Shown: positions 1 through 45,101 of the stretch, in pieces
Numbering within the stretch: position 1 is the first letter of the stretch
Layout: every line of letters starts with the position of its first letter
Source: Dehalococcoidia bacterium
GTDB taxonomy: Bacteria > Chloroflexota > Dehalococcoidia > Lucifugimonadales > UBA2985
Assembly (NCBI GenBank): GCA_015661155.1
Contig: JACVQK010000022.1
Span: forward strand, 5,935 to 51,035
Direction: 5' to 3'
DNA length: 45,101 bases
Position numbers and translations under genes: made by a program
Notes under the pieces: model-generated
What the model was told of the DNA's origin: nothing
The model's input: the letters and a program-made list of their open reading frames with translations, nothing else
Database searches by the model: none

Positions 1-51
1 ATCTCGGTGGGCATCCTCGTCATTCTTGCGGCGTTTCTGATATGGAAGTGA
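1..51 (+). CDS. C-terminal tail of upstream gene, probably NADH-quinone oxidoreductase subunit L (partial)
   Basis: Frame 1 reads ISVGILVILAAFLIWK* (hydrophobic tail) immediately upstream of nuoM; identity inferred from operon position only. Confidence 0.4.
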   Translation: MSVGILVILAAFLIWK

Positions 52-73
52 GACACTCACCCGGAGGTATCTG

Positions 74-1573
74 GTGCTTTCAGCCATAGTTTTCCTCCCC
101 CTGGCAGGGGCCCTGGTCATCGCTCTTCTACTCAGGGAGGAGAGGCGTATTCGCCTGTGGGCCGCCGCGGTAACGGTGGCCGAGCTGGCCCTGGCCATAG
201 CCGCCTTTGTCCTCTTCAGGGTGGAGGACTACCGCCGCGTCGGGAGCATGGAGCTGGTGGAGCGGTACGAGAGCTGGATACCCCCCCTGAGCGTTCAGTA
301 CCACCTGGGAATAGACGGCCTCAGCGTGCCCCTGGTGCTCCTGACGGCGCTCCTGGGGATGTGCGCCGTCTTCGCCTCGTGGAGCGTCCGGGTGCGGGTC
401 CGGGAGTACTTCATGTGGCTGCTTATTCTCCAGACCGCGGTGACGGGGGTGTTCGTATCCCTGGACTTCATCCTCTTCTTCATCTTCTGGGAGCTGGAGC
501 TACTGCCCATGTACTTCCTCATCTCCATATGGGGCAGCGGGAGAAAAGACTACTCCGCCATGAAGTTCGTCATCTTCACCCTTTCGGGCAGCGCCTTCAT
601 GCTGGTGGGCATCCTGGCCCTCTTCTTCTCCGTGGACACCTTCAGCATGGTAGACCTGCCCTCGAAGATAGAGGGGGCGCGGCTTATCCTTCCCGCCGGG
701 GCCATCTTCGCCTTCCTGTTCGCCGCCTTTGCGGTGAAGCTGCCCGTGTGGCCCCTCCACACCTGGCTCCCCGACGCCCACACCGATGCCCCCACCGCGG
801 TGAGCGTGATGCTGGCGGGGGTCCTGCTGAAGATGGGGGGGTATGGGATGATCCGCATCGCCGTGGGGATGTTCCCGAAGATGGCCCAGGACTACGCCTG
901 GCTGCTGGCCATCCTGGCTGTCATCAGCGTGCTCTACGGGGCCATAGTGACCCTGCGGCAGACGGACCTGAAGCGGCTCATCGCCTTCAGCAGCATCAGC
1001 CACATGGGGTACGTGCTCCTGGGCATCTCCTCCGTAGTGGGGGTGAAGGGGGCCGTATCCTCCGTGGGGCTGACGGGGGCCGCCATGCAGATGTTCACCC
1101 ACGGCACCATCACCGGGCTCCTGTTCCTGCTGGTGGGCCTGGTCTACGATAAGGCCCACACCCGTCACATACCCGACATGGGCGGCCTGGCCACCCGGAT
1201 GCCCCTCATCGCCACGGCGATGGTCGTGGCCGGCCTGGCCTCCCTGGGGCTACCCAGCACCGCGGGGTTCGTCTCCGAGGTGGTGGTGTTCCTGGGCACC
1301 TTCCCGGTATGGGGCTGGGCCACGGCCCTGGCGGTCTTCGGCATCGTCATCACCGCCGGGTACATTCTGTGGATGCTCCAGCGAGCCCTCTTCGGCCCAC
1401 CGTTGCAGCGCTTCGCCCAGGTGGGGGATGCCACCCTGGTAGAGGTGTTGCCCATAGCGGCCCTGGTCATAGCCATCATGGTCGTCGGCATCTACCCCGC
1501 CATCCTGACCGAGGTGTTCAAAACGGGGCTTGAGCCTATAGTCAACTCCCTGCAAACGGCGGCAGGGCCTTAG
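74..1573 (+). CDS. nuoM: NADH-quinone oxidoreductase subunit M
   Basis: 499 aa; NuoM-type motifs FWELELLPMYFLI, LPVWPLHTWLPDAHTDAPTAVSVMLAG, LKRLIAFSSISHMG. Confidence 0.95.
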   Translation: MLSAIVFLPLAGALVIALLLREERRIRLWAAAVTVAELALAIAAFVLFRVEDYRRVGSMELVERYESWIPPLSVQYHLGIDGLSVPLVLLTALLGMCAVFASWSVRVRVREYFMWLLILQTAVTGVFVSLDFILFFIFWELELLPMYFLISIWGSGRKDYSAMKFVIFTLSGSAFMLVGILALFFSVDTFSMVDLPSKIEGARLILPAGAIFAFLFAAFAVKLPVWPLHTWLPDAHTDAPTAVSVMLAGVLLKMGGYGMIRIAVGMFPKMAQDYAWLLAILAVISVLYGAIVTLRQTDLKRLIAFSSISHMGYVLLGISSVVGVKGAVSSVGLTGAAMQMFTHGTITGLLFLLVGLVYDKAHTRHIPDMGGLATRMPLIATAMVVAGLASLGLPSTAGFVSEVVVFLGTFPVWGWATALAVFGIVITAGYILWMLQRALFGPPLQRFAQVGDATLVEVLPIAALVIAIMVVGIYPAILTEVFKTGLEPIVNSLQTAAGP

Positions 1574-1586
1574 AGGTGGGACGGAT

Positions 1587-3000
1587 ATGACCCTGCATGA
1601 CGTATACCTCCTCTCCCCGGAGCTGTCCCTGGCCGCTTTGGGGGTAGTGGTGATCCTCATGGACCTGGCGACAGGGCGAAAGGGTCTGCTCGCGACCCTG
1701 TCCGTGGTGGGTCTGGCCGTTCCTCTGGCGTTTAGTATAGCTCTCTGGAGAGACCTGGGCGGGGAGCCGGACGGTCAGATGGTAGGCATCTACAACACCC
1801 TGGCGGTAGACTACTTCAGCCTGTTTTTCAAGTTCCTCATCATGGGCATCGTGGCCCTGGTGGTGCTCTCCTCGGTGGACTACGTCTCCCGCTTCAGGCA
1901 CTTCCAGGGAGAGTACTACGCCCTGATGCTGTTCTCCGCCGCGGGGATGATGCTCCTGGCGGCGACCACGGAGCTCATATCCATCTACATCGCCCTGGAG
2001 CTTACGGCCCTACCCCTGGCTGCCCTGGCGGCCTTTATGCGGGACTCCCGCTCCAGCGAGGCGGGCATCAAGTTCCTGCTGCTCAGCGCCATGAGCTCGG
2101 CGGTGCTCCTGTACGGTATGGCCCTGACCTTTGGCTTCACGGGGACAACCCAGCTGCCGGAGATTCTGGAGCAGCTTCGCGTCTCCCTGGACGCCAGCGT
2201 GCCCTTTGGCAGCTACGCCCTGTTTCTGGGTGTCATCATGATGGTGGCTGGGTTTGGATTCAAGATCGCGGCGGTGCCCTTCCAGATGTGGGTCCCCGAC
2301 GTGTACGAGGGAGCGCCCACTCCCATCACGGCGTACCTCTCCGTGGGCAGCAAGGCGGCGGGTTTTGCCGTTATCCTCAGGGTGTTCTACCTGGCCTTCG
2401 GCGACCTGAGCCTGGACTGGGGTGCCCTTTTCGCCGCGCTGAGCGTCCTCTCCATGACCGTGGGCAACCTGGTGGCCATTACCCAGAGCAACATCAAGTC
2501 CACCGGGTGAACTCGCCACCGGCCCCAGCAGCGTGCTCTTTTACCTGGTGGCCTACGCCGCCACCAACCTGGCCGCCTTCTTCGCCGTCATCGCCGCCTC
2601 CAGCTCCACCGGCAGTGACCTCATAAGCAGCTACGCCGGCATGGGGCGGCGGGCCCCGCTCCTGGCCCTGGTCCTGGCCTTCTCCATGGTCTCTCTCACG
2701 GGCATACCCCCCGCGGCGGGCTTCATGGGCAAGCTGTACATATTCAGCGCCGCGGTGAGGAGCGACCTGGTGTGGCTGGCCATAGTGGGGGTGGTGAACA
2801 GCGTCATCTCCGCCTACTACTATCTGAAGGTGGTCAGGGTGATGTACATGATGCCACCGGCCTCGGAGGAGCGGCTCCCCGTGGCATACGCTCCCCAGGC
2901 TGCCCTCTACATCACCGGCCTGGGCATCCTGGCCCTGGGCATCTTTCCCGGGCCCCTCATCTCCCTGGCGGAGAGAGCGGTGGCTGTCCTCCTCCCGTGA
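1587..3000 (+). pseudogene. nuoN: NADH-quinone oxidoreductase subunit N, split into two frames (1587-2510 and ~2512-3000) with an internal segment missing
   Basis: N-part ends ...VAITQSNIKSTG*; C-part continues ...LATGPSSVLFYLVAYAATNLAAFFAVIA in another frame; the expected RLLAYSSIAHAGYxLxG-like stretch between them is absent. Confidence 0.8.
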
Positions 3001-3118
3001 CCCTTCGTTGACACGACATAGGCCCGATGCTAGACTGCCTCTGCTTGGCCTCCACGGGCGTTTGCCCTACGAAGCGGCCCAGGATGCACCTCTACGAGGG
3101 AAGCGGGTGTGATGAGCG
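3001..3118 (+). promoter_or_regulatory. Promoter/leader copy 1 (upstream of rmuC)
   Basis: TTGACA (3008-3013), 17 bp, TAGACT (3031-3036); nearly identical to 4332-4448. Confidence 0.75.
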
Positions 3119-4311
3119 AGATTGTCCTTCTTGTAGCAGGTCTCGTCGTTGGCGGTGCAGCAGTCTGGTTCTTGACGAATATTCGCAGGGGTGCGGCTCC
3201 CACGTCATCTGACACTTTCAAGGCCGTGGCTGCCGATGCTCTGAGAGATAACAACGAGATGTTTCTCGCGCTTGCCAAACAGACCCTGGAAACGGTGATG
3301 GAGGGCGCGAAGGGCGATCTGGGGAAACGTGAGCAGGCTATAGAAGGCGTTGTGAAACCCCTCCAAGAGAGCCTACAGAGGTACGAAAAGCAAATCCAGT
3401 CAATAGAGGAACGTCGCCAGAGGGTTGAAGGGGGTCTTGAGACACAGCTGAGGTCCATTGCAGAGACCCACCAACAGCTTCAAAAAGAGACGGGTAATCT
3501 GGTCAACGCTCTCCGAACACCCCAGGTGCGAGGCCGCTGGGGAGAGCTGACTTTGCGTAGAGTGGCTGAGCTGGCTGGCATGGTTGATCATTGCGATTTT
3601 CGGGAGCAAGTATCTTTTTCAGGAGAGGATGGCCGCCTGAGACCAGATATGGTTGTCTACCTGCCCAGCGGCCGTCATCAGATAGTTGTGGATGCCAAGG
3701 TTTCTCTGGAGGCTTACCTTCAGGCTATCGAGGCGACTGCTGAGGAGGATCGCCAAAGGGCCATGGAGCGCCACTCTCGTCAGATACGTGACCACATGAA
3801 CGGCCTCGCATCCAAGTCGTATATGGGTCAGCTGGAATCCACGCCTGATTTCGTCGTAATGTTCATCCCAGGTGAACCCTTCCTTGCTGCTGCGGTAGAA
3901 CGCTACCCATCCCTGATTGAGGAAGGGATGGAGAAAAGAATCGTTGTCGCCACACCTACCACGCTGGTGGCCCTGCTCAAGGCAGTAGCCTACGGATGGC
4001 AAGAGACGCAGCTGGCTCAAAACGCCAAACTGATCGGCGACACGGCAAGGGAGTTGTACGACAGAACGAGAATCCTTACGGGTTACTTGAATGACGTTGG
4101 TGGCGGACTGGACAAGGCTCTTGACTCCTATAACAAAGCGGTTGGTTCCCTTGAAACCAGGTGGCTTCCCTGGGCCAGGAAAATCAAGGACCTGGGAGGG
4201 GCCAGCGAGAAGGATATCCCAACGTTGGAGCCCATAACGCAGACGCCGCGGGTTCTCAAAGCCCCTGAGGCCACGGACGGGAGCGGAGGCGATTCTGAGC
4301 CAGGGCGTTGA
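3112..4311 (+). CDS. rmuC: DNA recombination protein RmuC family
   Basis: N-terminal TM, coiled coil, then LRTPQVRGRWGELTLRRVAELAGM...RPDMVVYLPSGRHQIVVDAKVSLEAYL, typical of RmuC. Confidence 0.93.
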   Translation: MSEIVLLVAGLVVGGAAVWFLTNIRRGAAPTSSDTFKAVAADALRDNNEMFLALAKQTLETVMEGAKGDLGKREQAIEGVVKPLQESLQRYEKQIQSIEERRQRVEGGLETQLRSIAETHQQLQKETGNLVNALRTPQVRGRWGELTLRRVAELAGMVDHCDFREQVSFSGEDGRLRPDMVVYLPSGRHQIVVDAKVSLEAYLQAIEATAEEDRQRAMERHSRQIRDHMNGLASKSYMGQLESTPDFVVMFIPGEPFLAAAVERYPSLIEEGMEKRIVVATPTTLVALLKAVAYGWQETQLAQNAKLIGDTARELYDRTRILTGYLNDVGGGLDKALDSYNKAVGSLETRWLPWARKIKDLGGASEKDIPTLEPITQTPRVLKAPEATDGSGGDSEPGR

Positions 4312-4331
4312 CTTGGGGACTCCCAAGAACA

Positions 4332-4448
4332 CCCTTCGTTGACACGCCATTAGCCCGATGCTAGACTGCCTTTACTGGCCGCCACGGGCGTTTGCCCTGG
4401 GAAGCGGCCCAGGATGCGCCTCTACGAGGGAAGCGGGTGTGATGAGCG
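4332..4448 (+). promoter_or_regulatory. Promoter/leader copy 2 (upstream of NAD kinase)
   Basis: TTGACA (4339-4344), 17 bp, TAGACT (4362-4367); near-duplicate of 3001-3118. Confidence 0.75.
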
Positions 4449-5317
4449 GCCCCGGTAGCATTGGCATAGTGTACAATCCCGGCATACCCCGGGCCAAGCT
4501 GTTAGCTCATCAGCTGGCGGAGAAGCTGGGATCAGAGAGGCCCTCATGGGTCCTCCCCACAGCCGAAGTGGAGGAGCAAGGGCCGCCTCTCTCCACGTCC
4601 CTCATCATAACCGTAGGAGGGGATGGCACCATCCTCAGGGCTGCTCAACTGGCGGCTCCCAGGGGAATACCCCTGCTGGGAGTCAATCTGGGGAGAGTTG
4701 GATTCATGACCGAGCTGGGGGCCGACGAGGCCCTCAGCAGGATAGGAGAGTACCTGAGCGGCCAGGCACGGCTGGAGGAGCGCACCATGCTCCAGGCCAG
4801 GGTGGTCTCCGAAAGGGCAGGGGACGCGGCGGCACTTCCCTTTCAGGCCCTGAACGACGTGGTGGTGGGTCGCGCCTCCGTTTCTCGCCTGGTGCATCTG
4901 GAGGTCCGGATAGATGGTGCTCTCCTCACCACCTATCGGGCCGACGCGGTAATCGTGGCCACCGCTACGGGGAGCACGGGGTACTCCATATCTGCGGGAG
5001 GGCCCATACTTCACCCCCAGTCCCGGGACCTGCTCCTCAACCCCCTGGCAACTCACCTGGGTCTGGGGACGGCCCTGGTGCTTCCTCCAAACTCGGTGGT
5101 GGAGGTCACTATTCGCTCAGACTACCAGGCGGTGCTCAGCGTAGACGGGCGCACGGACCTGGCCCTGGAGCCAGGGGAAACCGTCGAGGTAAAGAGAAGC
5201 CCGTACATCGCCCGGTTCTTGCGCTCGCAGCCACCCAACCACTTCTACGCTGCTCTGACAGAGCGCCTTAGCCCCGACGCTCGCTCCACTGGCCCCAGGA
5301 CGCCACCCCTTCCCTGA
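4442..5317 (+). CDS. nadK: NAD(+)/NADH kinase
   Basis: VGGDGTILRAAQLAAPRGIPLLGVNLGRVGFMTEL and TGSTGYSISAGGPI motifs; start moved from 4358 to the ATG at 4442 because 4358 lies inside the promoter copy. Confidence 0.92.
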   Translation: MSGPGSIGIVYNPGIPRAKLLAHQLAEKLGSERPSWVLPTAEVEEQGPPLSTSLIITVGGDGTILRAAQLAAPRGIPLLGVNLGRVGFMTELGADEALSRIGEYLSGQARLEERTMLQARVVSERAGDAAALPFQALNDVVVGRASVSRLVHLEVRIDGALLTTYRADAVIVATATGSTGYSISAGGPILHPQSRDLLLNPLATHLGLGTALVLPPNSVVEVTIRSDYQAVLSVDGRTDLALEPGETVEVKRSPYIARFLRSQPPNHFYAALTERLSPDARSTGPRTPPLP

Positions 5318-5325
5318 GGAGCGCC

Positions 5326-5856
5326 GTGCAAGAGGAACCCACCGTAGAGAGCCGCCGGATATACAGGGGAAGGGTCATCGGCGTCAGGGTGGACACGGTC
5401 AGGCTTCCCAAGGGCGGGACATCCCTGCGGGAGATCGTTGAGCACGGCCATGCGGTGGTCATCGTACCGGTAGACCCCATGGGGCGCGTGCTCCTGGTGC
5501 GGCAGTACCGTAAGGCGGCGGGAAAAACCCTCCTGGAGGCCCCAGCCGGGGGTCTGGATGAGGGCGAAGCCCCCGAAGAGGGAGCCCTGCGGGAGCTCCA
5601 GGAGGAGACCGGCTTCATCGCGGGAAAGCTTCAGCCCATGGGAGGTTTCTGGACAACCCCCGGCTTCTGCACCGAGTACATGCATGCCTACCTGGCCTCG
5701 GAGCTGCGCCGGAGCGCTCTTGCTCCCGACGAGGATGAGAGCATCGAGGTGGTGCCGGTTCCCCTGACCCAGGTGCCAGACCTGATCCGCTCCGGAGGGA
5801 TTGAGGACGCCAAGTCCATTGCAGCCCTTCTCATGGCCCTTCACATCTTCAACTAG
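5326..5856 (+). CDS. NUDIX hydrolase (ADP-ribose pyrophosphatase-like)
   Basis: Nudix box GGLDEGEAPEEGALRELQEETGF. Confidence 0.92.
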   Translation: MQEEPTVESRRIYRGRVIGVRVDTVRLPKGGTSLREIVEHGHAVVIVPVDPMGRVLLVRQYRKAAGKTLLEAPAGGLDEGEAPEEGALRELQEETGFIAGKLQPMGGFWTTPGFCTEYMHAYLASELRRSALAPDEDESIEVVPVPLTQVPDLIRSGGIEDAKSIAALLMALHIFN

Positions 5857-5898
5857 CAGAGTGCTGAAAGAATATGCTGCTCTAAGCCAACGTATGCC

Positions 5899-5927
5899 TT
5901 GACAGACCCAGGATGCAGCGCTAGTAT
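5899..5927 (+). promoter_or_regulatory. Predicted sigma70-type promoter for the substrate-binding protein gene
   Basis: TTGACA-17 bp-TAGTAT, 28 bp upstream of the ATG. Confidence 0.6.
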
Positions 5928-5954
5928 TGCGACAGTTCACTGGGGAGGTGCGAC

Positions 5955-7931
5955 ATGAAACAACGGTTATCTTCAGGATTCAAGCCGATGCTGACTATTC
6001 TCGTCGTAGCCATGCTGGGAGTGGGCCTGGCGTGCGCGGGAGAGAAGGCGACACCCACCTCGCCGCCCACGGCCACCCTTGCTCCCGCGCCCACGGCCAC
6101 GGCCACCACAGCGCCCACGGCGACTCTGGTGCCCACGGCCACGGCCACCCTAGTGCCGGGGGAGCCCACGCCCACGGCGACGTTGGTGCCCACAGCCACC
6201 ACTATTCCCACGGCCACGGCCACGGCGGCGCCCACGGTCACGCCCAGGCAGTCTGCCGCCACCCTCACCCAGCTCCCGGGGTACAAGCCGGAGTGGGGAC
6301 AGCCCCAGAGGGGTGGGATAATCAAGCTGGGGAATCCAAGCCCCACCAGCGCCTTTCGACCGTCCTGCGTGTCTGCCCTGGGTGGAACGTTTTGCAGCTC
6401 CATCTACAACCAGCTTCTGCGGTATGACCCGTGGATAGGGATGGGATCGATAATCGGAGACCTGGCCAAGAGCTGGGAGTTCTCCAGCAACGGCCTGACC
6501 CTGACTCTCAAGCTGGAGGAGGGGGTGAAGTTCCATGCTAACCCCGTGATACCGGAGGGGTTGCGGAATGCGGACTTCACCTGTGAGGACGTGCAGGCTT
6601 CCATTGAGTATGTGGTGCGCCCGCCGGAGCCGAAGCGCACCCCGGACCCGAATCTGCAGCACGTCACCGGCGTCTCCTGCCCCGATGGGGCCAAGGGCTA
6701 CACCGTGGTGATAAGCCTGAACCGGGTGCTGGCCAAGACCCTGGGGAATCTGACCAAGGACGTGTCCATGCTGGACAAGGAGTGGATCGAGTGGTACGTT
6801 GCCAACCACTTCGATGAGCTGAACGCGGCCACGCCCGTGAGCTACCTGCTGGGTACGGGCACGGGGCCCATGGTGCCCCTGGAGTTCCAACCGGACGTCA
6901 TAGCGAAGCTGCGCCGGAACCCCGGCTACTTCCGGGAGGGCCTGCCCCTCCTGGACGGCATGGACAGCTACTACCTGAAGGACTTCACCACCCGGTTCAC
7001 AGCTCTGGCCACAGGCCAGATTCACTGGTTTGGCTCCGGCAGTTCCAGCATGCTGCCTGGTCAGGTGGAGCAGGCGGAGCGGGACTTCAAGGGTAAGATA
7101 GTGCTCCACTCGACCCTCCACACCTTCCCCATGGGAGCGAGGTTCAACCTGGGCCGGGCACCCTACAACGACCGGCGGGTGAGGCAGGCCATCAACCTGG
7201 CGATAAACCGGGACGACTGGCTGCTGTTCAAGACGGCCGGGACTCGCCCGATGGCGAGGCTGGTGGGCTACATGGAGCCTTACCCGGATTTCTACTGGGG
7301 CACCCCCGAGGAGGTGCTCCGGACGTGGCCCGGCATCCGGCAGCCCAAGGACCAGGACATCGCAGAGGCGAACCGGCTGCTGGATGAGGTGTTCGGAAAG
7401 GGGAAGCGGTTCAACACCACCTGCCAGACCAGGAACAACCAGAACTACATGGACAGTTGCCTGTTCTTTGCGGACCAGGTGAAGAAGAACCTGGGCATAG
7501 GCGTGACCATGAATGCCATGGAGGTTGCGGCGTGGACCCCCCTCCTCGACGTGTGCAACTACGATATGCAGGGGAACGTGCTGTCGACCACGGAGGCGGA
7601 CCCGGATTCCACGATTATCAAATACAGCTGGCTCTACCCGAAGGTCACTAGCGGTAAGTGCAACCTGGAGGGGATAACATCCGCCGAGCCCGTGCTGCAG
7701 GCGGAGATACAGGCGATGTTAGAGGCGGAGACGAGCGAGCAGGACCGGGCGAAGCGGGCGGAGATAGTCCGGGCCATAGACAAGAAGCTGACCCTGGAGA
7801 TGATGGAGGAAATCCACTTTGGGTGGATAGTGCTCGTCTACGGCACCACGCCGGATGTGAAGGGGTACACCCTGGCGGGCTTCCCGGTGTTCACCTACTC
7901 CATCTTCGAGAGGACCTGGCTGGCTAAATAG
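5955..7931 (+). CDS. ABC transporter substrate-binding lipoprotein, SBP_bac_5 (oligopeptide/dipeptide) family
   Basis: Lipobox VGLACAGE, Thr/Pro/Ala-rich linker, SBP_bac_5-like body (GARFNLGRAPYNDRRVRQAINLAINRDDW). Confidence 0.88.
   Translation: MKQRLSSGFKPMLTILVVAMLGVGLACAGEKATPTSPPTATLAPAPTATATTAPTATLVPTATATLVPGEPTPTATLVPTATTIPTATATAAPTVTPRQSAATLTQLPGYKPEWGQPQRGGIIKLGNPSPTSAFRPSCVSALGGTFCSSIYNQLLRYDPWIGMGSIIGDLAKSWEFSSNGLTLTLKLEEGVKFHANPVIPEGLRNADFTCEDVQASIEYVVRPPEPKRTPDPNLQHVTGVSCPDGAKGYTVVISLNRVLAKTLGNLTKDVSMLDKEWIEWYVANHFDELNAATPVSYLLGTGTGPMVPLEFQPDVIAKLRRNPGYFREGLPLLDGMDSYYLKDFTTRFTALATGQIHWFGSGSSSMLPGQVEQAERDFKGKIVLHSTLHTFPMGARFNLGRAPYNDRRVRQAINLAINRDDWLLFKTAGTRPMARLVGYMEPYPDFYWGTPEEVLRTWPGIRQPKDQDIAEANRLLDEVFGKGKRFNTTCQTRNNQNYMDSCLFFADQVKKNLGIGVTMNAMEVAAWTPLLDVCNYDMQGNVLSTTEADPDSTIIKYSWLYPKVTSGKCNLEGITSAEPVLQAEIQAMLEAETSEQDRAKRAEIVRAIDKKLTLEMMEEIHFGWIVLVYGTTPDVKGYTLAGFPVFTYSIFERTWLAK
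6045..6250 (+). repeat. Low-complexity GCC/ACG-rich sequence encoding a P-T-A linker
   Basis: Repeated cccacggccacg units; protein TATLVPTATATLVPGEPTPTATLVPTATTIPTATATAAP. Confidence 0.8.
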
Positions 7932-7950
7932 CTTGGCATCAGCAGAGAAT

Positions 7951-7992
7951 GAGGCCCCTCGCTCTGCGGTTCATCCGCCGGGGAGGGGCCTC
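7951..7992 (+). terminator. Hairpin terminator candidate after the SBP gene
   Basis: GAGGCCCCTC ... GAGGGGCCTC 10-bp stem followed by a short T-containing tract. Confidence 0.6.
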
Positions 7993-8114
7993 TTGCTACT
8001 GGCTTGTCAGTAGAAGGATGGGTCGCTGGCAAGAGAGGATGCCCCTGAGAAGTGGGCCGCGAGCAGGGGCATGGGGATAAGTCCAACCGCGGCCATCCAT
8101 GAAAGGAGTAGAAC

Positions 8115-9446
8115 ATGGCAAAAACCGCGCTTTCAGAGCTAAGGGTCGTGGAGCTTGGGGGCTTCATCGCAGCTCCCTACTGCGCCAAGCTCATGGCAGA
8201 TATGGGAGCCGAGGTCATCAAGGTCGAGGAGTCGGGCAAGGGCGACCCCGCCAGGAGGTATGGCCCCTTCCCCAAGGACGACCCTCATCCGGAGCGAAGC
8301 CTCCTCTTCGCCTACCTGAACACCAACAAGCAGGGTATCACCCTGGACGTGAAGAGCACTTTGGGCAAGAAGCTCTTCAAGGAGCTGCTTCGGGACGCCG
8401 ACGTCCTGGTGGAGAGCAACCCGCCCAAGTTGATGAAGAGGCTGGGGCTGGACTACAAGTCCCTGTCTGGCATAAACCCCCGGCTCATCGTCACCTCCAT
8501 CACCCCCTTCGGGCAGACCGGCCCCTACCGGGACTACAAGGGCACAAACCTGATCTCCTGGCACATTGGAGGGATAGGCTACACAACCCCCGGCGAGGTT
8601 GAGGACCCGGACAACCACCCTCCTCTGAAGGCGCCGGGCCACCAGGCAGACGTTATGGCCGGAATCACTGGGGCCTCGGCCACCATGTTCGCCCTGATGG
8701 CTAGAGATTTCACCGGCCGGGGCCAGCATGTGGACGTCTCGGAGCAGGAGCCTCTGGTAACAGCCATTGCCGCATCTGTCATTTCCTATACCAACAGGGG
8801 AGAGACCCCCACCAGGATAGCAGGCATGGGCCGCGGGGTGGGCAGCAGGAAGCCCGTTCAGGCCAAGGATGGCTATTACACTATTCAGCCCCATCGGAGC
8901 GAGACCGCATGGCAGTCCACGGTGAAAGCGATGGGCTACCCCGAGTGGGCGGCGTTGGAGATATTCAAAGATCGACAGTCCCGCAGAGAAAACATGGATG
9001 CTATCCTCCCCCTCATCGAGGAGTGGTCCAGGGATTACACCAGGGAGGAGCTCTATCAGATCCTCCAGGTGGAGAACCACGTTCCCTGCCTTCCCATGAA
9101 CACCATGGAGGAGGTGCTGGCCCACCGCCATTACGCAGAGCGGGGAACCTTTGTGGAGATGAATCATCCCCAGATAGGCACGTTCAGGGCTCCAGGCCCC
9201 CCCTACAGCTTCTCCGCCACCCCCTGGCGCATAGAGCGCCCCGCTCCAACCCTGGGGCAGCACAACAAAAACGTCATCTGCGCCAGGCTGGGGTACTCCG
9301 AAGAGGACATTAGGGCAACATATGGGGGTGCAGGGGGCGAAGCCCCCGCCGGGGGTCTGGGGGTGTCCCCCAGATACTCTATACCCCCCCTCTCCTGCAG
9401 GAGAGGGGGCCAGGGGGCGAGGTATGTATGCCCTTGGAGAGGATGA
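8115..9446 (+). CDS. CaiB/BaiF class III CoA-transferase; C-terminal ~40 aa encoded by a dispersed repeat
   Basis: LRVVELGGFIAAPYCAKLMADMGAEVIKVEESGKGDPAR...; C-terminus GGAGGEAPAGGLGVSPRYSIPPLSCRRGGQGARYVCPWRG matches repeat sequence. Confidence 0.9.
   Translation: MAKTALSELRVVELGGFIAAPYCAKLMADMGAEVIKVEESGKGDPARRYGPFPKDDPHPERSLLFAYLNTNKQGITLDVKSTLGKKLFKELLRDADVLVESNPPKLMKRLGLDYKSLSGINPRLIVTSITPFGQTGPYRDYKGTNLISWHIGGIGYTTPGEVEDPDNHPPLKAPGHQADVMAGITGASATMFALMARDFTGRGQHVDVSEQEPLVTAIAASVISYTNRGETPTRIAGMGRGVGSRKPVQAKDGYYTIQPHRSETAWQSTVKAMGYPEWAALEIFKDRQSRRENMDAILPLIEEWSRDYTREELYQILQVENHVPCLPMNTMEEVLAHRHYAERGTFVEMNHPQIGTFRAPGPPYSFSATPWRIERPAPTLGQHNKNVICARLGYSEEDIRATYGGAGGEAPAGGLGVSPRYSIPPLSCRRGGQGARYVCPWRG
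9320..9425 (-). repeat. Dispersed hairpin repeat copy R1 (reverse orientation, termini not intact)
   Basis: gggggtgcagggggcgaagcccccgccgggggtctgggggtgtcccccagatac, shared with R5. Confidence 0.8.
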
Positions 9447-9504
9447 GCTTAATGGGTCCTCATTGGGATGACGCGACCCAAGTAAAGAAACGGGAGGTGC
9501 GATA

Positions 9505-10683
9505 GTGGACAAACTGCCGTTGGACGGAGTCAGGGTGGCCGACTTTACCCAGGTGGTCCAGGGGCCCTACGCGACCCAGATGCTGGCTCAGATGGGCGCT
9601 GAGGTCATAAAGATCGAGACCGAGAGCCGTAACCAGGACGAGGCCCGCAACTCTGCCGGCTTCGCCAGGCTCAACTGCAGCAAGAGGAGCATGACCCTTA
9701 ACCTGAAGGACCCCCGGGGCCTGGAGGTGGCCAAGTCCCTGGTGAAGATCAGCGACATAGTCATAGAGAACTTTGCAACGGGGGTCATGGAGCGCCTGGG
9801 GCTGGGCTACGAAGCGCTGCGAAAGGTGAAGCCCGACATCATCATGGTATCCAGCACCGGCCTGGGGAGTACAGGGACCTTCAAGGATGCCATAGCCCTC
9901 TATGCCGAGGTCCAGAATTTCGCCGGCCTCTCCAATCTCACCGGTTATAAGAACGGCAGGCCGGGAATGGTAGGGGCCATGTGGGCAGACCACCTCACGG
10001 GAATGCTCCTCGTCTTTGCGATGGTAACGGCCCTTCGCCATCGTAATTCGACCGGAGAGGGCCAGTACATCCAGGCCTGCATGGCAGAGAACGTCATAGC
10101 CGCCATGCCGGAGTTGGTGCTGGACTGCTCCGTGAACGGACGGGACGCCGGCCCCCAGGAGAACGGGGACATAGCCATGGCTCCCCACGGCGTCTACCGG
10201 TCCCAGGGGTTCGACAAGTGGGTGGCCATCGCCGTCACCAATGAGAAGGAGTGGAGCGCTTTCTGCAAAGCTACGGGCCATACGGAGTGGGCAAAGGATG
10301 AGCGCTTTGCCGACCCCGTGAGCCGGTGGCACCACCAGGAGGAGCTGGACAGGCTCATCACTCAGTGGACCCTCCAACGTACCGACTACGAGGCCATGCA
10401 CATCCTGCAGAAGGTCGGAGTGCCCGCGGGCCCCATCCTGGACGGCGCAGGACTGGCGAACGACCCCCATCTGAACGAGCGGGGCTGCTACATACCCCTG
10501 GGAGAGATGGAAGGAGGGCCCTACGTGCACGTGGTTCAGCCCTTTCGCCTGAGCGATGTCCCGCAACCCTTCTACAAGCTGGTCCCACCCATTGGCGAGG
10601 ACAACAGCTACGTCCTGGGCGAGCTTCTGGGCATGTCGGAGGCGGAGATCACCCGCCTGGCAAAGGACAAGGTGCTGAGCTGA
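9505..10683 (+). CDS. CaiB/BaiF class III CoA-transferase
   Basis: LDGVRVADFTQVVQGPYATQMLAQMGAEVIKIET...; tandem with the preceding paralog. Confidence 0.92.
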   Translation: MDKLPLDGVRVADFTQVVQGPYATQMLAQMGAEVIKIETESRNQDEARNSAGFARLNCSKRSMTLNLKDPRGLEVAKSLVKISDIVIENFATGVMERLGLGYEALRKVKPDIIMVSSTGLGSTGTFKDAIALYAEVQNFAGLSNLTGYKNGRPGMVGAMWADHLTGMLLVFAMVTALRHRNSTGEGQYIQACMAENVIAAMPELVLDCSVNGRDAGPQENGDIAMAPHGVYRSQGFDKWVAIAVTNEKEWSAFCKATGHTEWAKDERFADPVSRWHHQEELDRLITQWTLQRTDYEAMHILQKVGVPAGPILDGAGLANDPHLNERGCYIPLGEMEGGPYVHVVQPFRLSDVPQPFYKLVPPIGEDNSYVLGELLGMSEAEITRLAKDKVLS

Positions 10684-10719
10684 GGACATGGCCTGGCATC
10701 CGGCAGCCCAGGGACCAGG
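10684..10719 (+). pseudogene. Short remnant resembling the internal WPGIRQP segment of the SBP gene
   Basis: 33/36 nt identical to 7321-7356; reads R-T-W-P-G-I-R-Q-P-R-D-Q in one frame, in the intergenic region. Confidence 0.6.
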
Positions 10720-10812
10720 TGTCCACGGCCTTGTCCTCAGAGCCAGTGCCAAGCAGGAGACGCTCCGCACTCTTGTCTCTCATGTAGGCCCGCGGAAGTT
10801 GACGCTCTTGCC

Positions 10813-11949
10813 ATGACCCAAATGACGACCCTTCCGGTGCAGACCGTCACCAGCGGCGATCAGCTTGTCGCCGCCGTGGAGGCCATGCATCGAGAGCCTG
10901 CCATCGCGTTGGATACCGAGTCCAACAGCTTCTTCCACTATCCAGAGCAGCTATGTCTGGTGCAGATTGCGACGAGCCGCGCCGTGGTGATCGTCGATCC
11001 CTTGGCCTTCAGCGAAGTGCTGCCTTTGAAGGGGCTGCTGGCCAGCCCTGGCGTCCAGAAGATACTTCATGCTGCTGATTACGATGTGCGGAGCCTGGAT
11101 CGGGCCTGGGGGTTCCGTGTGTCCAACATCTACGACACCAACCTGGCGGCGCGGTTCGCAGGAATGATGCAGTTGGGACTGGCGGCTCTTGCCGAGGAGC
11201 TGCTCGGCGTCAAGCTGAACAAGGAGAAACGCCTGCAGCGATCGGACTGGGGCCGAAGGCCGTTGAGCCGAGAGGCGCGGGAGTATGCCGCCGCTGACGT
11301 CCGCCACCTGATGGCCCTCCGCGATGAGCTGGACAAGCGGCTGCGGCTGCTAGGCCGCGCCGGGTGGGTCGCCGAGGAGTTCACGCTTCTGGAGAGAATC
11401 CGCTATGAGCCACCTGATACCGAGCTGGCATTCCTTGGCGTCAAGGGGAGCCGGGACCTCAGCCCGCGCGGGCTGGCCGTCCTGCGCGCCCTGTTCGCCT
11501 TTCGAGACCTGGAAGCGCTGCGCCAGGGCAGGCCCCACTTCCGCATCCTGGGGGATGCCACCCTCGTCTATCTCGCCGCCCAGCCAGAGGCTGATTTGGC
11601 CCAAACGCCCGGCCTTGGTACTGCGGGCCTCCAACGGTTTGGCCCATCGCTCCAACGGGCGATCCAGGAGGGAATAAGCGCACCGCCGTTCCACAGGCCG
11701 CCCCCAGCGCAGCGGCGGGACAGGCCAACCCAGGAGCAGATGGCCCGCCTGCAAATGCTGAAGGCCTGGCGTTCCGCCCTGGGGGAGCGGCTGTCCATGG
11801 ACCCATCCCTCCTATGGCCTACGGTCAGCCTGGAACGCCTTGCCGGGCAGACGAGTACGCTGGACGCCGAGCTGGCAGCACCTGAGGTGCGCGCATGGCA
11901 GCTCCAGGAGTTTGGCGCGTCCCTTCGAACGCTCCTGGTCACAACCTGA
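10813..11949 (+). CDS. rnd: Ribonuclease D family 3'-5' exonuclease with HRDC domain
   Basis: ALDTESNSFFHYPEQLCLVQIAT (DEDD exonuclease), LNKEKRLQRSDWGRRPLSREAREYAAADVRHL; C-terminal HRDC-like region. Confidence 0.92.
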   Translation: MTQMTTLPVQTVTSGDQLVAAVEAMHREPAIALDTESNSFFHYPEQLCLVQIATSRAVVIVDPLAFSEVLPLKGLLASPGVQKILHAADYDVRSLDRAWGFRVSNIYDTNLAARFAGMMQLGLAALAEELLGVKLNKEKRLQRSDWGRRPLSREAREYAAADVRHLMALRDELDKRLRLLGRAGWVAEEFTLLERIRYEPPDTELAFLGVKGSRDLSPRGLAVLRALFAFRDLEALRQGRPHFRILGDATLVYLAAQPEADLAQTPGLGTAGLQRFGPSLQRAIQEGISAPPFHRPPPAQRRDRPTQEQMARLQMLKAWRSALGERLSMDPSLLWPTVSLERLAGQTSTLDAELAAPEVRAWQLQEFGASLRTLLVTT

Positions 11950-12040
11950 GCAGGCCCGCCGGATGCAAGTCCTTGCTGAAATGCCCCGCCGGACATATCA
12001 TGGGGACAAGCCAAGAAGCAGCCAAGAGACGGGAGCTGTC

Positions 12041-14800
12041 GTGGCTACAACAGGTATCCTGTGCATAACCTTCGCTTCCGGACCCATCATCCTGAGGACG
12101 CCAAGAGGCGATCTCAGGCAAACCGAGCTTCCCCATTGGCCTTCAGACGAGGAGTTCTCCCTGGACATCGCCTGCCTGGCTCTGGACACCGACTCCTCCG
12201 GTGTGAGCGATGAGGTCAAGCAGAGGCTGGTCGAGCACCTTGCGCAGGGTGGTGACAAAACAGGAATAGCTCGTCGTCTCGGGAAGCGTCTCTTTGGCCT
12301 TCTCTTTTCCAGCCAGGAGTTCATCGATGCCTATCGCCTGGCGCGAGATGCCAGCGAAGGGCTGCGTCTGGTCCTGGAGTTCGCCCTGAAACCACAAGAG
12401 CCAGACCCGGTGGTCTCCCGGTGGGCGGCGCTCCCCTGGGAGTACCTGCTCGACCCAAGTGTCCCGGAGAGAGGGGAGTTCCTGGCGCTGAGGCCACACT
12501 TCACCATGCTCCGCCGGCTGAGCGGTGGTGGAGGGGCGAGGCCCGCCACGGTCTCGGCGCCCCTGAAGGTGCTTGCCACCCTGGCAGAGCCGTGGGACCA
12601 GCTCCGCTACGGACGAGAGGAGGCCATGAGGTCCCTGGAGGAGGGTCTCTCCGGGGGGCAGGTCGAGGTGCGACTGGAGCGAGAGCCCACCTTTCCCGCG
12701 CTGATACGTGCCCTGGGAGAGGATAAACCCCACGTGGTGCACGTGGTGGCCCACGGCAGCTACCATCCCCAGGGAGGAGGGGCCTTGGCCCTTGAGAACG
12801 AGTATGGCGGAACGAACCACGTCCAGGCCCAGGAGTTTGCGCGCCAGCTTGCAGGCTCTGGCGTCAGGCTGGTGGTATTGGGTGCCTGCTTGTCTGGAGC
12901 GGGGGATGTGGCCGGTGCCTCTCAAGGCACGGCGCAGGCGCTCCTCAGGGCGGGTGTCCCCGCGGTGGTGGCTATGCAGTACTCGGTGCCCGTGATAACG
13001 GCGCACCGCTTCTCAAAAGAGCTCTACCGTGCCCTGTCCAGAGGCACTCCTCTGGACGAAGCGGTGGGGATAGCCCGGCGGGTGCTGAGCGGAGACAGGT
13101 CTCTACCATCCCTGGACTGGGCGATACCCGTCCTCTACGTGCAGGGCGACCCCTGGAGCCTCGCGCGTGACGAGCAGAGGAGGGCCACTTCGCCAGCGGT
13201 GGAGAGGGCCGGGCCTCCTGGGAATCTCCCCTCGGCGTCCCATCTCAGGCCAACCGAGCTTGTTGGCCGTGGAGACGACATGGTGCGCCTGGCCACTGCG
13301 CTGAGGGAACCGCTGGAGCGACGCCGCTTCGTGACTGCCACCGGCATCGGGGGCATTGGCAAGACGGCCGCGACGGTCGAGAGCGCCTTCTGGCACTGGG
13401 ATAGGGACTACTTCCCGGACGGTGTCTTCTGGGTTTCAGCCAAGGAAGTGCCCTACACCCAGCTCCTCAGCGCCGTAGGCGCGGCCCTGGGTATCCAGGA
13501 GTTCGACCGGGTCAGCCAGCAGGTCCAGGAGCAGGTCGTCCTGGAACACCTGGAGCGCCGTCGGCTACTCCTGGTGGTGGATAACGTGGATGGGCTGAGG
13601 GATGATGGCTCCTTCAGGCACCTGCTGAGCAGCATAAGCCCCAGTCCGGCAGGGCGGCTTCTGCTGACCTGCCGGAGGAGGCTCAACCTTGATGGGGAGG
13701 AGGAGGTGCTCCTATTGCGCCTGGCCCTCGGCCCGGCGGTCTTCCTCTTCTCTCGCCACTGGGGGTTGAAGGCGCTCACGGATGCACAGATGCGAGACGT
13801 GACCGCAATCTGCGGCCCAGAGCTGCTGGACGGCCACCCCCTGGCCATAGAGATTGCGGCATCCCTGGCCCGAAAGGAGCGGTTGAGTGACCTGACCTCG
13901 CTACAGCAGAGGCTGTGGGTGAACATGGCCAGGACCCTTGATGACCCGAGGACGCCCGGGGAGGAGAGGAGCATCGTGGCGACGTTGAACACGTCCTACG
14001 ACGCCCTGGGGAGCACGGCAGGGGCGATACTGACCCGTCTCTCTGTCTTTGAGGCTCCGCCAAGGGAGGATGGTGTGGAGGCCATGGCCGGGGACATCGC
14101 GGACTGGAGGCAGGGACTCACGGAGCTGCTGGAGCACCACCTGCTGGACAGAGGCGAGGCGACGGCCGATGATGGAGCCACACTGGACGTATTCACCATG
14201 CACTCTGTGGTCAGGGGATATGCCATGGGGAAGGTGGAGGATGCGGCTCCCCTCCATCAGAGGGCAGGGCGGTTTCTGGCAGGCTCTCGGTATGCCCAGG
14301 AGGTGGTGGAGGCGTGGCAAGAGGTGATGGAAGCTGCCCAGAGGATAGAAAACTATCTGGACATCAGGGGCATGTGGTCCCAGGACGAGCTGGTGCTACA
14401 GGCGGCCCTGGGGGCTGCGAGGGCCCTGGGGAACCGCGAGAGAGAAGGGTGGGTGCTGGGAGAGCTGGGCAGCAACCACCTGAGGATGGGGGATGCCCGG
14501 GGAGCCATCGACTACTACCAGCAGGCCCTGGCCATCTCCAGGGAGATAGGCGACAGGAGGGGGGAAGGAACCGCCCTTGGGAACCTGGGCAACGCCTACG
14601 GAGACCTTGGGGAGCATGAGACTGCCCTGAAGTACCTGGTGCAGAGCCTTGGCATACTGGGCGAGATAGAGAGTCCCGATGCGAAGACAGTGGGCCGTAA
14701 CATTGCGAGGCTCAGAGAGAGCATTGGGGAGGGGCAGTTCAGGGCCTTGCTGGAAAAGGTGGTCGGGGAGCCTGGCACAACGGATTCTCCCGGCGTGTAG
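12041..14800 (+). CDS. CHAT protease - NB-ARC/STAND NTPase - TPR protein (NLR-like)
   Basis: HVVHVVAHGSYH and LVVLGACLSGAGD (CHAT His/Cys), TATGIGGIGKTAA (P-loop), RRLLLVVDNVDG (Walker B), LLDGHPLAIEIAASLA (GxP motif), TPRs EGWVLGELGSNHLRMGDARGAIDYYQQALAI. Start set to GTG 12041; the ORF extends upstream to 11840. Confidence 0.88.
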   Translation: MATTGILCITFASGPIILRTPRGDLRQTELPHWPSDEEFSLDIACLALDTDSSGVSDEVKQRLVEHLAQGGDKTGIARRLGKRLFGLLFSSQEFIDAYRLARDASEGLRLVLEFALKPQEPDPVVSRWAALPWEYLLDPSVPERGEFLALRPHFTMLRRLSGGGGARPATVSAPLKVLATLAEPWDQLRYGREEAMRSLEEGLSGGQVEVRLEREPTFPALIRALGEDKPHVVHVVAHGSYHPQGGGALALENEYGGTNHVQAQEFARQLAGSGVRLVVLGACLSGAGDVAGASQGTAQALLRAGVPAVVAMQYSVPVITAHRFSKELYRALSRGTPLDEAVGIARRVLSGDRSLPSLDWAIPVLYVQGDPWSLARDEQRRATSPAVERAGPPGNLPSASHLRPTELVGRGDDMVRLATALREPLERRRFVTATGIGGIGKTAATVESAFWHWDRDYFPDGVFWVSAKEVPYTQLLSAVGAALGIQEFDRVSQQVQEQVVLEHLERRRLLLVVDNVDGLRDDGSFRHLLSSISPSPAGRLLLTCRRRLNLDGEEEVLLLRLALGPAVFLFSRHWGLKALTDAQMRDVTAICGPELLDGHPLAIEIAASLARKERLSDLTSLQQRLWVNMARTLDDPRTPGEERSIVATLNTSYDALGSTAGAILTRLSVFEAPPREDGVEAMAGDIADWRQGLTELLEHHLLDRGEATADDGATLDVFTMHSVVRGYAMGKVEDAAPLHQRAGRFLAGSRYAQEVVEAWQEVMEAAQRIENYLDIRGMWSQDELVLQAALGAARALGNREREGWVLGELGSNHLRMGDARGAIDYYQQALAISREIGDRRGEGTALGNLGNAYGDLGEHETALKYLVQSLGILGEIESPDAKTVGRNIARLRESIGEGQFRALLEKVVGEPGTTDSPGV

Positions 14801-14823
14801 GTGCGAAGTCCGTACCTTTCCAA

Positions 14824-16152
14824 CTACTCCTTCGCAGCCTTGTCCGCCTGCCCAGGCACCGTGCTGCCAGGGTGCCCTGTGAAACTCACGGGTTGAGCAA
14901 GCGGCTCGTGTCCCATGTCTATGCGCCGGATGGATGGCAATGCGACACCTGCTATCAGTGTCATAAGCCCCAGCCCCACAGCTCCCACCAGCAAGGCAAA
15001 CCCTATTCCAAACCTCTCTGACAGGATGCTGGTGGGGAACACCCCAAGGGGCATCAGGCCAAAGGTCATCATGGACAGGCTCATGACGCGGCCCCGCATC
15101 TCCTCCGACACAGCGAGCTGCACCAGAGACATGTTCATGGCCATGTAGGCGGTGCTGCTACAACCCACCATGGCCAGCAAGGGCAGCGCCCAAGCCAGGT
15201 TTGTGGAGAGGGCGAACATGCCCGTGAAGATGGCCCAGGTCACGGCGGAGGCCAGCATTATGAGGCCCTTGCGGCGCACATCGCCCAGGCCCGCCATGAC
15301 CAGCGACCCGATGAGCGCCCCAACACCCATGGAGGCCATCAGCAGTCCCAGGCCCTCAGGACCTCGGCGCAGAACTTCAGAGTTGAATACGGGCAAGAGG
15401 AACTGAAGAGGCATGCCAAAGAGCAGAGGCATGAACCCCATGAGCAGAAGGCCCATTATCGCGGAGTTCCCTGCCACGTACTTCAGTCCGTTTCCAATAT
15501 CTCCAACCATGCCGCGCCGCTGCGTCATTACCGTGCGGCCTTCGTGGCGCAGCAGGAGCAGCGTGACCACGGATAGTATGGAGAAAAGGGTGACAATATA
15601 GAAGACCACTCCCACACCCAGAGCAGAGGTCCTGTCCCCTCCTGCCACCAGTGAAATGAGCACCCCTGCAAATGCCGGTGCCAGAATCCGGGAGAGGTTC
15701 ATGCTGGCGGTGCTCAGGGCCATGGCGTTGACCAGATTCGTTCCACCCACAATGCCAGGAATGATGGCCTGACGCGCGGGCATACTCAGAGCCATGACCG
15801 TCCCGTTGAACAAGCCGAAGAGGATGAAATGGGTGAAGGTGACGTTGTCGGTGATGATGATGGTGCCCAGGACAAGGGAAGCCAAGGCATTGAGGCCCAC
15901 GGTGCCGATCATCACCCACTTCTTCCGAAGCCGGTCTGCCATGACGCCACCAAGCAACGAGAAGACAAGGGTGGGAGCCATGAAGGAGAGGGTCACCCAG
16001 GCAAGGGCTATGGCCGATTTGGTCATGTCGTAGATCATCCAGCCGCGCGCCACCATCTGCATCTGCATCGCGAACACGGCCCCCAGGTTGCTCAGCCAAA
16101 CAAGAAGGTAGTCCCTGTTAGCCAGCGAGACAAACATCGCCTTCGTCAGCAT
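14824..16152 (-). CDS. MFS transporter
   Basis: Multiple TMs; LANRDYLLVWLSNLGAVFAMQMQMVARGWMIYDMTKSAIALAWVTLSFMAPTLVFSLLGGVMADRLRKKWVMI; start trimmed from 16290. Confidence 0.88.
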   Translation of the reverse strand: MLTKAMFVSLANRDYLLVWLSNLGAVFAMQMQMVARGWMIYDMTKSAIALAWVTLSFMAPTLVFSLLGGVMADRLRKKWVMIGTVGLNALASLVLGTIIITDNVTFTHFILFGLFNGTVMALSMPARQAIIPGIVGGTNLVNAMALSTASMNLSRILAPAFAGVLISLVAGGDRTSALGVGVVFYIVTLFSILSVVTLLLLRHEGRTVMTQRRGMVGDIGNGLKYVAGNSAIMGLLLMGFMPLLFGMPLQFLLPVFNSEVLRRGPEGLGLLMASMGVGALIGSLVMAGLGDVRRKGLIMLASAVTWAIFTGMFALSTNLAWALPLLAMVGCSSTAYMAMNMSLVQLAVSEEMRGRVMSLSMMTFGLMPLGVFPTSILSERFGIGFALLVGAVGLGLMTLIAGVALPSIRRIDMGHEPLAQPVSFTGHPGSTVPGQADKAAKE

Positions 16153-16426
16153 CAGGGACCCCTGGCCCATACCTCTGGGTCCACCCTCTCCCCAACCACC
16201 GGGAATGCCCCCCGATGGAGGAGCACCAACACCTCTGTTACTCAATGTTCTCCTCTCCATGTGCCACCGATCCCTGTGGCCTGGAACCACAGCGCCTCAG
16301 GAAACGCCTGGGCAGATTAGGTGTCAACGGAATGTGTGGCAGGGGTCTACGCTTCTCAAGGGTGAAAGAGGGTGCGGGAGGATGGTCAAGGGAGCTTGTT
16401 GCCAATACCACCCTGCTACGAGCAAA

Positions 16427-16457
16427 CAGGAGGGCCAGGCATCGCTTGGCCCTCCTG
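16427..16457 (-). terminator. Hairpin terminator for the downstream-facing minus-strand gene
   Basis: CAGGAGGGCCA ... TGGCCCTCCTG followed by TTT on the minus strand. Confidence 0.6.
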
Positions 16458-16472
16458 TCCACCTTGAACAGA

Positions 16473-16925
16473 CTACCGTTCAGATGCCTGGCGTGCCGCG
16501 CCCAGCAACCGCTGCAACCTTCCGTCAAGGTGCTTTGGCCAGGTCTTGTGCAAGACCTGGCCAATCTGTGTCCTCGCGTTGGCCAGCGCCTGGTCCGCCT
16601 GGGCCTGGGTGATCTTCCCCTTTTGCACAGCGTGTTGCAGGCGGTCGCTCACCCTCTGCACCAGGTCCTGCTCAATGGCCGCGGGAGCGACGCCATGCGC
16701 CTGGGCCACGGCGGCAATAGACGAGCCGCCAAGCTCCTTCAGCAACTCCCTGGGCTTGATTCCGATGTCTTTGGCAATGAGCGCAAACACGGCGAGCTTG
16801 GTTCGCGGCAAAAGCTTGAGGTCGGAGGGCAGGCTCGCATCCCCAGCAAAGGCCGTGGCCGTACCCAAGAGCAGCAGCGCTCCTACCACAGAGACAACCG
16901 CTATCAACAACCGGTTCTTTGCCAT
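16473..16925 (-). CDS. Secreted hypothetical protein (signal peptide, helical)
   Basis: MAKNRLLIAVVSVVGALLLLGTATAFAGDASLPSDLK...; start trimmed to the ATG at 16925. Confidence 0.65.
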   Translation of the reverse strand: MAKNRLLIAVVSVVGALLLLGTATAFAGDASLPSDLKLLPRTKLAVFALIAKDIGIKPRELLKELGGSSIAAVAQAHGVAPAAIEQDLVQRVSDRLQHAVQKGKITQAQADQALANARTQIGQVLHKTWPKHLDGRLQRLLGAARQASER

Positions 16926-17059
16926 AATCGCGCTCCTTGCATGTCCCGCCCGCACGTCGGATAATGACCCCATTATAACACCAATTCCTGACGTGCAATC
17001 CAGCATTGCTCTCACTGAGGGGATACGCCGTGTCATCTTATGCTCTTAGAGGTGAAGGG

Positions 17060-19723
17060 ATGAACTCTGTAATTTTCGAGAAGTTCACGTTGCCCAACGG
17101 CCTCGACGTGATCCTGCACCAGGACAGCTCACTGCCTCTGGTGTCTGTCAACCTCTGGTACCACGTTGGCTCCTGCGATGAAGAACCGGGCAAGACCGGT
17201 TTCGCGCACCTCTTTGAGCACGTCATGTTCGAGGGGTCAAAGAACCACAATCGGAGCTTCTTCGAGCCGCTCCAGAAGATCGGGGCGAACCTGAACGGTT
17301 CCACCACCCTGGACCGGACCAACTACTGGGAGAACCTTCCTTCCAGCCACCTGGAGTTGGCTCTGTGGCTGGAGGCGGACCGCATGGGATTCCTGCTGGA
17401 CGCCCTGGACCAGCGCCGCTTCGACATCCAGCGCGACGTGGTGAAGAATGAAAGGCGACAGAGCTATGAGAACCGCCCCTATGGCATGGCGGATATCCTC
17501 CTGCAAGAGGCCACCTACCCGCTGCCTCACCCCTACCACTGGCCTACCATCGGTTACACCGAGGACCTGGATGCGGCGTCCCTCGAGGACGTAGAGGCCT
17601 TCTTCCGGCGGTTTTACACGCCCACCAATGCCAGCCTTTGCATCGCCGGGGACATCCAGCCCGACCGCGCCCGCGAGCTGGTCGAGGGGTATTTCTGGGA
17701 CATTGCCCCTGGAGAACGTGTTCCGCACCGTCATGCCATGGCCTCATCTCTGAAGGGCGGGGTGCGCCGCACGATGTACGATCGAGTGACCCTGGCGCGC
17801 TCCTACATCGTCTGGCCCGCCGTACCCCGGTTCCACCCGGACGAGCCCGCTCTGAGCCTGTTGGCCTTCCTCATGGGCGACGGCCGTAGCTCCCGCCTTC
17901 ATCGTGCCCTGGTCTACGAGGGCAAGATTGCCCAGAACGTCAGCGCCCATCACAGCCCGGCGACCCTCGCCGGAGATTTCCAGGTGGAACTGACGGTCGC
18001 GGCTGGGCATTCGTCCCGCGAGGTCGAAGAGGCGGCCCTGGCAGAGATCGAGCGGCTGCGCGCCCATGCGCCCACGTCGGAAGAGCTGGCCAGAGCGAAG
18101 AACCACGTGGAGTCGCGCCTGGTTCGGCAGATGGCGAGCGTTGGCGGTTTCTCGGGACGGGCCAATCGGCTGAACTCCTTCAACGTCTTTGCAGGGGACC
18201 CTGGCTTGATCAATCACGACCTGGACAGATACCTCACCGTGCAGCCGGAGGACATCCAGCGGGTCGCAGAGGCGTATCTACGGGACACCAATGTGCAGCT
18301 TCTTGTGCTGCCCCAGGCCTCGGAAGCCCACGTCTTTTCACCGACAGACCGGGCAGTGGAGCCTCAGCCATCGGCGACAGGAACCTTCTTGTCGCCTGTA
18401 CCGCAGCGCCAGCGCTTGCCCAACGGCCTGGAGGTTCTGGTGGTAGAGAACCACAGTGTCCCCCTGGTGGCCTTTGGCCTCGTGATCACCGCGGGTGCTG
18501 TGGCGGATTTGGCGGCCCAACCCGGCCTGGCCGCCTTCACCACGGCGATGCTCCAGGAAGGCACTCGCAGCCGTACCAGCAGCCAGGTCGCGGATGAGTT
18601 CGAGTTCATCGGCAGCCGGCTCTCCGCCGGGCCCGGCCGAGAGCATACCGTGTTCGCCACAGAGGCGCTCTCTCGATACTGGCCGAAGGCTTTAGAGTTG
18701 GTGGCGGACCTGATGCAGCGCGCAACCTTCCCTGCGCAAGAGTTGGAACGCCTTCGCCGGGAGCGATTGACGAACATCCGTCGCCAGCGAGACGATGCCG
18801 CCAGCCTGGCGGCAACCGTCGGCCCGGCCCTGTTGTTGGGCGGCGGATCGCCTCATGGCCATCCCATCATTGGCACCGAAAGCTCCGTCACAGCCATGTC
18901 GCGTGAGCAGATGGTCGAGTTTTATCAAAGCTGGTTCGGCCCCAGGAATACCACCCTTATGGTGGCCGGCGACACCTCCCTCAACGAGGTGGTGAAGCTG
19001 GCGGAGCAACACCTGGGGAGTTGGAGGCCGAATGGAGCGCCCGCCGACATGGTGGCGACGCCACCGTCGACACATCTGAGTGCCACAACTCTTTTTCTTC
19101 TGGACAAGCCGGGGACGGCCCAGTCCGTGATACGCCTGAGCGCGGTGAGCGTGCCGCGTCATCATCCTGACTATTTCGCCATCACACTGCTGGACTCCCT
19201 ATTCGGAGGCCAGTTCACGTCACGGCTGAACTTGAACCTGCGGCAGGATAAGGGATACAGCTACGGTTATCGGTGCTCCATCGACTGGTACCGAAACGGG
19301 TCCCTTGTGCAGGCCGGGGGCGCCGTTCAAACAGCGGTGACTTCGGAGTCCGTCCGAGAGACCCTGAAGGAGTTCCGAGAGATCGCCGGGAGCAGGCCGG
19401 TGGAGACCCCTGAGCTCGACGACGCCCGCACCTCTCTGCTTCGCCAGCTTCCTTCGGCCTTCGAGACGCCGTCGCAGACGCTGGAGCAGCTTGCCCGGCT
19501 TGTGGCCTTCGATCTGCCCGACGATTACTATCGCACCGCACCGTCCCGGTACGAGGACGTCTCCCTGGCCGATGTTCGACGCGTTGCCCGCGAATGGATC
19601 GATCTGGACCGATTAGCCATTCTGGTGGTGGGAGACCGGGCCGCGGTGGAGTCCGGACTTCAGAAGCTGGAACTTCCCCTGCTGCAGGTGGACCACGAAG
19701 GGCGTGTCATTACCACAATCTAA
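17060..19723 (+). CDS. M16 family zinc metallopeptidase, two M16 repeats in one chain
   Basis: HLFEHVMFEG (HxxEH) in the N-half; C-half (LPNGLEVLVVENHSVPLVAFGLVITAGA) lacks HxxEH; RBS aggtgaaggg. Confidence 0.93.
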   Translation: MNSVIFEKFTLPNGLDVILHQDSSLPLVSVNLWYHVGSCDEEPGKTGFAHLFEHVMFEGSKNHNRSFFEPLQKIGANLNGSTTLDRTNYWENLPSSHLELALWLEADRMGFLLDALDQRRFDIQRDVVKNERRQSYENRPYGMADILLQEATYPLPHPYHWPTIGYTEDLDAASLEDVEAFFRRFYTPTNASLCIAGDIQPDRARELVEGYFWDIAPGERVPHRHAMASSLKGGVRRTMYDRVTLARSYIVWPAVPRFHPDEPALSLLAFLMGDGRSSRLHRALVYEGKIAQNVSAHHSPATLAGDFQVELTVAAGHSSREVEEAALAEIERLRAHAPTSEELARAKNHVESRLVRQMASVGGFSGRANRLNSFNVFAGDPGLINHDLDRYLTVQPEDIQRVAEAYLRDTNVQLLVLPQASEAHVFSPTDRAVEPQPSATGTFLSPVPQRQRLPNGLEVLVVENHSVPLVAFGLVITAGAVADLAAQPGLAAFTTAMLQEGTRSRTSSQVADEFEFIGSRLSAGPGREHTVFATEALSRYWPKALELVADLMQRATFPAQELERLRRERLTNIRRQRDDAASLAATVGPALLLGGGSPHGHPIIGTESSVTAMSREQMVEFYQSWFGPRNTTLMVAGDTSLNEVVKLAEQHLGSWRPNGAPADMVATPPSTHLSATTLFLLDKPGTAQSVIRLSAVSVPRHHPDYFAITLLDSLFGGQFTSRLNLNLRQDKGYSYGYRCSIDWYRNGSLVQAGGAVQTAVTSESVRETLKEFREIAGSRPVETPELDDARTSLLRQLPSAFETPSQTLEQLARLVAFDLPDDYYRTAPSRYEDVSLADVRRVAREWIDLDRLAILVVGDRAAVESGLQKLELPLLQVDHEGRVITTI

Positions 19724-19868
19724 CAGGGTGCTGAAAAACTCCTTCGACCATCCCCCTGGCCCCCTTCCTAGCCAGGAAGGGGGAAGAGTTTATATCTGGG
19801 GGACACCCCCAGACCCCCGACAAAGAGGCTTCGCCCCTCTGTACTCCCCCTTTTTCCGCAGCCTGCTA
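19721..19868 (+). repeat. MITE-like repeat copy R2
   Basis: TAACAGGGTGCTGAAAAA ... CTTTTTCCGCAGCCTGCTA; internal palindromes cccccttcctagccaggaaggggg and tctgggggacacccccaga. Confidence 0.85.
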
Positions 19869-19977
19869 ATCCGCATTGCTTTGTTGCGAGGCGTGGCTGG
19901 ACATCAGCGTTGAAACCTCGATTTCGCTGAGACGCCCCAGGAGGGGGTTGTCCTGGGCAGGCAGAAGGGGAAAGCCA

Positions 19978-20010
19978 GGGGGGTGGCCGGTTTGCGACCA
20001 GCCACCCCCC
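19978..20010. terminator. Strong hairpin between convergent genes
   Basis: GGGGGGTGGC / GCCACCCCCC perfect 10-bp stem. Confidence 0.5.
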
Positions 20011-20067
20011 TTAAGGAAACACCGCTACCGAGGCGAGCGCCGCTGTTTCCCCTTGCCTAGACCGCTC

Positions 20068-20928
20068 TTAGCGGCCTTTCCAGACCGGGGCGCGCTTCTC
20101 GGCGAAGGCGCGAGGGCCCTCCTTAGAGTCCTCCGTGGTATTCAGATGAAGGTTGATCCCCGCCTGGAGCTGTAGGGACCCGGTTATGCCCATCTGACGC
20201 CAGTACTGGAGCATCCTCTTCGTCCCCTGGACGGCCAGGGGGGCGTTGGCGCCAATCTGCTCGGCTATTTCGATGGCCCGGGGCATGAGGCGGTCCGGCT
20301 CCACCACCTCCTGGACAAAGCCGATGCGACAGGCCTCTTCGGCGGTCATGTTCTGGCCGGCATAGAGCATCAAGGCGGCGTGGCCGATGGGCATGAGGCG
20401 GGGTGCCCAGTGGATTCCAGAGCCAGGCATAATGCCCCGCCGTACCTCGCTCAGAGCAAAATAGGCGTTCTTGGAGGCGATGCGGATGTCGCAGTCACAG
20501 GCCCGCTCGGTGCCGCCGCCCATAGCCAGGCCGTTGACCGCGGCGATGAAGGGCTTGGGGTTGTCGGACAGGGTTCCCGGGTGTCTGCGGATGTAGTTCG
20601 TCCGGGAGTTGACGGCTGCAACCTCTTTGTCCAGCTCCGCCTGGGTAATCTCCCCCCGCTGGTGCTTGGCTTTGGCCTCTGCGATGGCGGCGTCCCTGTC
20701 GGCCCGGTCCCGCAGGTCCATGCCGGCGGAAAATGCGCGGCCCACCCCTGTGAGGATCCCCACGAACATGCTGGAGTCGGCGCTGAAGTCCCCAAAGGCC
20801 TCATCCAGGAGGCGAGGAAGGTCGCCACCGCTCGCGTTCAACCGCTCTGGGCGGTTCATGGTGATGATGGCGTAGTGTTTCTCGGGAAACTTCTCGTAGA
20901 TGACATCCGGTTTTCCGTCTTGGGACAT
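20068..20928 (-). CDS. Enoyl-CoA hydratase/isomerase family protein
   Basis: AIITMNRPERLNA, FSAGMDLRDRA, KPFIAAVNGLAMGGGTERACDCDIRIAS; start trimmed to MSQDGKPD. Confidence 0.92.
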   Translation of the reverse strand: MSQDGKPDVIYEKFPEKHYAIITMNRPERLNASGGDLPRLLDEAFGDFSADSSMFVGILTGVGRAFSAGMDLRDRADRDAAIAEAKAKHQRGEITQAELDKEVAAVNSRTNYIRRHPGTLSDNPKPFIAAVNGLAMGGGTERACDCDIRIASKNAYFALSEVRRGIMPGSGIHWAPRLMPIGHAALMLYAGQNMTAEEACRIGFVQEVVEPDRLMPRAIEIAEQIGANAPLAVQGTKRMLQYWRQMGITGSLQLQAGINLHLNTTEDSKEGPRAFAEKRAPVWKGR

Positions 20929-21181
20929 CTTTCCCCTCCTTGCTCTAGTCTTGCGGCGTGACAAGCGCCATGCTGTATCTGCGACCCACACCCTCTGGGA
21001 AGCAGCCCCAGCATACACTGAAAAGCCAGAGATGGGAAGCCCTCCCCGCAACTATCGGCCTGCTACCACCCAGAGGACAGCTCTTTCCCTCTCCCCAGTG
21101 AGGTCCGCTAGCGAAGAAGCGTTCACCCGAGAGGAAGTTTCTCGGAAGGACCGGCAATCCCCCCGACAAGTCGGGGTCGGG

Positions 21182-21313
21182 ACTGCACCCCCCTTTTCCA
21201 GCAGCCTGCTATGCTGCCCAGGGCGAGCTTCGCGCGACAGACCCTGAATGCGGCTTGCCTACAGACGCCTCTGAGGAGTATGGGTGCAGGGCACGCCCTG
21301 CCCCCTTGCCCTC
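21182..21313. repeat. Degenerate/composite repeat copy R3
   Basis: actgcaccccccttttccagcagcctgcta right end, followed by an inverted module-B fragment (cagaccctgaatgcggcttg...cctctgaggagtatgggtgcaggg). Confidence 0.65.
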
Positions 21314-21375
21314 CGGAGCCATGACCTGTACAATACTACTCGCGATTCGTCGAGCCAGCGCCAAAGGACACTTCA

Positions 21376-21729
21376 ATGGACATAGATACCGTTATACCTC
21401 TCACCACCAATCCCAAAATCCAGGAGTTTCGACCCGGAGATACGGTCAAGGTCTCCATCCGAACAAAGGAAGGCGACCGGGAGCGGCTCCAGGCGTTTCA
21501 GGGAGTTGTCATTCGCAAGCGGGGCGCTGGCCAGGGAGCCACCTTTACGGTGCGGCGCGTCGCCCACAGCGTAGGGGTCGAGCGCACCTTCCCCCTCCTC
21601 TCCCCTATGGTGGATGCCGTGGAGGTCTTGCGCCGTGGCCGGGTTGGGCACTCCCGGCTCTACTACCTTCGAGGCCTCTCCGGTCGGGCTGCTCGTATCA
21701 GGGAGGACAGAAGCTCCACCAGGCCATAA
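21376..21729 (+). CDS. rplS: 50S ribosomal protein L19
   Basis: [34 protein letters not shown]...[12 protein letters not shown]...[23 protein letters not shown]. Confidence 0.97.
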
Positions 21730-21765
21730 GGGCCGTGGTATCCCTCTGCTTCTGCCTGGACGCGG

Positions 21766-24219
21766 TTGTCTCGTGAGATGATTGAGATGATGAGGTACGC
21801 CGAGGTGGCCGTTGATGCCCCCACGGGATACGACCGTACCTTCACCTACTCCGTCCCTCTTGCCATGGCCCTCTCCCCAGGTCACCTGGTACAGGTGCCC
21901 TTTGGGCCTCGGGTTCTGCCGGGGGTTGTCTTTCAGCTCACCCATGAGCCTCAGGTAGCAGAGACCCGGGACATCATCGGCATAACGCACCCACAACCCA
22001 TCCTTTCGACCCACCAGCTGGCTCTAGCGCGATGGGTCAGCCGCTACTACATGGCTCCCCTGTTTGACTGCTCGGCGTTGATGACGCCCCCGGGCCTTCC
22101 CTCGCGAGCCCTTTGCTATCTCTCCCTGACGCATTCCCCTTCTGAGCTAAAGCTGACACCCGCTCAGGGCAGGGCGTTGGGCTACATCGCCTCCCGGGGA
22201 AGGGTCGAGCGAGGAGCGCTGCTCAAGGCCCTGGGCCCCAGGATAGACGTCGCCATCAGCTCACTGGTGCGCCGGGGAGTCATCGAGGCGTCGTGGCAGT
22301 GGCAGAAACCCCGGGTCGGCCCCAAGTACGCCACCTATCTGGAGCTGACTCTGTCTCCCTCTGAGGCAGAGGAGAGGGCGGCTCGCCTCCTGGTGCCCAC
22401 GGCCCCCAGGTGGGCCACCCTCCTGCGTTACATGGCGCAACGGGGTACCCCTGCTCCCCTTGCCGCGGCCCAAAAAGAGTTCGGCCCCTCGGCAATAAAG
22501 AGCCTGGAGGCCAAAAACCTGATACGCCGCACTCTTCTCCGCCTGGAGCGCGACCCTCTGAGGGGCAAGACCTTTCCTCCTGACAGCCCCCCAATCCTTA
22601 CCCGTGACCAGAGACACTGCGTAGAGCGAATAGAAGAGGCGATAGACTCCCCATCCTCCCAGGTATTCCTCCTCCAGGGCATCACCGGCAGCGGAAAAAC
22701 GGAGGTGTATCTGCATGCCCTGGCCCATGCCCTGAGGAGAGGCAAAAGGGGCATTGTGATGGTGCCCGAGCTGTCCCTCACCCCCCAGACCATAGAGAGG
22801 TTCAGCCGTCGCTTCCCAGGCCAGGTGGCGGTGCTGCACAGCGGCCTCTCACCCGGGGAGCACTTCGACCAGTGGTGGCGCATCCGAGAGGGAGAGTACG
22901 GCGTGGTCATAGGCTCCCGCAGCTCCGTCTTCGCCCCCCAGCCCGACCTGGGGCTCATCGTCCTCGACGAAGAGCACGAGGGGGCCTACAAGCAGCAGGA
23001 TACCGCGCCCCGCTACCATGCCCGGGATGTAGCCCTGAAGCTGGCAGAGCTAACCGGGGCTGTGGTCATCCTGGGGAGCGCCACTCCCGACCTGGTCTCC
23101 TATAGCCAGGCCCTCCATGGGCGGTTTCAACTGCTGGAGCTGCCCCAGCGCATCGTCTCCACGCCTGGCGGAGAGCCATCCCTCAGCACGGCCCTGCCCT
23201 CGGTCCAGGTAGTTGACCTCCGCGCCGAGTTGAAGGAAGGGAACCGGAGCATCTTCAGCCGAGACCTGAGGAGGGCCATGGAGCAGACCCTCCAGGCAGG
23301 GGAACAGGTGATGCTGTACCTGAACCGCCGGGGCAGCAGCAGCCTGGTGCAGTGCCGGGACTGCGGCCACACCCTCAGGTGCCGCCGCTGCGACCTCCCC
23401 CTGACCTATCACGCCCAGGAGGAACGACTTCTCTGCCACCGCTGCAACTATCGCCTGATTCCCCCACGACTCTGCCCCCAGTGTCAGGGGCCTCGGATAC
23501 GCTATCTGGGCCTGGGCACCCAGCGTGCCATGGAGGATGTCCAGCGAGCCTTCCCAGGAGTGAAGGCCCTTCGCTGGGACAGGGACGCCGCCTCTGCCAG
23601 GGGTGCCCATGAGAGGACCATGGAGCTCTTCCTCCAGGGCGAGGCCCAGGTCCTGGTAGGAACCCAGATGATAGCCAGGGGCCTTCACTTCCCCAACGTC
23701 ACCCTGGTGGGAGTGCTGTGCGCCGATATAGGCCTTTTTCTCCCGGACTTTCGCGCCGGGGAGCGGGTGTTCCAGCTTCTGTGCCAGGTGGCGGGTCGCA
23801 CGGGCAGAGGGCCTCTGGGAGGGCGGGTGATAGTCCAGACCTACACCCCTGACCACTACGCTGTGGCCGCCGCCGCCGCTCAGGACTACAAGTCCTTCTA
23901 CAAGAGTGAGATGGCCTACCGCCGGGAGCAGGAGCTACCTCCCTTTGGCCGGCTCATCCACCTGGTGTACCTGCACACCAACCAGGCCCTGTGCCAGAGG
24001 GAGGCAGTGCGCCTGGGAGGAGAGCTGAAGCGACAGCGGGACGCCTGGGGACTCACCAACGTGGACATCCTTGGCCCAGCGCCGGCCTATCCTCCCCGCC
24101 TGAGGGGGCACCACCGATGGCACGTGATTCTCAGGGGGCAGGACCCTCGCTCCCTCCTGGACAAGGTGCCCATGCCCCGAGGCTGGACGGTGGATGTGGA
24201 CCCGACCTCGCTTACTTGA
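21766..24219 (+). CDS. priA: Primosomal protein N' (PriA helicase)
   Basis: LLQGITGSGKTEVYLHAL, VLDEEHEGAYKQQDTAPRYHARDVA, CRDCGHTLRCRRCDLPLTYH zinc cluster. Confidence 0.96.
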   Translation: MSREMIEMMRYAEVAVDAPTGYDRTFTYSVPLAMALSPGHLVQVPFGPRVLPGVVFQLTHEPQVAETRDIIGITHPQPILSTHQLALARWVSRYYMAPLFDCSALMTPPGLPSRALCYLSLTHSPSELKLTPAQGRALGYIASRGRVERGALLKALGPRIDVAISSLVRRGVIEASWQWQKPRVGPKYATYLELTLSPSEAEERAARLLVPTAPRWATLLRYMAQRGTPAPLAAAQKEFGPSAIKSLEAKNLIRRTLLRLERDPLRGKTFPPDSPPILTRDQRHCVERIEEAIDSPSSQVFLLQGITGSGKTEVYLHALAHALRRGKRGIVMVPELSLTPQTIERFSRRFPGQVAVLHSGLSPGEHFDQWWRIREGEYGVVIGSRSSVFAPQPDLGLIVLDEEHEGAYKQQDTAPRYHARDVALKLAELTGAVVILGSATPDLVSYSQALHGRFQLLELPQRIVSTPGGEPSLSTALPSVQVVDLRAELKEGNRSIFSRDLRRAMEQTLQAGEQVMLYLNRRGSSSLVQCRDCGHTLRCRRCDLPLTYHAQEERLLCHRCNYRLIPPRLCPQCQGPRIRYLGLGTQRAMEDVQRAFPGVKALRWDRDAASARGAHERTMELFLQGEAQVLVGTQMIARGLHFPNVTLVGVLCADIGLFLPDFRAGERVFQLLCQVAGRTGRGPLGGRVIVQTYTPDHYAVAAAAAQDYKSFYKSEMAYRREQELPPFGRLIHLVYLHTNQALCQREAVRLGGELKRQRDAWGLTNVDILGPAPAYPPRLRGHHRWHVILRGQDPRSLLDKVPMPRGWTVDVDPTSLT

Positions 24220-24295
24220 GGCACAGGCAATGTAAGGTGTGATGTGCTACCCCGAAAGACGCACAACATTCATAGAACCGCAAAGGAGTTTTCCC

Positions 24296-26542
24296 ATGCA
24301 GTCATTGTTTGAGAGGATAGGCCACTTCATAGCCGGCCATACGAGGCTCGTGGCAGTCGCTATCATCATCCTTGTCGTCCTTGGCGTGGTGGGGGCCAGC
24401 CGTATCGAGATGTCCAGCGGTGTGAGCACCATGGTGAACACCGAAAGCGAGGCCTATCGCAAGCTCCTGAAGCTGAACGATAACTTTGGATCCAGCCAGG
24501 TGGTGCTCCTCGTCTCGGCGGAGGGCATCGACCCCCTCCTTCAACCGGACAACCTTCGCGCCCTGGACCGGGTGGCGGAAACCCTGCGGGGGGACTCGCG
24601 CATAGCCTCGGTGGTCAACCCCGTGGATGCCATCCGCCAGGCGCTGGGCCAGGGAGGAGGGAGCGCCTCCATATCCGACACGGCTGCTGTCCGGGCGGCC
24701 CTTCTGGACCCCAGCACTGGGGCTGTTCGAGGCTCCTTCGCTCCCCTGTTCCCCCAGGGTTCCAACGCCCTGTTCGTGGTGACCCTCGCCTCGGACCTGG
24801 ACCCGAAAGAGCAGATGGAGATCAGCAATGCCATAGAAGCGGCCAGGGCCGCTGCGGGCTTCACCGGCGTCTCGACCCTGGTCACAGGCTTTCCCGCCGT
24901 CTCCTCCGCGCTGGAGGACGCCATGGTGTCCAGCCTGAGAACCACCCTCCTGGTTGCCATGGTGCTCATGCTAGTCGTCCTGGCTGTCCTTTTCCCCGTG
25001 CGAAGTCGGTTCTACTGGCGGTGGCTGGCCCTGGGGAGCGTTTTCGTCGGCACCATCTACGCCTTCGGAGCCATGGGATGGGCCGGGCAGGCCCTCTCCA
25101 TCGGCTCCCTTACGGTGTTTCCCATCATCGTCGGCCTGGGCGTTGACTACGGCATCCAGTTCCACAACCGCTACGACGAGGAGTTCCGCCGCTCCCACTC
25201 CGCTGCGGCGGCCCTTGCCATAAGCCTGCGCCACATCGGCTCGGCCACCGGCCTGGCGGTCATCGCCGTGATCCTGGGTGGGCTGGGGCTGCTCACCTCC
25301 TCCACCCCCATCATCCGGGACTTCGCCCTCACCCTCATGTTCGGCGTAGTCGCCGCCTGGGCTGGAGCCTTCCTGGTGGTCCCCACGGTGCTCTTCTGGC
25401 ACTACCGTCGCCGCGTGGCTCTCACCGTCGGAGGCACCAAAGACCCCGCCAGCCCGGAAGGGGAATCCGACGGCATCCAGCGGCTGCTACAGGGCATGGG
25501 ACACTGGGTGGTACGGCATCCCCTGATCGTTCTCCCCCTGGCGGTTTTGCTGACCGTTGGGGGCTTCCTGGTGGACGGCGAAATCGGCGTCAAGACGAGC
25601 CAGGAGCAGTTCCTCTCGCCCAACATCCCGGCGGTGCGGGGCCTGCTGACGCTCCAGAGGGCTGGCGGAGGCATGACCAGCTTCAATTTGATTGTGGAGG
25701 CGGACAACGTGGCCCGGCCGGACATCGTCCGGTGGGTGGACGGGCTAAAGCCCCGCCTCCTTGACGCCTTCCCCGGCGTGGTCGTCCAGGTAAGTTCCTA
25801 CGCCGACGCCGTCCGACGTACATACGGCGAGACCCTGCCCACATCGGTGGTCAACGACACCTACAGTGCCGCCAACGTGTCCCTGATGCTGACAGGGGTT
25901 GAGATCGGCGAGATGGACGACCTGGCAAAGGCGCTGGAGGATGCGGTGGCAGACCCTCCGGCCGGGGCCACCGTCACCGTCAGCGGCTTCCCCCTGGTCA
26001 TGGCCGAGGTGTTCGACGCCCTGACCAGCGGCCGCCTGCGGATAACCATCCTGAGCATAGCCATCATCTTCGGCGGCCTGCTCCTGCTGTACCGCCTGAA
26101 CCCGTTGAAGGCGCTCTTTGCCACAGCGCCCATGGTTCTCATCGTTGGGTGGGCCTCCGGACTCATGTGGGCGGCGGGCATAGACTTCAGCCCCCTGACC
26201 GCCACCATAGGGGCGCTGGTCGTCGGCATCGGAGCCGAGTTCGGGATTCTGGTCCTGGCCCGCTACTACGAGGCCCTGGAACGGGGCATCTCCTCAGAGG
26301 ATGCCATGGTGGAGGCCGTGATGAGCATAGGAAGGGCGATTATCGCCTCGGGTGTCACCGCCATGGCGGGGTTCGGTGCCCTGCTGGCGGCCACCGATTT
26401 CCCCATCCTTCAGGACTTCGGCCTGGTGACGGCCATAAACATCGGGTTCTCCATCATCGCCGCCCTGGTGGTCATGCCCGCGATGGTGGTGCTGATCCAC
26501 GGCCGGTGGCTCCGCTGGCGGAGCGCCGGGGTCGCAGGATGA
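24296..26542 (+). CDS. MMPL/RND-family transporter (hydrophobe exporter-like)
   Basis: Two RND repeats with VGLGVDYGIQFHNRYDEE and VGIGAEFGILVLARYYEAL; ATG at 24296. Confidence 0.88.
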   Translation: MQSLFERIGHFIAGHTRLVAVAIIILVVLGVVGASRIEMSSGVSTMVNTESEAYRKLLKLNDNFGSSQVVLLVSAEGIDPLLQPDNLRALDRVAETLRGDSRIASVVNPVDAIRQALGQGGGSASISDTAAVRAALLDPSTGAVRGSFAPLFPQGSNALFVVTLASDLDPKEQMEISNAIEAARAAAGFTGVSTLVTGFPAVSSALEDAMVSSLRTTLLVAMVLMLVVLAVLFPVRSRFYWRWLALGSVFVGTIYAFGAMGWAGQALSIGSLTVFPIIVGLGVDYGIQFHNRYDEEFRRSHSAAAALAISLRHIGSATGLAVIAVILGGLGLLTSSTPIIRDFALTLMFGVVAAWAGAFLVVPTVLFWHYRRRVALTVGGTKDPASPEGESDGIQRLLQGMGHWVVRHPLIVLPLAVLLTVGGFLVDGEIGVKTSQEQFLSPNIPAVRGLLTLQRAGGGMTSFNLIVEADNVARPDIVRWVDGLKPRLLDAFPGVVVQVSSYADAVRRTYGETLPTSVVNDTYSAANVSLMLTGVEIGEMDDLAKALEDAVADPPAGATVTVSGFPLVMAEVFDALTSGRLRITILSIAIIFGGLLLLYRLNPLKALFATAPMVLIVGWASGLMWAAGIDFSPLTATIGALVVGIGAEFGILVLARYYEALERGISSEDAMVEAVMSIGRAIIASGVTAMAGFGALLAATDFPILQDFGLVTAINIGFSIIAALVVMPAMVVLIHGRWLRWRSAGVAG

Positions 26543-26560
26543 AGGCAGGGCGGGCCCTGC

Positions 26561-27349
26561 TCAGACCTGAAGGGTGACCTCCCCAGCCGCGAGGCTCCAG
26601 AGGGAGCCATCGGGCCGAAGCAGAATCAGGCTGCCCTCCTCATCCACGTCCTGCGCGTACCCTTCGTACACCTGCCCCCCTACGGCTACCCGGACCTGGC
26701 GGCCCAGGGTGTCCAGGAGAGCCGACCACTCCCCCCGAACAGAGTCACCCCCCTGTATCCTTATGTAAAGTTGCTCCATCTCCTCCAGGAGCATCCCCAG
26801 CAACCTCAGTCGGGAAATGGGATGTCCCAACTCCTGCCGCACGCTGGTGGCGATGTCCCTGATGTCGGGATACTCCCCCGGGTCCAGGTTGACGTTGACC
26901 CCCACTCCCACGATAGAGAAGCCCCCGCCATCCACCTCCAGAGAGCTATCTATCAGGATGCCTCCAACCTTCTTCCCTCCAAGACGCACGTCGTTGGGCC
27001 ACTTGATGGTGGGATGGAGAGACCCTGGGGCGAGGCGGTGTAAGCCCCGGGCGAGGGCCAGGGAGGCCACCATGCCCAGTTGGAATAGTGCACTGGGCTG
27101 GGGCCGAAGGATGAGGGAGAGGTAGAGGTTCACTCCCGGGGGGGATACCCACCTCCTTTGAAAACGCCCCTTACCCCCGGTCTGCTCCTCGGCCAGCACC
27201 AGGGTTCCCTCCGGGGCGCTCTCCAGGGCCGCCTTCCTGGCCTCATCCATGGTGGAGGTGGCGGTGCGAAAGTAAGCCACGCGGCAGCCCAGAAGGGCCG
27301 TGGAAAGGCTGTCCCTGATTATCTCTTCGCTGAGGTGGTCAGAGAACAT
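26561..27349 (-). CDS. birA: Biotin--[acetyl-CoA-carboxylase] ligase
   Basis: ATSTMDEARKAA, AEEQTGGKGRFQRRWVSPPGVNLYLSLIL, IKWPNDVRLGGKKVGGILID. Confidence 0.93.
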   Translation of the reverse strand: MFSDHLSEEIIRDSLSTALLGCRVAYFRTATSTMDEARKAALESAPEGTLVLAEEQTGGKGRFQRRWVSPPGVNLYLSLILRPQPSALFQLGMVASLALARGLHRLAPGSLHPTIKWPNDVRLGGKKVGGILIDSSLEVDGGGFSIVGVGVNVNLDPGEYPDIRDIATSVRQELGHPISRLRLLGMLLEEMEQLYIRIQGGDSVRGEWSALLDTLGRQVRVAVGGQVYEGYAQDVDEEGSLILLRPDGSLWSLAAGEVTLQV

Positions 27350-27760
27350 AGCTGTGCAACAGAAGCGTCCGCACAAATGAGCCGATGGGTTAATTACTGA
27401 ATGTAATTATCTATTTACCTAACATTGCCTTGATATGCGGATATGAAATTGCATCATCACGCCGATACGCTGTTATCGAGCATGGGTTGTTGATTGGTGT
27501 TGTGCAAAGGCCTCGCGAATAGCCTCATCTATGGCTGCCGCCAGAACGTCCTGGAATTTAGAGCGCTCCTCATCTGAAGGCCCGCCTCTCTCTAGTTTGT
27601 TACACAGTAACGTAAGCGACAGTCTGATTCGTTCCTCTATCTTTGACAACTTGGTTGCCTCCTTCTATAGGCTATGTGCATTACCGTATCAAATGCATTC
27701 TCTAAGGCGAGAACAAGTTATAAGATATGGATTAACAGCATGAAATGAGTTACGACTTCG

Positions 27761-28177
27761 TCACCTAGAGTCACAGCTTGAAAGTCCCAGTGAGCCAACA
27801 TGACCCTTGTCTGTTATCAGCCAGGTGGTCTCACCCCGCGCCTTTAGGAGTTCAGTCAATGTTTCTAGGTCACTGAGATAGCGGGGCTGAGGATAATATA
27901 CTACACCTGTGACACTCCAGGTCTCTTGACCATTTGTTGTCATGTATTTGTACGCGCTCCATGACGCCCACTTAAGGAATAGGCGACAGGACTCGACCGT
28001 CTCGTTGTGCTCAGCAAAGGATATTCCAGTTAACCCGGGATCGTATTCATAGGGATGTAACCTGCTCTTCACGTACGCGATGGCGTCGGCCTCTGTTGCA
28101 GGCAATTGAGTCTCCCTACATGCGATCAGCAGTAGAGTTGACAGTGTGGTTAGTATAAACAGAGAGCGAATGATCAT
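27761..28177 (-). CDS. Hypothetical lipoprotein
   Basis: MIIRSLFILTTLSTLLLIACRETQ (lipobox LIAC); AT-richer than neighbours. Confidence 0.6.
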   Translation of the reverse strand: MIIRSLFILTTLSTLLLIACRETQLPATEADAIAYVKSRLHPYEYDPGLTGISFAEHNETVESCRLFLKWASWSAYKYMTTNGQETWSVTGVVYYPQPRYLSDLETLTELLKARGETTWLITDKGHVGSLGLSSCDSR

Positions 28178-28221
28178 ACCAGAATTCAAGAACACCCCCG
28201 CCCATGACAAACAAACCCACT

Positions 28222-28452
28222 TCACATAAGGTTACTGCGCCTCTTCCTAGTCGCGTTAGAGTTCAGAGTACGTATGAACTCATCACGCGCTTTCCCTTCA
28301 GCGTCTATCGCTTCCCGCCATTTATCCAGATCTTCAAGCGTATGAGGATTTGTTAATGAAGGAGCGAGAGCTTTTTCGCGTGCTGCATCCCAAGCCTTGC
28401 GCGCTTTATCAATTGAGTCCCATCCACAATCCAACTCTGATTGTTCTGCCAT
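28222..28452 (-). CDS. Small hypothetical charged helical protein
   Basis: 76-aa ORF MAEQSELDCGWDSIDKARKAWDAAREKALAPSL... Confidence 0.45.
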   Translation of the reverse strand: MAEQSELDCGWDSIDKARKAWDAAREKALAPSLTNPHTLEDLDKWREAIDAEGKARDEFIRTLNSNATRKRRSNLM

Positions 28453-28543
28453 AGCTCACCGCCAACCCGTCTACTATCAGGGGAGGGGAAAAGGATTGTA
28501 CCTAAACGCTTCTTAGGCTCTCCCTAATAAGTCAAAAGTCGCG

Positions 28544-28906
28544 GTTGATAGGCAGGCCTGTAAGCCGAGTTCTGTATCCCGACATAGTCGGGACGGCGAC
28601 CATCTATCTGGGACTCCGATTGCTCGAAGCCTCTAGCGGCCAACCCGGGGACGGGACGGGCTCTCCCTTTGTCCCCCTATTTGGCCTTGCTCCGGGTGGG
28701 GTTTACCCTGCCTCCGATGTCACCACCGGAGCGGTGAGCTCTTACCTCACCATTTCACCCTTACCCCGATAAATCGGGGCGGTGTAATTTCTGTGGCACT
28801 TTCCGTCGGGTTACCCCGCCTGGCCGTTAGCCAGCACCCTGCCCAGTGGAGCTCGGACTTTCCTCCCCCGCGCAAGCGGAAGCGACCGCCCAGCCTGCCT
28901 ATCAAC
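28544..28906 (-). ncRNA. rnpB: RNase P RNA (bacterial class A)
   Basis: Minus strand: GGGGGAGGAAAGTCCGAGCTCC ... ACAGAAATTACACCGCC ... GGTAAGGGTGAAATGGTGAGGTAAGAGCTCACC ... GAACTCGGCTTACAGGCCTGCCTATCAAC; P1 ends GTTGATAGGCAGGC / GCCTGCCTATCAAC pair. Confidence 0.95.
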
Positions 28907-28952
28907 ACAAACCCAGTGTAACATCAGCGGCGGCGAGGGTCAAAGGGAGCAG

Positions 28953-30149
28953 CTACTCCTTCTCTTTCAGGGTCAGGAGCACAGAGTCATCCCCCACCGA
29001 GACGTGGGAGACCAGGGCACGGAGAAGGTAGCCCAGGGTGTCCCTATCCAGCGAGTCCCAGCCCTGTAGAAGGAATTCACCTCCGCGAGCCATGGCCTCT
29101 AACCCAGGGTCAGGGGACAACAGGCTGTCCTCAAGAGCAGACCTGTGGGCACCCAACTCCTCAAAGATGAGGCGCAGGCGTCCCACGGAGATGCTGCCGG
29201 CAGCGGTCGCCTCCACGGCTTTCAGGAACCGACGCTCCAGAAGTTTTACCTTCCCCTCGGCGTCAGAGCGGCGCTGAGAGGCAGCCTCATCCAGGCGAAG
29301 CTCTATCCTTCCCTGCTCCAGGGCCTCCCAGGCCTGATCCAGGACAGCTCGCTCCAGGACTTCAGAGCGCCAGGTATGGTAGCGGCACATACCCTGGTTG
29401 GTCCGAGACTGGCACTGGTAGTAGCGATACTGGCCGACCACCCGGGAGCCGTCCTTGTGGCTCCATCCCTGGCGTCGGCTCACCCCTATCATCCTGTTGC
29501 CGCAGGAGGAGCAGAAGGCCAGGCCTGATAGGAGAAACGACTCCCCAGGATGAGGTGTTCGCGGCGTTCTCCTCTGGGTCATCTTCTTCTGAGCCAGGTT
29601 GAACTCCGCGGAGTCGATGATGGCCTGGTGGCTACGGGGAACCCTCATGCCAAAACGGGCGTACGTACCAAGATAGGCACGGTTGCGAAGAACGTCTCTA
29701 ACCGTGACTATGCTCCATCCCCCCCCGCTTCGAGTGGGGACCTCTCGCTCATTCAGGTGGCGCACTATGAGCCTCATGCCCATGTCATCTTGAGTGTACA
29801 GGTTGAATATCCGTTGCACCGTGGCGGTCTCTTCGGATACCACCTCCAGTTTGCCATCCGGGCCAATCCTGTATCCAAAGGGGGGTTTGCCCAATCCCTC
29901 TCCCCGCATGGCCCTGGATAGCATGGCCTTCTTGATCCGCTCCCCTTTGGCTCCGCTCCCACTACCCCAGCGCTTCAGAGCTTGCAGCAAGGGATCAGGC
30001 ATCTCCTCATCGAAACAGAGGACCCTGGCTCCCAGGGCGTCCAGCTCCAGGATTCGGCCCACGGAGGACTCCAGGGTATGCCCCAGATGCTGGGGGCCTG
30101 CGACAGCGACCAGAAACTCCCTCTGCGATTGCCCCAGGTACTCCACCAT
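28953..30149 (-). CDS. Recombinase-domain/zinc-ribbon protein of the serine recombinase family, without a recognisable catalytic resolvase domain
   Basis: RAMRGEGLGKPPFGYRIGPDG...VQRIFNLYTQDDMGMRLIVRHLNEREVPTRSGGGWSIVTVRDVLRNRAYLGTYARFG (Recombinase domain), FLLSGLAFCSSCGNRM...YYQCQSRTNQG zinc ribbon; no YxRVS or DRLSR motif. Confidence 0.8.
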   Translation of the reverse strand: MVEYLGQSQREFLVAVAGPQHLGHTLESSVGRILELDALGARVLCFDEEMPDPLLQALKRWGSGSGAKGERIKKAMLSRAMRGEGLGKPPFGYRIGPDGKLEVVSEETATVQRIFNLYTQDDMGMRLIVRHLNEREVPTRSGGGWSIVTVRDVLRNRAYLGTYARFGMRVPRSHQAIIDSAEFNLAQKKMTQRRTPRTPHPGESFLLSGLAFCSSCGNRMIGVSRRQGWSHKDGSRVVGQYRYYQCQSRTNQGMCRYHTWRSEVLERAVLDQAWEALEQGRIELRLDEAASQRRSDAEGKVKLLERRFLKAVEATAAGSISVGRLRLIFEELGAHRSALEDSLLSPDPGLEAMARGGEFLLQGWDSLDRDTLGYLLRALVSHVSVGDDSVLLTLKEKE

Positions 30150-30255
30150 TAGCTGGTACTGGCGGCGTCCGTCCTCCTCGGGGATGTGCTCCTCAAAGGT
30201 CGCGACTGGCTGGTGACTATACCGCTTGCAGAAGCGGGAGAAGGACTCTGGGTGC

Positions 30256-30957
30256 TCAGCTTATGTACAGTATTCGACTGCAACTGGGGCACTGCACCGG
30301 CGTTGGCGAGGTGCGGGCCATCTGCACCACCCTGGTGGGCAGAGTGATGCGGCAACCCTGGCATATGCCTCTTTCCACTTTGACCACCGCCAGACCCAGG
30401 CGGGCGGAACGAAGGGTGTTGTAGAGACCCAGAGGCCCCGGGCTCACAAGGGAAGAGAGACGCTGCCGCCGCTCCTCCAGCAGGGCCAGATCACCGCGCA
30501 GACGCTCTCTCTCCACCAGCAGGCGGTCATGCTCCCTCCTCCACGTGGTCTCAACCTCCTTGAGGGTGTTCTCCAGATTGCCCAGGCTCTCCTGTGTCCC
30601 TTCGATGGCCTCCAGGAGTTGCAGCAGCTCCCCCTCTTGCTCCCTTTGCTGCCCTCTGAGGATGTTCAGCTCCGCTTGCAGGTTCTCCAGCTCCTTGGGA
30701 TTGCGCACCCTTCCCCCGTAGAGCTTCTCTTGCACCAAGGCCGCCTTGCCCTGAGAGGACTCCACGGTGAGCTCCAGGTCTCTGCGCTCCACTTCCTGTC
30801 TCTTCAGAGTCAAGCGAGCCTCTTCCACCATCTGCTGAGACTGAAGAAGGAGGCGGTTGTCCATGAGAGCGGACTCGACGGAGGCGACGGCCTGCTTACA
30901 CCGCTCTATGCCTTCGTCGACTTCCAGAAGGTCGTATAGCTGCTGAACAACGGTCAT
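30256..30957 (-). CDS. C4-type zinc-ribbon coiled-coil protein
   Basis: Long coiled coil then ERGICQGCRITLPTRVVQMARTSPTPVQCPSCSRILYI; start trimmed to MTVVQQLYDLLEVD. Confidence 0.85.
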   Translation of the reverse strand: MTVVQQLYDLLEVDEGIERCKQAVASVESALMDNRLLLQSQQMVEEARLTLKRQEVERRDLELTVESSQGKAALVQEKLYGGRVRNPKELENLQAELNILRGQQREQEGELLQLLEAIEGTQESLGNLENTLKEVETTWRREHDRLLVERERLRGDLALLEERRQRLSSLVSPGPLGLYNTLRSARLGLAVVKVERGICQGCRITLPTRVVQMARTSPTPVQCPSCSRILYIS

Positions 30958-31113
30958 GGTAAGCCACGCATCTCCGCCATTGTATGGAGAGGGACATGAC
31001 CTTGTCAACAAGACCGCTTCCAGGGTTCCGTGCCTCACGGTGGATGTGATGCTCCACCATTTGCCCTATAGGATGGTGAGGTCTCCGAGGCACGCCGTGA
31101 GCCGCCGAGCAGC

Positions 31114-32085
31114 TCAGGCCGGATGAGCTACGTGGTGGGACTCTTCGCATCCCTCCGAGGAGCTTTCAAGCTGAATCGTGATATGCGTGATCCCGAACTC
31201 CTGAGCAGCCACATCCCGCAGGTGCTGGAGGAGACGGCTGGCATCCTCCACGTTGGGCACATCCGCCGTGACGTGGGCGCTGAACACCTCGTAGCCGGTT
31301 GTAATTGACCAGGCATGGATATCGTGCACACCGGTCACGCTCTCAACCTGCTCCAGGCGTTGACACAGACGCTGTAAGTCCAGGCTGGAGGGGGTTCCCT
31401 CCAGCAGCACCCGCAGCACTTTCCAAAGCAGTCTGCCGGAGCTCAGCATGATGAGAAGCCCGATGATGGCTCCAAAGACCGGGTCTGCAACGAACCAGCC
31501 AAAGGCCATGATCAACAAGCCCGCCACCACAACGCCAATGGACCCCAGAAGATCGCTCACGACGTGCAGGAAAGCGGCTTCAACATTCAAGCTCCCCGCG
31601 GCGGAATGCTTGAGCACCATCGCTGCCAGGACGTTGACCAGCAGCCCAACTGATCCAATGCTGAGCGTCATGAGGCCCTGCACCTCGGAGGGCGTCTGAA
31701 AGCGGCGGTAGGCCTCCAGGAAAATCCACCCCGCGACAAGCACCAGGCTCAACGCACTGAGGGATGCAGCAACTATCTCAGCCCGCTGAAAGCCGAAGGT
31801 GTGCCTTGAGGACGCAGGCCGCCCTGCCATCCACATGGCGAACAGCGCCAGGCCAATGGCCGCGGCGTCGGCGACCATGTGACCAGCATCGGCCAGTAGG
31901 GCCAGGCTATTGGCCATCAGGCCTCCAACAACCTCCACCAGCATGTAGCTGCCGGTCAGGGCCATGGTAATCCAAAGCCTTCTCCGGCTGGCAGCACGGA
32001 GATCATGCCCGTGCTCACCCTCCGTGTTGGGTTGTTGAAGGTCGCCAAGGGTCTTTTCGTTCAGTCGTTGATCGGACATGGCCAT
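31114..32085 (-). CDS. Cation diffusion facilitator (CDF/CzcD) transporter
   Basis: SLALLADAGHMVADAAAIGLALFA and C-terminal DIHAWSITTGYEVFSAHVTAD. Confidence 0.93.
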   Translation of the reverse strand: MAMSDQRLNEKTLGDLQQPNTEGEHGHDLRAASRRRLWITMALTGSYMLVEVVGGLMANSLALLADAGHMVADAAAIGLALFAMWMAGRPASSRHTFGFQRAEIVAASLSALSLVLVAGWIFLEAYRRFQTPSEVQGLMTLSIGSVGLLVNVLAAMVLKHSAAGSLNVEAAFLHVVSDLLGSIGVVVAGLLIMAFGWFVADPVFGAIIGLLIMLSSGRLLWKVLRVLLEGTPSSLDLQRLCQRLEQVESVTGVHDIHAWSITTGYEVFSAHVTADVPNVEDASRLLQHLRDVAAQEFGITHITIQLESSSEGCEESHHVAHPA

Positions 32086-32159
32086 TCTTGATCCTCTGTC
32101 AGGCCCAGGGGCCCATTGTACTTTTAGCTCGCATCTGAGTCAAACCTCGGGTTTCAGCA

Positions 32160-32305
32160 GGGCGAGCTCCCTCGGCAGGCTCTGCACCCGCACTTCCCGA
32201 AGGCATTCATAGACGAGCCGAATTCAGGGTCTGTGGGATGTGGGTCTGGGCCATACCCAGTGGGGAACACCCCCAGACCCCCGCCAAAGGGATTCCCAGA
32301 GCTCC
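32160..32305 (+). repeat. Dispersed repeat copy R4 (partial, module B)
   Basis: gcattcatagacgagccgaattcagggtctgtgggatgtgggtctgggccatacccag...aacacccccagacccccgccaaaggg, shared with R7. Confidence 0.75.
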
Positions 32306-32355
32306 TGGAGGCACGTTCCAGGCAGATCGACTCTCGATTCTCAGAGTATTTTGGG

Positions 32356-32448
32356 TTGTGCGTTAGAGTACATCGGATTGTGCGTTAAACTCTTATGAAT
32401 TTCTCCTTAACTTTGTTTAAGAATCGTTTAAGATAGCGATTAACAAAG
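32356..32448 (+). promoter_or_regulatory. Putative operator/regulatory region upstream of the small HTH gene
   Basis: TTGTGCGTTA direct repeats (32356-32365 and 32378-32387, 22-bp period) and imperfect inverted repeat CTTTGTTtaagAATCG...CGATTAACAAAG (32411-32448). Confidence 0.45.
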
Positions 32449-32512
32449 GTGTTGACAAGTGTTGAATATAATGCTAGCGTTTGACTGTATTAGGAATAGA
32501 GGGGGTTCAGCC

Positions 32513-32737
32513 ATGGCCCGCAAAAGCAAGAAGATGGTCCAGGTAGAGGAGCTTTACCAGCGGCCCCTGGAGCGGCTCCTTCCTGAAATGGTCAACGAGA
32601 AAGGGCTCTCCGCCACTGCGGGCGAGTTGGGCATTAGCAAGGCCACCGTGGGGTACTGGCTCCTCAAGCTCAGGATCGAGGTCCGGCGAGTCGCTCTGGC
32701 TCCCGGAGAGACCCTGGAGATCAAGAGGGTAAGCTAA
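32513..32737 (+). CDS. Small helix-turn-helix DNA-binding protein
   Basis: 74 aa; GLSATAGELGISKATVGYWLLKLRIEVRRVALAPGETLEIKRVS resembles an HTH. Confidence 0.65.
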   Translation: MARKSKKMVQVEELYQRPLERLLPEMVNEKGLSATAGELGISKATVGYWLLKLRIEVRRVALAPGETLEIKRVS

Positions 32738-32845
32738 AGCCGTGTTTATCCCTGAGAAGTGGATAGACATCGGTGGGTCTTGATGATGACCATCCTGTGA
32801 GCCATGGCGAGGTTCCCGTCGTAAACGGCTTCCGAGGCGCACCCT

Positions 32846-32990
32846 TAACAGGTTGCTGAAAGAGGGGTGTCCAGAGGGGCGAAGCCCCTTTGGCGGGGGT
32901 CTGGGGGTGTCCCCCAGATACAATTCCCACCCCCTTCCTGGCCAGGAAGGGGGACAGGGGGATGGTCGGAAGGGTTTTTCATCACCCCTA
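32846..32990 (-). repeat. MITE-like repeat copy R5 (reverse orientation)
   Basis: TAACAGGTTGCTGAAAGAGGGG...gaggggcgaagcccctttggcgggggtctgggggtgtcccccagata...ggtcggaagggTTTTTCATCACCCCTA. Confidence 0.85.
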
Positions 32991-33034
32991 CAGGTGACCT
33001 TATTTGTTCGACGCCAAACCCAGGAGGAGAGAAA

Positions 33035-33475
33035 ATGAAGAAGCCTGCGGTTTTGCTTCTTGTACTGGTAGCCATAGCGATGGTGGGCCTGGCCTGCGGC
33101 GGGGGCGGAGAGACCAAAGCCATCACGCCTACCGCTACCGCGACCCGTGAGGCCACCACGCCCATCGCGACTCCAACGGAGGAGGCCAGCAACGCTGAGA
33201 GCGGCCGGCAACTGGCCCAGGCGAAGGGTTGTCTGGGGTGCCACAGCACCGATGGCAGCGCTCGCGTGGGCCCCTCCTGGAAGGGCCTTTACGGGCACAG
33301 CCACGCGCTTCAAGACGGCAGCACAGTGACCGTGGACGATGCATATCTGTTAGAGTCCGTCCGGAGCCCCGGCGCCAAGGTGGCCCAGGGGTTCCCGCCC
33401 AACGTCATGCCGACTTTCACTCTCACAGACGGTGAGATAGACGCGATCATCGCCTACATCGAAACGTTGAAGTAG
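33035..33475 (+). CDS. c-type cytochrome lipoprotein
   Basis: Lipobox VGLACGGG, PTATATRE linker, AKGCLGCHSTDGSARVGPSW (CxxCH), distal Met in NVMPTF; RBS aggagg. Confidence 0.88.
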   Translation: MKKPAVLLLVLVAIAMVGLACGGGGETKAITPTATATREATTPIATPTEEASNAESGRQLAQAKGCLGCHSTDGSARVGPSWKGLYGHSHALQDGSTVTVDDAYLLESVRSPGAKVAQGFPPNVMPTFTLTDGEIDAIIAYIETLK

Positions 33476-33500
33476 GGGCACCGCGGGCATCTGGTATCGA

Positions 33501-33728
33501 GCAGGGTGCGGAGAAACCCTTTCGACCATCCCCCTGGCCCCCTTCCTGGCCAGGAAGGGGGCCAGGGCACGCCCTGCACCCACACTCAACTGTCGCTGCC
33601 CTGGTCTGACCTTGTTCTACGGTTCGTAAGGTATGGGTCTGGGCTAAGCCCAGTCTGGGGGACACCCCCAGACCCCTGTCAAAGGGGCTTTGCCCCTCTG
33701 CACTCCCCATTTCTCATCAGCCTGCCTA
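33501..33728 (+). repeat. MITE-like repeat copy R6 (module A)
   Basis: gcagggtgcggagaaaccctttcgaccatccccctggccccc...cactccccatttctcatcagcctgccta. Confidence 0.85.
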
Positions 33729-34511
33729 CTCCCTTGAAGCGCCAGCCGCGGAGAGGTTGATCATCCCCGCCAGGTAGCCGGCGCCGAAACCGTTATCGAT
33801 ATTGACCACCGCTATGCCGGGGCTACAGGCGTTGAGCATCGCCAGGAGAGCCGCAAGCCCCTGAAGGCTGGCGCCGTATCCCACGCTGGTGGGCACGGCG
33901 ATAACGGGCACCGACACCAGCCCGCCTATCAAGCTGGGAAGCGCGCCTTCCATCCCCGCCACGCCGACGATGACCCGGGCCTTCCGCAAGTTCGGCAGGT
34001 GCTCCAGCAGCCGGTGCACCCCTGCAATGCCCACGTCCCAGATTCTCTCCACCTCGTTCCCCATCAGCTCCGCGGTGACGGCGGCCTCCTCCGCCACCGG
34101 CAAATCGGCGGTGCCTGCGGCCGCTATCAGCACCCCCGACACTGGCGGGGCCTTCTTCTCCCCCCGGTTTACAACGATGGCCCTGGCCAGCTCGCTGTAG
34201 CGGGCATCCGGCAGGGCCTCTCTAACCCGGGCATACGCCTCGGGGCCTGCCCTGGTGATGAGCACCCTGGAAGAGGTCTCCACAATCCTCTGGGCAATAT
34301 GGGCTAGCTGCTCCGGGCTTTTCCCAGGAGCGTATACCACCTCGGGAAAGCCATTGCGGAGGGCCCGGTGGTGGTCTATCTTGGCGAATCCCATGTCCTC
34401 ATAGGGAAGAATGCGCAGCCTCTCCACCGCCTCCCTCACCTCCATCTGGCCCCGCTGCACTTGTAGAAGAAGGTCTTCCAGATGCTTGGCGTCTATCTCA
34501 TGCCTCCTCAA
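33726..34511 (-). CDS. larB: Nickel pincer cofactor biosynthesis protein LarB
   Basis: DHHRALRNGFPEVVYAPGKSPEQ, VIVGVAGMEGALPSLIGGLVSVPVIAVPTSVGYGASLQGLAALLAMLNACSPGIAVVNIDNGFGA. Confidence 0.93.
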   Translation of the reverse strand: MRRHEIDAKHLEDLLLQVQRGQMEVREAVERLRILPYEDMGFAKIDHHRALRNGFPEVVYAPGKSPEQLAHIAQRIVETSSRVLITRAGPEAYARVREALPDARYSELARAIVVNRGEKKAPPVSGVLIAAAGTADLPVAEEAAVTAELMGNEVERIWDVGIAGVHRLLEHLPNLRKARVIVGVAGMEGALPSLIGGLVSVPVIAVPTSVGYGASLQGLAALLAMLNACSPGIAVVNIDNGFGAGYLAGMINLSAAGASRE

Positions 34512-34657
34512 GCGCTATCCCAGCCATTATATATCTGGGGCAACGGATGCACCACGCTTTTAGCCAAACAGGCTCTTTTGCAGCTATTGACCCGTGGGCT
34601 ATCGACTTGTGGTAGAATTAACGCCATGTCAGTTTGGCTTCGAGAAAGGCTCTCCTT

Positions 34658-35602
34658 ATGGCAGACACGACTATAGCCCAGCGGGAGCTTCATATCCATT
34701 CCCTGGAGTACAACGGCCTTACGTGGCTGGACATCGAAGACCCGTCCAAGGCGGAGATGAAGTTCCTACAGAAGAACTACCCCTTTCACCCACTGCACCT
34801 GGAGGACTGCCTTAGCTGGGTGCAGCTCCCCAAGCTGGACAAGTACCAGGACTACGTGTTCCTGGTGCTTCACTTCCCCATTTTCAACAAGAAGGTCCGC
34901 ATCACCACCCCCAGCCAGGTGAGCGTCTTCGTGGGGGCCAGGTACGTGGTGACGGTGCACCAGGGGAACCTGGGTCCCCTGACAAAGTTCTTCGGGGAGT
35001 GCCAGGAGAGTGAGGATTCACGTCACAGGTACATGAGCCACAGCTCAGGACGGCTCCTCTACCACATCCTGGATGGCCTGGTGGACTACTGCTTCCCCAT
35101 CCTCAACGCCATCAGCCGGAAAGTGGACGCCGTAGAGGAGCAGGTGTTCGAGGGAAGCCTCCGGGAAACGGTGCGAGAGCTTTCCATACTCCGGCGGGAC
35201 ATAATCTCGTACCGGCGCATAATCCGCACTCAAATAGGCGTTCTGGAGCTGCTGGAGGAGAAGGAGTTCCCCCTCCTCAAGGTGGACCCGGACGTGTACT
35301 TCGGAGACCTAGCAGACCATATCCGGCGCATATGGGTGGGATTGGAAGAGCTCAAGGAGGTCATGGAGAACCTGAGCGAGAGCCACGACTCCCTCACCTC
35401 CCATCACATCAACGAGGTCATGCGCACCCTCACCGTCATTACCACCATCATGCTGCCTCTCATCGTCGTCTCCGGGATCTATGCCCAGAACATCCCTTTA
35501 CCCTACCAGAATGAAAACATCGTCTTCCCCATTCTCATGGCAAGCATGGTGCTCCTTGGAGGGGCAATGCTCGTCCTCTTCAAGTGGAAGCGCTGGATAT
35601 AG
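34658..35602 (+). CDS. corA: CorA-family divalent cation transporter
   Basis: C-terminal two-TM region MLPLIVVSGIYAQNIPLPYQ...FKWKRWI, upstream LEDCL...KLDKYQDYVFLVLHFP; start trimmed from 34634. Confidence 0.88.
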   Translation: MADTTIAQRELHIHSLEYNGLTWLDIEDPSKAEMKFLQKNYPFHPLHLEDCLSWVQLPKLDKYQDYVFLVLHFPIFNKKVRITTPSQVSVFVGARYVVTVHQGNLGPLTKFFGECQESEDSRHRYMSHSSGRLLYHILDGLVDYCFPILNAISRKVDAVEEQVFEGSLRETVRELSILRRDIISYRRIIRTQIGVLELLEEKEFPLLKVDPDVYFGDLADHIRRIWVGLEELKEVMENLSESHDSLTSHHINEVMRTLTVITTIMLPLIVVSGIYAQNIPLPYQNENIVFPILMASMVLLGGAMLVLFKWKRWI

Positions 35603-35654
35603 CAGGGTGCGTCCCTGAAGTTCGCTGCACAATCTACTCCACATTGGGCAACCC

Positions 35655-35724
35655 CGCTCGTGGTTCGACAGGCTCACCATGAGCGGACTCTGAAACCCGC
35701 TCATCCTGAGCTTGTCGAAGGATG
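35655..35724. repeat. Inverted REP-like pair
   Basis: tggttcgacaggctcaccatgagcgg and its approximate reverse complement ccgctcatcctgagcttgtcgaaggatgg. Confidence 0.75.
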
Positions 35725-35783
35725 GCGTATTATGCCAGGCATTTCTGATTCAGGACACTGACCAGGGTGAGAGGAGAGCCGCA

Positions 35784-36908
35784 ATGAGCCGCCGCGCCGC
35801 CTTCATCTACCACGATGTCCTGTCCCGCCACGTCCTTCGAGAGGACCACGTCATGGTTCCCACCCGGCTCCGCTACACCTATGAGCTCCTGGAGTCCTAC
35901 GGGGCCTTTGCGCGCCCCGGCGCCGCCGTGGTGGCTCCACGCCAGGCCACGGAAGAGGAGGTGCTGACCTTTCACACCCTGGAGTACCTCCGGGCGGTGC
36001 AGAGCCTGAGCCGCGAGGAGAAGGAGTACAACCCCGCCCGGTACGGCTTCAGCGAGCGCGGCGATAACCCCGTCTTCTCGGGCATGTACGAGGCCTCCGT
36101 CTGGTCCACCGGGGCCTCCCTCACCGCGACGGAGCTGCTATTGCGGGGAGAGGCGGACGTGGCCTTCAGCTGCTCCGGAGGGCTTCACCACGCCATGCCC
36201 GACCACGCCTCCGGCTTCTGCATCTTCAACGACCCCGTCATCGCCATAAACTCCCTGGTGAGCCGGGGCCTTCGGGTGGCCTACGTGGATATCGACGCCC
36301 ACCACGGGGATGGGGTGCAGCACGCCTTCTACGACTCCGACCAGGTGCTGACCATATCCCTTCACGAGTCCGGCACGTACCTGTTTCCCGGCACCGGCTT
36401 CGTAAGGGAGATGGGACATGGAGCTGGCACCGGCTTCTCCGTAAACCTGCCCCTGTACCCCTACACAGACGATGAGACGTATCTGTGGGCCTTCTCCCAG
36501 GTGGTCCCTCCCCTGGTGCGAGCCTTCAAGGCCGATGTCATTGCCACCCAGCTGGGCATGGACACCCACTTTCGAGACCCCATCACCCAGCTGGCCCTCA
36601 CGGTTCAGGGGCACGCCCGGGTGACGGCGGAGCTGGGCCAACTGGCTCCTCGCTGGCTGGCCTTTGGGGGAGGAGGATACGACATCGCCGCGGTGGCCCG
36701 GGGGTGGACCCTGGATTTCGGCGTAATGCTCGGAGAAGAGTGGCCCGACGAGATTCCCTTGAGCTATCAGGAGCTATACGGACTGAAAGTCCTCCGCGAC
36801 CAGGATGTCCCCTCCGTAGACCCAGGAGTGCTAAGGGAGGCCCGCCGTTTCGCCGAGGAGAGCGTCAAGGAGATAGAGAGTCGCATCTTCCCCATCCACG
36901 GCCTCTAG
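35784..36908 (+). CDS. Histone deacetylase superfamily protein (AcuC-like)
   Basis: GGLHHAMPDHASGFCIFNDP, VAYVDIDAHHGDGVQHAFY; start trimmed from 35712. Confidence 0.93.
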   Translation: MSRRAAFIYHDVLSRHVLREDHVMVPTRLRYTYELLESYGAFARPGAAVVAPRQATEEEVLTFHTLEYLRAVQSLSREEKEYNPARYGFSERGDNPVFSGMYEASVWSTGASLTATELLLRGEADVAFSCSGGLHHAMPDHASGFCIFNDPVIAINSLVSRGLRVAYVDIDAHHGDGVQHAFYDSDQVLTISLHESGTYLFPGTGFVREMGHGAGTGFSVNLPLYPYTDDETYLWAFSQVVPPLVRAFKADVIATQLGMDTHFRDPITQLALTVQGHARVTAELGQLAPRWLAFGGGGYDIAAVARGWTLDFGVMLGEEWPDEIPLSYQELYGLKVLRDQDVPSVDPGVLREARRFAEESVKEIESRIFPIHGL

Positions 36909-36924
36909 CCAAAAACGGTACGCC

Positions 36925-37686
36925 ATGATTCCTCTGTCAGACCCCGACGTACACCGACGAAGCCGCCCCTATGTGACTGCGGGGCTGATCGCCCTGAACG
37001 CCCTGGTGTTCATCTACGAGATCACCCTGGGCGGCGTGGCGACGACCCAGTTTTTCTACCGGTGGGGCCTGATCCCCGCCGAGCTTGCCCAGGGGCAGGA
37101 TTTCGCCGTGCTTTTCCTGGGCCCTGCCACGACGCTCAACATAGAGTCGCCGATCCCGGCCTGGGGCACCGTGTTCAGCGCCATGTTCATCCACGGAGGA
37201 GTCATGCACTTCGCCGGGAACATGCTCTACCTGTGGGTCTTCGGCGACAACGTGGAGGACCGGCTGGGCCACGTGAAATACCTGCTGTTCTACCTGGCGT
37301 GCGGGGTAGCCGCCACATGGACCCAGGTGGCCGTCAACATGGACAGCCAGGTGCCCAACATCGGGGCCAGCGGAGCCATCGCGGGGGTATTGGGAGCATA
37401 CCTGCTGCTGTTCCCCTACAGCCGCATCAACACCCTGGTGATGCTCTACTTCATCACCGTTGTGCGGGTGCCGGCGCTCTTCCTGCTGGGGTTCTGGTTC
37501 GTCTTGCAGTTCTTCAGCGGAGTGGGGTCTCTGGGGCCCATGGCCCAGACCGGGGGCGTCGCCTACTGGGCCCACATAGGGGGATTCGCAGCCGGGGTGC
37601 TGGCTATAGCGCTATACCTGAAGGCCACGGGACAGCCCGTGTTTCCCAGCTACCGGCGTCTTTCCTGGCGATGGTCCCGACGGTAG
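36925..37686 (+). CDS. Rhomboid family intramembrane serine protease
   Basis: FIHGGVMHFAGNMLYLWVFGDNVED, NIGASGAIAGVLGAYLLLFP, GGVAYWAHIGGFAAGVL. Confidence 0.94.
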   Translation: MIPLSDPDVHRRSRPYVTAGLIALNALVFIYEITLGGVATTQFFYRWGLIPAELAQGQDFAVLFLGPATTLNIESPIPAWGTVFSAMFIHGGVMHFAGNMLYLWVFGDNVEDRLGHVKYLLFYLACGVAATWTQVAVNMDSQVPNIGASGAIAGVLGAYLLLFPYSRINTLVMLYFITVVRVPALFLLGFWFVLQFFSGVGSLGPMAQTGGVAYWAHIGGFAAGVLAIALYLKATGQPVFPSYRRLSWRWSRR

Positions 37687-37690
37687 CCGC

Positions 37691-37910
37691 TAACAGGGTG
37701 TTGAAAAACCCTTTCGACCATCCCCCTGGCCCCCTTCCTAGCCAGGCAGGGCGAGCCCTGCACCCACACTCCTCAGAGGCATTCATGGGCGAGCCGAATT
37801 CAGGGTCTGTGAGATGTGGGTCTGGGCCATGCCCAGTCTGGGGGACACCCCCAGACTCCTGGCAAAGGGGCTTCGCCCCTCTGCACTCCCCCTTTTTCAT
37901 CAGCCTGCTA
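37691..37910 (+). repeat. MITE-like repeat copy R7 (module B)
   Basis: TAACAGGGTGTTGAAAAACCCTTTCGACC...CTTTTTCATCAGCCTGCTA. Confidence 0.88.
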
Positions 37911-38519
37911 AGCCGATAAATACGTCCAAAGGACGTTGATCCAGAGGGCAATCCCCACCAGGATAATGACCCTCTCCCCTGCTCTCATGGAAGCATCCCG
38001 AAGGGCCGTTCCCCTGGCTCTGCTCCAGTACCGATTGAGGCCATCCTGAGACCAGGCAATCACGGTGGTGGTCAGAGCCAGGCTTATTATGTTAAGTAGC
38101 AGCAGCCCTGTCAGGCTTTCTACTCGCGTCGAGCCCAGGCCCAACACCATGTTAAGGGCCACCAGCACCACGGCCAGGCCGGGGGCAAGGGACGTCTCAA
38201 CCCCGACTCCCAGGGCCAACCCCTGGATCACACGCACGTGTTTGTGGAGGCGGAACAGCCCGTAAACGGGGACGAAGAGGGTGAGGGCGTGCCAGAAAGG
38301 ATGGTGAACCTCCCTGGTCTCGCTTTGAAGATGCTTCCATGTGAGGTAGAGCCAGTAGAAGAAATACAGCCCGGAGGCCAATACCGATAGCAGAACGACC
38401 CGGCCCATGCTCAGCCGTAGGAAGCTCCCCTCCCTGAGCTCCTGCGCCCCACACGCGGAGCAGGAGCTGGCATTAGCCACGTTTAGCGCGCCGCACTTGG
38501 CGCAGAGCTTGTCAGCCAC
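37908..38519 (-). CDS. Zinc-ribbon multi-pass membrane protein, DUF4234-like
   Basis: CAKCGALNVANASSCSACGAQE followed by several TMs; start GTG 38519 (ORF extends to 38552); stop TAG lies in the R7 terminus. Confidence 0.65.
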   Translation of the reverse strand: MADKLCAKCGALNVANASSCSACGAQELREGSFLRLSMGRVVLLSVLASGLYFFYWLYLTWKHLQSETREVHHPFWHALTLFVPVYGLFRLHKHVRVIQGLALGVGVETSLAPGLAVVLVALNMVLGLGSTRVESLTGLLLLNIISLALTTTVIAWSQDGLNRYWSRARGTALRDASMRAGERVIILVGIALWINVLWTYLSA

Positions 38520-38566
38520 CGTTGCCTCCCAGACCTGTCTACCTTGAGCCAAGCTCAGGTCGTCGG

Positions 38567-39280
38567 TTACTTGAACCCCAGGCCCTTCTCCTTCAGACTC
38601 AAAAAACCGCTCTGGGCCACTATGACGTGGTCCAGCACCTCGATGTCCAGGAGCTTGCCGGCCTCTATGAGCTGCTCCGTGACCCGCACATCTTCCTGGC
38701 TGGGCGTGGGGTCTCCTGAGGGATGATTGTGCACCACGATGATGGCCGTGGCGTTGGCGCGCACCGCCTCCCTGAACACCTCTCCCGCCCGGATGACCGC
38801 GGAGCTCACGTTTCCCCGGTACACCTGGGGAATGGCCAGGACCTGGTTTCTGGTGTTGAGCAGCACGACCCGCAGGTGCTCCTGCTCCAGAAAGGCCATC
38901 TCTCCCTGGAGCAGATTGGCCACGTCCTGGGGAGAGCGGATGACGGCCCGCTCGTTCTCTTGGAGGGAGAGAAGGCGTCGGCCCAGCTCGAAGGCCGCCT
39001 GAACCTGGGCCGTCTTGGCCTCGCCACAGCCGTGAATGCTACACAGCTCATCGTAGCTGGCCCGGGCCAGCCCCGCCAGCCCGCCAAACTGGGACAGCAG
39101 ACGAGTGCTCAGGCCGAGGACGCTCTCGGAAGGGGTGCCGGTGCGCAGGATGATGGCCAGGAGCTCCGAGTTGCTCAGGTAAGACGGCCCGTAGCTGCGA
39201 AGCCGCTCCCGGGGCCGCTCCGCCGCGGGGAGGTCCCGGATCATCAGGTGGTACTCTACCGGCCCCTTGCCTTCAGTCAT
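38567..39280 (-). CDS. radC: RadC family (JAB/MPN domain) protein
   Basis: [36 protein letters not shown]; start trimmed to MTEGKG. Confidence 0.94.
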
Positions 39281-39332
39281 TTCCCCAGATCGCCGCCACG
39301 ACGGCGATGGCCCTTCCACCGTAGGTGGCCCC

Positions 39333-39595
39333 TATCATGGTGTTGAATCCCGACACGTCGGGACGACCATCCCCCTGCCTTCCCCCTTCCTGGCCAGGAA
39401 GGGGGAAGGCAGGGGGAGCCCTGCACCCACACTCAACTGTCGCTGCCCTGGTCTGACCATGTTCTACGGCTCGTGAGGTGTGGGTCTGGGCCAAGCCCAG
39501 TCTGGGGAACACCCCCAGACCCTCGGCAAAGGGATTCCCATCCACTGGATGGGAGCCCTCCCCTCTGCACTCCTCCATTTTTCATCGGCCTGCTA
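39333..39595 (+). repeat. MITE-like repeat copy R8 (module A)
   Basis: tatcatggtgttgaatccc...gaccatccccctgccttcccccttcctggccaggaaggggg...tttttcatcggcctgcta. Confidence 0.8.
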
Positions 39596-39607
39596 TGGTT
39601 TGACCTC

Positions 39608-39823
39608 TCAAGTCTCGCGGCAGCTGGAGCAGACATAGCTGTCCCCCTGCTCCAGGGCTATACCCAGAGGGACGTTGCGAGTGCGACCGCAAAGGGTGCA
39701 GATCACGGCCTGGAGAGGGGCCTTACCCCGATCAGGCTCCCCTCCATATCCACGAAAACCGTGATAGTCGGGATCAAGGCGCCTCATCGCCTGAAACCGC
39801 TCCTGGTCCTTGCGGCGGCTCAT
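39608..39823 (-). CDS. Small zinc-ribbon protein
   Basis: 71 aa with VICTLCGRTRN...YVCSSCRET. Confidence 0.65.
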   Translation of the reverse strand: MSRRKDQERFQAMRRLDPDYHGFRGYGGEPDRGKAPLQAVICTLCGRTRNVPLGIALEQGDSYVCSSCRET

Positions 39824-39833
39824 GGCTCCTCCC

Positions 39834-39982
39834 AGAAGCTGTTCGGAAAACCCTCACCCCCTGTGTCCCCCTCTCCCTTGCTAAGGGAGAGGGGGAGGAA
39901 AAGGAATCTGGGGGACACCCCCAGACCCCCGTCAGAAGGGGCTTCGCCCCCTCTGCACTCCCCCTCTTTCATCAGCCTGCTA
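39834..39982 (+). repeat. MITE-like repeat copy R9 (short form)
   Basis: ttcggaaaaccctcacccc...tctgggggacacccccagacccccgtcagaaggggcttcgccccctctgcactccccctctttcatcagcctgcta. Confidence 0.82.
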
Positions 39983-39998
39983 ATAGCCTGACGCGACG

Positions 39999-40379
39999 CT
40001 AGATGATGGATACAACAGCCCCGGCGGCTTCCAGCTTCTCCTTGATCCGGGCGGCTTCCTCCTTGGAGACCGCCTCCTTGACAGCCTTGGGGGCGCTCTC
40101 TACCAGGTCCTTGGCCTCCTTGAGACCCAGGGTGGTGACCTCTCGGACGCCCTTGATGACGTTGATCTTGTTGGGCCCTATCTCCTTGAGGATGACGTCG
40201 AACTCCGTCTTCTCCTCTACCTCTACAGGAGCCGATGCCGTGGCTCCACCCGCGGGGGCAGCCACCATGGTCATGGTCGCCGCGCTCACGCCAAACGCCT
40301 TTTCCAGCATCTTCACCAGCTCCGCCAGCTCCAGCACCGACATCCCTTTGACGGCCTCAAGCACCTCTTCCTTGTTCAT
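39999..40379 (-). CDS. rplL: 50S ribosomal protein L7/L12
   Basis: [66 protein letters not shown]. Confidence 0.98.
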
Positions 40380-40424
40380 ACTCTATCCTCCCTTGCGAAT
40401 CTCTTTGATTAGACAGACAGCCTG

Positions 40425-40952
40425 CTAGCTCTTCGGCTCCAACTGCTCTACCCGACGTTGCAAGACGACAACGAAGCCCTTCAGAATACCGTTGAGGGCA
40501 TTCACCAGCCCCGCCATGGGCGCTTGCATCTGCCCTATCAGTCTGGCCACCAGCTCATCCCTCGGGGGCAGCAAAGCCAGGCTTCCAACCTGCTCCGCCG
40601 TAAGGACGGTGGAACCCATCATGGCCCCATGGATTACCAGGGGTATTCGGGTGGAGCTAACATAGCTGCTGATGGCCCTGGCCACAGCGACCTCGTCTCC
40701 ATAGCCAAAGGCCATGGCCGTGGGGCCTTTCAGCACGCTGACTATCTTCTCCCTTCCCAGCTCCCGGGCAGCTCTGAGGGCCAGGGTGTTCTTGACCACC
40801 TTGTACTCCACCCCCTGTTCCCTAAGATGCCTCCTCAGCCCCGTCACCACCGAACCGGTAAGGCCCTGGTACCCGATGGCAACGGCTATGGTGCTCCGGC
40901 CCAGCCTCTCTTTTATCTCCTCTACCTGCTTTTCCTTTTGGGGAGTAGGCAC
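40425..40952 (-). CDS. rplJ: 50S ribosomal protein L10
   Basis: L10 sequence KEKQVEEIKERLGRSTIAVAIGYQGLTGSVVTGLRRHLREQGVEYKVVKNTLALRAA. Confidence 0.96.
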   Translation of the reverse strand: MPTPQKEKQVEEIKERLGRSTIAVAIGYQGLTGSVVTGLRRHLREQGVEYKVVKNTLALRAARELGREKIVSVLKGPTAMAFGYGDEVAVARAISSYVSSTRIPLVIHGAMMGSTVLTAEQVGSLALLPPRDELVARLIGQMQAPMAGLVNALNGILKGFVVVLQRRVEQLEPKS

Positions 40953-40969
40953 GATGCTCCTTTCACAAG

Positions 40970-41100
40970 CTTGGGCTCCCCGAGCCAGAACGCTGGGGAG
41001 CCCAAACCACCCCAGTGACGGGGAAGGGTCCTTTGCTTCCTGCCTCGGCGGGCACCTGCTATCCTTTAAGGCCGAACGGCCACCCGCTATCTACGGCAAC
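40970..41100 (-). ncRNA. Ribosomal protein L10 leader, including an attenuator-like hairpin
   Basis: Minus strand CGTTGCCGTAGATAGCGGGTGGCCGTTCGGCCTTAAAGGATAGCAGGTGCCCGCCGAGGCAGGAAGC then TTGGGCTCCCC...GGGGAGCCCAA (perfect 11-bp stem, 40971-41005) just upstream of rplJ. Confidence 0.85.
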
Positions 41101-41107
41101 GCCTTCA

Positions 41108-41818
41108 TCAGGCTCTCACAGACACCATCCTGGAAACGTCTAGCTTGATACTGGGTCCCATAGTAGTGGTGAGGTACGCCGTCTGTATAAACTGGCCCTT
41201 TACTGCCGAGGGGCGGGCCTTCACTACCGAGTCCACCATGGCAGCCAGGTTTTCCACCAGCTTCTCGCTGTCGAAGCTCACCTTGCCCACAGGCACGTGA
41301 ATGATGGCCGTGCGGTCCAGGCGGAACTCCACTCTTCCCTTCTTGGCCTCCTCGATGGCTCGGCGGAGGTCTTGAGGTTGCACCACGGTGCCCCCTCTGG
41401 GGTTGGGCATCAGGCCCTTCCGCCCAAGAATGCGCCCCAGGCGGCCTATTCGGCCCATGATGTCGGGAGTGGCTATGGCCACGTCGAACTCCAGCCAGCC
41501 CTCCTCAATCTTTTTCGCCATATCCTCGTCCCCCACGTAGTCCGCTCCCGCAGCCCTGGCAAGGGTCGCCCCCTCACCCAGGGCGAAAACCAGGACCCGG
41601 ATGTTCCTCCCCAGGCCATGGGGCATGAGGACTACCCCCCGCACCAGCTGGTCGGCGTGGCGAGGGTCTGAGGCGGTGCGCAGATGGAGCTCCACCGTCT
41701 CATCAAACTTGGCCCTGGCCATTTGCTTGGCCAGTTCCACCGCCTCCGCAGGAGAGTAGGTCTTATCCTTCTCTACCGCCTTGGCCGCCTCCAGATAGTT
41801 CTTCCCCCGCTTTACCAT
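41108..41818 (-). CDS. rplA: 50S ribosomal protein L1
   Basis: [25 protein letters not shown] and typical L1 N-terminus. Confidence 0.98.
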
Positions 41819-41833
41819 GGCTCGCTGCCTCTC

Positions 41834-42259
41834 TTATCCTGTAATCTCAATGCCCATGCTCTTGGCCGTTCCCTCGACAATCTTCATGGCTGCCTCCACA
41901 TCGGGGGCGTTGAGGTCCGCCAGCTTCTGCTGGGCGATCTCTCGCACTGCCTCCCTGGAGATGGCACCCACCTGCTGCCTCTTGGCAGCGGTGCTCCCCT
42001 TCTCCACCCCCGCGGCCCTTCGTATCAGGTCAGAGGCAGGAGGCGTCTTGGTGACAAAGCTGAAGGACCGGTCCTGGTAGATGGTGATATGCACCGGGAC
42101 GATGGTGCCCTCCCGGGAGGCGGTCTGCTCGTTGTAGTCCTTGACGAAGGCCATGATGTTCACGCCGTGCTGGCCCAGCGCCGGACCGACAGGAGGCGCG
42201 GGGGTTGCCTTGCCCGCGGGTATCTGGAGTTTAACTATGGCACGTATTTTTTTAGCCAA
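41834..42259 (-). CDS. rplK: 50S ribosomal protein L11
   Basis: [38 protein letters not shown]. Confidence 0.98.
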
Positions 42260-42268
42260 GAGAGCCTC

Positions 42269-42829
42269 CTAAAGCTTCTCCACCTGGAGGAAATCCAACT
42301 CCACGGGGGTCTCTCTGCCAAAGAAGGAGACCAGGATTCTAACCTTGCCCCGATCGGACATGACCTGATCAACCACTCCCATGAAGTCTGTGAAGGGACC
42401 ATCGGTGATACGCACGCTCTGGCCCATGGTTAGACCGACCTTTACCCTTGGGGCTTCGGACTCCATCTGCTTGAGTATAGCCTCCACCTCGTGCTCCTCC
42501 AGGGGCACGGGTTTGGGCCTTCGTTCCCGCTCGTCCTCCGCCGACACGAAACCGGTAACCCCCGGGGTGTTCCGCACCACGTGCCAGCTGCTATCATCCA
42601 TAGCCATCTGGATCAGAATGTATCCAGGAAATACCTTTCGGCGCACGGACCGCCGTTTTCCTTCCCTGATCTCTATCTCCTCCTCAGTGGGAACGACAAT
42701 CCGGAATATCCTGTCCTTTACGTCCATGGTCGCGACCCGCTGTTCCAGGTTCTTCTTCACCCGTTCCTCCTGGCCGGAGTAGGTGTGAATGATGTACCAG
42801 CGGGTCTCTTTTTCACCAGTTGTGCTCAT
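42269..42829 (-). CDS. nusG: Transcription termination/antitermination protein NusG
   Basis: RWYIIHTYSGQEERVKKNLE, KVFPGYILIQM, VRITDGPFTDFMGVVDQV. Confidence 0.97.
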   Translation of the reverse strand: MSTTGEKETRWYIIHTYSGQEERVKKNLEQRVATMDVKDRIFRIVVPTEEEIEIREGKRRSVRRKVFPGYILIQMAMDDSSWHVVRNTPGVTGFVSAEDERERRPKPVPLEEHEVEAILKQMESEAPRVKVGLTMGQSVRITDGPFTDFMGVVDQVMSDRGKVRILVSFFGRETPVELDFLQVEKL

Positions 42830-42857
42830 GGGTATCAAAGGAAGATGACCTCCACTC

Positions 42858-43094
42858 CTATATCAACAGTCTGAAGAGCTGGCCGAAGGCCATATCTATG
42901 AGCCCCAGGAAGACGCCCACAGAGAGTGAGATGACTATGACCAGAACGGCAAGGCGAGTGGCCTGCTCCCTGGTGGGCCAGACCACCTTCTTGAGCTCGG
43001 CAATGGTCTCGCGGAAGAACTGAGGGCTCTGGGCTCCCCCAGCCAACTCAGAGCCTGCCTGCCGCAGGGTCCGCCTCACGGGTGCTTTGGCCAC
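42858..43094 (-). CDS. secE: Preprotein translocase subunit SecE
   Basis: FFRETIAELKKVVWPTREQATRLAVLVIVISLSVGVFLGLIDMAFGQLF between nusG and rpmG. Confidence 0.93.
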   Translation of the reverse strand: MAKAPVRRTLRQAGSELAGGAQSPQFFRETIAELKKVVWPTREQATRLAVLVIVISLSVGVFLGLIDMAFGQLFRLLI

Positions 43095-43100
43095 GGCTCT

Positions 43101-43271
43101 CTACCTTATCTCCCGATGGGTCTTGTGCTGACGGCAACGCGGGCAGTACTTGGAAAGCTCCAGGCGCTGCGGGTCACTACGCTGGTTCTTCACGGTGGTG
43201 TAGTTACGCTCCCGGCAATCGCCGCAAGCCAGGGTAATAATGGGACGGGCCTCCCCCTTTTTCTTAGCCAT
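43101..43271 (-). CDS. rpmG: 50S ribosomal protein L33 (56 aa, below ORF-track cutoff)
   Basis: Read by eye: [56 protein letters not shown]. Confidence 0.96.
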
Positions 43272-43276
43272 TTTCC

Positions 43277-44476
<1,200 letters not shown>

Positions 44477-44505
44477 AGTTCTCTACCTCCTTAAGTCTCC
44501 TCACA

Positions 44506-44580
<75 letters not shown>

Positions 44581-44607
44581 CTCGTTTTCCCCTTTTTAAT
44601 CCCTCTC

Positions 44608-44695
44608 TGGTGGAGGGGGTAGGATTCGAACCTACGAAGCCCTTCCGGGCGCCAGATTTACAGTCTGGTGGTATTAGCCGCTCACCCACCCCTCC
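44608..44695 (-). tRNA. tRNA-Tyr (anticodon GTA), long variable arm, CCA encoded
   Basis: GGAGGGGTGGGTGAGCGGCTAATACCACCAGACTGTAAATCTGGCGCCCGGAAGGGCTTCGTAGGTTCGAATCCTACCCCCTCCACCA. Confidence 0.95.
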
Positions 44696-44777
44696 AGGGC
44701 GCTTAGATTCTATCACTTGCGGAAAGGGCATGCCAAGCCCCTCCTCATGATACTGAATCAACCTCCCCAGCTTCCAC

Positions 44778-44850
44778 AGCCCGAGAGGGGATTCGAACCC
44801 ACCAACCTACCGATTACAAATCGGTTGCGCTACCATTGCGCTACTCGGGC
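44778..44850 (-). tRNA. tRNA-Thr (anticodon TGT), CCA not encoded
   Basis: GCCCGAGTAGCGCAATGGTAGCGCAACCGATTTGTAATCGGTAGGTTGGTGGGTTCGAATCCCCTCTCGGGCT cloverleaf. Confidence 0.93.
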
Positions 44851-45049
44851 ATCTCGCCCCTATCCTGACAACATAATACAACTTCCCTCAAGGGGAAGCT
44901 AGTGGTAATGATAGCACAGTCTTGCAAGCCTTTCCACCCCCTGAAAAGGGGACTCTCCCTGAAGGACTACTATATGAAGACAGCCAGCAAAAGTCAAACA
45001 GAACCCGGTTCTATTTGCTATCTAGTGGTAGCATCAAAAGCCTATCCTG

Positions 45050-45101
45050 CTATGCCTGAGCCTTCTGTCCTTGAGCCTTGGCAACGGCTCTGTCCTCAGC
45101 C
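45050..45101 (-). CDS. C-terminal end of an unidentified gene (partial)
   Basis: Minus-strand frame reads ...AEDRAVAKAQGQKAQA* and runs off the window; too short to identify. Confidence 0.35.
   Translation of the reverse strand, partial: AEDRAVAKAQGQKAQA

Follow-up and report, generated by a model that had tools for sequence, protein, structure and literature searches.

A CHAT-NB-ARC-TPR protein of NLR-like architecture in an uncultured Chloroflexota lineage

Among defence systems, Borvo and type III-E CRISPR are documented to include CHAT proteases (PMC10952713), and a CHAT protease of fungal origin that bears TPRs is the activator of a gasdermin (PMC12881547). According to PMC9729208, the TPR-CHAT protein of the type III-E Craspase is caspase-like and functions as part of a complex with gRAMP, the CRISPR effector. 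In the EACC1-caspase two-gene conflict system (System 4), an N-terminal caspase-superfamily peptidase is followed by variable C-terminal modules, among which are STAND NTPases, and a joint action of STAND and caspase-superfamily modules in the conflict systems of prokaryotes has been proposed; the same study defines the conflict-system domain Trypco2 (PMC7159879).

The window analysed here, that is, the whole stretch of 45,101 nucleotides, encodes a protein in which a CHAT protease domain, an NB-ARC NTPase and a TPR array are united. This architecture is not new, since it is also seen in cyanobacteria, in archaea, in Zixibacteria and in other Chloroflexota; the window protein adds a divergent member, from an uncultured Chloroflexota lineage, to a class of suspected immune or cell-death proteins.

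The gene, its domains and its predicted structure

The features of the locus are collected in Table 1. The gene reads as 919 codons and a stop, in keeping with the single protein of about 920 residues of the preliminary description, and its frame is free of internal stops. The same frame stays open upstream to a TTG codon at 11840; as this codon lies inside the RNase D gene and would make the two genes overlap, the GTG is regarded as the better start. A foreign composition was rejected, since the GC content and the GC3 (0.77) resemble those of the neighbouring genes. A collapsed TPR array was likewise rejected because no DNA-level tandem repeat is left at the TPR site, although the contig of the closest relative breaks in one. 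The scans for promoters, terminators and leader RNAs at the locus gave nothing informative.

Table 1. Features of the window and partner genes at related loci (window positions; L numbers denote related loci, with their own positions)
Feature	Coordinates	Strand	Basis or remark
CHAT-NB-ARC-TPR gene	12041..14800	+	ORF, 919 aa, GTG start
GGGAG, Shine-Dalgarno-like	12031..12035	+	5 nt ahead of GTG start, read from sequence
N-terminal region, residues 1-129	12041..12427	+	alignments and model
CHAT caspase-like protease domain, residues 130-364	12428..13132	+	Pfam PF12770; fold match to SAVED-CHAT 8tl0
Predicted catalytic His238	12752..12754	+	kept in 81/82 aligned CHAT segments, remaining row a gap
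Predicted catalytic Cys283	12887..12889	+	kept in 81/82 aligned CHAT segments, remaining row Tyr
Linker CHAT/NB-ARC, residues 376-390	13166..13210	+	low confidence, pLDDT below 50
NB-ARC/STAND NTPase, about residues 405-722	13253..14206	+	motifs, Pfam, Apaf-1 1z6t profile match E 7.3e-24, fold matches
P-loop GIGGIGKT, residues 435-442	13343..13366	+	motif
MHD-like MHS, residues 720-722	14198..14206	+	motif; LHP at that place in closest relative
TPR array, residues 781-908	14381..14764	+	TPR_12 804-872; about three helical hairpins and a cap helix in model
RNase D-HRDC gene	10813..11949	+	neighbour only, ends 91 nt upstream, co-directional
Membrane-protein gene, L050	13324-13779		
Membrane-protein gene, L051	6059-6487		
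Membrane-protein gene, L052	4842-5324		
Membrane-protein gene, L053	4992-5474		
Membrane-protein gene, L054	13397-13909		
Membrane-protein gene, L055	10622-11095		
Membrane-protein gene, L057	3676-4167		
Membrane-protein gene, L062	9179-9688		
Membrane-protein gene, L128	2881-3333		
Trypco2 gene, L066	9341-9718		directly upstream of CHAT gene
Trypco2 gene, L107	9306-9707		directly upstream of CHAT gene

The Pfam CHAT profile matches with E 8.2e-30 and 104.7 bits, the curated cut-off being 24. The His and the Cys which the preliminary description had assigned to this domain lie in the motifs VAHGSYH (His238) and GACLSG (Cys283), and an alignment of the window protein with 81 CHAT relatives shows the two residues together in 80 of the 82 rows, the exceptions being L062, with Tyr for Cys, and L128, a truncated record. 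Relatives from several bacterial phyla and from archaea keep the dyad, which is what selection for catalysis would lead one to expect. Over residues 414-545 the Pfam NB-ARC match (E 4.6e-5) stays marginally below the cut-off of 23.5 in the protein scan, with 23.3 bits, and passes it at 26 bits in the whole-genome scan. The P-loop, Walker B (LLLVVDN, 509-515) and GHPLA (598-602) motifs already reported were recovered, and to these are added an RNBS-B-like LLLTCR (540-545) and the MHS motif, which was absent from the earlier list. The TPR_12 match has an E of 7.6e-18; the repeats number two by sequence, as had been noted, and about three helical hairpins (781-895) in the model.

The AlphaFold2 model, built from 42 sequences, has a mean pLDDT of 82.6 and is weak at residues 1-10, 50-55, 376-390 and 756-779; the arrangement of the domains is uncertain because the overall pTM is 0.55. 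Ahead of the CHAT domain, residues 70-129 are modelled as helices and a strand, and residues 1-60 are poorly predicted. The structure prediction that the preliminary description had recommended agrees with its domain assignment: a Foldseek search against the PDB matches the NTPase to the STAND-TPR protein 6mfv, Apaf-1, CED-4, the apoptosome and plant resistosomes, and the protease to the activated SAVED-CHAT filament 8tl0. By sequence, the family profile finds AfsR (E 1.4e-53), Apaf-1 (at the value in Table 1) and 8tl0 (E 9.5e-23), and it also matches plant NLRs over the NTPase. By its profile match and predicted dyad the window protein belongs to the CHAT proteases, and its motifs and modelled fold designate it as an NB-ARC STAND protein. 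The Pfam domains and the model concur in the NLR-like architecture proposed at the outset, which is tripartite: an N-terminal effector, a central STAND module and a C-terminal repeat sensor.

Distribution, relatives and neighbouring genes

The window protein provides the sole CHAT and the sole NB-ARC matches of its own genome (1.81 Mb, 93% complete). The other four genomes in the family yielded no relative, and the 393 genomes of the class yielded one that is near full length, at 44% identity; its contig is that of L048 (P0002), the top match of the alignment scan of genome contigs and the sole relative found to be more than 40% identical. The gene is therefore accessory, and the core-genome conservation which, according to the preliminary description, would speak against a defence role is absent. 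Among 400 genomes drawn from the phylum, 28, including that of the window, match at E 1e-40 or better, none of the others being both full-length and close. Phage records gave one partial CHAT match, and plasmids partial CHAT or TPR matches only.

The closest relative, from the Chloroflexi MAG NC_groundwater_644, has the same three domains, is 41-44% identical over most of its length and shares the dyad, the P-loop and GHPLA with the window protein. It differs by a longer TPR array, whose 120-bp units, 90% identical, run off the contig end, and by its upstream neighbour on the same strand, an extracellular solute-binding protein where the window has RNase D. The TPR array of the window protein is short, with its three or so hairpins against more in most relatives scanned. 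In L003 (1-546), a TPR array of 120-bp units about 90% identical lies at a contig end, so that the repeat number in that relative is uncounted; the array may turn over quickly.

A scan of genome contigs with the single protein found no relatives, whereas the alignment scan confirmed 436, of which 80, mostly matched via the CHAT domain, were kept. All nine of the long relatives scanned with Pfam contain CHAT, TPR and a STAND-type P-loop; they come from Chloroflexota, Cyanobacteria, the archaea Methanosarcina and ANME-1, and Zixibacteria. The window protein and L048 form a pair (support 100/99) in a tree built from 19 long sequences, apart from the archaeal and Zixibacteria group; the deeper placement is unsure because of long branches.

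Several relatives are accompanied by small genes. An unnamed protein of 142-170 aa, which contains two or three hydrophobic segments and belongs to no Pfam family, is encoded beside CHAT-NB-ARC-TPR genes of Methanosarcina, ANME-1, Zixibacteria and one IMG/VR viral contig: it lies 163-194 bp downstream on the same strand in eight loci (L050 to L055, L062 and L128) and 1,066 bp downstream in L057, whose CHAT frame is shorter. The genome of L058 holds a further copy next to a TPR-array end at a contig edge. This membrane protein is a candidate CHAT substrate or membrane effector. Its fold search gave no significant match, and the appearance of NINJ1, at E 0.65 from a low-confidence model, is not counted as evidence. 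No homologue was found in the window, its genome or 59 related genomes, a negative supported by the detection of the protein, with the same alignment, in seven of eight genomes of the carrier clade. Two loci of cyanobacteria have a Trypco2 gene whose end lies 13-24 bp upstream of the CHAT-NB-ARC-TPR gene; the domain is named for its co-occurrence with trypsin-like peptidases, yet here it stands beside a CHAT-NB-ARC-TPR gene. In two Anaerolineae (L089 9137-9658 and L125 9229-9672), a conserved unnamed gene encoding 147-173 aa, with no Pfam match, ends about 80 bp upstream of a CHAT-NTPase-TPR gene. None of these three partners adjoins the window gene, and Trypco2 was not found in its genome.

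The preliminary description had placed the end of an RNase D-HRDC gene 91 nt upstream and had seen the CHAT gene as standing alone, with no gasdermin beside it; both statements hold, the immediate neighbours being RNase D and, on the 3' side, a convergent MFS transporter. The surrounding region encodes CoA-transferases, NAD kinase, RmuC, NADH:quinone oxidoreductase-type subunits, ribosomal protein L19 and PriA, among other proteins of this sort. The neighbours being mostly metabolic, transport and housekeeping genes, a defence island was rejected, and no Cas match was found among the neighbouring genes scanned. The adjacency of RNase D, on the other hand, is local: the co-location in homologues for which a check had been suggested was not seen in 80 homologous loci, which amount to 1.14 Mb (best tblastn E 0.36). 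The four sister genomes gave no full-length RNase D; their matches are stretches of about 110 residues within frames of over 930 aa, most likely DNA polymerase I; for this reason RNase D, too, looks accessory in the family.

Elsewhere in the window, a serine-recombinase-like protein (28953-30149, minus strand) has Recombinase and zinc-ribbon domains without a Pfam match to the resolvase catalytic domain and is possibly truncated or degenerate; the RNase P RNA gene (28545-28901, minus strand) adjoins it. A 187-aa protein (16473-17036, minus strand) with an apparent signal-peptide-like N-terminus has no Pfam, NCBIfam or PADLOC match.

A proposed proteolytic switch and its alternatives

The model we favour, with moderate confidence, is that of a single-gene proteolytic switch of the NLR/apoptosome type, most plausibly serving antiviral or conflict defence. 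In the resting state, the NB-ARC would hold ADP and the CHAT protease would be idle. The binding of a protein, peptide or stress-derived ligand to the C-terminal TPRs would lead to the exchange of ADP for ATP, controlled by the P-loop and the MHD-like His, and to oligomerisation. The clustering would activate the CHAT protease (His238/Cys283) in cis, whereas the animal apoptosome recruits a separate caspase, and the protease would cleave at least one host protein whose gene lies elsewhere in the genome, resulting in dormancy or death. The domains, the motifs, the conserved dyad, the fold matches and the accessory distribution support such a switch, as do the relatives that adjoin Trypco2 or a dedicated small membrane protein and the precedents of CHAT proteases in Borvo, in type III-E CRISPR and in the activation of a fungal gasdermin. 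Against it stand the mostly metabolic and housekeeping surroundings with no adjacent substrate, adaptor or defence gene, the lack of a PADLOC call, the short TPR array and the pTM of the model.

The main rival is a regulatory, non-lethal role, in which an NTP-gated CHAT protease would serve a developmental or stress programme like the cyanobacterial CHAT protein HetF. Of the family models, HetF indeed gives a match in the CHAT region (residues 195-370), at E 1.2e-12 and well short of its cut-off. The best NCBIfam matches to the NTPase include AfsR and HaaT, STAND-TPR proteins with regulatory or biosynthetic functions, and the gene is solitary among housekeeping genes; its patchy distribution, with none of the four sister genomes carrying it, and the conflict-system domains adjoining some relatives make this role rather unlikely all the same. 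We regard as more doubtful still that the protein is one half of a split two-component conflict system whose unlinked partner would be equivalent to those of the relatives. Other clades do have a clade-specific small gene adjoining the CHAT-STAND gene, but neither Trypco2 nor a membrane-partner homologue was detected in the genome, of which about 7% is estimated to be missing.

A functional pair of RNase D and the CHAT protein, that is, a nuclease plus a protease switch, is suggested by their co-directional proximity and in that neither the CHAT gene nor a full-length RNase D was detected in the sister genomes; it is largely refuted by the 80 homologous loci and by the solute-binding protein that takes the place of RNase D in the closest relative, and we hold it to be very improbable. 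Equally improbable is that the gene is misassembled or encodes a CHAT-STAND scaffold which is decaying or has lost its catalysis: the shortness of the TPR array would fit this, and the contig break in the closest relative indicates that such arrays assemble badly, but the frame, the dyad and all NTPase motifs are intact, the GC3 is that of the neighbours and the site is devoid of a DNA-level tandem repeat.

If the proposed switch is correct, a single polypeptide of a bacterium combines an NB-ARC switch with a caspase-like protease, as a compact counterpart of the apoptosome-caspase axis. More speculatively, and we would not expect it to hold, CHAT-NB-ARC-TPR proteins might constitute an all-in-one apoptosome of prokaryotes, with a conserved core of protease and switch to which each clade adds a partner of its own. 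This partner would be the unnamed membrane effector in the archaea and the Zixibacteria and Trypco2 in the cyanobacteria; the window lineage would have none, and killing there would proceed by cleavage of a chromosomally encoded host protein. The relatives offer the more testable gain: in Methanosarcina and ANME-1, CHAT-NB-ARC-TPR and the small membrane protein constitute a conserved two-gene unit, from which a concrete candidate for the substrate of an NLR-like protease in prokaryotes would be obtained; this unit is a more novel lead than the window gene.

Comparison with known systems

PADLOC calls no defence system and gives only partial SAVED_CHAT, BovA and generic TPR similarity, none of which is to an Avs family. 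The likeness to Borvo BovA is restricted to CHAT residues 205-350 (E 3.4e-4) and is not full-length. No NACHT match appears at E 0.001, where a bNACHT protein is concerned, the NTPase being NB-ARC instead. The window protein shares the CHAT protease fold and sequence with SAVED-CHAT (8tl0), which carries a nucleotide-messenger SAVED sensor in contrast to the NB-ARC-TPR of the window protein; Pfam finds no SAVED domain in the latter, and no CRISPR or cyclic-nucleotide gene was seen beside it. Neither a gasdermin, as in the bacterial gasdermin operons, nor a small partner, as in the related CHAT-STAND loci, is encoded by the adjacent genes. The EACC1 system, which likewise has an N-terminal caspase-superfamily peptidase and, among its C-terminal modules, STAND NTPases, has a single-TM EACC1 protein, whereas the gene upstream of the CHAT gene in the window encodes RNase D. 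TPR and CHAT are found in one protein in Craspase TPR-CHAT as well, which is not known to have a STAND NTPase.

In conclusion, the window protein is by the features tested not a member of the Avs, bNACHT, Borvo, SAVED-CHAT or gasdermin-operon groups, and it is NLR-like in its architecture. It has the NTPase fold and motifs in common with the Apaf-1/CED-4 apoptosome and the plant resistosomes, with TPRs in the place of their WD40 or LRR repeats, and its caspase-like protease is fused in cis, whereas the apoptosome recruits its protease and the plant NLRs are without one.
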